From Carettochelys insculpta (taxonomy: Eukaryota; Chordata; Testudines; Carettochelyidae): 64,000 nt of DNA. The stretch lies in assembly GCF_033958435.1 (NCBI RefSeq), contig NC_134147.1, positions 44,138,001-44,202,000 on the forward strand. The letters are read 5' to 3'. The position numbers were made by a program, and so were the translations under genes. Of this stretch, positions 1 through 64,000 are shown one piece after another; position 1 is the first letter of the stretch, and every line of letters begins with the position of its first letter. Below the pieces are notes generated by a model. It saw nothing but the letters and a program-made list of their open reading frames with translations, did not search any database and was not told where the DNA came from.

Positions 1-358
1 ATAGCAGAGTTCAATATTTCATATAATTCTGTAAATATATGTGAATAGCAGGCCAGAGAAGTCTTAAGAATTCAGCTTAATCTTCAGTGAATTTGTGTAT
101 TAATAACCAATGCTAGTACAAGACCAACTTTTTTTGTTAGGGTCACAGTGAAAGTTTCTTGATTGAACTACATTTGAGTGGCTCTTCAGTAAAGTAAGTT
201 GTCATGGGATAAGAAAGAAGCTCCTCTCATGGACTGGTAACTGATTAAAAGACAAGAAACAAAAGTTAGGAATAAATCGTTAATTTTCAGAATCAAGAGA
301 AATAACTAGTGGTGTCCATCAAAGGTCCATACTGGGATCAGTCCTATTAAACATATTT

Positions 359-568
359 ATGAGTGATCACAAGAAAGAGATAAACAGTGAGGTGGCGAAA
401 TTTGCAGATGATTGTAAACTGCTCAAGATAGTTAAGACCAAAGCAGACTGTGAAGACCTTCAAAAGGATATCACGAAACTAGGTGATTGGGCAACAAAAT
501 TGCACATGAATTTTAATGTTGATAAATACATATTGGAAAAAATAACACCAAATAAACATACAAAATGA
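359..568 (+). pseudogene. CR1 reverse transcriptase fragment
   Basis: A 69-codon open stretch inside the CR1 copy. It contains FADD at about residues 15-18, which matches the [FY]xDD catalytic box of LINE reverse transcriptases, followed by the CR1-typical LGDWATK and FNVDKY segments at about residues 41-57. The ATG is internal to the ancestral ORF and not a real start. Upstream the same frame is broken by stops and indels, and downstream it ends at a stop in sequence that is still CR1. It is a remnant of ORF2 and not expressed as a protein. Confidence 0.8.
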
Positions 569-1248
569 TGGGGACTCATTTAGCTATTACCACTCAAAAG
601 AGAGGCTAGTTCTTGGAGAGATCTCTGGTTAGTTCTCTGAAAACATCCACTCTGTGTGCAGCAGCAGTCAGAAAAAAAAAGGATAGAGAATAAGACAGAA
701 TATCTTATTGCCTCTGTATAAATCCATGGTATGCGCACATCTTGAATACTGCATACAGATGTTGTCATCTCATCTAAAAAAAAATGATATCTGGGCTCTG
801 GAAAAGGTTCAGAAAAGGCAACAAAAATGATTAGGGGGTTGGAAAGAGTCCCATATGAAGAGAGATTAAAAGCCTGGGATTTTTTATCTTAGAAAAGAGG
901 AGACTAAGGCATGATATGATGGAGGCCTACAAAATCATGACAGGTGTGGAAAAGTGAACAAGGGAAAGTTGTTCTTGTTCTTTTAACATAAGATCTAGGG
1001 GTCACCAAATGAAATCAATAGGTAACAGGTTTAAGACAAACAAAAGGAAGAATTTCTACATGGAGCACACGGTCAACCTGTGGAACTTCTTGCCAGAGGA
1101 TGTTTTGAGGACTGGAAATTTAACAGGATTCATAAAAGAACTAGGTAATTTCATGGAGGATATGTCTATGGATACCTATTAGCCAGGATGGTGTCCCCAG
1201 CCTCTCTTTATCAGAGGCTGGAAATAGGTGACTGGGTTGTGGTCACTT

Positions 1249-1470
1249 GGGCTATATCTACATGGCAGGTACTATTTCAGGAAATATTTGAGTGCAGTAT
1301 TCCAGTTCTGGTACCTCTTTTTGTACGAGGAGTAATGAACAGTTTGGAATAGCCTCTTATTCCAAAATAGCACCAAGTTCAGAATAAGGTATTTCAAAAT
1401 AATTTTACACAATTTGCATAGTACAAATTGCATAAATTATTCAAAAAACAACTCACTGTGTCAACATAAC
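1249..1470. mobile_element. MITE inserted in CR1 (GTCTACACT-type terminus)
   Basis: About 220 bp that breaks the continuity of the flanking CR1. It starts with 'ggctatatctacatggca', a degenerate form of the terminus shared by many small DNA elements in this window, and contains 'ttatttcg'-like AT-rich repeats ('tattccaaaatagc', 'tatttcaaaataa') typical of that group. No transposase. The superfamily cannot be fixed because no exact TSD is visible. Confidence 0.6.
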
Positions 1471-1585
1471 CTTGATGATTATCAGTTCTTTCTGGGGCGT
1501 GTGGCATTGACCATTTACAGAAGACAGTGTACTGATCCAGATGGACCATTGGTCTAGCCCGGTATGGCCATTTTTATGTTCTTAT

Positions 1586-3057
1586 CATCTGGCTTGACTA
1601 GCTAACATGAATCGGTGCATCTGCCTGTAATATTCACGCATCAAGTGTGTTTACTTTGACAGCAGGCACCCACATTACTGTTGCATTCAACAATGCTATC
1701 AGCAGCCTCACTTGATGTAGCAGTTCTGTATCCTTCTAGAGATCTGAGATGACCAGCATCTTGCTTCTAGCCCAAAGTGCAATGTCTCTCAGGTGTCTGT
1801 GGTTGTACTTTGGAAAGCATTGGGTGAAGTCTGTTACATCCCCAGTGTAACCAGTTATCTCAGCTGCCTTGCACATGGGGGTGTGCAACAGTCATGTTTT
1901 ACTTACCGTCCTCACTGCCCTAAAGAGTGGAACTCAGCTAGTTGGGGCCATTCATCACCTGTTCAGTAGGAATGGTATGTCAGTTCTAGAGGATCTTTAA
2001 TACATGTGGGCAGAAAGCATCCTGATAGACTAGGCTGCAGTTGATTCAGGTACCCTGGGAATGGGTGCAACACCAGAACATAACTAGAATACAACAGAAC
2101 CTGCATTAAAGACAGCAGAAAAGGTCTGTCGAGAAGACAATGCTGATATGAGTGGTTCTAAGGTCCCAGAAAAGTTTTACTTGTGTAGACTAATAAAGGC
2201 TTGTTTTTAGAAACCATGTAAAAAAGTCACCTACATACTAGAAAGAATTATAGTCATGGACTTGTTTGGTGATAATAAACTGCTTTGTTTTTAATGGTGT
2301 TGTTGAAGCCCAACATGCAGCACTGGGAAATGCTGATATGTTTTTTTTTTTAAGTACTGAAAAAATTTGCAACAGATCTAAGCAAATCAGTTATCGTTCT
2401 ATGTTGCTAGTGGTATTTTGTTTAAAGCTTTACAAGCTGTAATTAATCACACTGGATTTAAACAGCATGTTGTACATCCCCTGCTCTCATGCCTCGATTG
2501 ATTTCCTTTACCCCTCAAAACGTCACTTCACCATGAGAACAAACACCACACAGTCCTTATGCACAGGCTCCGACAAGCCTCACGCTGCAGCTGATGACAA
2601 CCCTTGGAACTAGTTCACTGCCCTCGAAGGTACTAATGGAGCCAATTACTTAAGTTTCTAGCAGCCAAATTTAGTCTGGCATGTACACAACTCCTCCTGA
2701 TGTCAAGGCATGGGGATTTCACAAGAATATCAGTGAGCAGAATTTGGGCCTGGTGGTGCTTCTTGTACATTGCTGAGATATTGAGAATACTTCTATTTAA
2801 CCATGCTTCTGTCATTACCATTATTTTGCAGAACGCCAGAGGTTAACGCAGACTTACTCCATTATTTCGTATCTGGGTGACTGTGACAGGGCTACTCATA
2901 CAAGTAAGTGCAATTTTTGCAAGTCAGGTTACAAGTTGTGCTAACACAGGCTTTGAGAGTATTTAGAAATTGAAATTGAACTTTTCAAGTTCTAATGTGT
3001 GCTTATAAACATGTCAGATTGACTAATATAATAATTCGGTTCTATCTGCACCCTCTG
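1586..3057. other. No gene recognised
   Basis: AT-rich unique-looking sequence with only short chance open frames on either strand. I see no repeat family that I can name. One weak exon-like segment lies at 2832-2903 (listed separately). Confidence 0.6.
2832..2903 (+). other. Weak exon-like segment
   Basis: A 72-base stretch preceded by a T-rich tract ending in 'ttattttgcag' and followed by 'gtaagtg', a good donor. One of the three frames stays open across it, reading ...YSIISYLGDCDRATHT near its end. I do not recognise the peptide. A 72-base open frame between AG and GT signals is easily expected by chance in 64 kb. Confidence 0.12.
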
Positions 3058-3660
3058 TTTTGGTTTGGTTTGGGTTTCTTGCACAAGTGTGGATCTCTGT
3101 TTAAGCTACAGTAGAGTTTTGCACAAAGACATAATGATAGTGGTGCAAATATCTTGGGTCTGGCCTAGAGCTGGGGGTGTAAAACATTTTTGGGGTTTCT
3201 GGCAACGTTAAGACCAAACCAAAAATTAAATTAACATTTTTTTTCTGTCTGTTGAAAAAGTTGGAAAAAAAATAATTTGGGATCAAACAAAACATTTCAC
3301 TCAACCTGAAGCAGGCAATTGCCAGATAATTCTCATCATTTTTGTTAATTTTTTAAAATAAAATTAAATGACATTTTTAAATGAAAATACATTTTGAATG
3401 AGGAAAAATCAATACATTTCATTGCAAAGAAAGTGCAAAGAAAACGGTTTTGTGTTTTTTGGAATGTTTTAAAGGTTTCTTTTTGTGTGTTGGGGGGAGA
3501 GAGACAACGCTTTGGCGACATCGACACAAAATTGTGAAATGTTCGTTTTGTCAATTCGCCAATTCTTTGCTGAAAACGGCTTTTGATTTTTTGGGGTGTT
3601 TTTGGCCAGCTTTCGTTCAGAGATGCTCTTTGCTTTATCTTTCTAAGTAGCCTAAAAGGT
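3058..3660. repeat. AT-rich degenerate repeat, unclassified
   Basis: T-rich/A-rich sequence full of 'tttttgg', 'aaaatttt' and 'gttttg' runs. It resembles the old AT-rich interspersed repeats of reptile genomes, and a stretch at about 29480-29860 has similar composition. No termini, TSD or coding capacity is visible. Confidence 0.3.
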
Positions 3661-3879
3661 AAGCCCTGTAGTACTGGTTCTCCTTAAAGTCACATGATCA
3701 AAGATGGCATCTTAAACTTATGTTAGGAAAATTAACTGCCATATAGTTTCATGGCTACTGCTGCACTCCAAATGGGACCTAGGGAAAAAATAAGGTGATG
3801 GTTATCTACTTGTACTGGCACTTCCTGGTCATGCCCCACCTGTGACTACATTGCTAACAGTAAGCTTTGAATCACTATA

Positions 3880-4110
3880 ATTGGTGAGTAAATATTTGTA
3901 ATCTACAAATCCATGGATATCTGCTTTGTGTACACCGATCTGGATGTGGCTATCCATGGCTCATTTTCTGAGATACAAATGTTGTATCTAGAACCCTGAA
4001 AATTTGCAGATATGGCTTTATATCAGTGGGTGGCCAGATCTGTGGACCCATAGATCAATTTTGCAAATACCAATTCTGTATCTGTGCAAGGCTCTATTGG
4101 CAATGCTGTA
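3880..4110. repeat. Degenerate interspersed repeat ('ggatat...tgtatc' type)
   Basis: Contains repeated short blocks (aatctacaaatccatgg, gatatctgc, gatctggatgtgg, tacaaatgttgtatct, ctgtatctgtgcaaggctct) that recall a common reptile repeat built around 'gcggatatccgcgg' and ending 'gtgcagggctct'. Too diverged for a class call. Confidence 0.3.
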
Positions 4111-4144
4111 TGGGGAGCTGACTGTATGTTCCAATCAATTTTGG

Positions 4145-4405
4145 GCAGGGAGCCATGTTAGTTTGTTTCAGCAAAAGTAATGAGGAGACCTGTGGTACCT
4201 TAAAGACTAAAAATTGTATTTAGGTGCAAGTTTTTGTGGGCTGGAGCCTATTTCATCAGATACATAAAGTGGAAACTTCATCGGTAGAGATATAGACATA
4301 CATACCTAGATGGGAGTGTTACATTTTCACCTTCTTATCAGTTGTGAGGAATGGGCCACATCCACTCTGACTGAATCGGCCTCGTTAACACTGGTCATCA
4401 TCAAG
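4145..4405 (-). mobile_element. Penelope-like element 3' fragment (PLE-A)
   Basis: Read on the minus strand, this holds the 3' non-coding part of a PLE: a 'gatgtggcccattcc' block, then CTGATGA at 4255-4261, a G-rich/C-rich segment, 'cccacaaaaactt', 'tagtctttaaggtaccaca', and the terminal 'aaactaacatggct' near 4150. The same ordered blocks occur in the PLE copies at 9.2, 14.4, 15.3, 28.0 and 51.2 kb. The GIY-YIG coding part is absent, so it is 5'-truncated. No TSD was found. Confidence 0.72.
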
Positions 4406-4572
4406 GCCTGCCTTAGAGAAGATGGCAACTTGGGCAAACTTGTGTTTGGGTGTCCCTGGGCCTAGCCCCTTCCCATTTCCCCTGGCATCTATGGGCTTGC
4501 CATCCTCTGCACCTCACATCCTGCACCTCCTTTGGCACTAACCCCTACATTGTGCCCACTTTGCCCCTAACC

Positions 4573-5430
4573 TCTGCACAGTGCCACCTTCACCTCCTGC
4601 TCAGTACCTCACCCTCTTAAACCAAGCAACCCCCATGCCCAGTGGCCCCTCACTCAGGGATCTCCACCACAGAGGAAAGGGTGCAGGGCCAAGCTCTGGG
4701 AGGGAGTTTGTGTGTGCAGGGGAGGGGTCTGGATCTGGGAGAGTTTGGGTGTGTGCTGTAGGATATAGGTGGGGGCAGGGGACTGGTTGTGGGAGGGACA
4801 CAGGGGGTTGGGCCTTACCCCAGCTGGTGCAGCTCCTGAAGGCTTATCCCTCTGCAGCAGCTTTTCCATGCCCCACTTTTCCCTGCCTGATTCCTTTTCT
4901 GCCGTCTCCCACGGCCCCACTGCTCCCTGCCTGGCTGCACCCACACTCAGCTCCCTCCCTCTTCCCAGCCTCTCCTGGTATGCCCCAACTCTCTATTCCC
5001 AGCTTTGCCAGGCTGTCCCTGTCCCCTCCGCCCCACACTGCTCACTTACATGCACAGAAAATTTGGCTTCTAACCCCTGCCTGGCCTTGCAGGGCCTTGC
5101 CCTGCTGCAGACCAAGCAGTGCCGCCTGGCAGGGAGGGACTTGGCTACATTCTGCACCTCTACGGGCTCCTGGAGAGGAGAGGTGGCCTGCAGCTGGTGA
5201 GGATGGAGGATAGGGCTGGTGTTGGGGAGAAGCCCAATGGCCCAGCACTGGGGAGGGGCCAGAGAGAAGGAGTCTGCACTGTGTGTGGTCATGTGAAGTC
5301 CCATCGTAGCCAGTGAAGGAAAGCCCCAAACTCTAGTGTGCCCCCTGGCCAGGGTGCACTGAGCATGAGACCCATCTGACCAGCCCGAGGGCCCACTCTG
5401 GCTCCTCCGCATAGTAGCGTAAACAACTCC
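4573..5430. repeat. GC-rich interspersed repeat block
   Basis: A C-rich then G-rich block standing out from its AT-rich surroundings. It includes gggagggagtttgtg-type and ggggcaggggac-type motifs that also occur in the GC-rich blocks at 39.3 and 41.0 kb. Several long overlapping open frames occur on both strands, including one of 210 codons, which is expected of low-stop GC-rich DNA. They show no domain and are proline/serine-rich. It is probably the interior of a non-autonomous DNA transposon. Confidence 0.4.
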
Positions 5431-5944
5431 TCCTTGTTTATGTTGCTCTAACTTCCCAGGCAGCCAGCTAAAACCTTGCCCCTGGCTTTGTCCTTGATCT
5501 CCTGTTTCTGAAGTTCAAACAGCTGTTATATCCTTGTGTTATATAAATAAAACCTTGGCCTTGGTCCTTCGTGATATGGGTCTAATTCAGTTTGTGAAAG
5601 GAGGAGCCTGACTTAAAACCACGTGAATCTTTTAACACATTCTCACGTGGTTGGGACTGTATCTGCCATGGAGAAAGAATTAGGGATAAAGTTTTAATGT
5701 CCATCCTTTTTGCCATTAATAGGTGCGTAGATGTTTCTTCATATTGAACGTAGGTAATTAGGTCTCTGCATAGCAGGAAATGCATCTACCACTGTTTTGC
5801 AAAGGACCCTGGTTCCGTAGTAGTGAGTAATAGTAATGTATTTAATTTACTTTTGAAACTACAAGAAAAGTCAGTTGGACTTTCTCTTGGACATCAGTGG
5901 GAAAAGGATCGGCCATCCTGACAAACATGTGTCAAGAATAAATC
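5431..5944. other. No gene recognised
   Basis: No recognisable repeat or open frame of note. Confidence 0.5.
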
Positions 5945-6125
5945 AGGAGGGAAGTTTGAAGCCTAGTTCAGTTCCATTCTTTGCCACTGTGTGACCTTGG
6001 CATGTCAGTTAATGTCAATCTACTGCCAATTGGATAATACCACTTTTTGCTACTTAACACAGGTGTTGTGGGGAAAAATACAATAAGACACCAAACATTG
6101 TGAGGTAAAGCTGATGGGAACAATA
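5945..6125 (+). mobile_element. tRNA-derived/MIR-like SINE, degenerate
   Basis: Contains 'ttgccactgtgtgacctt' and 'tcagttaatgtcaatct', a decayed version of the tRNA-related plus CORE region (usually 'ctgtgtgaccttgggca') seen in MIR and related reptile SINEs. Box A cannot be made out. The class is likely, the family uncertain. Confidence 0.45.
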
Positions 6126-7780
6126 GAAATACCTAAATAGATACTGACCACTACTAACTGGAGGTGTTTATTCCTTCAGTATCCATGCACATATCCTGCC
6201 AAAAACAATTATTTTATAATGGTGGGGGAGTGGACCCCTTAATTATCAAGGATCACTCAAATTAACTTGGTAGTTGGCTGAAACATTCAGACTGCATGAT
6301 GAGAAAAAATGATTCTCAGTTCTGAAGGTTTAGGCATTTCTCCTATTAATGTAAGTACAGTATGTGAGCGGTTCCATCCTGTACGTGGGCATTTACTAGT
6401 TCTCTGTAAACATCTTGACCTGTTGTATGGCATTCCTGGGTAGGTTTTGATGGAAGTTTTTGCAGGGGGCAGAAGTTTGATTAGCAGGAGCTTGGAAAGT
6501 AAGAAGTCTGAGAGTTTGCGCGACTATTTTTTGTTTCCCAGAAGCCTTGTTGGTTGTGTCCTCTCTTATTATTTTAATAAAAAGGTTTTATGTCAGTTTT
6601 ATGATGGGCCCAGAGTTTGACAGGTGCAGTTTCAGAAAAAAAATGATTATTTGTCATTGTTCATATCAGCTCTATCTCCAGTAGCATAGAAGTGATTTGA
6701 AGCAATGCTGTTATCTATTGTAGGTTTCCTCAACGGCAGAGTAAGTTTTGCTCAGTGATAAGCTGACATACTACATTTAAATCTTTCATTTTTTTTAATA
6801 ATTACGTGTAAACAGTAATTGCCTAAACCTTTCTGGGTTTCATGTAAGTGATACATCTGTGGCATGCAGTACTTTTTGTGACTAGTTTAGTGCAAGACAT
6901 ACTTTTGTATTTGGACTTTTGTACTTCAGCTATATGCTCTTGAATTGCTCTTTAAATGCTCATTAGAAGAATACACTCTTGAAGTCCTTCAGTTTTTGTT
7001 TTCATATCAATAACTTCAAACACTGTCATTTATTGAATAGTATCTCACTTCATAAGCAACTTTATTGAAGTCAGCCATTGAATAAGGCACTACTCAACTG
7101 GGGTGATTGAATGGTAGAACTGTGTACCGCACAAATAAGTAACATTAGAAACTAAAAGGAGAATTAAGCACTACCAGGTTACCAAACCCCTGCTAGCGGA
7201 GTTATTAAAAAAATTAAAAACTTCTCTCTCTCCAAATAGCTACAAGAGAGAAATAAATTTCTTTGATTTCTTTTGATTTTATTTTCCACCACCATGTGCA
7301 ACGTGTGCTTTATGGCTTATGCAATGTTTTTATTGAACCTCGCAAGAGCTCCTTGGGTTAAAAAAATAAATTGTAAAGTTCAAAGAGCTAACATTCAATG
7401 CAAAATTCAAACCTGTCCTTCCTCAGCAACGTTGCATTAACAGCACACAACTCCTGCACAAAAGGATTATTTATTCTCCACAAGCCAAAAGAGAATTGGA
7501 TAGAAGCTGAGGTCTGTTTTTTTTTTTTTCCAGTTGCTTGCACTATGATGTGCTTGGTTTGGAAGAATATTAAACAAAGCTGAATGCTTCCTTTTTTTTA
7601 CTGTATGAAGTGGTATCCTTCAGGCCACAGTGTACAAACGAAGGCTACATGGCTGTTATTAATGTCGAGTTTTTCTCGTGAAAGGATGTAGATGATGTAA
7701 ACACTGTGGCCTTAGTGCTCTTTTGTATACATTTGTCTCTCATCTGGATGGCCCATGCTTAAAGAAGCTACAGAAATTAT
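6126..7780. other. No gene recognised
   Basis: AT-rich sequence with poly-T and poly-A runs (for example 6788-6797 and 7509-7520). Nothing codes for a recognisable product. Confidence 0.55.
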
Positions 7781-8078
7781 GGGGTACGTCTATACTTACC
7801 AGAAGATTGACCCAGTCCAGATTGATCTTCAAGGTTTGATTTAGCACACCTAATGGGGACGCACTAAGTTGAGCCATCGGGGCTCGACATTTGACCCTAT
7901 TATTCCTCATTCTTGTGAGGAGGAAGGGAGGTCAGCAGGGGAATTTCTTCCATCCACCTCCCTCTGTGAGGACAAGCTGATAAATTGATCTTAGATATGT
8001 TGATGCCAGCTACGCAACTGTTGTAGCTGGAATTGCGTATCTAAGATCAACTTTCAGGTCTAATGTAGAGCTGCCCTA
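7781..8078. mobile_element. MITE family M1, copy 1
   Basis: About 298 bp, starting 'tacgtctatactta' and ending 'ggtctaatgtagagctg', i.e. imperfect inverted termini of the GTCTACACT type. Internal landmarks are 'agattgacccagt', 'tcctcattcttgtgagga', 'ccacctccctctgtgagg' and 'aagatcaactttcaggtct'. The same landmarks in the same order occur at 35.8 and 49.4 kb. Non-autonomous, with no coding capacity. Confidence 0.78.
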
Positions 8079-8274
8079 TGCTAGGTTAAGCCCTATTCCA
8101 GCTGAAGGGAATGAGAGCGCTTGTGCTGATGGCAGTGGTAGCAGGCATAATCCCCCCATGCCATAAATTGATAGAGCCAAAGGGAAATACTATGTAGCTG
8201 GTAGCTTTTTCCAAGCTATCATAAAAATAAAAAACACAGAGTCCAAACTCCTTTTCCTCAAATGCAAACAAATT

Positions 8275-8968
8275 GCAGTAGTCCCTTGAGTTATGTGATG
8301 GTTGCATTCCCACGCACGCTGACATAACTTGAGTTTTGTGTAAGTCGGGGGGGGGTGGCTTTTTCCCCCCTGTGGAATGCACATTTTGCAGCTGGGGAAG
8401 CAGCAGGAGCACCTGGAGCTCCTTTTGAAAGGTGAATCCTGGGGTGGGTGAGGCAGCTGGGGAGGATTAAGCCTGGGCTGGGTTAGGGCTGCAGGGGGGT
8501 GAGGGGGTGGAATTGAGCTGAAGCCATCTGTTGTGGGGGGCAAGGTTGAACTAGGGCAAGGGAGGCTGAACTGGAGCCATGCGTGGGAGTGGTGAGCTGG
8601 AGTTGTGCTCAGGTGATGAGCCGGGCCATGGGGGTTTGAACCCGGGCCACACATAGGAGGTTTGAACCAGGCCAGGGGGTTGAACTGGAGGCATGAGCAG
8701 GGGTGGTGAGATGGACCCATGCTCAGGTGGTGAGCCGGGCCATGGGGGTTTGAACCGGGCCAGGGGGTTGAACTGGAGCCGTGAGCAGGGGTGGTGAGAT
8801 GAACCCATGCTCAGGTGGTGAGCGGGGCTCGGGTGTTGAACTGGGGCCACATGGGGATAGGGGTGGGGCTTGAGCCGGGGCAGGGGTGACCGGGATTTTG
8901 AGCTGCACTTAACTTGCATTAATATGAGTTAAGCGCAACTTGAAATCACGCATTTCAAGGGTTTAGTG
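8275..8968. mobile_element. Non-autonomous DNA element with internal minisatellite
   Basis: Termini are imperfect inverted repeats: 'cccttgagttatgtgat' near 8283-8299 and, inverted, 'cccttgaaatgcgtgat' ending near 8962. Next to the left end comes 'gcattcccacgcacgctgac' and a 'taagtcgggggggggt' stretch. The insertion at 54.3 kb has related blocks (cacacggggttgtgc, aatgcaacctctgc, ataagttgggggggg), so they belong to one family. The centre is a G-rich tandem array. The open frames read on the minus strand through it (176 and 122 codons) are artefacts of the array. Confidence 0.6.
8560..8840. repeat. Minisatellite, about 89-112-bp units
   Basis: Successive copies of a unit containing 'gagccgggccatgggggttt', 'ccagggggttgaactgga', 'gagcaggggtggtgagatg' and 'cccatgctcaggtggt'. 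The first copy carries an extra insert of about 25 bases. The array sits wholly inside the DNA element at 8275-8968. Confidence 0.8.
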
Positions 8969-9217
8969 TACAAAAGAAAAATATCAAATACTCTCAGGAT
9001 CAGATTCAATCCAAAAGTATGTTTGGATTTAGCATCGTAAAACTGAACATAATGGTCCAAAAGCTGTCCTCAGTCACAGGTGGAATCTAATATAAAGCTG
9101 CATTAGAAAGACTCCCTACTCCAATTAGTTTGTCAAGTGTGGTTTGAATTTCTGCGTGGTAGCAGTAGAATGGCCTGTATCCTCTTTTGGTCCTGCCGCT
9201 AGAAGGGTACTCATGAC

Positions 9218-9229
9218 ATAGTGAACTTA
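9218..9229 (+). repeat. Left target-site duplication of PLE-B
   Basis: ATAGTGAACTTA, repeated exactly at 10023-10034. The pair bounds the Penelope-like insertion between them. Confidence 0.85.
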
Positions 9230-9499
9230 GTCTGAGAGGGGTAGTTAGTCTGTAGCTTCACAGAAAAACCAAGCAGTCCTGTCGCATCTTAAAGACTAAC
9301 AATTTTATAACAATGATATTTATTAGATAATGAGCTTTCAAGGGCAACACCCACTTCAGATTCTGGAGCAAAAATGAGAAAACTCTGTGTGTGTAATAGG
9401 ACCTGTGGAAGGAGTAAAAGAAGTGAAGTAATTTGTGTCATTCCTGCTAATATCAAAGCTGGGGAAATTGTCTTTATAATGCATAAGATAATTTAGCTC

Positions 9500-9970
9500 T
9501 CTGTTAAGCTCCAGGTTAAAAGTGTCAAACTTGCAAATGAATTCCAATACAGATGTCTCCCTTTGTAATCAAGTGTAAAATCCTTTATGTAACGATATTG
9601 TTATCTTAGGGTCCATTAATGTATGTCCTGCGAGATTAAAGTGTTCTCCTACAGGTTCATGTGTATTTCAGTTTCTGATATCAGATTTCTGTCCGTTCAT
9701 CCTTTGGCGGCCAGAGACTGTCTGGTCTGTCCATGTACATGGTAGAGGGCATAGCTGGCACATGATGGTATATATCACCTTAGTGGATGTCCAGGTGCCT
9801 GAGCCCCTGATGGTGTGTCTGATGTTCAGGTCCAGGGATGGTGTCACTAGTATAGATATGTGGACCGAGCTGGCAATGGGGTTTGTTGCAGGGACAGGTT
9901 CCTGGGTTAGTGTTTCTCCAGTATGGTGTGTGGTTGCTGGTGAGTATTTTCCTGAGATTGGGCAGCTGTC
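9500..9970 (-). pseudogene. GIY-YIG tail of PLE-B, decayed
   Basis: On the minus strand the sequence aligns by eye with the open frames of PLE-D at 15.3-15.9 kb: a cysteine-rich linker, then the region matching QCPSA-type and GHKSDI-type segments, then the C-terminal helix-rich tail (near 9500-9546). Stops and frameshifts interrupt it throughout. GIY-YIG endonuclease domains at the C-terminus are known for Penelope-like retroelements, where they nick the target DNA. Confidence 0.65.
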
Positions 9971-9977
9971 TGCAGGA

Positions 9978-10022
9978 AATAACTTTGTTAGTCTTTAATG
10001 TGCTCCAGGACTGCTTGTTTTT
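9978..10022 (+). repeat. Inverted 3'-terminal fragment at the 5' side of PLE-B
   Basis: Plus-strand 'ttgttagtcttta' and 'ccaggactgcttgttttt' match the reverse complement of 9260-9305 in the same element ('aaccaagcagtcctg', 'taaagactaacaa'). It is immediately followed by the right TSD, so it is part of the insertion and not a second event. Confidence 0.8.
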
Positions 10023-10034
10023 ATAGTGAACTTA
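10023..10034 (+). repeat. Right target-site duplication of PLE-B
   Basis: ATAGTGAACTTA, an exact copy of 9218-9229. Confidence 0.85.
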
Positions 10035-11513
10035 CTGAGTTACATGGGTGTTTATGGAAAAGGAGCTTGCCCATTGCCCATTTTTCACTGACTCTGTTCC
10101 TTAGAGAGAGATTTTATTTTGTGTGTACTTGGGAAATGTCTAGATTCTACAAACATACACACAAATCCAATTATTTGTCATGCATTTGTCATGACTTTCC
10201 CTGCCATCAAAAAGGTGTCTTGCAGCTTAATGCCGTCCCCTCCTACTTGATCTTCCTGTGAACACCTGGATTTGTGACAGTACAGTTGGTTCCATTGCCT
10301 CAGAATCCAATGCCAAATTCAGAACTGTAACTTCTTTGCAGGATCAAGCGGCAGAACAAGCTAGGTTGGGGAGAGAAGTGGTTTAATTAAAACAGATATG
10401 TTGTCTACTAGTCAGCTGTCAGAGAGGAGAATACACAACACCACAAAGGTAACGGGAATGCTCTAAGCCTGTCTGAAGAAGTCCCTGCAAAATGCCCTTT
10501 ATCTTCTGTTACTGTTGAATCAGGCTTGTGCTGCCAACATTTTAACAAAGGACTCCCACAAAAATTGTGCCTTCTAGCTATCTTAGTAACATGCTCCCCA
10601 ACCATAACCAAGGAGAGAGAGAGCATCAGTTAGCAATCGGATATCTACTAAGTGCATTTGCTGGAAATGTTTATACTTCGCTCCTCAGATAGACTGAGTC
10701 TATTGATATCATAACACAGGTTCAGCCTGAGTAATTTAGAAGTGGAGGACAGTGGGCAGGTGACAGAGGGGGCATACCCTCCTCCAGGAGTTTTTTAAAT
10801 CAGATTCTAGCCATTTGATGCCTGCTGCTGGAATCCAACTGTGTATTTATTAGCTGCAGGGATAAGCCATCCCTGTAGGGATAAGTATACAGAAAGGTGG
10901 GGAATTCCACCGGAGGCGAGGAAATCACCCCACCTTCCCTTCTGTTTTATAGCAGAATTTTAACAATGGATTCCCATCAATGTGCTGAATCACTTTGTAC
11001 AACCCAGTGTTACAATTATAGCATAACCAGGCCCCCGGGAAAGCAAGCTACCTAGATGATTTCCTCTCAGTCCAGCTGCTTTATTCCTGAGTGGGAAGAG
11101 CTATGAGCTTTGTTCCTTTTTCTTAGGGACCCAAAGTCCTTGTCAATTCCTGGACACATTACAATGGCAGCCAAACAACTCCTGAACTCTGCTCCCAAGG
11201 CCAGAATCTGAGACCCTGGCTCACCGGGAGCAATGCCTTACTCCAGGCTCTGTCCCCTTGGAACCAGTTGGATAACGAGAGTAAGGAGATGGGAAATTGG
11301 CTGTGGGATTTTATTGAGTCCTGATTCTGGCAGATTCACAAGGAAGTTAATGGGAAGTGGCTCATTGAGCAAAAACAGAGGACTTGAATGTTCCAGCCAC
11401 GTTAGTCACTTCAAGTGGAAGTTACTCACTTGAACAGTCCCATTGAATTCAAGGACCTCAGGGTGTGGCTTGTAAAACTCCTACTCTTTAGTTACATAAG
11501 GATCACCTTTAAC
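10035..11513. other. No gene recognised
   Basis: Mixed sequence without a recognisable repeat family or coding signal. Confidence 0.55.
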
Positions 11514-12110
11514 ATCACAGAGTCATGGGAACGGAAGGAAGCTTGAGAGGTCTAATCCAGTCTCCTGCACTTGTGGTAGGACTAAGTATTACCTAGACCA
11601 TCCCTAATAGCTGTCTGTTGAACCTGCTCTTAAAAATCACCAGTGATGGAGATTCTGCAATCTATTACATTTATAACAATCTGTTACATTTATAACAATC
11701 TGCAATCTGTTACATTTATAACAGTCCTTAACCACCCAGACAAGATTTTTTGCCTAATGTTCAGCCCAAACTGCCCTTGCTGCCAATTAAGCCCATTGCT
11801 TCTTGTCCTATCCTCAGAGGTCAAAGAGAACACTTCCCCCTTGTAACAACTACATATTTAAAAATTCCTACCATGTCCCCTCCTGTGCCCTCAGTCGGCT
11901 TTTCTCCCACCTAAATAAATCTGATTCTATTGATCTTCCCCCACAGGTCACGTGTTCTAGACCTGTAATCATTTTTGTTCCTGTTCCCTGGGCTCTCTCC
12001 AATTCATCCAGTTCTTTTCCGAAATGTGGTGGCCGGAACTGGTCACAATACTCCGCCTCAGGCCAAACCAGCATGGCATAAAATGAAAGAATTACTTCTT
12101 GTGTCTTCCT
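11514..12110 (-). mobile_element. CR1 LINE 3' region
   Basis: Minus-strand CR1. Reading in the plus direction it begins at the element's 3' end ('cacagagtcatggga', 'ggtctaatccagtctcctgc') and passes through 'cagtgatggagattctgcaa', 'cccattgcttcttgtccta', 'catgtcccctcctgtgccct', 'gttctagacctgtaatcatt' and 'ctctccaattcatccagttc'. The same blocks occur at 37.5-38.8 kb. The coding part is out of frame and broken. It ends by 5' truncation near 12110. Confidence 0.85.
11655..11722 (+). repeat. Short tandem triplication inside CR1
   Basis: Three copies of a 19-base unit 'aatctgttacatttataac' (the first with one change; the last preceded by an extra 'aatctgc'). The related CR1 at 37.6 kb has no such expansion here, so it arose locally. 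Confidence 0.85.
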
Positions 12111-13319
12111 GATGGAGAAGAATTATTTCTCATGTGTTACACCGTGGGACTCAATATCTTCTAGGTACAGAAAAATGCCACCATTGTGCCAGATACTGTA
12201 GACTGGGCCAATGAGTATGGAGGATCTACTTCTCTTCCTGCTCTCATCCATGTGACTTCATGGGCCTACTCTTTTACACCAGTGCAAGTAAGAGCTGAGC
12301 TTTTCATGGTACTACAATGAGACTCCTAGCCTCTGAACCTGAACAGAGTAGATTGTTGGATAGTGTGTGGTATCCTCCAGTTTTAATATTTAAAATGGTT
12401 GACATGAAAAGAACACAGTATATATGGCCTAAGGAGAGAGGATGCATGTGTTTTATAAAGCTCTAGGTCTTCAAGAAAAGGAATATACTCATATCCTTCT
12501 CATTACTTCTCACTGCTGCGATATAGATATAGATATTTCATGACCCTTTGTAAATACAGGGAAGGACATTAACGTGTCTTTTATTTTAGAGAAACTCAAG
12601 GCCAGTAAATGTTTATAAATCCTTCCTTTGTTCTCCTTTTCTGTGGATTTATATATATAACTGCATCCACTTCAGAGCCTATTGGGCATATGTTTCAACC
12701 TGTTCACCCAAACGTTAACTGTTTTCAGATTAAAATAGTTTCTGCAGGGTATTTCTCAGCCTGTAGCTGAGCAACTGCCAAACCTATGTTCTCCCACAAA
12801 AAGGAAAATGCTGAGCATTAATAAATTAAAAAAAAAAGAGCATTAGTCAGGAGATGATAAATAGTACATTGCTGCATGTGGCAGAACAACATTTTACTTT
12901 GCTTGTATTTTAATGGGTTTTAACCATGGCAACTACTATAGTTTTAATACAAGGAACTAAAGGAACTAGAAATTATATCTCTTGATGAAGAAAAAAAAGA
13001 CTCCTACAGCTGAATTTTCAGTTGGGTTCTGCAGTTGCTCCAGCAAAATTTGCATGCATCTCCATTCTACATATTCAAAACATGCATTTGTATGTGTTGA
13101 ATTGGTCACAATGCAAGTGCATCAGTATTATCCCTGCGGCTGTTGGCCTTTGCTTCCATATGTGAGTATAGGCGCTGCATGCACCAAACTATAGGGAGCC
13201 CAGACTGACTGACCCGAGTGTTCTGAGTTTTGAGAAGAAATTTGCATTCAAGCACCTGGACCTGAATTCATTCCTGTGGTGATCCCTCCGGATTAAATCC
13301 CAAATTGACAAAGACTTGT
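12111..13319. other. No gene recognised
   Basis: AT-rich sequence. A short (ATAGAT)n-like run is at 12523-12538 and a (TA)n run at 12650-12658. No coding signal. Confidence 0.55.
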
Positions 13320-13800
13320 GTGTTTGCTCTCACAGAGGAGGTGGGTAGAGGGAGCACAGGGGGTCACGTGCGGCCTGCAGTGCTGACTCCCCCACACTCG
13401 CTATCAGGGCTGCACCACACCACACCGCTTCCAGTGAGCACAGGAGCAGTCCTCCTCTCTTCCCCTGGAGTGGCACAGCCTGAGAGCAGTGTGGGCCAGG
13501 AAGCTCATGCTGCTCCAGGGACACGCCTCTCTGGGCAAGCGAGGAACTACCCCCACACTCAGCAGAATCTGCCTGGTGCTTCTGACGGAAGAGGCAGGGA
13601 GAGGGCAGAGTGGAGCAGGAGTGGGAGGGGCCTGGACAGAGCAGAGGTGGGGACGGGTTGCAGCATAGAGTAGGGAAAGTGTGGCGCATAGGCAGGGTGG
13701 GGAGAGGGTGGCGCATGAGCAGGGCGGGGAGAGGGCGGCACAGGGGATGTGATGGGCGTATGGCCAGCGCTCTCCCTGATATCCCCACACAAGTCGTCTC
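13320..13800. repeat. GC-rich repeat with short tandem units
   Basis: A GC-rich island in AT-rich DNA. At about 13660-13745 a 26-31-base unit ('gggcggggagagggcggca'-like, with 'cgcatgagca') repeats about three times. Long overlapping open frames on the minus strand (up to 166 codons, proline/histidine/leucine-rich) are composition artefacts. Probably the interior of a non-autonomous DNA element, but no termini are seen. Confidence 0.4.
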
Positions 13801-14352
13801 TACATCCAGCCCCTGCTGTAGCCCCCACAATTCCTAACACTGCCCTCACCATGCACCACACCCATCATCCTGAGCCCCCCGACACCCAACTCCCTGTGTG
13901 CTGAGCCCCCCACATCCTGCCCTCATTCCTGTGCTTACCCCCACCCTGAATCACCTCCACCCCCAGCCCTCTGCCCTACACAATCATTTAAATACAACAA
14001 ACACCTTTTCCTTTTATTTATTTATTTTTACATTAGTACAGTTAAGGACCTGGGCAACACTGGGTACGTCGGCTAATGAGCAATATTAATACAATCCATG
14101 AAAACAGAGTTCATTAGTGGTATCATGCGAGGGACATGCTTCAGCAATATTTATAGCTTAGTTTCGGTTCACACCACGTTTTTCATACCTCCTCAGAAAT
14201 AACCTCTATTTACTTTCCCACTCTCTCTGTTACCATTTGGCAAATGCCATTTTCATTCTGTGTCGCCCTGGCTTTTCCCGTGAACATCCTTATTAACATA
14301 AGCGCCATCACTAGTGATGTCAGGCATGTTAGGTGCGCACCTCTGGGAGCAG
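13801..14352. other. No gene recognised
   Basis: C-rich sequence grading into AT-rich sequence. No coding or repeat signal that I can name. Confidence 0.5.
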
Positions 14353-14364
14353 CATTTATCAGCT
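14353..14364 (+). repeat. Left target-site duplication of PLE-C
   Basis: CATTTATCAGCT, repeated exactly at 15044-15055. Confidence 0.9.
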
Positions 14365-14632
14365 ATTTTGGAGCATAAGCTTTCATGGGCAAAGGCCCTC
14401 TTCATCAGATGCATGAGTGGGAGGTGGTTTCAGAGGGGTATTTAAAGAGTGGGGTCCCAGTAAGAGGGAGGACCAGAGCTGACAAAGTCTATTCAGCAAG
14501 GTGGAAATGGCCCATTACCAATAGTACGTATCAAAAGCATTAAAAAAACAACTCAGATCAGACAGGGGGATGTGAGCCCATTGTTAGAGTCTAATGGGAA
14601 GATATTAACACCCAGGGCAGAGAAGCTGTTTT
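14365..14632 (-). repeat. Left arm of PLE-C inverted repeat
   Basis: Begins 'attttggagcataagc' and ends '...cagagaagctgtttt'. It pairs with 14697-14961 with about 268 versus 265 bp. It stops 6 bases beyond the expected cleavage point of the hammerhead-like motif and lacks the terminal 82 bases present on the right side. Confidence 0.88.
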
Positions 14633-14696
14633 GTAAACTGCGAGCCACTCCCAGTCTCTGTTTAATCCTTGGTGAATGGAGTCAAATTTGACATAA

Positions 14697-14961
14697 AAAA
14701 ACAGCTTCTCTGCCCTGGGTCTTAATATCTCTCCATTAGACTCTGACAATGGCTCATATCCCCCTGTCTGATCTAACTTGTTTTTCCTCTTTTGATACGT
14801 ACTAGTGATACTGGGCCATTTCCACCTTGCTGAATAGACCTGCTCAGCTGTGGCCCTCCCTTTTACTGGGACCCCACTCTTCAAATACCCCTCTGAAACC
14901 CCTCCCCACTCATGCATCTGATGAAGCGGGTCTTTGCCCACGAAAGCTTATGCTACAAAAT
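14697..14961 (+). repeat. Right arm of PLE-C inverted repeat
   Basis: Plus-strand partner of the left arm, from 'aaaacagcttctctgcc' to 'gcttatgctacaaaat'. It contains the hammerhead-like core at 14918-14953. Confidence 0.88.
14918..14953 (+). ncRNA. Hammerhead-ribozyme-like core in PLE-C
   Basis: CTGATGA at 14918-14924; a possible stem II of GCGGG (14926-14930) with CCCAC (14937-14941); GAAA at 14942-14945; then GC-TTAT-GC (14946-14953) as a minimal stem III, followed by T and A. This is the order of a type I hammerhead. Hammerhead motifs are established in Penelope-like elements of other eukaryotes. Against it: an extra A (14925) lies between the core and stem II, one stem II pair is C-A here, no stem I pairing is apparent, and the expected UH is UA in this copy. 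Active folding is unproven; it may be a relic. Confidence 0.35.
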
Positions 14962-15043
14962 AGATGTTAATCTATAAGGTGCCACAAGACTTCTTGTTGT
15001 TCTTGAAGCTACAGACTAACATGGCTACCTCTCTGATACTTGA

Positions 15044-15055
15044 CATTTATCAGCT
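15044..15055 (+). repeat. Right target-site duplication of PLE-C
   Basis: CATTTATCAGCT, an exact copy of 14353-14364. Confidence 0.9.
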
Positions 15056-15297
15056 GACATTCTTGGAGTTGGATGGCAGCACAAGAAACATTGCAAGGTC
15101 AGGCCTGCAGAGTAGGTATTTTTCCTGCACCATTTCTCAGTGGAGGCCTTAACAAGAGTATATAGAGTTCAGAGGAGACTTTCTGTTTCATATAAATAAA
15201 TACATAGAATAAAGGATAGCCTCAAAGGGGCCCAATACCTGCCAGGTGCCTTGAGTGCACTGGTCCTAAAGAACAAGCAGTCCTGTAGCAGAAGAAG

Positions 15298-15930
15298 ATG
15301 CAGATCCAAAACTCAGATGACCCCTCACTCTCACAGTCCTTGGGAGGCAGGCCAGTCCTCTCCTGCAGACAGCCCACTAACCTGAGGCAAATTCTCACCA
15401 GCAGCTATGTACCACACCTCAGTAATTCTAACTCAGGAACCAATCCCTGCAACAAACCTCGGTGCCAACTCTGCTCACATATCTACACCAGCGACACCAT
15501 CACAGGACCTAACCACATAAGCCACACTACCAGGGGCTCATTCACTTGCACAGCTACTAATGTAATATAAGCCATCATGAGCCAACAATGCCCCTCTGCC
15601 ATAAATGTTGGCCAAAGTGGGCAGTCTCTGCATAAAAGAATAAATGGACACAAGTCAGACATCAGGAATGATAACATACAAAAAGCTGCAGAATGTGTCA
15701 GTCTCCTTGGACACGCCATAGCAGATTTAAAAGTAGCCATCCTGCAACAAAAAACTTCAAAACCAGACTTCAAAGAGAAACTGCAGAGCCACAATTCATT
15801 TGCAAGTTTGACACCATCACTCAAGCACTGAACAAAGACTGGGAATGGTTGGCCAACTGCAAAAGTAGTTTCTCCTCTCTTGGTGTTCACACCCCCACAT
15901 CAGCTGTTGGAAGTGGACCACATCCTCCCT
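15298..15930 (+). pseudogene. PLE-D C-terminal GIY-YIG endonuclease region, broken
   Basis: An open frame at 15298-15570 gives the linker with a Cys/His cluster (residues 40-61: NPCNKPRCQLC then H) before a stop. The same frame continues at 15577 with CPSAINVGQSGQSLHKRING and GHKSDIRN, the conserved GIY-YIG block of Penelope proteins. Two changes matter. The stop replaces the Tyr expected in the first motif ('VxYaI', here a TAA). The YIG motif reads NVG. A frameshift near 15770-15790 moves the C-terminal tail (ICKFDTITQALNKDWEWLA) into another frame at 15693-15932. The copy cannot make an active nuclease. The assignment to this family is inferred from these motifs. Confidence 0.8.
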
Positions 15931-16016
15931 GACGGAACTGACCTCATTAACTCTGGCATTCCTCTTACTTGGTACTCCCTTCTTTTCTTGTGCCTGTATA
16001 TTTCCACTACATCCAT

Positions 16017-16048
16017 CTGACGAAGTGTGTCTTTGCTCATGAAAGCTT
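16017..16048 (+). ncRNA. Hammerhead-like segment in PLE-D
   Basis: CTGACGA at 16017-16023, a weak stem (GTGTG 16025-16029 with CTCAT 16036-16040), GAAA at 16041-16044, then GC-TTAT-GC and 'tcc'. The middle base of CTGAnGA differs from PLE-C (C for T), which is the one free position in the hammerhead core. The stem II is weakened, so this copy is probably inactive whatever its origin. Confidence 0.25.
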
Positions 16049-16432
16049 ATGCTCCATTAAATCTGTTAGTCTATAAGATGCCACAGGACTTCTCATTTTT
16101 GCAGATACAGACGAACACGGCTACCACTCTGATACTTGACACCAACGAGAATCTTTCCTCACCTTTAATGGGAGCTGGATTAGGCTGTATAATATTCATC
16201 AGTGAAGACTAGCTGACTAAAAGACTAGATGATAAAGATAAGCAGAGAGGCTAATGGTGAAATTCACTCCTTTGGTAGGGCTAGTTAAAGACTTTGGCCT
16301 CAAATAGGTCTTAAATTGGCTTTAAATACTACGAAATCCTGTTAGCGTATGTATACACAGGCACCCCGCACCCACTAACACCCCCAAACCAAGCAATCAA
16401 ACCCTGCATCAAGTCTGAGAGCTAGGGTTGCC

Positions 16433-16830
16433 AATTTGGTACTATTTAATAATTGGCTACTCCATCAGGAGGACTAGAATCTCACCTGCCCCTCTCTGCC
16501 CCCCCAGGTCTCACTTGGCTCTGCCTCTTCCCCATGAGGCTCAACCCCATCCACTCCTCCTTTCTCTTTCTCTCTAACTTGCTGCTTTGTCCCTTCCACC
16601 CCTCTGACCAGGTCATCAAGAAGTCACCTGTGGAGCCAGGACTGGGAGCTGCAGTCACCTGACAGAGGTAAGTATGGGCTGGTGCAGGTGATTAACCAGT
16701 TCCTCCTTGCCTCACCATCCCATAGTAACTGGACTTCTGATGTCTGGTCAGTAGATCTGACTGGACACTATCAGATCCCCTTTTCAACGAGACTTTTCAG
16801 AATTTTTGGCCGCCCTGTCCAGAGCCCAGG
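16433..16830. repeat. Interspersed repeat beginning 'tagggttgccaattt'
   Basis: The left end 'tagggttgcca' is a common terminus of a reptile non-autonomous DNA element. The interior has C-rich 'gcccctctctgcccccccag' and then 'gatctgactggacactatca' and 'gatccccttttcaacgag', both typical of that family. The right terminus is not clear, so the end is approximate. Confidence 0.5.
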
Positions 16831-18039
16831 TCAACTGACTCAGGTTTGTACTGTGGGACTGAATATGGCAGTGTAGAGCATCAAGCTCAGTCCAGAGCCT
16901 AAGGTCCAAGACATTTTCCAAATCTGCAAACAACTGGTGCCCTTCACAGAAGTCTCATCAAAGAGGTGTAGGTATGGACTTTTCCCTTATCCCTGGAAAC
17001 AATGGGTCATTAAGTCTGGGGCTTAGTTTCTTGGCAAAAGCCAGTGGCACTGAGAGGCACCAGGGACCCCAGGACAAGGTAGGAGGCTGGAGAAGCTCCA
17101 TGCCCAAGAAGGGGCAGTGCCTATGACATTTGGCCCTCAGTGCCACCCTGACCATGCTGTATCATATTGCATTAGAAAAAGGCCCCAATTTGGAATACTT
17201 CTTAAGTGTGTGCTTAACTTCTGCAGGACGTAAGCACATGCTTAACGTTGAACACTTGCTTCAGTGCTGTTCAGGAGAAGGAAACTGTCCTGAGGTGGAG
17301 CGAAACACCTTTCACAAGCACTAACTCCACTTCTAAAGCCATGACCGACTTTTATCTTACAAAGGATGAGAGGCAGAGAACTACTTAAGGCAGTTACCCT
17401 AATTCCAGGGCTGGTAGTGGAGGAGTTAGGTAGTGTGCAGTTAATTGTGATAGTGTTATAAAAAGCTCATTGGGCAGTCAAATTACCAGGTCTACATACT
17501 GCACACCTAGAAAATGAACAGGAAATAATACCACTGTGACAACTGGCAAACATAATACCACTGTTCATGAAAGGACATGGTATAGTGAGTTGAGTCACCA
17601 TGAAAAGGTTAACCTCAACATCTGCATGGGAAAAATTATTAAGTCATTCCACAGGATTTTGAGTGGGTTGAGAGAAAAGTATACCACTGTTTTAGGTGTA
17701 GGATCTGAACAATTTAATATCAATTATTAATGGGTCATTTTAAAAGACTTTAGTGTAATGTTGCACCCCCATATTTTTGTGGAAACATATTTTTGAATAT
17801 GAATATGCCTGACTTCAATATGCTTTGTGCGAAATGTGGCATGTAACCTATCACTGGAGAGCTTGTAATACCCTTAATGTGTGGATTCTATTTGTGTGCA
17901 TGTATCATTCCTGTATTTGAAGTCAGAAATATGAAGTATAAATCTGTTTACGTATCTAGATATGCTAGGGAAGGCTATTAGCAGTACTCAAGGAACTTAA
18001 TGGCCCAGTACTCAAGATAATGATCTTTGGAAAGTCATG
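16831..18039. other. No gene recognised; one old repeat
   Basis: No coding signal. At about 17175-17290 there is a decayed palindromic repeat with 'taagtgtgtgcttaac' and 'gtaagcacatgcttaac'. Similar words occur near 61.45-61.55 and 62.5 kb, and this kind of old palindrome is common in amniote DNA. Confidence 0.45.
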
Positions 18040-19200
18040 TGATTGCTATGAGCCTGGACTATAGCTGGTCCTGGACACGTGGCCAAGTCATTTGGTGCTG
18101 GTAACCATTTTGGATGTGGTGCTTTTCCACGGGGGGTGTGAAAGGATTGAAGTTGAATACGAAAGATTCCCACCTTGGGCAAAATGGCAGTTGCCAGACT
18201 TGGAGATGCTTCCTGCTTACCACTGAGCTGACTGCTGGAAACATCAAAGACTGAACACAAGGAAGCTGTGGGCCCAAACTAGGAGGCTGCCTAGCTTGCA
18301 AGAAAAGGTAATTAAAACTACTGCGAGGGTAAGAAATTGCATATGACAAATTTCTCTGAGAATTAAGCTTAGCAGGTGTGTTTCATTTTATTTAGCTTAG
18401 TAACTTACTTTGCCTCATCACTTGCAACCATTTCAGTCCTTTTTATATTTGATCAAATCACCTTTGTTTATCGTAAAGCCCAGTGTAAATAATTGATGCG
18501 GGGTGGCAGGGGGAAAGGGAAAATGCAGCCGTGCACATCTCACTTTCCTTGATAAAGGGAGTGAACAACTTAAGAGCTCGCTCTGTATAAAACTTTTATG
18601 CTGCGTAAGATGGATTTAGCTGGGTGTTTGGTCCCACTGGGGCTGTGCACCTACCTGGGTGCTGTGTAAAGTCCCTGTGATTTCCCAGAACTGAGCTGCT
18701 CTCAGTGTCTGTGTTTCTCTGCTGTGTGCTGTGACCCTGACTCTGTGCCTTTGCTGGGGAAACCAGAAGTTCTGGTTCAGCGGGATAGGATGGTGGTGTG
18801 CCCCAAAGTGGAGATCAGCAGGGATCCAAACTGCTACACGCTGACCTGGCTATCCCTGGGCCACTTCCAGACTCCCCGCTCTGACTCCTACCTCACAGGC
18901 CTGCAGGTTAGGTCCCTCCCACCTGGACAGAGAGACCTCTGTGTCCCAGCATGCAGCTCCTCTTCTGTGAGGTTCAGCAGTCTGGGCCAGTCTTCAGACT
19001 TCTGCCAGGCTGTACTGGCTTCCCAACCTACGAGCTCATGACTGGCACCTGCCTCCTCTGGAGGCTGGCCCTGACTGAGCTTCTTTCTGGGGTTAGGGGG
19101 TGTGGCTAGGCTCTGCCCACCAGGGCTCAGAGAGAAGGAGTTCTCCCTCTTGGTCAGTGAGTGGCCACCCCTGCTCACTACAGGCTCACAATCACATGTA
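18040..19200 (+). repeat. Possible LTR-type or unclassified repeat
   Basis: Locally GC-richer than its flanks. 'ctgtataaaacttttatg' at 18581-18598 includes a TATAAAA, followed by 'tgggtgtttggtcccactgg' and dense splice- and pyrimidine-rich sequence. This recalls the U3/R/U5 region of a retrotransposon LTR, but I find no matching second LTR, no TG...CA pair and no TSD. It could equally be unique sequence. Confidence 0.22.
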
Positions 19201-22200
19201 GCAAGTAAACAGATGTGTAGTTCTCACTAGATGTGTACAGTGAAACATTCTACGCTGGTCAAGATTTGCTTTAACTATTTCTCATGGTTCTCTATAGCAT
19301 TCTGTTTCGTTTATAATGTTTTTATTAACTCCCATGCAATGCTATAGATGCAAATAATAAATACTTCCTGACCCTTCATGGGAATCAGCTTACTCCCTGA
19401 AATATGGAGATTGATTATTTTCATTGTAACTTGACTATAATTTTTGTAGTAGCTTGTAAATGTTGAGTAGGGTTGTCCAGTGTTGCTGGTGTGATATTTC
19501 CACAAAGTTCAAAATGCCAAATCTACCCGAAGTCTTCAAGAGCTTATTAATTTATTATAATTCTGTGATAGCTAATAATAATATAGTCATCATACTGCAG
19601 AATTCTAGCTCAAGAACTGCTTCTTGTAAAATATGTTCAAACTGTGGATCAGGTACAAGAAAGAATTTATTTGCTGAGGCTCAGATGGAGAATAAAGCTC
19701 TTCAGAGATAAAAAGAAATGCTGTACTATTCAACTATTCTCGTTTCCAAAAGAAAATAAAAAATGCAATACTGTGCGTGGTGACAGTCAGCATAAATATT
19801 GAATAAGTAGTGCAATGGATTTATAAATGAACAGGAAGAAAATATATATTTGATTTAGTCATCTCTTCCTGGTACCAGCAGGTTACAAGAATTAGTCTGT
19901 CTAATACAGTTTAGCCTATCAAAATCATTGTGATTCAAATCTTCCTCTTATCTTCCTCTTCCTCTTATCCTCAAATCTTCCCAGGAAAACAAAGAAATAG
20001 TGATGAAAAACTGGGCTTAAACTGTTCTTCTCTGCTCTAGCTAGAGGGCCAAATCTGACGTGTGAGTAATTTTATACATATGAGTCTATTGATTCAGGTG
20101 CGATACAGTTACCCACATGCATAAATCTTCCCAGGGTCAGGATTATAACTGTTAACATTAAAAAATTAATAATTCTGATTAATAAAAATGATACAATTAA
20201 TCCCTGCTGTCACCCAAGTCACTTCAGCACAGACATGCCCAAGAATCAGTTTGGCCGAATGCTACATTAATTAAATTACGCATCTTCTTAGGAGGAGATT
20301 TCTAAAGGCACAAATGAGAATTAGGTGCCCAGTTCCCATTGCCTGTCAATAGGAGTTGGACAGTACCTCCCTAGGGCCCCTTGGAAAACCTTAACCTAAA
20401 TAACATCCCTCTAATGTTTTTATTATTTTTTGATGTGGGGGTGGGGGGGGGGTTAGCAGGAGAGCCTACTAAGGTGACATCTTGCCCAGTTACACTGAGA
20501 TAATTGAGCCTTTCCCCTGGGCCTGTGAGAAATATAATGCAGAGTTAATTTCCATAGCATCTCATGGAAAGACATCAGGGTCAGGACCTGCACTTAATGC
20601 AAGCACAGTCTGCTTCCTGATTTAGGGTCACTGCTCAGTGGGCATGAAAGGGGCACACAAACAAACCTGGACAGCATCCAAAATCCTTCCTTTTCTTCAA
20701 TTGCCATTAGTCATTTGCGGGGCTGTTTATTTTGCAGACTATTAATTTGTTGGCCCAAAGGTAGAAATAAGGGCCGTTCTAACACAGGCATTTTTTCATA
20801 TAGCAAAGGAGTGCGTGCAGTCTGAGCCTGAATAGATCTGAGTTGCCAAATGTTTGGGATTGTGAAAGGTGGTGAAAGACTCATGTCCCTGTCCCCACAA
20901 AATATCAAGGATTGTTTGATTCATTGAAAGATATTTCAGACTCTAGTTTACTGGGGGAACAGAGCACTAGCTGGAACAGAGTGCGAATATCCCACAAGAA
21001 CTGTAGTCTCTTGAGTCCTCCTCCTGGTAGCTACCCTGAGCAACCCATTCTAAGGGGTTCAGGATGGCTGCTTGGGGTGAGATGCCACAGAGAGCACTGA
21101 TCTCTCTGGCCCTTTCTCTTGCCAGCCCCATGGCTCCTCTCACCCTTCTTTTCCATGCACAAGGACCCACAAAAGGCTGTCGAAGGATTGAGGGAATGTA
21201 GGAATGATGTCTTAGAGAAATGTGGTTTCCTCCTTTCACATCTCTAGGGTAACGTGGGTCCTTTCCAATGATGGAAGCAGAAAGGATGATTCAGACCTCA
21301 GTACAGAGTAGGTTATAAGGCACATATCCTGTCTGAAGTTGTGTGCACTCAAAATCCACTGCCTTTCCATACAAGCGGTGGAAAAATACCTGAGAGTGAG
21401 CAGAAGAGGCTTCTGGTTGTATTTGACAGGAAATATATAATTCAGTTTATACTATCCTAATTCAGAAATACCTTTCCTGCCCTGCTTATGGAAAAAAAGA
21501 AATCCTCCACTTTAAATTCTAGCTAACTAATTACTTGGCAAGTCTGGGGCTTGTGCTCTGAATTAATTTGCTTGTCACACCATCAAGAGGCATTATCGTT
21601 GGGTAACTCACCAGAAAAGAGATGAGATAAAAAACATTGTATGAAAATTCTGAGAAAACAGCGTTTTTGTTTTTGATCAACTCCGCCCAGTTGTTGCTGA
21701 ATGAAGGAAAAAGCTCAGAACAGAACGAGGAGAAAGAGATGAGGTGATCCAGTGGGCCAGGAGATTTAATTTGTATTAAACAGTTTTTCTCAGCCAAGCA
21801 GAGGAGATATGGTGATGAGATATATGCAGGTGACGTGCCTGCCTTTACTTATGGAAACACCCATTATAGCTTGAGAACAAAGTGTTTCGAAAAAACTTCT
21901 GAACAATCCGTCACCCTCAACCCCTGTACCACCTTCATCCATGTGCACACGTACAAACTGCTGGTGCGGGAAACCCCAAATCCTTATTTTTTTCACATCA
22001 GGGCTTTAGGGGGCTACGGTTTCTTCATATCTCCAGGAGGGACGATCCATCACCTCATTACATTAATATGCAATGCTGTGCATTGTACTGAGGTGAAGGT
22101 TGTCTGGTCAGCATAGGAATCAGTCCAGGAACAAATATAGAAGTTAGGAATCTAATTATTGCTGGGCCAGTGGTGTATGTGCCAGAGCTTTTCCATTTCT

Positions 22201-22790
22201 CTGCTGTCAGCTAGTTTTCCGTCTCTTCACTCCTCCATCCTACACATGAGGTGCAGTATCCAGCTAGCTCAGGCATCTTGATTCGTTTCAGCACCTTGCT
22301 GATTTCTTAACAATGCAGTTGTCATGAGAGCTGAGCTGAATTTCAGATCAGGTTAGGATGAAATCTGACATTTGCAGTGCTAGCTAAGCATTGGGTGTTT
22401 TAATAAGGGCCCAGCTCCCTTTTGCTCCTGAGGTCCATTGCAGCAGCCAGAATCGCTGGAGTGCATTGAAACGCTGAGCAAACCTCCTTTTTCCTGGCCA
22501 TCCCCCCAGTATATTTAGGCTCAGAAGCCAGCAATGCTGGGGGTAATTTTTTCAGCTTTGCACCATAGAAGAAGTCTCTTTACTAGGAGGGAATCCTCAG
22601 TGGCCAGATACATTGGCTTTGGAGCCCCCTTTCATCTCTAGAGCCAGAATAAAGGGGGTCCCAGCAAGAGGATGATGTGAATACTATCTGGGATTCTGTG
22701 TCCTCTCAGTTCAATGAAGCAGGCAGAAGAAGTGAAATGAGTGGAGGACAGAACTGCCTTTTTAGCTTCATTTCTATTTTTAAGCCATTT
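19201..22790. other. No gene recognised
   Basis: Long AT-rich stretch. A CTTCCTCTTAT-type pyrimidine repeat is at about 19943-19983 and a G run at 20440-20451. At about 20290-20390 there is an old palindromic repeat ('aaaggcacaaatgagaatta' with 'gcccagttcccattg'). Small open frames only. Confidence 0.5.
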
Positions 22791-23367
22791 CAAAATAATA
22801 TCTGTAGAGTTTAAGGCCAGAAGGGACAATTACGTCATTGAATCTCCCCACCTGCACAGCACAGACCATTAATTTTCAGCTCGCTATCGAGGTGTTGAGA
22901 CACGAGTATCCCAGTTTGAGTAAATAAAGCAAAACTTGTGTTTGGCAAGCCCAAGAGAGGCGTCTAGTTTTGAAGACGGCAAGAGTTGGAGAAATCCACC
23001 GCTTGCTTTCATCATTTGTGCCAGCCCTTAATCCTTCTCACTGGATTTATAAGCATCCACGCCACATTCCTAAGATGAATTTGTCTGGCTTCCACTTCTG
23101 ACCGCCAGTTCTTAACGTGCCTTTCTTGTCTAGATGAAGGAGCTACTTTGGACCCTGCATTTTCTCCCACGAAGCTACGCATGCACTGAAGTCATGTCGC
23201 ATCTCAAGATAAACCGACTGAGCCCTGTAAGTCGCTCACCATAAGACGTTTTCCTCAGACCCCAAAGCATGTTGGTGGCTTGTTTCTGTGCTCTGTCCTG
23301 GTTTTTTTTTTCTTAACATCAGAGGGGAACACAGAACTGTGCACAGCATTCGAGCATCATCTCTCTT

Positions 23368-23618
23368 GGGGGGCTGACAGAATTGTGGGGCCCCTGGGCA
23401 AGAGGGGGAAGGAGGCAGCTCTGTGCTCCTGGAAGGAGTGGGGCCTCTGGTAGGAGGAGGGTGGTTGGGGCCAGGGTCCCCCACCAGCTCTTAGAGGCAC
23501 TTGAAGTACATGGCATGGCTTTTGAGAAGCAATTGGCTGCCACCTATGCTGCCCGAGGCTTCTTAATTGCTGGGCTGTGGGGCAATGCCTCCCTACTCGC
23601 CACCATCAGAGGGTGGGG
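23368..23618. repeat. GC-rich insertion inside CR1
   Basis: CR1 similarity stops after 'cagcattcgagcatcatc' and returns at 'caatgccataaacagaggta'. The 250 bp between begin 'gggggctgacagaattgtgg', with a 'gggcccctgggcaagagggg' motif common in reptile GC-rich repeats. No TSD is clear. The 123-codon plus-strand open frame through it is a composition artefact. Confidence 0.4.
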
Positions 23619-23828
23619 TCTTACCAATGCCATAAACAGAGGTAAAAATCATTTTGCTACTCCCGTGTTCTGCATTGCAGGAGCTCCTTTTACTGCAGCA
23701 TTCTGCCGGCAGCTCATGTGCAGTTCTGCAGAAAGGATTTCAGGCTCACAGTAGACTGTCACTGCTTTCCAAGCTACAGTCCCTCCTTCTGCAGGATTGC
23801 GCTGCATTTCTTATCTAGCATTGTTTGC

Positions 23829-23878
23829 ATTTGACTGCATTCAGTATTTGACTGCATTCAGTATTTGACTGCATTCAG
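23829..23878 (+). repeat. 17-bp tandem triplication
   Basis: ATTTGACTGCATTCAGT three times in a row (the third ends 'cagac'), inside the CR1 copy. Copies are identical apart from the last two bases, so it is a recent local expansion. Confidence 0.9.
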
Positions 23879-24740
23879 ACACATTTTGTTACCAGGTAAC
23901 CAGACCCAGCTTACCGTGAAAATTGGGTGGCTCTGTGTTCAGTATGACTTCCCATTCTGCCAATGGTTGTGTCACCTGCTAGAGCAGTTCACATCCCTGT
24001 GGACCCTCACCACAAATACTCCCATGGAATAACAGAGCCACAATGACAATTGCTGTTTGAAATCTGTGTGTTAGCCACATCCTCATCCATTTAACGTGTG
24101 TGTCCCATTGATACTGATTTTGGCTAATAAACGAATCAAAATTCAGTGGTATTCAGTGAAATGCCTTGCAAAAATCTTATATTACAGTTCTGCAGTTACC
24201 ATTAGCAACCCACACTGTTAGAGAGAACTCAGGTATGTTTGCTCCAGCCTATTTTCCATAAAACAAACTTGATTGGCATTCATTATATTTCTGTCTTTTA
24301 ACACGCTGTCAATTGAATTCCCTATCAACTTGTCTATTATTTTATCTGTGATCCATGTGGGCTTGCCTGGGTCATCCTGTGCGCCTCTTTTTGGATACTG
24401 GCACAGTGCTAGAACTTTTTTAGTCTATTGTCATTTCCCAAGTGCTGTAGGAATTTTTAAATACAATAACATCAGTGGGCCAGAGATTTTTGACAAGCAA
24501 CTCTTTTGGGATTCTTGGGGACAAGTTACCCAGTCCTGATCATTTTAAAATGTTTATTCCTAGCGGGTAACCCCTAACATCCTCCTCGGGTGCTAATGGA
24601 ATAGAAAGTACTTCTCCATTCATATTTGCAATGCTTTCCAAATGTCAAACATAAATACTTATGGAACACTTCTGCCTTTGGCGTATCACTATTAACAATT
24701 TTACCATCTCCATTTAGTAATGGACCTATACTGAATAGAG

Positions 24741-26430
24741 ACATTAAATGTAAAGGGTTAGGGAAAAAAGGAAGAGCTGAATAAATAAAAAGAGTTCATG
24801 GGGGTAGGCCATCAACTTCTGTTAAGTAGCATAGTCCCACTGAACTCCGTATATGTATATTGGTATAGGTCTGTTGACATATACTGATTCAAAGTTAGAG
24901 CTTACCAGGAAATGGGTTATTTTCCCTGGGCAAACTGTGGGTGTTGAGCAAAAATAAAATAAAATAAAATAAAATTCTTGATTCTTATCAATGTTGGTGT
25001 CCATTACAGTAATGGAGAATGAAAAGACAGCTACTCTTTATAGAGTAGAATATATCGAGAATGAGAACGCTCTCAAGGTCATATTAGTCTTAACTTTTGG
25101 CCAGAGTGACACTGGATACCCTTTGAGACTTAGTACAGCAAGGGAGGGGATGGAAATTTTATTTACCACAACAGCCAGGATCTGTGATATTTTTTAAAGC
25201 CAGAGAAGAATGGATTAACATTTATAAGTGGTAGGTTGATCAGTAACACAAATAAGTAAGGTGAATGAACCATTGTAGCACATCACCTGAAGGTAAACAG
25301 TCAGTGGAAGGCACTAAAAAACATTCCCATGTCTTTGAAGTAACTTGCAGCAAATCAATATATAATCCATTGTATTACATGGTACTGTGTCTGGAAGCCC
25401 GTAAAATATAAATTTCTGAGATAACGAAAGTAAGAGAAAAGTACAACATGGGCAGTTTGTGACTGGAAAGCCAATGTTCCTGCTATAATGGCTTTGTGTC
25501 CTTTCATGCAGTTTCATATACTTTGAAACTAGGATTATAATGTTTAGGTGAGGGCCTAATTTTCTTTATTAATTCTTCATATCATAGAGTAGCTCTGTTA
25601 ATTAAGGCCATACTTCTCTGTTTTCCAAAATTTCAGAAGTGATGTTTCTTTATTTTCATTTCTTCATTCCAAAAGCTATGGTTAAAAACACTATATTTGG
25701 AACATTTGTCCATATAACTTTTCAACAAAGTCCAACAATCCCTCATTATGGTTGGGCTCAGTTAGCAGAAGCAATTCACTGTTGAATCCAGTAGCTCGTC
25801 CTTGCTTTCCACAGGGGCCCGCCAACTGAAAAGGCCTTCAGATTTGATTGATGAAGAACACATACATGTATTCTAAATACATGACTAATGTGCTATTACA
25901 GAGCTACAACAATATGAGAAAAAAACTAAAAGCAATTTTATATCCAAATGTTTTCCATGTGGAGAAAAGGAATCTAACTTCACAGCCAAGGTGACACCAC
26001 CAGAAAGAACTACCTCAAAAACAAAGGTGAATTAGGACTGATAATATGCTTTCTTCAAGAAGAGACACTGTAGAGGAGAGGGACAAATGTCTCAGTCAGG
26101 AGTGAAAACATATGCAGCGATACCTTGTTGTAGAATGCTATGTGACAGCGAGTTCAGAAGAATATGAAGGTCCACCACAAAAGAAAGATGGAGAAAGAGC
26201 AGCTTCTTTCCTGGTAGAAACATTTGAGGATTTTTGAGCATTAACTTCCACCACTTAGAAAAGCCTTTGCAGATGAAGCCTGGGCAATCTGATGAGACCA
26301 AACCCAACTTACAGGCCTTTTAGAAGGTCAGAATAAAGGAGTAGGTAGCTGCCTCACATACTTCTTCAACAAATGTAAGTGTTGCTTGCATGTTGGAAGT
26401 CACTGTTGAGCTACTGGAATGGACCATGTT
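24741..26430. other. No gene recognised
   Basis: AT-rich. An (AAAAT)n run is at about 24948-24974. No coding signal. Confidence 0.55.
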
Positions 26431-26805
26431 TAAGGTGACCATCTGTCCCATTTTTGCTGGGACAGGCCTGTATCTACTTATTTTAGAAAAAGGACTAATT
26501 GTCCCATATTTCCCACCAGAGAATAGGGAGAGCAGGGAGCCCGCCAGTTAGCTTATGGGAAAGTGGGGGGAGCATGGATGGCTGCCCCATCCCTGCTGCT
26601 TTCTCAGGGCTCGGGGAAGGTGAGGCGGGGAGAAGTGCCACAGCTGCCCCATCCTTGCTGCTTACTTGGGGCTCCCAGGAGCGCTGGGGGCTGCCATGGC
26701 CCAGGGCTCAGGGAGGGTGAGCATCTGTCATCTCCTTCCCAGCTCCCTGGGGCTTGGAGGAGCAGAGAGAAGCCATATTTGGGACAGGGAGATACGGTGG
26801 CCCTA
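26431..26805. mobile_element. Non-autonomous hAT-like element, 'TAAGGTGACC' family, copy 1
   Basis: 375 bp starting TAAGGTGACCATCTGTCCCA and ending 'gatacggtggcccta', so the inverted ends are TAAGGTGACC and TAGGGCCACC. 'Ttgtcccatatttccca' lies inside. The related copy at 45269-45635 has the same ends. The flanking 8 bases (ACCATGTT left, GCCATAAT right) match at 5 of 8 positions, compatible with a decayed 8-bp TSD of hAT type. GC-rich interior, no transposase. Confidence 0.7.
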
Positions 26806-26824
26806 GCCATAATATTCTCTAGTG

Positions 26825-27261
26825 CAGTGGTGTCCAATAGAAATTCAAAGATCACCACACTTGTGGTTGTCTTTCCATATTCGCCACATTATACTATATA
26901 AAACTTTATGAAATAATGTAAGAATGTTGATTGATATTTCATACTAAATAGTACAAACAACAACATTTCAAATGATCCATCGATTAATATTATTAGAAAT
27001 CAGTGTGATGCTTTGCCATCTTTATTTTTAATAATTATTATTTCTTATGTTCCCGAGAGCCAGGCCCTCCCCCTCCACATTCTAATTCAATGCTGATGAC
27101 TCACCAGAGCTGCCAGAGCCGCTGCTAGGGCTGCTGCCAAGCGCTTCTCCCACCAAGCAGTGGGGCGGATGGCACTCATCATGCGTGGCTCTCCGGAGGA
27201 GCTGCATTTAAAGGCTTGAAAAGAGACACGTGGCTTGAGAGCCACAGGTTGGCTACCCCTG
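26825..27261. mobile_element. hAT-like non-autonomous element
   Basis: Starts 'cagtggtgtccaatag' and ends 'gagccacaggttggctaccc' plus 'ctg', giving imperfect inverted ends of the CAGGGGTNNCCAA type known for hAT elements. The interior is AT-rich on the left and has a 'gctgccagagccgctgc' block on the right. No exact TSD can be seen. Confidence 0.6.
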
Positions 27262-27816
27262 TGTTCGCCACAATGCAGTGTCCTCTTCACCGCATTGGGC
27301 GGGTGGAGAACATATTGGACTCTACAGCTTTGGGGGCTCCATGTTCTTCTATTTATAGAACTCTGCACTGCAACTGCTGTTCCCTTTGATTTTTTTTTAT
27401 CATTTGCATGAGCCTGTACAGTGATACCATTTGAATAGCTGCTGTGATTTGCTGAACAGCTGAATTATCTTTCATAGATTGAAATGTGGCATTGCATTCT
27501 GTCCGTCAAAGGCCACGTTTCTTTCCTTTGGGTGGAGTGCTGTGGAGCGGAGAGGTGGTATGGATTCAAGAGAACATGAAAAGGGAACAGCAATATTTAG
27601 AAGTGTCTGTTCATAGATAAATTCTTCATTTTTGTCCTGGCCAAGAGCTAGCAAGCTAAAATAAAAATACAACCATGGCAACTTCAGTGATCACCAAAAA
27701 AAATAAAATAAAATAAAGTGAATTGAGTTCCAGTTCCCTGCCTTGGAAACTCATGCATGTGTAGAAAATTCATACAATGGCACCATTTTCTGCGCTTGCT
27801 GTGTACATCATAGGGG
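27262..27816. other. No gene recognised
   Basis: No coding signal. An (AAAAT)n run is at 27698-27717. Confidence 0.5.
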
Positions 27817-28102
27817 CTCGTCTGCATACTTGGCTTAATCTAATTCTTGACCTTCCCCCCCACCCCTCCACTCTCTGATTTGCTCACCTTGATCATTTTT
27901 TTCTGATTTGTCCTCCTTGATTACTGTTTTTGGTTCTCTGTGCCTTAAATATTGAGTCTGTTCCGGTCTGGCTATGATCTGAAGAAGTGGGTCTGTCCCA
28001 CAAAAGATCACCTAATAAACTATTTTGCTAGTCTTTAAAGTGCTACTTGACTGCTTTTTGTTTTGACAGTGTATAGACTAGCACAGCTCCCTCTCTGTTA
28101 CT
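27817..28102 (+). mobile_element. Penelope-like element 3' end (PLE-E), second subfamily
   Basis: Plus-strand 3' region of a different PLE subfamily. The end of the coding tail is at 27820-27850, followed by a C-rich stretch, 'ttggttctctgtgccttaaa' and CTGAAGA at 27979-27985. GTGGG (27987-27991) with CCCAC (27997-28001) then 'aaaag', 'tagtctttaaagtgctac' and 'agactagcacagctccctct'. The same block order as PLE-C and -D. 5'-truncated, no TSD found and no inverted piece seen. Confidence 0.8.
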
Positions 28103-28605
28103 ATTCAAGTCTTTGTTGTGATGGAGAGTGAAAGAATGGAAAGGCTTGGGGCTGGTGCAAACAAGGAATGTGGAGGAGTCAGCCAACTACACTGAATATT
28201 TTCTGAAAGCTTGGGTAGACATTGCTTATTGAGATCCAGATGAAAGTAACACTTAACCACAGCTTGGGCAGCCAATCATTCCAGCGGGTAATGATGGCTT
28301 CATTAATAACAAATATTTTTACACAGATAAATGATTCCCTTAATGTGTCTTTGTTGCATGGTATGCAAAAGCTACACAATTCACATCAGCAATGAGTTCT
28401 GCAGGTTCCCTTTTCCCTACCTAACTTTTCTTTTTGAAGACAATTTCAGTCTGAGCAAGAAATGCTCCCTACTAGGGCTGTGCTTTTGCTGAGTATTTGA
28501 ATTTGCCTCTTAAATGAAATCGAGTAGTACACATGTCCAAAGTCAAATGCTTTTAATATCGTTTCCTCTTCTGGTCTATCATATTGCTGATATTTAAACA
28601 AATGG
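28103..28605. other. No gene recognised
   Basis: AT-rich flank without a recognisable feature. Confidence 0.45.
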
Positions 28606-29027
28606 GCTACGGTTTCACCAGCAAGTTTTGCTGACGAAACTGGTGGAATGTCCACACACAAAATGGGCTTTGTTGAGAGTTTGGAGACCAAACTCGGCGC
28701 TTTCACTGTCAGCATTGTTCCTCAAAGCCATGAAGCAGAACTCTGCTCTCGACAGATTCTGTCAACAAAAAAGCTGTGTGAATGCTCTGAGGGGGGCCTT
28801 GTCTCAAGAGACAGGGCATCCAGAACAGTGGGCAGCCCTGTCTGCTGTGCTTCCGGGTGCCTGTTTTTTTTGAGAGAGCAGCTGGGCAGTCCGACTGCTC
28901 TGTCGATAGAGTGGAGAGCTCTCCTGATTGGCTTTCGTGTGTGGCTGTGCTCTGTCAACGAAATTTTGTCAGGAAATCTCTTCCGACAGTGACTTCTGTT
29001 GATAGATCACTGTAGTGTGACCATAGC
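28606..29027. mobile_element. MITE of the 'TGTCGACA' type
   Basis: About 420 bp. It starts 'gggctacggtttcacc' and ends 'cactgtagtgtgaccatagc', imperfect inverted ends of the GTCTACACT group. Internal 'ttttgctgacgaaa', 'attctgtcaacaaaa', 'tctgtcgatagagtgg' and 'tctgtcaacgaaattttgtc' are decayed copies of a TTTGTCGACAAA motif repeated on both strands. No coding capacity. Confidence 0.6.
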
Positions 29028-30984
29028 CACAGACTGGAGGTAACAAATGGATTGGAATGAATCTGAGATTGCTTATGCTGTGGTTAGATGGCTATTTATT
29101 AGACAAGTGTCAGACTTAAGAGCTAGTTAAGGGTCATGAAGCTGAATTGTTGGAGCATCACCATGAAACAATTTATTGGAATGTTTCTGTGGGTCAACAG
29201 CTATAACGGATAATAAGAACTGTGAGATAAAAGTGAACCTCAGGACCAGGCTATTATAATGACAAAATTCAAACCAGACAAGAATTAGCCATTTAAATGT
29301 GGAAGTTAAAGAACGGACAGTGAGGGGAATGTGCTGCCCCCATAGGAAGTCCACGTGTGGGTTTATAGAGTTTAGAGAACGAGCATGGTCTATCTCAATT
29401 GCTGACTTTTCCTTTGTGAACTTGATTGTAATTGTTTCTAACTAAACACTTTTTGCAAGAAAAGTAAATGGGAATCAGGTTAATAAACAAAGCAGGTCGA
29501 ATATTTTTTTCCAAACGCAGTTTTGTTGAAATTGAAACATTTTGTAGAATATGTCCATTTCAACACAATTCATCACAGAAAAGTGTATAAACAAATCTTT
29601 TCGATGTGACATTCTTGTTACCTTTTGATAAAATGACAAATAAGTTCTGACATCATGTTATGTTTCAAGGTACGCAAAACAAAGCTATTAAATGTTTCCT
29701 AATCACCATATTTCAGAATTTCCATTCCATGAACATTTTTTAAAATTTTGCCTTTTTTTTTTTTTTGTTCCCATAGAGAAAACTGAATTTTGAAGCCTTA
29801 ACTTTCCTGCAGGATGAAAATTGCATTTCCTGACCAGCTATTTTGCTAGGGAAACAGAAAGTGATAAGGTATGAAGCACAAACACTTCCCACAGAAATGT
29901 AACTGTTTTCAAGAATGACCTTGATAAGTTTGTGGAGAGGTGATGTAATGAGGTTGTCTACAGTGACACAGGGCCCGTCTATGACTGGTATTAGTAAATG
30001 TTGCCAATGGCCATAGATGGGACACTAGATGGGAAAGGCTCTGGTGCCTGTCTGATGGACATGCTGAAGAGCTAACTGATTTTCATGTTTTGGGACAGGA
30101 AGGAATTTTCCTCCTAGGTCAGAGATTGGCAACCAAAATAGCAAGAGTCATTTTTTCCAATTCAGTAAAAAATCAAGAATTCAAGATCCAGAATGCATGT
30201 GAATAGGAGACATTCCTTAATAAATAACATCAAACCATAATTTTTCTAACTCCAGTTTTAAGAATGGTGCACACAATGATTTGTAATGTGATCCATGTTT
30301 ACTGGAGGACTTTCACAAATGTATTCTATGCATATTCTACTTCCTCACATGTTACATTTGTGTTTATGCCACAGTCTTCCTGACTTTCATTCCTGAACCT
30401 TCTCTCTCTCTGAAGAACGCTAGAGGGAGTTATCCCAAAGTTCCGAGATCACATATCGTCGGCATTTTAGATATGAGTTGTTCATTTTGGGGCTTTTAGA
30501 TGTTCACTGTTTTATAAAAATAATCAGGAGGACTTCTTTTTAGCTTTGCAATTATAGTGTTGGAAGCCACAAAGAAGTCCTTAAAGAGCTGCAGGTTGCA
30601 GACCCCTATCCTAGGTCAGCTTGGCAGAGGTCCTAGGGGCTTATTGCTTTCTTCTGCATTAGTGGGCACGGTTACTTGCTGGCTGGCTAAGACCAGAGTA
30701 ACTGGTGGACTCCCTGTAACTTTAAATCAAAAGTTGAGGACTTCAGTAACTTAGCCACAGCTATGAGTCTGCTACAGAAGTTAGGTGGGCGAGGTTCTGT
30801 GGCCTGTGAAGAGCAATAATTTAGACTAAATGATCGCAGTGATCCTTGAATTCTTATGGTCTGTGAGGATTAAACTACGAATTCACCCTCCTATCAGTAT
30901 ATTTTGTACTTTGAAAGATATAACTTCCTTAGAGAAAACAAATACAAGGAAGTCAAGAAAAAAAGTAATTTCACAATGTTAATA
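29028..30984. other. No gene recognised; AT-rich repeat-like part
   Basis: About 29480-29860 is an AT-rich degenerate repeat ('ttttgttgaaattgaaacat', 'tttcagaatttccattcc', 'tcctgaccagct') with a T16 run at 29751-29766. The remainder shows nothing recognisable. Confidence 0.45.
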
Positions 30985-31155
30985 CCAGTAGCTCTCGCAA
31001 GGTGCTTTACAAAGGAAGAATCATTAGCCTCCAATGGGGAAACTGAGGCAGCAGGAGGTGAAGTGACTTGACCATCCTAACACAGCTGGCCAGTAGCACT
31101 GCAAAGACTAGTACCCAGGATTCTAGAACCTCAAGCTAATGTGCTATCTACCAGA
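30985..31155 (-). mobile_element. MIR-like/tRNA-derived SINE
   Basis: In the plus direction it reads 'ggggaaactgaggcagcag', 'gaagtgacttgacca', 'acacagctggccagtagc', 'acccaggattctagaacc' and 'gtgctatctaccagacccca', the reverse complement of a MIR/reptile SINE from its CORE region to the tRNA-derived head. Substitutions throughout, but the order is intact. Confidence 0.72.
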
Positions 31156-31824
31156 CCCCACTGCTTCTCCTAGCATGTCCATTTCAATAATAATATATGG
31201 ATATTGGCTTAAAATTTACTCTACCACTTCTTTTATCCCTGTAGACCATACCAGATAGATTCATCTGCCGCTGCTATGCTTGCATTTGAAAATAACAGCA
31301 CAAAAGTGTGTGGAGGTAGAAGAGGGGGATCAGGCAGCCACAGTACTTTCTTTTGGAATTCCAACTTTTATAGACTTAGTCCTAGATCCTAAGTGCAGAC
31401 TAGGCAGCCACTTTTGAAAGGCTGCAAGAAGGAAGATCTTGTCTCCTCCTCCGTGTCAACAGGGTTGGAAGAGCAGTTCTGCAGACTGTGCTGCAGCCCT
31501 GGAGAAGCTTTTGCAGTGTGTGACATCCTCAACCCTATCAGCCAGAAATGGATACTGTCTGGATCCTGGGGTGGAAGGATGGCACATGATGAATAGCTTC
31601 ATGTATGCAGATTACAGGACAGTGCACCAAACAGACTTCCCCTTCTTTCTCATGTGCAGGGGATCCTCACCAGTGCCGCTGCATTAGCTCATCTTTCCAT
31701 GGCAGGGTGGAGCCAGAAGCAGGCAGGCTTTGGCCAAAGAGAATATGCTTCTAGGTCAGACCAACCCCTGCATGCTTGCATAGCTTTATGTGATTCTGAG
31801 GCAGCATAGTCTGAGGAGCTAGAG
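31156..31824. other. No gene recognised
   Basis: No coding signal. The open frames at 31393-31687 are short and have no recognisable domain. Confidence 0.5.
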
Positions 31825-32035
31825 GGTCCCGCAGCAGTCAGGCGAGCTGTGATCTGAACCTGCCACATGACTTTGAGCAAGTCACATGACTTCTCTGTGC
31901 CTTGGTTTCTCCTCACGTGTTGTCTCTCTTGTCTGTTTAGATTTGAAGGGGCTTGCGGCGGGACTCTGTCATTATGTGTGTGTCACCGCTGAACGTAACT
32001 GGTTCTTTAGGTGCTACCAAACTATAAACTTTGAT
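31825..32035 (+). mobile_element. MIR-like/tRNA-derived SINE
   Basis: Plus-strand SINE: 'tgtgatctgaacctgccaca', 'tgactttgagcaagtcacat', 'ttctctgtgccttggtttct', then the tail 'ctgtttagatttgaagggg' and 'gaacgtaactggttctttag', with 'aggtgctaccaaac' near the end. The tail matches that of related reptile SINEs. Minor decay. Confidence 0.7.
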
Positions 32036-32492
32036 TTATCCTTAGCTTCTTCTGCAGGAAGAGTTTTGCCAGAGCTGAAATATATGTCTATTGGGACAGA
32101 GGTTGGGAGAGCTTGATTGAGACTATTGGTGTCTACATCACAGAGACAGACATATTAGACAGAAGCATGTTTTAATCAAATGCCCAACCTCCAATTAGAT
32201 TCAAGTTAACACCTGTGGGAAATTACAGCAAGTAATTCAAAGAGACCATATGGCTTCTTGAATTCATTAGGAGTCCGCTGAGAGTTAGAGAATATTACTA
32301 AAAATAATTACATAGAAATTATAGAGTTCCTGTTCACACAAAGCTCAGCACGCAGAATTTCAGAGGGGAAAATCAGACTTGGTGAATAATGTTTCACTTT
32401 TTCTTTTTTATTGTGGTATTTACAAAGTTTAACTTTCAAATGCAACCGTCACAAGTAAAACCAAAAACTGCATTTGAAGCAACCACCCATAA
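32036..32492. other. No gene recognised
   Basis: AT-rich flank with nothing recognisable. Confidence 0.45.
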
Positions 32493-33131
32493 CAGTGTTT
32501 CTTAAACTGCGTTCTGGAGAACTATGGTGTCCCATGAACAACTCGTGGTTGTGCCACAAGCATTTGTCAAAATATAGCCAGGGCAGGTATTTTCTGTTAT
32601 TGAAACCAGATACAGACTGAACGTGTCTGATCTGGAGCTCTCTTGTCTGGCAACATCCAGAACCCAATGTGATTTTGGTTGCCCAGATGACTGTTTATCG
32701 TGGGTGTGGCCAAGTTTCCTGTGGTACCATAAAATTTGTTTCTAGCCGCCAGTCCTGGCTCTTTGTGTCCTGTGCTGTTATTTAGCTGTAATTTACCCCT
32801 ACGTGTCCTGTAAGAGCCCAGGAAGCAGTGGAAGTGTTGTTAATGCTACTAGACGATATTGACCTCCTGTGGTCCAGCAAATTCTCTCATCTAGCACTGG
32901 TCACGTCCTGAGGGTGCTGGATTAGAGAGGTTCAATCTGTACAATGTTACTTCTTCATTGCCATGATATCCAATTAAGTTACTTTCATTTTGGTTTTGCT
33001 GAAAATGTTAATGTTTAGGTTTTCTTTTTTTGTTTGGTATGACAATTTTTTAAAGAAAATTTTCATAGGTGTTCCACATAAAAATATTATTGTTTGGTGT
33101 TCCATTGTTTCAAAAAGTTTAAGAAACATTG
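32493..33131. mobile_element. hAT-like MITE, split by a second MITE
   Basis: Left end CAGTGTTTCTTAAACT at 32493; right end AGTTTAAGAAACATTG ending at 33131: nearly perfect 16-bp inverted termini of hAT type. The flanking octamers ACCCATAA and CTCTATAA agree at 5 of 8 positions, compatible with a decayed 8-bp TSD. Removing the inner insertion leaves about 310 bp of non-coding, AT-rich element. Confidence 0.78.
32613..32939. mobile_element. TA-flanked MITE nested in the hAT-like element
   Basis: 327 bp with inverted ends CAGACTGAACGTGTCTGAT and (reverse complement of the right end) CAGATTGAACCTCTCTAAT. It is flanked on both sides by TA (32611-32612 and 32940-32941), the TSD of the Tc1/mariner superfamily. 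The interior includes 'gtctggcaacatccagaacc' and 'cctgtggtccagcaaattct'. Because it interrupts the hAT-like element, it is the younger insertion. Confidence 0.8.
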
Positions 33132-33819
33132 CTCTATAACATGTAATGTAGTCCTAGCATTGCTACACAAAACCAGTTTGAGCTTTAGTATTAAACTATA
33201 AAATCACCATACTATAAAAATTATCTTTAATGAGGGAAACACCACAGACAAGATGTGGTGGGGATATGTGAAAGAAGGTGTGGAAAGGGGGTGTCAAGAG
33301 GAGAGGGGAAAATGGTCTCAGTGGCCAATAAGTGTTTGTTAAGCAAATGTTTCTAAGAACAGCTCTTCAGCTCATGTAATTGAGCCCTATGGAGGAGCTT
33401 GTCCTGTCCCTGGCAAGAGAGATCAGAACAGCACTGTGCTAACATGTGCATTGATTTACTTTCTCCCCCCAGCAGAACCCATATACTTTGTGATCATAGG
33501 CGGTTTTCAGACACCATGAATGCTGGGCAGAGAAGGGACCCAAATATGTGAGTAGGTATCGTAATGTGCAGTTCTCTGTCGATGTTTGGCTGCCGAAGCC
33601 CCAAATCATTCTAATTCTAGTGTCATCCTCTTTCTCCAGATGTTCAGCCAACATGTGCAGGAGTGTGCCTTTATAACATAGACAACAGATGACTGAAGGA
33701 AGCGCTTTAATCATATTCTATGTATTCTAAGTGCAATTTTTACTTAAACATAAAACTACAGAGGCATTATGTAATACCATTGACCCTGATGCAGCCTTTA
33801 AAGACTGCTCCTACCTCTT
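33132..33819. other. No gene recognised
   Basis: No coding signal or named repeat. Confidence 0.5.
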
Positions 33820-34380
33820 AGGCTATATCTAGACTGTGTTTGCTATTTTGGGATACAACTACATCCCAAAATAGCAACCCCATAGCTAAACACCATGCTT
33901 AAAATAGCACAGCTATTTCAAGCATGGCATTTCTTTCCTGCTAACCCGCATTGTGAGAAGGGTAGTGGGCAGCATAGGTGATCTACAAGTCTCCTCCACT
34001 TCACTCTGTCTTGAGACAAAACTTCTGGCTGACTTCCGGAGTACCCCAGTTGTTGTCCTTCAGTCTCAGTAGATCTTCTCCGCATTGTCTGAGGTCTTCC
34101 TCTTTGGCGTTTTTCTTGCGGGTTCTATATGACAGCTTGATGGACGATGCTGGATGATGGTTTTCTGAGACTGTGGCCTAGCCATCCCTATTTTCTTCTC
34201 TTGATTTGAACGTCAAGTGGTTCTTGTCCTGCTTTGTTCTAATGCTCCTCATTTGTGACAGAGTCTTGCCATTTGATATGAGAGATGTACCTCAGGCATC
34301 TGTTTATGAATGTCTGTGGCTGTTTGGATGGTACTGAGTTTGAAATAACTTAATCCAAGTTATGGGTACAGAGGCCTATT
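33820..34380. mobile_element. MITE pieces flanking a retrotransposon fragment
   Basis: The left piece (33820-33955) begins 'ggctatatctagactgtg' (GTCTACACT group) and holds a perfect 13-bp inverted repeat GCTATTTTGGGAT (33842-33854 with 33863-33875, 8-base loop). A right piece with 'gtttgaaataactta' and 'ccaagttatgggtacag' lies at 34348-34380. The non-LTR fragment between suggests one MITE split by it, but the two pieces could be independent. Confidence 0.45.
33960..34335 (-). pseudogene. Non-LTR retrotransposon ORF2 C-terminal fragment
   Basis: On the minus strand one reading gives RGRPQTMRRRS followed by DRVKWRRLVDHLC, the pattern 'RGRPxxxWRRxxExE...AQDRxxWRxLVxALC' found at the C-terminus of reverse transcriptases of several non-LTR clades (RTE, R4 and relatives). 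It is frame-broken with stops upstream. It is not CR1, so it is a different lineage. The clade cannot be settled from this short stretch. Confidence 0.6.
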
Positions 34381-35649
34381 TCATTTGTAGATCATTTGCA
34401 TTATGCCCTGTTCTTCAGATGACTCTGAGGGTCACATGATGCCTAGGCCCAAGTGATAGGTCAAAAAAGGTTTTAACTGGGCATCATGTCATATTTCTGT
34501 GGCCAAGAGGTTGTCTTGATGATACAGGACATGGCATGGGAACTATATCCGCTTCATTAGCAAGCTGAGAGAAGCTTCTAATGCCCTGCACCTCCATTTC
34601 CTCTACATGGTCAGCTGGCTACTAATCTGCGAAATTTCAGTTTTTCCAAAGGGTGTTTTTTATGGTGTGGGGATGAGGAGATAAAAATGTATCTGTTGGC
34701 CAAAATGATCCAGACCGACCAGTCTGACTCGCTGCGGTATAACTGCCTTTGCAGACCCTGCTGGCACATGCTATCAGTTTGTTAATATAAACAAGCCCTT
34801 TTGTATTAGGATGGGAACTTTGAATTTTAGACATATGTTTAAGAACAACATATGAGCTTGGAACAAACTGTTCTATCCTTCATCCACTGAAGTCTCTGAG
34901 CATTGTGTCATTGATTGCATTGGGTACAGGGTGATAATTGTGAAGTCACAGTGAGTCTTTCAGTTGACTTCAGTGGACTTTGAGTCAGGCACAACATTCA
35001 CATGGTCTTCTGTGTTAACAGGAATGGATATTTACTGAAGCTCCAGAAACTACCTTTATTTTTTCCCTTCATAAAAGCAGTACCCCTGAGATTCCCCCTT
35101 GTTCATTAGGCCCTAAATAGAATTCAAACTAATTCTTTCCTGCTTATGAAGTTGTCATAAAACTCATTTTATCATGAAGCAAGATCAGTATTTCAAGCTG
35201 TGTCCCTGAAATGTAGCCATCCTACTAAATATGTCCCATTTAAGTGGGGTGTGCTGTACCCCAGAGCCCCATCAAGTTTGATCTTATATAGATATTACTA
35301 CTTTTAACTTGTCCAGAATCACTGCTCTCACATGCTATGATAATATATATCCTTTGGTAAATCCTGACAATGACAGGTCTGGCTCCCACTGCAGTAGTAG
35401 GCTTGGGAACAATATGTACTTTTTAAGAAATGTCACTATTGGTAGAAGATCTGCTTATATTGTATTTAAGTGTTCGGGGGATATGTCATTTTTAAATGCA
35501 ATATTTAAAGCAAATTTGAAAGCTTATTACAGTCAGAAATTGTCATCAAATTTTAATAATGTTACTTTATGGCCTAAGCCTGCTCTCTAGAAGTTAATGG
35601 TAAAGGATCTGATCCAAACTATATTATGGCAGATGTAGCATGCTCTGCT
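34381..35649. other. No gene recognised
   Basis: AT-rich with no coding signal. Confidence 0.5.
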
Positions 35650-35811
35650 GGGCCAGGTACTATACTGGGAATCTGGAGCTCTGAGTTCTACTCTGAGCTC
35701 TAACGTAGAGATGCTATGTGACTTCAGGCAAGTTGCTTCACTTCTGCATACACCCGTTTCCCTGTTGTCCTGTCTGTTTACACTGTACGCTCATTGGAGC
35801 AGAGTCTTCAT
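35650..35811 (+). mobile_element. MIR-like/tRNA-derived SINE
   Basis: Contains 'gagttctactctgagctc' (a decayed B-box region), 'gctatgtgacttcaggcaag', 'ttgcttcacttctg', 'ccgtttccctgttgtcctgt' and the tail 'tgtttacactgtacgctc'. Same order as the SINE at 31.8 kb. It abuts the MITE that follows, which may have inserted at its tail. Confidence 0.65.
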
Positions 35812-36082
35812 CATGCGGAAGATTGACCCAGTCAGTGTCAATCTTCAGGGCTGGATTTTTCACACCCATGAAATCAAACTATCTGGGGTCAGTGGTTGAT
35901 CCCTGTACTCCTCAATATTGTGAGGAGTAAGGGAGGTTGACAGGAGCATTTCTCCTGTCGACCTCCTCCTGTGAGGCCAGCCAGGTAAGTCAATTGTAGC
36001 TAAGTCGATTCAAGCTATACAATTGCCATAGCTAGAGCTGTGTATCTACAATCAACTTTAATGTCTAGTGTAGACCTGGCTT
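35812..36082. mobile_element. MITE family M1, copy 2
   Basis: Shares the landmarks of the copies at 7781 and 49420: 'aagattgacccagtcag', 'tactcctcaatattgtgagg', 'ctcctgtcgacctcctcctg', 'ccatagctagagctgtg', and the right end 'tgtctagtgtagacctgg'. The left terminus is degraded where it meets the SINE. Confidence 0.75.
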
Positions 36083-37494
36083 TAGTCTTCTGTGTCCACA
36101 GGAACAGGAACTAGTGAACCGCCAGAATCTACCTTTAATATTTCCCTCCGCATAAGCAGCACCTCTTGGCTCCTCCCTTATTCATCTTCTGCATGTCAGA
36201 GGTGTTCATGTCATAAGACATTGACAGATCAACAAATACCAAACAAAAGTCAGCGTACTTAGTGCTACCAAAAGAAAAGGCTTCAAGACCAGAAACAAAG
36301 GAATTAAACTAAACCGATTTCCTTTGTTTATAAAAGCACAATTTTCCCATGTAAATTCCCTTTTACATTAATCTAAGAACACTCTGTTCATAATTTACTA
36401 CACCCTTCAATAAACATTGTAATATCTGTGCAAAGCATGTATATAAATCATTGCTGCCCCTGCTGTATTTTCTTAGTTACCATGTTCTTTCAAGGTCACT
36501 AACCTACCTTATAGCTTTCATCTGGTTTAAATAATTTGCTATTACCCTTTATACCTCCTTTCCTAGGCCATCTCTACTTAGATTTTTGCAGCTGCATCTT
36601 CTCAAGCAGCTATTGATCCCATGTCTCCTTGCTAAAATTTACTAATTTCATCAGCAGTAATGGAAGAAATTACATCTCGTTAAGGTCCACTTCTGTGCTT
36701 GTTGCTGATTGGGTAAGGTCTAATGATTTCCAGTTTTAATGCTGGTCACCAGCTTTTGGCCGAACATTTCTACAACTCATGGGGAGACAATATTTTTTGT
36801 ACAATATCCCAGTTCTGATGCCCCTAAACTCTCAGCTCTCAACTCATAAAGAGGGTAATCAATCACTATTGCATGCACAAAGACCTAGACACTATTGGAT
36901 TGCACCGAGAGACAAATAAGGGCCCGCTTAACTCCATGCTTAACTATCAGCACATCCCATCTTTGGTGTGTTTTTGTAATAACTGGGTTTCAGTATCTCA
37001 AAGGCTGCTGAACTCATAATTTTTACAAGTGCTAGCTCATGTAAATGGTGTTGGTATAAACATGGAGCTAGACTCTAAAGTGGTTTCTGCAAAGCCCAAG
37101 ATTTTTCAGTGGGTCCATGTAACCATCTTCAAGTTTATTTCTCAAAAAGAAAGATCCTTCAGTTTTGCAGAAAGGTTCCAAAGCTCAGAATATCTGTAGG
37201 CCCCGTTAGTGTTTTAGGACATGAACTACTATCCTTTTGCTCCCACAGAGTCACAGTGCCCTTTTGGAGCTTGCTTTGTTCGCTGTACAAGGGATAGTGA
37301 AATAACAAGCAGTCAGCAAAATAATTGCCTGGGTCATGCACATGAGATGCATGTGTAATTTCCACACTGTGATACTCAATTGCTAGTGAAACAGTGGGCT
37401 GAGTCCTTGGTGGAGAGAGAGACAGAGAGAGAAAGAGAAATGCAGGCACTGCAGAGAATGTGTTTACCCATGCTCGAGTCACACTTGGAAGCAT
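36083..37494. other. No gene recognised
   Basis: AT-rich with a purine run 'gagagagagacagagagaga' at about 37411-37440. No coding signal. Confidence 0.5.
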
Positions 37495-37903
37495 AGAAGA
37501 CTAGATCTGGAAGAGACCTCGAAGGTCATCAAGTCCAGTCCCCTGCCCTCCTGGCAAGACCAAGCACCATATGTATCATCCCTGTCAGATATTTGTCCAG
37601 CCTGTTCTTAAATATTTCCAGTGATGGAGATTCTACAACCTCCCTTGGCAATTTATTCCAGTAGTCAACCACACTGAGAGGAGATTTTTCCTAAAGTCCA
37701 ATCTAAACTTCTCTTCCAGAAATTTAAACCCATTGCTTCTTGTCCTATCATCAAAGGCTAAGGAAAATATTTCTTCTCCTTCCTCCTTGCAACACCTTTT
37801 AGGTACTTGAAAGCTAATATTGTGTCCACCCTCATCCTTCTAATTTCCAAATGAAACAAACCCAGTTCTTTTAATCCTCTCTCATAGGTTATATGTTCTA
37901 GAC

Positions 37904-38690
37904 CAGCAGCTCCCAACCTTTTCCAGAGGGGGACCCATTTTGACAATTCAGGAAGGCTTGGTGACCCAAGGCAATTCAAAACCAGGGGTGGGGGGGCAGA
38001 GTGCTGTAACTAGCTCATTTTGCACCTGAGGCAAGAATATAAAATTGCACCCCCTCGTGTTTATGTATTCATGGTAGTTATTTCAGAGAAAAAGAGAAAT
38101 ACATTAATAAAATGATAACACTATGTTTATTATAGTTAGTTATTATTTCATTATGATAGTTCATCTGAGTTTTGGTGGGGGAAAGACCCTCATCCCCAAA
38201 CCACCCCCAGAGCTTAAACCCCACATTCAGAACCTGGAGGGGTTGGGGTGGGGTCATACTCAGCCTGGGAAGAGTCACACTCAAGGCTGTGGGGAGTCAC
38301 ATTCAAGGGCTGTGGGGGGAGTCACATTCAAGGGCCAGGGGGTTGGGGGCTGCGGGAGTCACACTCAGAGGTGGGGAGATACAACCAAAAAAAGACAAAT
38401 CAGCTATGTAGAACAGAAGGGGGGCAAAAGAGGGGAAGGATGGAGCAGGGGCAAAAATTACTTACTGCAAGAGTCTATTAAGTGGCTTGCCTGGGGTGGC
38501 TACAAATATTAAAGGTGGAGAAGCTCTTTGTAATGTGTAATTACTTCTCTATTGATAGAGATAGCTGCTGGACGTGGCAGCATTAAGGAGCTGCAAATGG
38601 TTTCTTTAAGAGCCATGTGCTGGTGGTGACCCTTAACAGATCTAATCACAACCCATGTTTGGGTCCTGACCCATAGGTTGGGAATCCCTG
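37904..38690. mobile_element. hAT non-autonomous element with perfect 8-bp TSD
   Basis: 787 bp bounded by TTCTAGAC at 37896-37903 and 38691-38698, an exact 8-bp TSD fitting the hAT preference (nTCTAGAn). Inverted ends: CAGCAGCTCCCAACCT on the left and, reversed, CAGGGATTCCCAACCT on the right. No transposase. The interior is GC-rich with a minisatellite. The plus-strand open frames at 38123-38512 run through the array and are not genes. Confidence 0.93.
38262..38372 (+). repeat. Minisatellite inside the hAT element
   Basis: Four imperfect units of about 24-34 bases built on 'gagtcacattcaagggct' plus a G-run ('gtggggggagtcacattc'). Confidence 0.8.
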
Positions 38691-38790
38691 TTCTAGACCT
38701 TTAATCACGTTAGTTTCTCTTTGGACTCTTTCCAATTTCTCCATGTCTTCCTAAAATATGGGGCCCAGAACTGAACACAGTCCTCCCGTG

Positions 38791-39199
38791 GTGGTGAAAG
38801 AGTAGAGCTGGGGGAGTGGTTTGGGCAGTAAAGGTGTAAAGTGGACACAAACCAAGTCAGGCTGGACGCTAGGAGCTTCAAACCACCACAGAGGTAAAGC
38901 TCTGGAACCGTCCTCCAGTAGGAGTTGTGGGGGGAAAACAATAGATCTCTGTTTAAGAGAGCTGAAACAACTTGTGAGAGTAATTGTATGATGGAGCTGC
39001 TTGTGTTGATTGGGGGGGAGGCAGGAAACAGCAGGTCTGGGGCTCACTGCTGGTTTATGTCTCAAGTGAGTTATGCTTTCAGCCAGCCACAGGAACGGGG
39101 TCAGCAAGGCATCCCCATCTCCCACAGGGCATTTGTTTTTAAATCTCCTTCTTCTCAAGTTTCAGAGTTGGCCCTGGCTGGAGAGGGAACACTGGGCAG
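38791..39199. other. No gene recognised
   Basis: No family or coding signal identified. Confidence 0.45.
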
Positions 39200-39990
39200 G
39201 GTGGGTTAGTTTTCTGAGGTGGCACCAAGCTTTGTCCCTCACAGGTGCTTGGCTGGCTGGTTCTTGCTCACATGCTTAGGATCTAAGTGGTCACCAAGTG
39301 TGGTTTCTATGGAGCAGTCCGGGATGGAGCTTGGGTGCAGAAAGGAGCTTGCGGTATGAGACTGGGGTGCAGGAGAGGGCGTGGGGTCTGAGATGGAGTT
39401 TGGGTGAAGGAGTGGGTTGTGACCCAGGGCAGTGGACTGGGGACCAAATCCTCCAGGGTGGAACCCACTGGCGAGACCTTGCAATGGGAGGGGTATGGGT
39501 GCAGGAGAAGATTCTGGCCTAGGGGACGGGTGTAGGAAGGGATCCAGGATCTGGAGGGGAGTTGGGATACAGGAGGAGTGTGCCAGAGGCAGGCCCTGCT
39601 GGGAGGTGCTTACCTAAGTGACAGGCAAGCTTCCAGACTTGCTAGCAGCTTTAGACCACTCCGTGTGCCTCTGTGTTGAGGGGGAATCTTTGTATGTTGC
39701 CTTTGCCCCCAGCAACATCTCTGTTCCTCTTGGCTGGAAACCTGCCAACAGGAGCTGAGAAATTGTGCTGTACTTTCCCCACCCCCAGCAAAATCTCTCA
39801 GCTCCTATTGCCTGGAAAGTGGCCAGTGGAACCTAAGAGATTTTACTGGAAGTGGGGCAGCACAAAATACTCCCCCCGCCCACAGTGCAGAGAGCCACAG
39901 GGAGCAGCTAGCTGCTTTGAGTGGCAGATCAGATCAGAAGACTTGGTCAGCTGGATGCAGCCCATGGGCTGTACCTTGCCCTAAGGGAAC
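39200..39990. repeat. GC-rich interspersed repeat, copy 1
   Basis: A G-rich part ('gggatggagcttgggtgcag', 'gagtgggttgtgaccc') is followed by 'gtgccagaggcaggccctgc', 'gggaggtgcttacct', then 'aaatctctcagctcctattg' and a right part ending 'gacttggtcagctggatgca' and 'gcccatgggctgtaccttgc'. The block at 41.0-41.5 kb shares the G-rich part, 'gtgccagaggcaga' and 'ctcagttcttattgtctgg'. These are typical of a reptile non-autonomous DNA element. Ends are not fixed. Confidence 0.5.
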
Positions 39991-41019
39991 CTCAATGTGA
40001 TTGTTCCACAGAAGCAGTGCAACCCGCAGCCCAGGGTGGAACATGCTGGCGAGACCTGGCCATGCTTTGCCCTTTCTCTCGCTCTCCTCCCAGAATTGTA
40101 ATGACCTCGCGCAGGGAAGTGGCATGTCCGACCCCATCTGTCAGAAACAGAACACAGCATCCCTCTTTGCTACTATATGTGTTTCACACACTGATGGCTG
40201 CTCATGAAGCCTACAGATGGAATGGAAAATCTTTATTCGCAATGTGTTCCAAACTGCCTGGAGCACATTATGTCAGCGTCACACACATTAGAAAATTACA
40301 GTGAGTGCTCAGAGTGACTGTCTGTAACCATAACCTTATTCAAGCCTTTTTAATGTCAGAGTTACAGTGCATATGCCAGCATGTTTCTCCAGATGCCTCT
40401 TGCAATCAAGGGGAAGGAAATAATTATGAGTAAAACTTCCCAAACTTAGGGACCTAAACCTCATTCTCTTTGACTTACGCACTTAGGAGAAATTGACGTT
40501 TGAGGATGGGACCATGGCACCTTTGGAAATGGGACTCTTTCTCTGCTGGGGGCTATTAATAAGTGCCCATTTCCTGGCTCTAAAATACCTGAAAACAAAA
40601 TAATACCCAACCAACTCCAAATGAAAGTGAATATTTTTGCTTTCTTAGAGTCTTGATAAGGTTATCAGTGAATCATCTTCTACCAAGTACTTTCCTAAGA
40701 CTAACCCACACCAAAAATTAAAGACCCAAGGAATTCTGGGTTTGGTTTTTATGGTTCCAAGTATTCAAAGCTGTCTGTGCGAGCACCACAAACTAACCTT
40801 TGTGAATCTACTCGGAAAGTCCATTTGCTTTTCTCTTAGAGGTTTCCCAGATTTCTCAGCTCTGCTGTGAAGTCAGTAGCTTGGTAAATTGGGGTGGGGT
40901 GGGGCTTCCTTTCTTCACCCTCTTTTTCATTTCTTTCTTAGCCCACAATCTGACATTGAGGAAGACATTTGTGTTTCTAAATGGAAACCGTATTTGTCAA
41001 ATGCACATGTGTATGGCTC
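39991..41019. other. No gene recognised; one old repeat
   Basis: No coding signal. At about 40450-40580 there is a decayed 'gggacctaaacc ... gcacctttggaaatggg' stretch resembling an old amniote palindromic repeat. Confidence 0.45.
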
Positions 41020-41500
41020 TGATAGGGAGTTTGGATGAAGGAGGAGGTTGTGGCCTGGGGTAGGGATTGGGGTGCAGGTCTAGGAGGGGGTTTGGGTGCA
41101 GAAGAGGATTCTGGACTGGGGGGGGTGGGGTAGAGGAGTGGTGCAGGGTCTGGGAGGGAGCTGTGACCAGAGGCAGAGGAGGCAGGTGCAGAGGGTTTGG
41201 GTGGTGACCTGGGGTAAGGAGTTGTGGGGAGGCAGGGATTGGGGTGCCAGAGGCAGACCCTTACCGGGAGGCACTTATCTAGCCAGCAGCCCGAGACTCT
41301 CAGCCAGCAGCCCCATGAGATCCTCAGGCAGGCTCCCTGCCTGCGACAGTCCCAGGTTGCTCAAAATGGCTGACTGCTCCACATAGCTCTCTGCTCTGGG
41401 CACTGAGGTGGGAAGCATTTTGTGCTGACCCCGCCACTAAACAGTCTCTCAGTTCTTATTGTCTGGTTTCTGACCAATAGGCACACGGCACAGAAAATCA
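41020..41500. repeat. GC-rich interspersed repeat, copy 2
   Basis: Shares ordered words with the block at 39.2-39.99 kb (G-rich part, 'gtgccagaggcagaccc', 'gggaggcacttatcta', 'gtctctcagttcttattgtc', 'tttctgaccaatag'). No inverted ends or TSD identified. Confidence 0.5.
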
Positions 41501-41895
41501 CCTGAAGCAGCCAGCCCCTTAAATTGATGTGGGGCCTCTCCCTGCCTGAAGGTCCCAGTGCAGCAGGTTGCAGGCTGGACTGAAAGGCTTGGCAGGCTTC
41601 ATCCTGCTTGTCCCTGGAATAAGCTATACCCATCCTTTTCCTGCCACCGGTTGCCTTTCACACAGCTAAGCTGTCTCATCCTACTCACCACCCTCATATG
41701 CCTGCTCGCCTATTCAGTGTCAGGCCAGGTCATAGGTGGTCTGGCCTAGCAGTCACAAATGGGCTGGTCAGAGAGCAGGCACCAATAAGCGTCAAGCTGG
41801 GGTCACACACCAGAGATCAGAGGTAGTACTGAGCTGGGCTGCGGGGTTAGCAACCAGAGATCAGAAAGCAAAGTACCATCTGGCAACTCCCTTGA
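41501..41895. other. No gene recognised
   Basis: GC-moderate sequence with no feature I can name. Confidence 0.4.
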
Positions 41896-42104
41896 CAGGT
41901 TCTCTGTGAGCAGGGCATTTGGGCAGCCACCCAGGAGAGGTTCAAATACCTTCCAGCTGATTAGCAGAGTGCCCATGGCTGGGTTTTCTAGTTCTACTGG
42001 TGGCACCCCTCTGCATGTGCCTTAGTGCACATCCAAAGCTTATTCTGCACTTGGATGGGACAAATCTGCAGACAGGTGGAAGGAGGAGCTTAGAGGGAGT
42101 GTTA
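41896..42104. mobile_element. Short hAT-like MITE family M2, copy 1
   Basis: About 209 bp. It starts 'aggttctctgtgagcagggc' and ends 'gcttagagggagtgtt', inverted ends of the AGTGTTCCCTCTAA type. Internal words are 'ggcagccacccaggagag', 'ccagctgattagcagagtgc', 'tgtgccttagtgcacatcc'. The same words occur at 48.3 and 61.7 kb. No exact TSD here. Confidence 0.68.
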
Positions 42105-43387
42105 CTTGTGGGATGATCAGAATGCTGGGCGGTGCTTTCACTCTGGATCTTTTGGTTGTTGAACCCTGTGGCGTTTTGTCTCCACAGTTCTCCTTGGAGT
42201 AGGCGGCACAGGGCTTCCTGGTGGCAGTGTGTGAACATCAGCTGTCCCAGGCACCATGGCCAGGAGTCCTGCTCCAACGGGTCCTTGGGTGCCAGATGCC
42301 TGTACAAAGGCATAAGGAGGACGCTTTATGCCCAAATAGTCTCTTGCATAGACTCTTAAGCCAGTTTCCTACTGAGCCCTGATGGAGCAAAGCACTGAAG
42401 TGCATACTTAATTTGGTTGCTTCAGGGCCTTTAAAACAATGCGGGGAGAGTATGTCATGAAGTGCCAGTAAAATGAACCTCAGTCAAAACCCAGGTGGAG
42501 AGATTACAGCATCCACTTGTGCACCTTTCCCTCTGCATTTTAATGTGCAGGGAAAAATCAGGTGTAATAAAAATTATTAGATGTTCCCATCAAAACCAAA
42601 ACATTAAAAATATTGATAGCTTTAAAAATAACCTGGAAATCAAAAATATTTATGTAGAAGAGGCTTGGAATCTTTCAAGCCCTGACATAAAATGTATATG
42701 TATACTTGCATTCAGTACAGACAGCGCTGGTAGCCTGCTAACATGGGAAGTGTGTCGGCTTTCCACTGATGAAAAAATAATAAATTAAACCTAAGTATAT
42801 TTGAAATTAAATCAGAAGGGGAAATGATTAATTTAAAAGGTGACAGTATTACAGAATGAGCTCCCCATGAGGGGAAAAACATTTCATGTTTGAAAGTGAC
42901 TGGAATTACAATAATTTTCAAATATTCGTGGCTGGGGAAAGATTCTTAAATGCAGGTTTTAAAATAGATGTCTGGCAACAGCTTCTATTTTCTGAGAAGG
43001 TTCTGGAACCGCAGCAAATGACATTGGAGAATGAGAACTTGATGGAAAGGAAAAGGCGACGCTCTGCGTATTTGCATGCTGACTTTGCAGAAAAGAAAGA
43101 GAAATAGAAAAGCCAGGAAAATAATTTTAAGGGTTTGATTTAAATCTCAGGAGACAATTCAGTATGAACCCCCCCTCCCCGCTTGCAGCTCACGTACAGC
43201 TAGATTTTGCAGGCATTAGCTCGTCCTTCCTCCTTGTTTATGCGGAGGTTTAGCAGGTGAAGGACAACAGCAAATAGCCCAGGTTATAGTACAGACAAAC
43301 TGGCTTCTAGCTCACAGAATTCTATGCCTTCTATTCTAGGAGGTAGGACAGTGTTGTTATCCTCATTGTACACAAAGGGATTTGCAG
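42105..43387. other. No gene recognised
   Basis: No coding signal or named repeat. Confidence 0.5.
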
Positions 43388-43688
43388 TACAGGGAGTATA
43401 TCTACACTGAACTCTAAACCTGAGCCTGTGAGACCCAGGCCTATGGATTACTTGTTTCCAAGCCTGAGAGTTCACACTATATTAACAAACCTTGGTCACA
43501 CAGCCATGCAAATACATCCATACCACACTATGCAGATCTTCTGATGAAGGTCTGTTGCTTGAGCTGCACCCACACTGCAAAATAAGTTTTGGACATGAGA
43601 CATAGCAGGACTCGGGTTCTGAGCCACTTTCTCAGCAGATTTCTAGGACTTGAGTCTGAGGGTTTTGCTGACCAGGATCAGATTGTAT
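43388..43688. mobile_element. MITE of the GTCTACACT group, degraded
   Basis: Starts 'tatatctacactgaactcta', then 'aacctgagcctgtgagaccc', and on the right 'cccacactgcaaaataag' and 'gagtctgagggttttgc'. These are the decayed halves of a MITE rich in 'cctgagcctg...' words. The right boundary is uncertain because the palindromic element follows directly. Confidence 0.45.
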
Positions 43689-44073
43689 GGGTGCATCTAC
43701 ACTTGCATTCCTCTTTCAAAAGAGGTATGCAAATGAAGGACATTGAAAATGCAAATGAGGTGCATGTTTGCATATTTGGCACCTCATTTGCATATTCTTA
43801 TTTCAAAAGGAGAAAACCAGTGTAGACGCTGCTCTTTTGAAAGTAAACCCCCATCTTTGAAAGAATCCTTCTTCCCTTTATTTAATGGGAAGAAGGATTC
43901 TTTCGAAGATGGGGTTTACTTTCAAAAGAGCAGCGTCTACACTGGTTTTCTTCTTTCAAAATAAGAATATGCAAACGAGGTGCCAAATATGCAAATATGC
44001 ACCTCATTTGCATTTTCGATTTCCCTTATTTGTATACCTCTTTCGAAAGAGGAATGCAAGTGTAGACACACCC
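43689..44073. mobile_element. 385-bp near-palindromic MITE
   Basis: The whole element is an inverted repeat centred near 43882: left arm 43689-43877, 10-base AT loop 43878-43887, right arm 43888-44073. The ends are GGGTGCATCTACACTTGCAT and (reversed) GGGTGTGTCTACACTTGCAT. TAT flanks both sides (43686-43688 and 44074-44076), so a TA or TWA-like target is possible (mariner or Harbinger-like); the superfamily stays open. Several ATGCAAAT octamers occur in both arms. Arms remain highly similar, suggesting a younger insertion than its neighbours. Confidence 0.88.
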
Positions 44074-44275
44074 TATGTGTGTGGGGTGGGTGGAGGGGTG
44101 TTCGTAAGGTGGAAGGTGGAATCAGAGCCCAGGTTTACAGAGTGGTGTAGACATACCCAGATTTTCTAAGTCAGTCTCTCAAAACTGGGGGCCTGGGCAA
44201 CAAAATGGCAGATGAAATTCAATGTTGATAAAAGCAAAGTAATACTTATTGGAAAACTTAATCCCAATTACACAT

Positions 44276-44488
44276 TAGGGTTGTTAATGGTTAAATGGAT
44301 GAGGCTCACCAGAACAGCCCTAGTCCATGGTGGACCCAGGAGTGCTGCAGCCAGGGGGCTCCAGCATAGCTGGCGCTGTCCCTGTCCATGGCAGGGAGGG
44401 CAGGTGGCTCCCCCCCCCCATTTAACCAGTTAACCAGTAAACTTAACCTTTAACCAGTTAACTAATTAAATAGGATTTTACATCCCCA
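44276..44488. mobile_element. 213-bp hAT-like MITE in CR1, exact 8-bp TSD
   Basis: Flanked by TTACACAT at 44268-44275 and 44489-44496. Ends are TAGGGTTGTTAATGG and, reversed, TGGGGATGTAAAATCC. The right half contains 'taaccagttaaccagtaaac' repeats. Non-coding. The 8-bp TSD supports hAT. Confidence 0.9.
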
Positions 44489-45268
44489 TTACACATACAC
44501 AAGGAAGGGGGGTCTAACTCAGTCGTCACCATCCAACAAAGAGATATTGGAGTTAGTGTGGCTAGTTCTCTGAAAACATCCAGACTGTGCACAGTGGCAG
44601 TCAAAAAATGAACTGAGTGTTGAGAGTCATTTGGGAAGGGATGGACAGAAAAATCATATTGCCTCTGGCACACCCACATCTTGAACATAACCTGCAGCTC
44701 TGGTCCTCCAGCTCAGAAAAGACATTTTGAAACTGGAGAATGTTGAGAGGAGGCCAGCAAGAATGGTGAGGGGTATGGAGCCGCTCCCTATGAAGCAAGG
44801 TTAATGACTGGGAGTTTTCATCTGAGGAAAGAGACGACTAAGGAAGGATGAGACAGAGGTCTATACAGTCATGGCTGTAATGGAGAACGTAAATAAGGAA
44901 GTGTTATTTACTCCTCATAACACAAGACCAAAGGGAATTAACACACAGCCACTTTAAAGCGAGCCAAAGGAAGAATTTCCTCACACGACACACAGTCTGG
45001 GGCCGGGGGCAGCGGGGAGGGGAGATTTTTTTTTTTTCCAGAGGGTGTTAAGAAGACTGAGACTATGGCAGGGTTCTGAAAAATTAAGCTGGATACGTTT
45101 AGGGAGGATAGACCCATCAATGGCTAATAGCCAGGCTGGGCAGGGATGTAAAACCATGCTCTGCAGTATCTCTAGCCTCTGTTGCCAGAAGTTGGGAATG
45201 GGCCACAGAGAATGAATCACTTCATGAGTCCCCCTTCTGGTCTTTCCCTCTGAAGCACCTGGCATTGG

Positions 45269-45635
45269 TAGGGTGACCGTCCATCCCGGTTTCGGTGGGA
45301 CAGCCCCATGTTTGATGCTGTCCTGATTTATTTTGTCAAAGGGGCTACTTGCCCCATATTTCCCTGTGGCTGCTGCCCGCTTCCCCCAGCTCTCCTGCGA
45401 TGGTGGCGTGACTGCCCCCCACCTTCACCTGGCTGGGGGAGCTGGCAGCCAGAGCAGCAGCACAATGTTCTCCAGCTGGTGGAAGCCAGGAACTTCACTG
45501 GAAGGACGACAGCCCCCACAGGGCAGCCACTGCCTGCCTCCCAGATAGGGTGACCATCCATCCCATTTTGGCCAGGGCGGCATCATTCCCCTCGTCCCCT
45601 TGGGGTATTTGGGCAGGGGAGATATGGTCACCTTA
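45269..45635. mobile_element. Non-autonomous hAT-like element, 'TAAGGTGACC' family, copy 2
   Basis: 367 bp between GGCATTGG (45261-45268) and GACATTGC (45636-45643), a decayed 8-bp TSD (6/8) that also restores the CR1 reading across the site. Inverted ends TAGGGTGACCGTCC and (reversed) TAAGGTGACCATATC. A second start-like 'tagggtgaccatccatcccat' at 45547-45567 suggests a nested or duplicated end. Confidence 0.85.
45547..45635. repeat. Second copy of the element's end inside copy 2
   Basis: An 89-bp stretch with its own TAGGGTGACCATCC start and the shared GGTCACCTTA end, i.e. a short self-contained unit of the same family. Either a shorter element inserted into the longer one or an internal duplication. 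Confidence 0.6.
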
Positions 45636-45714
45636 GACATTGCCCACCATCGTAAGGCAGGACACTGTGCTAGACGGGCCACTGGGCTGTCCTGGTGTGT
45701 CCGTTCTGTTCCCT

Positions 45715-46637
45715 GCAGTGGGTAGTGAACTTCCCAGCGGAGCTACCCTAAAAATAACGTAGAGCAGCCTAGTCAGCTCAATACAAGCCCCAGCAGGCTG
45801 ACATGGGGCTGTAAGGAGGTGTCTGGCCTGAGTTACCCCCAACTAGGCTGCTCATTTTACTGTGCTAGCTCAACTCTGCCTGCCCATGCTGGGAAGCACG
45901 GCCCCAGCAGCAATGCCCATGTACATATCTGACTTGTTCAAGGTCATCTAGAAACTTTATAGTAGGATAGAGAATTGAGTAGTGGTTTCCTGAGGCGCAG
46001 GCTAGCTCCTTAACCACTGGAGTCGTCTTCCTTTCCAGGCTGGGTAGAATTAGACCCTCTAAAAGGTCACCCTTTGTTTGATTTTGGAACGATAAAACTC
46101 GGTCAAAACCCTTTCCTAGAATCTGAATAGTTTGCCCAAGTGCTTTCTCACTTTGGTTCCTTTTAGGACTGGAAGAGAAATTCCCACCAGAAAGGCAGCT
46201 CATGTGGTATTTCTGGTGTGGCTAGAATGGGACTTAGAAATACCAGAAGTTGCATGCAAGCAGTTTTGCAGATGCAAAGAGTCTCACTCTAATCTTGCTC
46301 TGGTTTTGCAATTTCACCAACCTCAGTGGGGTAACTCCCAATTTACATCAGCGAAGGGCAAGTTAGAATCAAGTGTAAGGCAACGTGCCTGCCCTGGCTT
46401 GTCACAGCACACTTTTGGAAGTTCACCTGCTTCTAGTTAAAACAGTAGCTAAGCAGAGGGGCGCAAGTGAAGGGGAAGTGGCAGTCTGAAGCCAAGTTTC
46501 CTGGATTTTGTAGAGATTGCCATACTCATAGGAGCAGATTCTCAGCTGGTTTGAATGCACACAGGTCTTCTGGCTTCTGGCTCTTCAGAATCCTTAACGG
46601 TGTTTTTGGTATTTCATGTCATGAGCGTCTCTGGCTC
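45715..46637. other. No gene recognised
   Basis: No coding signal. A stretch near 46230-46350 ('gtaactcccaatttacatca') resembles an old, unnamed amniote repeat. Confidence 0.45.
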
Positions 46638-46740
46638 TCATAGAGTCGTAGGGTTGGAAGAGACCTCAGAAGGTCTTCAAGTTCAACCCCCTGCTGTAAA
46701 CAGGACCAATCCCAACTAAATCATCCCAGTTAAATAATCC
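46638..46740 (-). mobile_element. CR1 LINE 3' end, short
   Basis: Plus-direction 'tcatagagtcgtagggttgg', 'aagagacctcagaaggtctt', 'caagttcaaccccctgctgt', 'aacaggaccaatcccaacta' and 'aatcatcccagttaa': the reverse complement of the CR1 3' terminus. Coding part missing. Confidence 0.85.
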
Positions 46741-46772
46741 AAGAGAGGGAACAGATCCCTTCCCCCAAGCAT

Positions 46773-46990
46773 TTTAAGTATGTCTACACTGCAGGTGGAG
46801 CCATGAGTACATGGGCAGGCGTGCCATGCTATCTTTAATCCACCTAGCGTAGGTAACAAGAGTGGGGAAGTCATGGCAGTGTGGGGTCCAGAGCATGCTG
46901 ACCACTTGAATAGCTACCAGTGTGCCTGATAGGCTTGTACTGTGGGGATTCGCCTGTGCTGAAGCCAACCTTGCCGTACCTTCACTAATC
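46773..46990. mobile_element. Possible MITE of the GTCTACACT group
   Basis: Begins 'taagtatgtctacactgcag' directly after the CR1 end. The right terminus is not clear; similarity to the group rests on this one end. Confidence 0.35.
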
Positions 46991-48311
46991 TTGTTCCCTA
47001 CGGTCCCAGGCCTCCTGGTAGTTGAACTATATCTCAAGTCTGGCAGAATGTGAGGGAACATTTCCTGCAGGTGAAACAGGGACTGCGTTTCCAAGGGAGG
47101 AAGCAGCGACTGCTCATTCACTTCAGAGATTAGAAAACTAGACCAGGCAAAACATTAGGCTTTGCGGTGGTTGGATCAAGCTTGCAATTAACAGAGAACC
47201 TGCAAGGGCGTTTTCATACATAGTTTAGCTGATTCAAACATTTTACCATGTAGCTCCCTAGTGACTTCAGTGGGTCAATATTCCTTTCAGATAGACCCAG
47301 GGAGCCAACCACATAGCTCTGCTTGTGGGCTTGGGGCCTTTGGTTACATGTTCTTCAGGGCAGGGATCCTGTCTGATTTGTCTATGAAATGCCACACCCA
47401 CTAACAGAGCCGCAGTATTAAAACAAATCAACAAACAGTAGTCTTGTCTCAGTCTCGAGTTTCCTAAACCACCATCAAGACTGGACTGGACCTAGCTTCA
47501 GACCCAATACACTTTTCTCTCAAGCAGGCTGCAGTTCCACCCCAGCCTTAACATTGCTTTGGAATTTTCTTGATGTTAAGTTGCTCTCCAGCTAGTTTGG
47601 TTTCTTTTATTCTCCTGTTGTATGTAGAGGTTTATTGCTAAGCTGCTGCAGGCATGTGGTATCTTCAGAGAAACATAAGAAAAGACATCTACAGCTGCAG
47701 TTCAGGGGTTGCCCGAGACTCCACTTATTGGCATTTTTCTGTCCATCCTGCTACTACAAGTTCTAGCAGAGCAGCAATTTTTGGCACACTTCAGAATTTG
47801 CATGAAGTTCATATTAGTTCACTGTAGTTCAACTTGTCAGCAGGTCAGTATTTCCTTCAAGCTACTTGAATCTGAGTTAGAAGATTTAGCCTAATCTACC
47901 CATTTAACCTTTTAAGGAGGCATTTTAATGGGTGTAAACTTTTGTTTTTCCCCAATATCATCACAAAAGTGGTTTGAATGTCATTCCACTGTGTAGAATA
48001 TTTCAAATCCAACTCCGTGTTTGTTTTTAGTATTATATATGTGCTAGTTACCAAACTAACTCACATCACCTAGAGGATACATGTGCACAAGTTAAAAACC
48101 CAAGCAAAGCTGGGTACATCTGCTAGTAAAATAAATATTTACAAAACCTCAGCCTTTCAAATAATTTAACAAGCCCTGACGTCACACGAATCAGGACTGG
48201 TAACTACTAGGAACAAAATCATTGTTCTGAGCCTACCAAAGGGATGATTCAACCCAAATAGGTCTCTAAATTCAGCCCAAGTAGTCCAGGGGCTTATCCT
48301 GAACTGGCTTC
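46991..48311. other. No gene recognised
   Basis: No coding signal. 'ttcttcagggcagggatcct' near 47348 recalls a SINE tail but is too short to call. Confidence 0.5.
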
Positions 48312-48516
48312 AAGTGTTCCCTGTAAGATGGGCACTTGTGTGGCCACTTATAGGAAATTCAGGTGCTCCCCAGCTGATTAGCAGAGCTCCCACAGCTAAG
48401 TTTTTTGTTTTTACTAATGGTTCACACTGGCATATGCCTTGGTGCACATAAAAATTTATTCCACGGATGGATGGAAAAAATCCGCAAATGGATGAAGAAG
48501 ATTAGAGAGAAAGTTG
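48312..48516. mobile_element. Short hAT-like MITE family M2, copy 2
   Basis: Starts 'aagtgttccctgtaagat', ends 'agattagagagaaagtt'. Internal 'caggtgctccccagctgatt', 'agcagagctcccacagctaa', 'tatgccttggtgcacataaa' as in the other two copies. Confidence 0.7.
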
Positions 48517-49419
48517 CTGGCTACCACAACCTCCCACAAATTTCTGCAGCTTGAAAGCCAGAAGCTTTTACTATTCAACTGGTCTGACAAAATCCTTTGC
48601 AGTCCCAAGCCACTGTGTTTCTCCACATTCATCCCTAGCTCACTTTACCAGTACCTAGGTCCCTGGTGCTGAAATTGCCATTGGAAAGAGGAAGTAAAAT
48701 GCCACATCATTTCTGCTCACTAGAACAGAATGTTGCTGTAGAATGAATTCCGTGGGAAGAGGCAGACCATTGGGAATGAGAAGCCAAACAATGCGATGTC
48801 TTTCTGTGCCCAAACCTACAGCTCTATATGTGACACTCAAAGTATGTAACCCGTGGGAGGCAGCCCTCCTTGAGCATTGTTTGGAATAAATGTAGAAACC
48901 CTGCTTGAATTTAAAGATTGACTTGAGCTGGTTTTTCACACACCCCAGAATTTCTTGGAGTTGGCATTTTCTGCTGCCGTAGCACTCTCCAATCTTCGGA
49001 CTGATTTTTTTATTTGGAAGGTTACAACCACATTTTAACTATGTTTAAAATAGCATGCAAATTGCATTGCCTGACACTTCCAACAAGACAGCTGTATCAA
49101 ACAGTGCTTTCACAAAGTAGGATACACACCCGAGGGCAGCCCCTCGCCAGTTGTTAACTATCAGCATTCTACTGAAGTTAATGCAAATCTAACAATTTTC
49201 ACCAGCTGCAGATCTGGCCTCTGTCATGTGCCAGGCCTGGGGGTGGGGTCTCCATATCGCATATATCAGATAGTGGTTTCCCCACACTACACCTGGTTGT
49301 GCAAGGTCAAGGAAATAGTGCGTTAGAGTAGAGGCTGGCGAAATGGGCAAAATGAACAAGCTGGTTGTATTCAGCACTGGGGAAAATTGTAAGGTGTATT
49401 AGACTTGATATCAGCTGGT
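48517..49419. other. No gene recognised
   Basis: No coding signal or named repeat. Confidence 0.5.
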
Positions 49420-49722
49420 GAGTGTACATCCTCACTACCTGGAAGATGGACCCAGTCCAGGCTGAGAGTCTGGGGTTCAATTTTGTGCACCTAGTAGGGA
49501 TGTGTGAAATCAAACTAGCAGGGTCAATGGCTGACCCCTATACTCCTCAATCTCGTGCAGAGTAAGGGAGATCAACAGGAGACGAGCGATTCTTCCCCAT
49601 TCGCCTGCCTCTGTGAGGGTGGCCGTGTAAGCTGTGAGTAGATAAGTCGAGTCTAGCAACGCAATTGCCACAGATGGATTTGTGTATCGTCATTCGACTT
49701 CAAGGTCTAGTGTAGCCCTGGT
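49420..49722. mobile_element. MITE family M1, copy 3
   Basis: Landmarks as in copies 1 and 2: 'gaagatggacccagtccagg', 'tactcctcaatctcgtgcag', 'tcgcctgcctctgtgagg', 'tgccacagatggatttgtg', right end 'aaggtctagtgtagccctgg'. About 300 bp, non-coding. Confidence 0.75.
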
Positions 49723-50149
49723 CTTGGTCTTCACTTTTCGCCCAATAGCATTAGGGCGATTCCTGGTTTATCGTAAATTGTTCGCAAATGGACGAGAATT
49801 GGCTCAGCAGTTACAGTCACCCACGCGATGACACGTGCTCTTTGCCATGTGTTCCTAGTGAGTCCCCAGATGTGCTTGGTGCTTCCCGGACACAAAGAAG
49901 AAGCCAAGGAGCTTGTGCTCCGGCTGTGGTGAGTTAGACTGGAAGGCTCCAGCCTTACACGTAGAGTGACCAAACTAGCACAGGTGCTGTGTTAGTCACG
50001 CTCAAACGTTGATAGAAATAGTGGTGTTCGTAATGTTTGCTAATTGGAGATGAGCAGTAACGCTGGATTTACTTGCCAAGTAAGGTACAATTCTACACAG
50101 CTAGAGAAATAGGCCCCTGCCCTTTAGGGTTTATGCTCATCCAGTCAGA
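49723..50149. other. No gene recognised
   Basis: No feature identified. Confidence 0.45.
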
Positions 50150-50470
50150 ATAGAAACATATCATGTGGTTTACATAGGCTCCCCAATGGGGGGAGGGGGG
50201 AAAAGGTGGCAGTTGCACAGGGCCTCAGTATTTCAAAGGGCCCTGAAGCTGCAGCCACTGCCAAAGTGGACGTCAGAGCAAAGCTTCTAGGCTGCTCAGG
50301 GTGCAGGGGAGGGAGAGAAGGAGGGCAGCACCATGATCTGAGAGGTGCTAAGGGCTGCATACCCTAGGCCACGCCCCTTCTGCCTTTGGCCCCGCCCTTT
50401 CTGGGGTGCAGAGCCGGGTTCTCCTCCCACCTTGCTCTGGGGCCAATGGTGGCTCTTGGCCTCACTGGGT
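50150..50470. repeat. GC-rich interspersed repeat, unclassified
   Basis: A short GC-rich island with 'tccccaatggggggaggggg', 'cagggcctcagtatttcaaa', 'gggccctgaagctgcag', 'gccacgccccttctgcc' and 'ttggccccgccctttctgg', all words common in reptile GC-rich repeats. No termini found. Confidence 0.35.
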
Positions 50471-51179
50471 TTATGTGACCAATCTCAACTGAGTAACAAC
50501 ATACATTTTGAAAGCTGAGGATAGAATATTTGCAGTGAACTGGTCATAACCTTCCAGTGAATAAATGAAAAAAAATCCCAAAATAAAAAATTTAATTAAA
50601 AAAAAAAGCCAAATACAATTGCACGCTCACTCTGTAACACATGCGTAGGGCAGAGGGGAGAAAGAGCATTTCCTTACGTGCTATGTCTTTCTTCCATTTT
50701 CTTTACAATAGGAGCCCTGGTATTGGAAACAATCCATGCAAAATAGTGTTAACTGCGAACAAGCTTTGTCTGGCCAAAAATGTACTGGGTCTGAGATTTT
50801 GCTTGGCTAAACTGTTCAAAAGTAAGTAGTATGTTACATAATAAAACAGCTGAATAATTAAACTTAGGTTTAAATGTTTCTTCTGCTACAAGAAACTAAA
50901 TTTTTATTGGAACTGAACTAAACATAGGTTTATATTTGCTGTCATCTCTGTGGACTCTTGTATTGCTTAATAATATAGCAATATTCATAAATTATATCAG
51001 GTTTTTCAAATGTCTGCAGTAGTGACCTAGTCTAGGGACTAATAACAACTGGCTGAGAGACGTAAAATTAAACTCAGCTGTAACATCATTGTGACTAATT
51101 TATGGTTAGTTTAGTTGTTATAAAGATACATTTAAAGGAACTAGAATGTATGCTCAGGATAAGACAGAACATTAATTTA
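50471..51179. other. No gene recognised; weak exon-like segment inside
   Basis: AT-rich, with poly-A runs at 50566-50607. An exon-like segment lies at 50712-50821. Confidence 0.45.
50712..50821 (+). other. Weak exon-like segment
   Basis: A 110-base segment preceded by 'tcttccattttctttacaatag' (pyrimidine-rich with AG) and followed by 'gtaagtag'. One frame is open throughout, about 36 codons. I do not recognise the peptide. Expected by chance at some rate in 64 kb. Confidence 0.13.
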
Positions 51180-51188
51180 GTAACGTAA

Positions 51189-51415
51189 TTATCAGAGGGT
51201 AGCTGAGTTAGTCTGTATCTTCAAAAGCAACAAGAAGTCCTGTGGCACCTTATAAACTAACAGATATTTTGTAGCATAAGCTTTCATTGGCAAAGACCCG
51301 CTTCATCAGATGCACGAGTGGGAGCGTTCCAGAGAATCTTCCTCTGGAACCCTCCCTACTCATACATCTAACAAAGGGGGTCTTTACCCACAAAAGCTTA
51401 TGCTCCAAAATAGCT
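51189..51415 (-). mobile_element. Penelope-like element as a hairpin (PLE-F)
   Basis: The left arm (51189 to about 51335) is a PLE 3' region on the minus strand including the true 3' end ('tatcagagggtagctgagtt'). The right arm (about 51343-51415) is the same region on the plus strand. They meet at a 9-bp perfect stem: GTTCCAGAG (51327-51335) and CTCTGGAAC (51343-51351), 7-base loop. The right arm ends 'gctccaaaata', at the same place as the PLE-C inverted arm. Possible TSD: GTAACGTAA (51180-51188) and GTTACGTTA (51416-51424), 7 of 9. Confidence 0.82.
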
Positions 51416-51424
51416 GTTACGTTA

Positions 51425-53507
51425 ACATGCAATTGTCACACTTCCAAAATATATTTAATGTTTTCTTGGTTTAATGCACATGACAAAACAAGAAAGAGGT
51501 AAAGCAAATTGCATAATAAAATACAATCACACAAAATCAGGAAAATACCAGAGACAAAATGATACTTTTAAATTGTTACTGTCATGGTCTGTTTCTTTTG
51601 GAGCTGGACATATGTGTTTTAAAAGTACACAATGCCTGTACTATGAAAACAAGTACAGTGTAGTATCCATCGTCCACTAGAGGAATACATACTTCTGTGA
51701 ACTTTGATCTGTGACTCTTAAAATATACTTTCCCTCACTAAAAATATTTTAACGTAAATGTAGCTTCAGAACTTCATAGAAGATTGTTTAGACTGAATAG
51801 AGATTAATGACAAGGCCCAACATTTTAGAGCTGTTATAGGCATTTTTCTTTCCTTTAGTTTTTCTTACCACACAGTGAAAGGATAAAAATGATTTTTGGG
51901 TAATTATAGGTCTGATCTTTTGGTCCCTATGCGGGGAAAACTCAGCCTGAACTCACTCTGCATCTGAGCTGAGATCATACATATCCTTTCTTAGTTCCAC
52001 CCTTTCCTTCAGCTGTGAGGACTCGAGTTTGACCTCTGTGGCACCCAGTGGGGGCTGCATCACTACCACCAAGAGCTGGCTTTAGACCTGAAACTCTGCA
52101 GTATTTGTTGAACTCCAGACAGGGCTACTGATGGTACAGATCAAAATGTATTTCCTTGAATTACTTTTCAAACTTAAGTTTATTTTTCATTTGCACAATC
52201 TGCAAAGAAAATACAAGTTTTAGTTAATTCCTGCTTTTGTTTCAGATGATTCCTGTTTCCAATTATTGCATGTTTTTCTACTCCATTTTCCTAATGATCA
52301 TGCCAAACGCGAAGGGTTACATTTGCCACCACAGTCCATCACTCATCCTTACACTCAACCTACAGAGGAAAAAAAGGAGATTAGAACAATTGCAATAACA
52401 TTGTTTCTCTTTCACCATTGTCTATATGTTATGCTAACTGTTGGAACCTCAAGCGACCCATTTTCTCTTGGAAGTGGTAATCAGCCTTTTATTTCTGTGG
52501 TTTTCACTCTTGTTCAGAATGATGGAGTTTACTGAGCTCACCACCAGGTGTTCTACAAATTGGTACATGCTTCAGATTGTCATTAATAACGTGTGTAGGA
52601 AAAGAAAATAGTCCCAGAGGTAACTGCTGAATATTTCCACTTGCTGGATGTGTTCGCCAAGGCTCTTGAGCTTCAGGAACTACGCAGGAATCATCAGGAC
52701 CACAGAAGTGCTCTCAATAATCCTTCCTCTTATCCAAGATTAGGAACAAAGGCAGGGCAGCAGGTACAGGTTTTGTAGTGGGGGTTCTCAGTGCTGCTGA
52801 ACCTAACTGGAAATCCTGTATCTAATGGAAACCACTTTAAGGCAGGGGGCACTGCAGGGCTCCTTCCTCCAGCACCTACGAGCCCAGTTTATGAGAAGAT
52901 GTCTTGCCCCCAACCTCTTCAGTTCCTCTTGTTCCTAAAATGACCATGAACACAGGGACCTTTGCTCCATGTCCAGAGAATCTTTCTTGGTTTTCACTCA
53001 GAAATCTCCCATTAGCTCTGTTCTTGTGGCTGAGACATTTTCAATAGACTTTTGGCAGCCAGCTAATCTTGGGTAGTTTCTTTGGCTTTCTGTTGCTTGG
53101 ATTTGTGGCTCATTGTTCGGTTGATGGAGGGAACATCACATTGCATACAAAAGACCTGGCGGGAAAAAGCATGTCTGAGCCATGTGTTTAGTGCCCTTCC
53201 ACTCTCCCAAAGTTGGATTCATTTACCTGCTGCCTCACAGAAAGCCACTCTGCAGGTGGTCATTTGATACACTGGCCTTTACACTGCTGGCCGGAAAAAT
53301 CATACGTGCTTCCAGGCCTTCCCTTTTCACTGAGATCCTTTCAACCAGAGGGGCTTCTAGCCCTGTGTAGGAATGGAGAGGGCCTTCATTGGCTCAGTGC
53401 CTTCATAAATGGGGCAATAAAAGCATCCATTTCAGGCTTGGAATCTTCATATGGCTCTGAGATGATGGCTCACTGTGGAAATAAGGACGCGGGCTCCATT
53501 TTCTAAG
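51425..53507. other. No gene recognised
   Basis: AT-rich, no coding signal. Confidence 0.5.
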
Positions 53508-53770
53508 GCTATGTTTACACTGTTCCCTTAACTCAAAATAAGATATGCAATTTTGAGTCAATTTCGAAAAAGGCTAGACAGTGACTAATTTCAAAATACT
53601 GTGCTATTCTCAGGCATCCTGTAACTCTCCTGCAGTGAGGGGTAGAGGGATGCCAAACAGCATGCTGAATATTTTGAAAAATGTTTTGAAATACTGGGCA
53701 CATGTCCAAGATGTGGAGTTACTATTTCAGGGTACCTCGTATCCCAAAATGGCTCTGCATAGCTCAAGTG
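53508..53770. mobile_element. MITE of the GTCTACACT group
   Basis: Begins 'ggctatgtttacactgttcc' and contains 'ttttgagtcaatttcgaaaa', 'tttgaaatactgg' and 'actatttcagggtac', the 'tttcgaaataac' words shared with the MITE at 1249. Right terminus not identified. Confidence 0.5.
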
Positions 53771-54164
53771 TTTTAGTTCCAGGGCATTCTGGCTGTTAGA
53801 TCCTGGTACTTGCTCCCATAGAGGAACCGGTTAGGGATATTTAAAGTCAAAGGAAGCCTACAGTTAAGTGCTGGTGCTGATATTTCTTTGTTTTCAGAGT
53901 CTCAGTTGAACTCAACACATGTAGAAGCCTTGGTTCCATTCTTCTCTTTGTTAAGGTTAAGGGTGGAATGCCCAGTTTCTTCACTGGGTGCCATCTTGAG
54001 AGGGAGACTCCAGAGGAGGAATAAACAACACCATGGATTCTGGAAGGGTGCGGTAGTTTGGAGAATAGCCTGTCCCTTTTAGGACTGGAGACCTGGAATT
54101 GCTCAACCCTGTAAAATTAACCCTGCCTGCCACATTAGGGTGGCATGTGGGATTTAATTAATGT
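53771..54164. other. No gene recognised
   Basis: No feature identified. Confidence 0.4.
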
Positions 54165-55204
54165 AAGAGCCAGCTGAGTACAGAGAAATGGTTTGAAGTA
54201 AATAGGATGAAATTCAATAAGGACGAATGCAAGGGACTCCACTTAGAAAGGTGCAATCAGCTGCACACATGCAAAATGGGAAGTGACTGCCCAGGAAAGA
54301 TTACAGCAGAACCCTGAGATACGCACACTCAAGTTGCACATATCTTGGGTTAACGTGACTCTCAGCATCAGGGAGCTGGCAGCTGGCTCTGGGCAGCCCA
54401 CCACTGGGCTGGAAAATTGCTGGAAAATTGACCAGTGCTTCTGCGCTAGTCAGTTTCCTGGCTCCTGTCAGTGGTGGCAGCCTCCCGGCTCCTGTCAGGG
54501 GCTGCGAGAGTCAGCTTACTGCCCCTAACAGGAACAGTTTCCCAGCTCCTGTCGGTGTGGCAGCTTGACTCTTGGCTGTTGCCACTCACAGGAGACAGGA
54601 AACTCACCAACACTGCTGCTGTGCTGGTCATTTTCCGGGCTCCCACGAGTTACATGAAATTTGACTTACACGGGGTTGTGCAGGAATGCAACCTCTGCAT
54701 AAGTTGGGGGGGGGTGTCTAATGTATTGCAGAAAGGGATCCAAGGGGTCATAGTCTAGGGGGTCACAAGCTAAATGTGAGTCAACAGTGACACTGTTGCA
54801 AAAAACAAAACAAAAGAAAAAAGGCATTGTTCTGGGATCTATTAACAGGAGTGTTGTAAGCAAGACAGGGGAAGTGATTCTTTCACTCTACTCTGCACAG
54901 ACTAGGCCTCAGCTGGAGTATTGCGTCCAGTTCTAGGTGCCACGTTTCGGAAATTGAAGAAGGAGGAGAGGAGCAAAAATCATGAAAGGTCAAGAGAACA
55001 TGACCCAATGGGAAAGACTGAAAGAATCACATTTGTTTAGGCTGGAAAAGAGAAGATCACGAGGTGACGTGATAACAGCTTTCCATTACCTAAAAGGTTC
55101 TCACAAAGAGGAGGGAGAAAAAAATGTCCTCCCTTAACCTCTGATGAGAGAACAAGAAGCAATGGGCTTAAATTGCAGCCAGGGAGGTTTTGGTTGGACA
55201 TTAG
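54165..55204 (+). mobile_element. CR1 LINE with an insertion
   Basis: Plus-strand CR1 of another subfamily: 'gcaagggactccacttag', 'ggaagtgactgcccagga' before the insertion; 'tgcagaaagggatccaagg', 'aagcaagacaggggaagtga', 'cctcagctggagtattgcgt' and 'gcttaaattgcagccaggga' after. It ends at 'tggttggacattag', where a MITE follows and the 3' end is lost. Broken coding remnant, no usable frame. Confidence 0.85.
54311..54731. mobile_element. DNA element inserted in CR1 (family of 8275-8968)
   Basis: Starts 'cctgagatacgcacactcaa', continues through a GC-rich middle with repeated 'cagtttcc...ggctcctgtc' units, and ends 'acgagttacatgaaat', 'ttacacggggttgtgcagg', 'gcataagttggggggggg'. Its right part parallels the left part of 8275-8968 in the other direction. 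Outer CR1 resumes near 54731 ('attgcagaaaggga'). Confidence 0.6.
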
Positions 55205-55455
55205 ATTTGTCTACACTCAGTGGTTTAAAGCACAGCCACTTTAATCTGCAGAAGTGCTGGAAGAGAGCTGTCCCAGCACGCCATGTAAATCACCTCCTAG
55301 CAGTGCTAGAGTCTGTCTCCCAGCAAAGTAGCCTGGTTCACGTTGGTGCTTTACATCACTTTAACTTGCTGTGCTTGGGGAGGGGTGTTTCTTCACACCC
55401 CTGAGCCAGAAAGTTACAGCACTGTAATGTGCCAGTGAAGATCTCTGCGCTGTGA
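55201..55455. mobile_element. MITE of the GTCTACACT group, in/after CR1
   Basis: Starts 'tttgtctacactcagtgg', contains 'gctttacatcactttaactt', 'gctgtgcttggggaggggtg', 'acacccctgagccaga' and 'agttacagcactgtaatg', and ends 'gccagtgaagatctc'. Known reptile MITEs have this layout, with the two halves inverted about the '...cacccctgag' centre. Confidence 0.65.
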
Positions 55456-55929
55456 CCTGCCTTCCCGCCTTCTCCTCTGGGCAATCCAAACTGGGCTTCG
55501 AGGGCCACCTAGACAGCCTTCGTGACTAGGACCTTGTAATTTCCAGAGCTTGTCAGGTTTCTCTAAGGGCTTCTTCCTTGAGGCTGCTTAGATTGACTGG
55601 GCAGAAGCTATAAAAATTTCTTTTCCTTATTTCTTCTCCTTTAACCAAGGATGATCTAACCATAAAGGCAGAAATCTCCAATAGCAAACTAGTAGACAAG
55701 AGACTATAAGAAGCCAAGTGAGAAACCTACTTCTTTAACTCAGTCTTCCAGCTCTCCTAAAAACACTAAGGTACAATTACCATCTTGAGACATTTAACCT
55801 CCCCCTCTCCAGCTGCCTCTGGCCAGCATTCACCACAATGAAGAAGCAAGGGATGATGACAACTAGTCACCAGTGACTGACCACATAGCTCCATCTTCTG
55901 CTTCCCGTGCTGGATACAATTAGGTCTCT
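55456..55929. other. No gene recognised
   Basis: No feature identified. Confidence 0.4.
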
Positions 55930-56095
55930 ATGGTTATGTCTACACTAGCCCCTTCCTTTCAGAAGGGCATGGTAATGAGCGAGTTGGAAAGACGCTAATG
56001 AGGCGCTGCCATGAATATGCAGTGCCTCATTAGCATAATGGCAGCTGTGCATGATTCGAAAGTGCTGCTTTTGAATCGCTGGCCACCCGTGTAGG
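55930..56095. mobile_element. MITE fragment of the GTCTACACT group
   Basis: 'atggttatgtctacactagc', 'ccccttcctttcagaagggc', 'atggtaatgagc', 'gcgctgccatgaatatgcag' and the inverted 'tgcctcattagcataatggc'. It looks like one end plus the interior of a MITE; the far terminus is missing. Confidence 0.6.
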
Positions 56096-56821
56096 CTGCT
56101 AGCAGTTCCATGAGTTACTGATTCAGACTGTCCATAACAAATATCTTTTGTGCAACAAAGACCAAGCAGCAATAAAAGCAAATAACACTTACAGTATATG
56201 TTCCAGTATATGTTCCAGCTAGCAGATGCTGCAGTATAAATTAATTTATTCCCTATTTAACGTGGCAACTGAAATAAATCAGAGCTAAATTCATGGCCTA
56301 CATCCATTGTCTCAGAGAAATATACTCCTGTATATTCACCCAGGTATTTATTCATGTGGGCTTTCGGTCATGCTGAAATAGTTTCTTGACTGGTGGAAAT
56401 AAGCACAGTATAAAGTTATGTTGAGAATGTAACATTAGCTCCTGTTAAGGTAATATTGTAATTACTTATTGTTAATATTTGCTTTCTTTCTGAACTATTA
56501 ACCCAAGCACAGTTACAATGTATGCATAGCAAAACTCTTGCAGCTTGTAAGAAGCTACTTTGCAACACTCAGTAACCATCAATCGCTATCAAAGAACTAG
56601 CGTAAAAGAAATATACCATATAGAAAAGTCATAAAATAATCACTGGTGCGATTTCAGAAAGCTGTTCAGAAAGACAAAGAATATGTGTGCTTTTTTTCTG
56701 CATAAAGCACTTAGCGAATAAACTTAGGAGCTGTTTTGAAGTTATATTTTCTAAATAGTTAAAGGAATGGAAGCAAAGTGATTTTTGTTTTTGTTTGCTT
56801 GGGTTTTTTTTCTTTTTACAG
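56096..56821. other. No gene recognised
   Basis: AT-rich, ending in a long T-rich tract just before the exon-like segment at 56822. Confidence 0.45.
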
Positions 56822-57080
56822 CTGTCTGAGAAAGGCATCAGCATTCCTCGACTTTTTGAAGATTCCCAGTTATTTCAAACCAGTGCTGAAGAATTGGGTG
56901 TCTAATTAAAATAATCTTTCCTATGGAAATCTGGTATTTGTCAGGCTTGAGTGAGAGGGCTGTTCACCGGTGGATCTATTTCACTCTTTGTTCATTTACA
57001 CAAGTTCCTCCCCATTAATCAGACATGTAGATGGATACCTAGTGGAGCAAAGAGGCCCATAAAAATAAAGTCATTTCTAG
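56822..57080 (+). other. Possible terminal exon with 3' UTR
   Basis: A long T-rich tract ending 'tctttttacag' (56812-56821) precedes 27 codons starting LSEKGISIPRLFEDSQ and a TAA at 56903-56905. AATAAA follows at 57064-57069, about 160 bases downstream, making a plausible last exon with short 3' UTR. The peptide looks natural (mixed hydrophobic and charged, no low complexity), but I do not recognise the gene and see no upstream exon. A 27-codon run is expected by chance in about a quarter of random cases. Confidence 0.2.
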
Positions 57081-58062
57081 TGATAGATTAACCTTGCAAG
57101 TGTTGGAAATCTGACTCAGACGGTGATCTGAGTTTATCTCCACGTGTTTAGATTGGACATCTCACAAAAAAAACTTCTTGCTGAGACTTCCAAGGCTTTT
57201 GGGTTGCAGATGGGTCACAAATACCATGAAAGACTGATATTTTCTCATAGGCTTTTTGTCTTTCTGCCAGGAACAAAAATGGCTGTGTTCTGCCATAAAA
57301 ATATTTTATTAGAAAATTAATCACATTTTATAAGATGAAAAAAATAATTCTGGTTTTGCTCAGTCCCAGTTCTGATTGGAGAGTCAAATGATCCAAACTG
57401 GCTCACTCAAGGCCAACTTATTTCAGAAGAAATGTGTTTTGGTGGATGATGGTATGGAAATTGACAAAGAATCAACTCCTAATTCTATGACTCACTCAAA
57501 TTAATGGTATGCTGGATTCTTAGAATCCTTTAAAATAACTCATGGACCGTAATCCTGCCAGAGAAGGGAGGGTCAATTGTTACTTCTGTGAATGTACACA
57601 GCCAGCCACCTCCCACTGCATCCCATCCCCTTGTGCCCCAGTGACCAGACACATAATAAAGTCAATCCGGATGAAGTTTTGAAATCTGCTGTTGACAGAA
57701 ATATGAGGATTGCTGCTGCTGATAGTTTGCTAAGGAGACCTTTATGCAGTGGTCTTTGGATGAAACCTAGAAAGAACACAAAGTAATTGAAATATGCCTA
57801 CTCCTCCCCTCCCTACTGTCACATCAGGAGCAGGAAAAATGCCACTTTGCTGCATCTGGAGTGACAATTTGGGGTGAATTTTGTGGAAGAGAGATTTTTT
57901 GCAAGGGGAAGTTTAATAGATGAGATTGTTCTGTGTTCACAGCAGTGGCCTCCAGGTATTTACTACTTTTGCTTTTGGGGAAAAAAAAGGGTGGGATTGG
58001 GGAATTCAGATACTATAGAGAGAGAGAATTATGGTTTTTTTGTTTTTGTTTTTTTGTCCTAG
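57081..58062. other. No gene recognised; one ORF-like stretch
   Basis: An open frame at 57592-57786 (64 codons, +) ends with a segment reading VNPDEVLKSAVDRNMRIAA, whose composition is protein-like. I do not recognise it and no splice or promoter context supports it. Rest is AT-rich. Confidence 0.35.
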
Positions 58063-58137
58063 GTCACTCTGTTGCCTTCTCCTTCGATGCATGGCTGGAT
58101 TGCTAGAGATGACTCCGGTGAAGAAATAGAAAAATAA
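58063..58137 (+). other. Possible terminal coding exon
   Basis: Preceded by a T-rich tract ending 'tttttttgtcctag' (58049-58062). Then 24 codons (MHGWIARDDSGEEIEK at the end) and TAA. Same strand as the segment at 56.8 kb, so both could be alternative last exons of one gene. No AATAAA was found close by, and the match to splice signals alone is weak evidence. Confidence 0.17.
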
Positions 58138-58440
58138 GTGTGATTGAATGCAATGACTCAAGCAGCCTCCATCAGGTGTTCATGAATCAATGGCCTTGGC
58201 TAGCCATCCGCCTATAAAGAAAAATCCTCCCTCAGATTGAATTTAATACAGGACACTTTTATGTGAGGAGAAAATTCAGAGAGTGATACAGTTTCTAAAA
58301 CAATTGATTGACAAGCTGGGTAATATGCAAGTGATTTTCACATCGCTCAATCTGTTGTCACTCTGAGAGACACTGTTGAGGCTACAGCTGTGACCCATCC
58401 TGAAAAGAGAGGAAATTGCCGTATATAAACATATATTAAT
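58138..58440. other. No gene recognised
   Basis: No feature identified. Confidence 0.4.
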
Positions 58441-58910
58441 ATGAATGACTATACTGGGTTTGAGCAAAGGTCCATCTTAGCCCTGTGTTCTGTTTTCCAA
58501 CAGTGGTGCCAGGCGCCCCAGAGGAATGAGCCAAACAGTGATCCCTCCCCTGTCACCTATTCCCAGCTGCTGACAAACAAAGGCTAGGAACACCATTCCT
58601 ACCCGTCCTGGCTAATAGTCATTGACTAACGTAACCTCCATGAATTTATCTAGCTCTTTTTGGAACCCTGTTAAAGTCCTGGCCTTCGCAACATCCTCTG
58701 GCAAGGAGTTCCACAGGTTAACTGTGCATTTTGTGTGAAAAAATATTTCCTATTGTTTGTTTTTTACCTAATCATTTCATTGGGTGACCCACCCCTCAAT
58801 TCTTGTGTGATGGGAAATGTACATAACTTTTCCTTCTTTACTTTTTCAACACCATTCATGATTTTATAGACCTCTGTCAAATAATTGTGATCTAAGTGTA
58901 TTGGATGGAG
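58441..58910 (-). mobile_element. CR1 LINE 3' region
   Basis: In the plus direction: 'caaaggtccatcttagccct', 'ggtgccaggcgccccagagg', 'ggctaggaacaccattccta', 'ctggctaatagtcattgact', 'tccatgaatttatctagctc', 'caaggagttccacaggttaa' and 'tttatagacctctgtcaaat'. This is the reverse complement of the CR1 3' region, the same family as 175-1585. Coding remnant broken, no flanking TSD seen. Confidence 0.88.
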
Positions 58911-61713
58911 AAGAATTAACATTTGCTCTTCAAGGAAAAAATGGTAATTAAAGAAATTGTATAGGAATCAACATAACCCCCTTGGAGACAATAGAACTGT
59001 GCCAGGTTATTCCAGCTAAAGGTCTATCACAACATCTTCACAGGTTCTGGGTTCTGTTATTTTCCTACATCTGTTCTGCAAAGGATGAAATGTTGAATTC
59101 TCATTTTGCTAACTTCTAAATACATATTGTGGGAGAAAGGAAGTGTGTTTAAAATGTTGATCAGATATTTAAAAGCAGCTTTGTGGTTAGATGAGAGAAT
59201 GCTTCCACCTATGGCATTTGCATTTTTATACTCATTCATAGTTTACCTTTGTCTAAGAGGAATTCATCAATTCCTTCTATTGGCAGTGATTCTATTTCAG
59301 GTTCTTTTTATAGATCATATGTTGCTGTTCAGAAACATACACTGCTGCTTATACTGTGTTTTGTCACACACCTAGAGTGGGTATTCAGGTGATGTTACTA
59401 ACATCCAATGACCTGTTTAAGGAAGGCACCTTGCTTGTTTTTTCAGATACCACATTTACTCAGACCTTTTTATCTGGTTATTTCCAGACCATAAAGGACT
59501 TTTTAATTTGCTTGCATAGGAAAGGACAGGCTTTGCCCAAAATTATTTACAGTCTAAATAGATAAGGGTGGGAGGGGAAACAGAAGTTTTGATTAGAGAA
59601 GTGGCTAAGTTCACTGAGCACATTAGTTGTCTCCTAACTCCCAGGCCAGTGCTGGCTCCACTAGATCCAGGACCAGGTTGCTTGTGGTAGGGAAACCTTA
59701 GAGATCAGTGCTGGTGTTCAGCTCATTCGCTGAGAAACACAGTGCTGGATCATGCTCCCGCTCAGCTGAGTTGGGTATTTTCCCAACATCTCTCAGGCTT
59801 CGTGTGTTGAGCGACCATGACAGCAATACCATGCTGCTCTTTCTGTTTGGCCCTTCCTGCTTCTATGTTATGGGAGACTTTATTTTAATGGAGGCACATT
59901 GGGAGCAGAATTGTTTTGTAAATCCTTTTTTGTTCTCAAGAGTACCATAAGGAAACCCCTATCTCCTCCCACCCCACCGCCTTTTTTTTTCAGACGCTTA
60001 TGCTCAGAACGGTTCCCTGATCGGCATGCCTGAAATTGGCTAGTTATCCTTAAAAAAGGCACAGCAACCTCAGTTCTAGCATTTCTTAACTACTGAGTGT
60101 GCACCTTTTGTGACCTTAGGAGTGTTCTTTCAATGCCAGGGAGGTTTTTTCAGCTGCATTATGTGTCCTTATTACCTGCTACACTCATGAATGTGTAAAA
60201 ATTGTATTTTTCAATGATCAGGATAAAGTAGCAGCTGCTTTCCCTCTATCAGCTAATGGGCAAGATGGTACCCATTAAACTAGTTTTAAAAGAGACAAAA
60301 GGCTGGGACACAAGTCCTGGTAAACATCAGTGGGCTATGGACGCCTCTATGTGCTACTGAAAATCTCCCCTTTAAGTCCATGCATATTGTCCAGAAAATC
60401 TTGCTTTACTTTTTATGTTTTCATGTCTTTTATATATAATCAGATTTATATTCTGAGAACTTTGTTGCTCAGTCACTGAAGCTGCAGGTGCTTGTGTAGC
60501 TGTGCCATGTATCAGCACAACTCAGGTCCCACCATTGTCACTTTTACCTCGCTTGTGCCACAAATAGTCCTACTGATTTACTCCCAGAGTAACTATGACT
60601 CAGCATGAGAGCGGGTGACATGAGTTTGGAATGTAGGACCCAATAATAGATATTGGATCTGTTTACTATGTGTCCCACCCCCTGGAGCAGCTTGAACTGT
60701 TGACCTGGCCTTTTAATTTCCATGTTTTCCACTGATGTTGTGTAAAATGCTCTCCATTATAGTAAATTTTCGCCTATTTGTCACAGAGGGAAAACTGGAA
60801 TTAACAAGAGCATTTTGCTTTGTGGCCTTAGTTCCTCATTAGGAGGATTTATGGTCAGGGCCCAGTAAAGCCTTCCTTGAATTATTCTGAAGCTCTAATG
60901 ATAAAAACCTCAGGGAGGTCATGAACATAGGAGCTTTAATACTCTTTCAGAACCATCTGACACTAGATTACATGCAGGGAAAGAGGAAAATCTGGCAGTA
61001 ATATTCATCTCCATTAACTTCAAATACAGGCTGATGTGATTATAGTGGAGAAAATACTTCCACTTTTTCGACAAAAAAGCTTTTAATAGAAGTGGGCTAA
61101 ACTGGTGCATAAAAGGGTAGGCACTTTGACACATGGCTTTGCCCTTGTGCTGTTGTATTTTTGTGTGTGGTTGCAGTGGTTTCATTTACAGTTTTTAAAA
61201 ATCTTTAAAATGAATCGACATCCAAAGCAAATATAAAACACCGTGAGAGTGACAGACCGGAGTGTCACTAGGTGCTGCTGCATTGCAAATCCTCCATGAA
61301 AAGTATCGTGTGGTGGCAAGCTGCAGTGATGGGTTCCTAATCGATTTGTGCTAAGTTGCTCTTCTGCACCTGTTTAAGAATATTGATGAAATCCAGGCTC
61401 CTCTCAAGTCAGTGGCAAAAGTCCTCTTTAGCCACGATGCAGCACAACACTTCAGCAAGTGCTTAGATTGAAGCACATTGACTCCCACCTTCTAACATCC
61501 AGCATTTACCTCTATGGGTTCTAATTAAGCACGTGCTTTGAGTCCTTTGGTTGAATCAGTGTTTCAGAGGCACACACGCCAGTAAATGTATAGGCCGCTC
61601 CTAAAACCATAGAAAGGCCAAGTAAATAGGGGACCTGTCAGAGGAGGTAAAAGAGCGAGGAGAGAAGAAGTGCCTGGGATGAAGTGCAGAAAGACCCACT
61701 GAGCTGCGCTCAG
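58911..61713. other. No gene recognised
   Basis: Long AT-rich stretch with no coding signal. A decayed palindromic repeat ('aagtgcttagattgaagcac', 'aagcacgtgctttg') is at about 61400-61570. Confidence 0.5.
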
Positions 61714-61721
61714 GCTGCTGA

Positions 61722-61903
61722 GCACTCCCTGGTAAACTGAGCACTTGGGAGGCCACCCAGGAGAAAGTCAGGTGTCACCCAGCTGATTAGCAGAGCACCC
61801 ACAGCTGGCAGCCAGTGTTTCTCTGGGTGGTGCACATCCATACATGCCTTGGTGCACAAAACAAAATTCCTTCCATGCAGGTGTGAAAACTGGAGGGAAC
61901 ACT
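61722..61903. mobile_element. Short hAT-like MITE family M2, copy 3
   Basis: 182 bp, 'gcactccctggtaaactgag' to 'ctggagggaacact', with 'ggccacccaggagaaagtca', 'cccagctgattagcagagca' and 'catgccttggtgcacaaaac' inside. Flanked by GCTGCTGA at 61714-61721 and 61904-61911, an 8-bp TSD of hAT type, although GCTG-rich flanks make alternative alignments possible. Confidence 0.78.
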
Positions 61904-61911
61904 GCTGCTGA

Positions 61912-64000
61912 GCCCAGCAGTGCCTCAATCCCCAGTCTCCGGGCGTACCTAGCACTGAAGGATTCATGCAGTAAATTCAGGTGCCCAGGCTGAGACAGAC
62001 CTTCTTGGACACTAGGTCCAGAACCAGTCACGTTGCAGCCTGTGGCTGGAACCCAAATCCTTCAGCTCGCGAACTGGAATCGCAGCTGTTCTGCTCATCA
62101 CCCTCTGTGCTACCCCGGCCTGTTCCACCTTCCGCCCACCCTCCCTCACCTGCCCGAAAGCTGTGCCCTCACCCGCCATTCTGCTCATTGTCCTCTCCTC
62201 CCTCCTCAGCTTCCCTTTCCTTTTGCCTCCTCTTCCCCTTTTGCTCCTGCAGTCTCTTCCCCTTCTTACTCACAGCGAACGCAGTGGGTCCAATCCTCTC
62301 TTCCATGATGCCAGTTTGGCCCACATGCAAATCAGTGGGATTACACCAGCCAACAATTGGTAGCATGGAGGGAACGACCGGGCCCGATGTGTGCCCCTTT
62401 ATAAACCCCATTGATTCCCACGTGCTTACAGCGTATCTGTTGTTGTAACAGAGGCATACAAACCCTTAAAACCCAGCATAACTGTGCTCGCTAAAGCTCA
62501 GACTCAGCAAAGCACTTAAGCATATATTTAAATCCCTCTGTTTCCATCAGAGGAGGGATGAACGGTTGAATTGGAATCTAAATACCATGAAATCTTCTGC
62601 TCATTCACACGTCACGAGACCTGACTGTGGCACGACCCCACACGTTGCTCTAGTATGGACTGCCCTAGTCCTTCTGAAAAGCAACTCGAGCCATTCCTCA
62701 CCCTCGGATCCCCTTCTTGAATCCCACCCCAGGACACTGAGCCATGTGGCTGAGAGCTCATTAATAAAATATTTCCCAGGGAAAGGGCTAGGGTTCAGTA
62801 TAATTAACTGGTACACAGATCAGTGTCATTCTGTTGAAAGATCTCTGTCAACGCCTTTTCTTTCCCACACTCATAGCCGCACCAAATGCGCACTGCAGGC
62901 CAAAGTTAGTGGAGTTTTTCCTAAAATGTGCTTGCCCATGCAAAACTCCAAACATGCCTTTGCGTGCAGAAATGCAGGGAGCTCTCCAGCTGAGGCGTGC
63001 AGCGCTGTGGGTCTGGTCCCTCCCACCCTGCCTTGCAAGGGACAAGGTCAGGTTCCTGCACACCCAGGCTCAGCCGACTGTCCCGGATTAAATGAAAACC
63101 TTGCCTGCAGAGTGAAGGAGACAGCTGACCCCTGGAGGGTGTGGCTCTGGGGCCTGTTCTACTGTTACAGTTCTGGAATTGTAACTTGGTTTGAGTGATT
63201 TATGCTGCAGTGGGAAACCAGAATCCAGATCAGCCCTTTCCCCTTGGTCTGTGCTGTTAGCATAAATATGCACACGCAGCCATTTGTATCTGGTTCTTTC
63301 CATCCACAGCAGGGTTTTTATTATCCTTCTCCAAAGAAGACCTAAAAGAGAGAGAGAGAGAGAAAGGCAGGCTGGCAACAAAAGGAAGTGTTCTAACAGG
63401 ATAAAGAATAGAAAGGGGCAAAGGGCAGGAAGTTGCTAAGAGACCATGTCGACTGAGTGCAGGGAATTGATGGCAAATATCAAAGTAAGCAGCAGAAACT
63501 GCATGTTTTACTCCACGGGTTCAGTTACTAAACCAGAACTGTGCATGGAATCCTTCAGCTTGGTTTTAAGCTGTGCTTCTGATGAGTTGAAAGCTTGTCT
63601 TTCTTTCTTACCTCGTACTCTGTAGCCTCAAGTACTGAGCCAATGGCAAACCTTAAACTTAATTGCTGTGGTAGAAATATACCTAAACGTGAATAAAATG
63701 CAAATGATCACAGTCAAAAAAAAAAAAAACCAAAGAACAAAAACATTAAAAAGTGCTCTTAAAAGGCACATGCAACGAGATTTCAATATGTTTCCATTTA
63801 GTTGAATCAAAGACCTATATACAATGACACATCTAAATTTTATTTTGTAACTAACCAGAAAGTGATTTTTGGTAAAAGCCAGAATTTCCAAAAATGCCCA
63901 AGTGAAGCAGGTGCGTATGCTTTGTGCCGCATTGAAAATCCCCATCAAGTTTCTCATTTTCTGACATTATTTTATTCAACGTGTTTTCCAACTTCTGCAA
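61912..64000. other. No gene recognised
   Basis: C-rich part at 62050-62270 with long spurious open frames (including 155 codons). A 210-codon frame at 62566-63198 shows no domain, signal peptide or homology that I recognise. An (AG)n microsatellite is at 63345-63362 and a poly-A run at about 63717-63730. Confidence 0.45.

Follow-up and report, generated by a model that had tools for sequence, protein, structure and literature searches.

The foldback described here lies at positions 14353-15055 of a 64,000-nucleotide stretch of the genome of the turtle Carettochelys insculpta (NC_134147.1, positions 44,138,001 to 44,202,000), referred to below as the window. Direct reading of the sequence and self-alignment both place an exact 12-bp repeat, CATTTATCAGCT, on either side of 679 bp (14365-15043) that contain two inverted copies of the 3' region of a Penelope-like element (PLE; Table 1). 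An earlier note on this DNA had reported the same foldback and the same single 12-bp TSD. A repeat search of 14000-15400 returned no third copy of CATTTATCAGCT, and the flank pair of this foldback outscores all 870 cross-locus flank pairs that served as the null. The inverted arm runs from family position ~333-341 at its outer end to ~1 at its head end, and the sense arm ends in the true 3' end of the PLE, ...CTCTGATACTTG. The last five bases of the left TSD (CAGCT) can also be read as PLE sequence of a known allele, AAAATAGCTG, and the 20-mer carrying this allele has 592 exact copies in the genome. AGCT at the end of the arm was considered as a fixed terminus and rejected, being a family allele past which the element continues in most of 30 loci.

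Table 1. Positions of the foldback, its parts and other PLE copies in the window.
Feature	Position	Strand	Remark
Left TSD copy, CATTTATCAGCT	14353..14364	+	12 bp
Inverted tail-less arm, antisense PLE 3' region	14365..14697	-	333 nt
Arm junction, inside A-run	14694..14700	.	BLAST matches of the arms overlap by 4 bases
Sense tail-bearing arm with true 3' end	14698..15043	+	346 nt; family positions ~64-415
Hammerhead-ribozyme-like core, CTGATGA...CGAAA.GCTTATGCTA	14918..14954	+	by eye
Tail, absent from the inverted arm in most family foldbacks	15005..15043	+	39 nt
Right TSD copy	15044..15055	+	12 bp
More diverged sense PLE copy with decayed ORF pieces	~15300-16141	+	~240 bp downstream of the foldback
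Second, smaller, more diverged foldback of the same kind	51187..51419	-	
PLE 3'-end fragment	27977-28102	+	
PLE 3'-end fragment	9244-9312	-	
PLE 3'-end fragment	4147-4265	-	

The two arms align across 261-274 columns in two alignments, in keeping with the length of about 265 bp given previously. Their 193-nt ungapped core is 88% complementary, and 26 of 261 columns differ between them. The last ~75-80 nt of the element are present in the right arm alone, which agrees with the earlier placement of the true 3' end between the TSD copies, and the left arm alone extends ~63 nt further to the 5' side of the element; the inverted arm is without the 39-nt tail and ~35 nt more. The arms are offset at both ends, a feature absent from the earlier note, and neither is a plain copy of the other because each includes a stretch of the element missing from the other, on opposite sides.

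The Penelope-like identity, also recognized earlier, is supported by protein domains in other copies of the family, the foldback itself being a 3' fragment without that part. A 425-amino-acid stop-free stretch in copy L025 matches GIY-YIG (PF01541) at 23.0 bits against a cutoff of 22.6, and copy L043 contains an RVT_1-like region (PF00078; 28.5 bits, E 1.5e-6) slightly below its cutoff of 29.6, with a visible YIDD motif. Features of the EN+ clade of PLEs that are seen in the family include GIY-YIG, inverted pLTRs with a 30-40 nt tail, and a TSD around the insert. Comparison of the 425-amino-acid stretch of L025 with solved structures gave no match at E 0.01, and the two ORF pieces at 15289-15828, downstream of the foldback, gave no match to Pfam at the same threshold.

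A core in the sense arm (Table 1) resembles, by eye, that of the hammerhead ribozyme. An Rfam scan of the arms gave no hammerhead match, and microRNA-like Rfam matches at the arms were discounted as what a long hairpin can give. The single Rfam hammerhead match, at L081:2668-2757, is under the gathering score and outside the arms. A consensus-like allele folds as a three-way junction with a z of -1.2, and 25 of 200 shuffles were equally good. The hammerhead question carries no weight in the conclusion reached here.

The genome searched was the window's own (2.18 Gb, 134 contigs), in which the PLE-end 20-mer GAAAGCTTATGCTCCAAAAT matches exactly at 16,208 places, 7848 on one strand and 8360 on the other. 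Use of the foldback as a query gave 8228 candidates, 40 of which were scored. A pattern search of viral contigs returned three matches, of 16 bases only. The loci taken comprised 40 stretches (39 elsewhere and one around the second foldback of the window), 30 around an exact 20-mer (29 distinct elements), eight close inverted pairs, and 40 from GAAAGCTTATGCTCCAAAAT in genomic order. L012-L019 were found with a foldback as query, which favours foldbacks; the foldback fraction given below was derived from loci identified by exact match to a 20-mer. Among the first 100 places of GAAAGCTTATGCTCCAAAAT listed, eight pairs (seven distinct, given the duplication at L084/L085) lie no more than 100 bp apart, and all eight are head to head, with none tail to tail. 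Over the first 8.32 Mb of C1, removal of segmental duplicates reduced 45 places or pairs to 38, and the GAAAGCTTATGCTCCAAAAT copy belongs to a head-to-head foldback in 18 of these 38 distinct loci (8.3 Mb). This fraction is an overestimate, by no more than about twofold, since either arm of a foldback can contain the 20-mer. L119, where a foldback stands beside a 20-mer copy that is itself single, was counted as single. Foldbacks are a common product of this PLE family rather than a rare one, and the description of the foldback at 14353-15055 as a special case does not stand.

Several further arrangements were observed among these loci. Local segmental duplications with foldbacks, some of them inverted, occur at L084/L085, L112-L114, L124/L125 and L126-L129 (C1:6.0-8.3 Mb). 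Mobility of foldbacks as foldback elements was considered for L084/L085, which have the same junction, and rejected, this pair being a segmental duplication (97% over flanks). The foldbacks of L013 and L082 directly adjoin another PLE 3' end, an arrangement that might reflect a target preference for PLE ends. L020 and L047 resemble ordinary L1-type 5' inversions, with an inverted piece that begins far upstream of the usual inner site. At L094 and L095 (G000:C1:2778538-2781367), a sense copy runs past the fetched stretch and a short inverted end lies 2 kb off; the two are probably parts of one long PLE whose inverted pLTR is short. Tail-less solo ends stopping at or before the inner start were seen at L092, L093, L101, L103, L105, L117 and L123, and are either single insertions that began at the inner start or inverted arms with an undetected partner.

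Both outer ends of 49 foldbacks were scored against a 415-nt family sequence, and the labels of tail arm and inverted arm derive from these outer ends. Outside the 49 are L106, L119, L126 and longer foldbacks including L033 and L045 (all cut by a locus end), the 2-kb pair L094/L095, and the duplicates L061, L084, L113, L114 and L125. The sense arm ends at family positions 404-415 in 47 of the 49, the exceptions being L058, which is ambiguous, and L081, in which the final bases, past a short deletion, still match the end of the element. The inverted arm starts at positions 366-388 in 43. An early inverted-arm start, at 335-356, characterizes the remaining six: the foldback at 14353-15055, the second foldback of the window, L070, L078, L083 and L121. 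The second foldback begins its inverted arm at ~341, near the same unusual inner place, and no significant TSD was found for it. The offset between the outer ends of the two arms has a median of 40 nt, or 39 without the early class. Almost every foldback pairs one outer with one inner start. The foldback at 14353-15055 is atypical in two respects, namely its inner start, ~35 nt further in, and the lack of private mutations common to its arms, which is considered below.

The layout of an inverted pLTR, an optional tail and a TSD is already published for PLEs (PMC3846280). There, the bdelloid elements Pen2a_Av and Pen2_Av have head-to-head inverted pLTRs within one 9-10 bp TSD pair, the inverted-pLTR structure is stated for fruit flies and fish as well, and bdelloid Penelope carries a 31 bp tail at one inverted pLTR only, with some palindromic junctions (PMC3846280). 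Turtle foldbacks resemble bdelloid Pen2 in their head-to-head inverted ends, one TSD pair, one-sided tail and some palindromic junctions. Unlike bdelloid Pen2, they are very numerous and mostly short 3' fragments without an ORF, and their inner start is mapped on 49 copies, that of the foldback at 14353-15055 lying ~35 nt further in. No publication on the foldback statistics of turtle PLEs was found by title and start of abstract, in a search that reached little of the subscription literature.

The closest biochemical counterpart is Poseidon of Anolis carolinensis (PAc). The PAc protein cleaves and extends both target strands in vitro, reverse transcription begins at two adjacent internal RNA sites, and the 30-40 nt between these sites correspond to the genomic tail (PMC11167929). 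The start site in vitro was the same for the top and bottom strands, no foldback product is described in the sections consulted, and later steps of insertion are given there as unvalidated (PMC11167929). Turtle foldbacks likewise show two start sites with the tail between them, but unlike the PAc reaction in vitro, they almost always combine one outer and one inner start. A second point of comparison is L1 twin priming, in which the two cDNAs, where they overlap, do so by a median of 12 bp (PMC12016303); dual priming via a second mRNA is offered as speculation in another L1 study (PMC2837659). As in L1 twin priming, both target 3' ends would prime in the route proposed here for PLE, one TSD pair results, and short common bases are sometimes found at the inner junction. 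Unlike the L1 products, PLE arms copy up to ~370 nt twice and have a narrow start site. The foldback at 14353-15055 was considered as an L1-type twin priming product, in which halves of one RNA in opposite orientation overlap barely or not at all, and this was rejected in view of the 261-274 columns over which its arms overlap. L020, by contrast, does resemble such a product.

The favoured explanation, with a probability of roughly 0.7, is that, in a single insertion, the two strands of the target were cut and each primed synthesis, with two start sites used on the RNA. From the observed anatomy, TSD pair, start sites and head differences, we infer two-strand priming, an order of steps and a joining reaction as follows. 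The PLE ribonucleoprotein would make cuts ~12 bp apart on the two strands of a single target site. Reverse transcription primed by one of the target 3' ends, at the outer, 3'-terminal start, would then yield the sense arm, while a second reverse transcription, primed by the other at the inner start, would yield the inverted arm. The two cDNAs would stop independently and have their 3' ends joined at a short A-run, giving a foldback with one TSD pair from a single insertion. At 14353-15055, the unusual inner start was perhaps set by the five bases (CAGCT) common to target and RNA, and the template may have been a second RNA originating from a different copy. Two-strand priming is not free of difficulties. 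The strict pairing of an outer with an inner start is unaccounted for by the in vitro data, which show no strand difference, and the inner start at 14353-15055 lies outside the main cluster. The arm overlap of ~265 nt, far above that in L1 twin priming, also counts against this explanation, since it would require double copying of one RNA or the use of two. Further points against it are the 14 of 42 foldbacks whose flanks have no repeat above the 99% null and the failure to recover an empty site.

These two versions of two-strand priming were compared through derived states common to the arms. Arm overlaps span 26-371 columns. Across the 36 foldbacks whose arms overlap by 60 columns or more, both arms carry 132 derived states in common, compared with 49.2 expected from arms of other loci. 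Eleven of the 36 exceed every control arm pair; the others mostly overlap over short lengths. Among the 11 whose arms overlap by at least 190 columns, nine exceed every control arm pair, the exceptions being L019 and the foldback at 14353-15055. When single copies were used as controls for overlaps above 200 columns, five of eight other foldbacks exceeded all 60 comparisons, and L018, L014 and L019 did not. In most long foldbacks both arms seem to derive from a single source RNA or from RNAs of a single locus.

The foldback at 14353-15055 behaves differently. Its arms have one derived state in common, of 17 and 14, in the second alignment, and one, at a different site, of 16 and 12 in the first; the latter occurs in 13 of 29 single copies, and both states are found in other copies. 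The earlier note had proposed that arms copied in one event should share private mutations, which is the case in most of the other long foldbacks and not at this locus. It had also called for arm-to-arm divergence to be compared with divergence from the family, and the values are 10.0% between the arms and 5.8% and 4.9% from arm to family. The arms are discordant at four of 10 family-polymorphic non-CpG sites. In the other ten long foldbacks, seven of 86 polymorphic sites (with matching common states) or eight of 86 (with any difference) are discordant, a contrast with a one-sided Fisher p of 0.014 or 0.020, post hoc. For unrelated single copies the proportion of discordant polymorphic sites is 46%. 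Arms belonging to different subfamilies had been named as evidence against unit insertion. The four discordant sites point weakly to such arms and, because there is a single TSD pair, are read as two templates in one insertion. There are two ways to account for the arms at 14353-15055: copying of two different RNAs, or a source identical to the family sequence with every difference acquired later by mutation. Comparison of the arm sequences leans weakly to two RNAs.

Within two-strand priming, it is possible, if somewhat doubtful, that a single RNA was copied twice by tandem reverse transcriptases, with the inner one ahead and the outer one behind. The long overlaps that beat all control arm pairs and the nearly universal combination of one inner with one outer start favour such double copying. 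The five of eight that stand out against single copies, the 11 of 36 that exceed every control overall, and the scarcity of common states together with the discordant sites at 14353-15055 weigh against it.

A different route to inverted arms, by self-priming, was inferred by Arkhipova et al. (2013) from palindromes at inverted junctions of bdelloid Penelope (PMC3846280). The 3' end of the first arm, or that of an antisense RNA, would fold back at a palindrome and be copied into the second arm. Common source of the arms in most long foldbacks accords with this route, as do the junctions, where ATGCAT is found inside the junction in 10 of 42 foldbacks and both heads lie at 279-291, around ATGCAT, also in 10 of 42. 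Heads no more than 14 nt apart were found in 27 of the 49 foldbacks, often at the palindrome, and this near-equality counts against two-strand priming to the extent that it fits self-priming too; the near-symmetric junctions could have arisen by self-priming or through the annealing of two cDNA ends. However, self-priming requires the template arm to carry the tail and to be the longer one at the junction. In 10 of the 49, the foldback at 14353-15055 among them, the tail-less arm exceeds the tail arm at the junction by at least 15 nt, and in 12 the excess is on the side of the tail arm, although the assignments of L051 (of the 10) and L058 (of the 12) are not robust, their unassigned junction bases exceeding the offset. 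Such a division of the 22 asymmetric foldbacks is the expectation if two cDNAs stop independently. Three foldbacks with a longer tail-less arm and a long overlap (L015, L016 and L081) still exceed every control in common derived states. Self-priming also needs the second arm to be contained in the first, bar the loop, which the arms at 14353-15055, offset at both ends, contradict. Self-priming may be correct for part of the symmetric class, but the 49 foldbacks argue against it as the general route, and overall it is an unlikely explanation.

It is very improbable that two PLEs inserted one after the other in opposite orientation, with the later one landing at the head end of the earlier. Insertion of a PLE beside a PLE end does occur (L013, L082), and the arms at 14353-15055, with no private mutations in common and four of 10 polymorphic sites discordant, would suit separate events. 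Against this, both arms at this locus lie within a single exact 12-bp TSD pair. Flank repeats were further tested in 42 foldbacks, the last seven of the 49 standing outside this set, with the 99% point of 1722 cross-locus pairs as null. Repeats between left and right flanks, in stretches of 8-15 bp with no more than one mismatch, exceed this null in 28 of the 42, and 14 have no flank repeat above it. Repeats between left flank and junction exceed it in one of 42, and between junction and right flank in none, which is the chance level. This pattern supports insertion as a unit, as the earlier note had concluded, and two successive insertions are therefore rejected as the general route. The recurrent inner and outer starts and the uniform head-to-head orientation of the close pairs would also be unexpected if second insertions were random. 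The joined flanks of the foldback at 14353-15055 gave two candidates in the genome, both of them the locus's own flanks, and no paralogous empty site; 28 joined flank pairs compared with the loci in hand likewise gave no empty site, the spanning matches being the loci themselves. Least probable of all is formation of the second arm after insertion, by template switching in replication or inverted duplication of a single copy, for although the arm matches overlap by a few bases at many junctions and segmental duplication of foldback loci exists, such an origin would require the duplicated arm in 43 of 49 foldbacks to terminate both at the TSD and at one shared inner position of the element, and the inverted arm at 14353-15055 holds ~63 nt absent from its partner.

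A broader proposal, put forward tentatively and with less confidence than the two-strand explanation itself, is that priming from both strands, at one outer and one inner start, constitutes the standard route of turtle-type PLEs, with thousands of products, and that some insertions, such as the one at 14353-15055, copy two RNAs in true dual priming.

PLEs are described as a third class of eukaryotic retroelements, and the published proposal found for their inverted copies is self-priming. The turtle genome offers a very large natural set of foldbacks in which starts, junctions and TSDs are readable, so that both self-priming and two-strand priming can be tested by counting. The first 49 of these foldbacks tie the two-start, two-strand chemistry described in vitro to real insertions.
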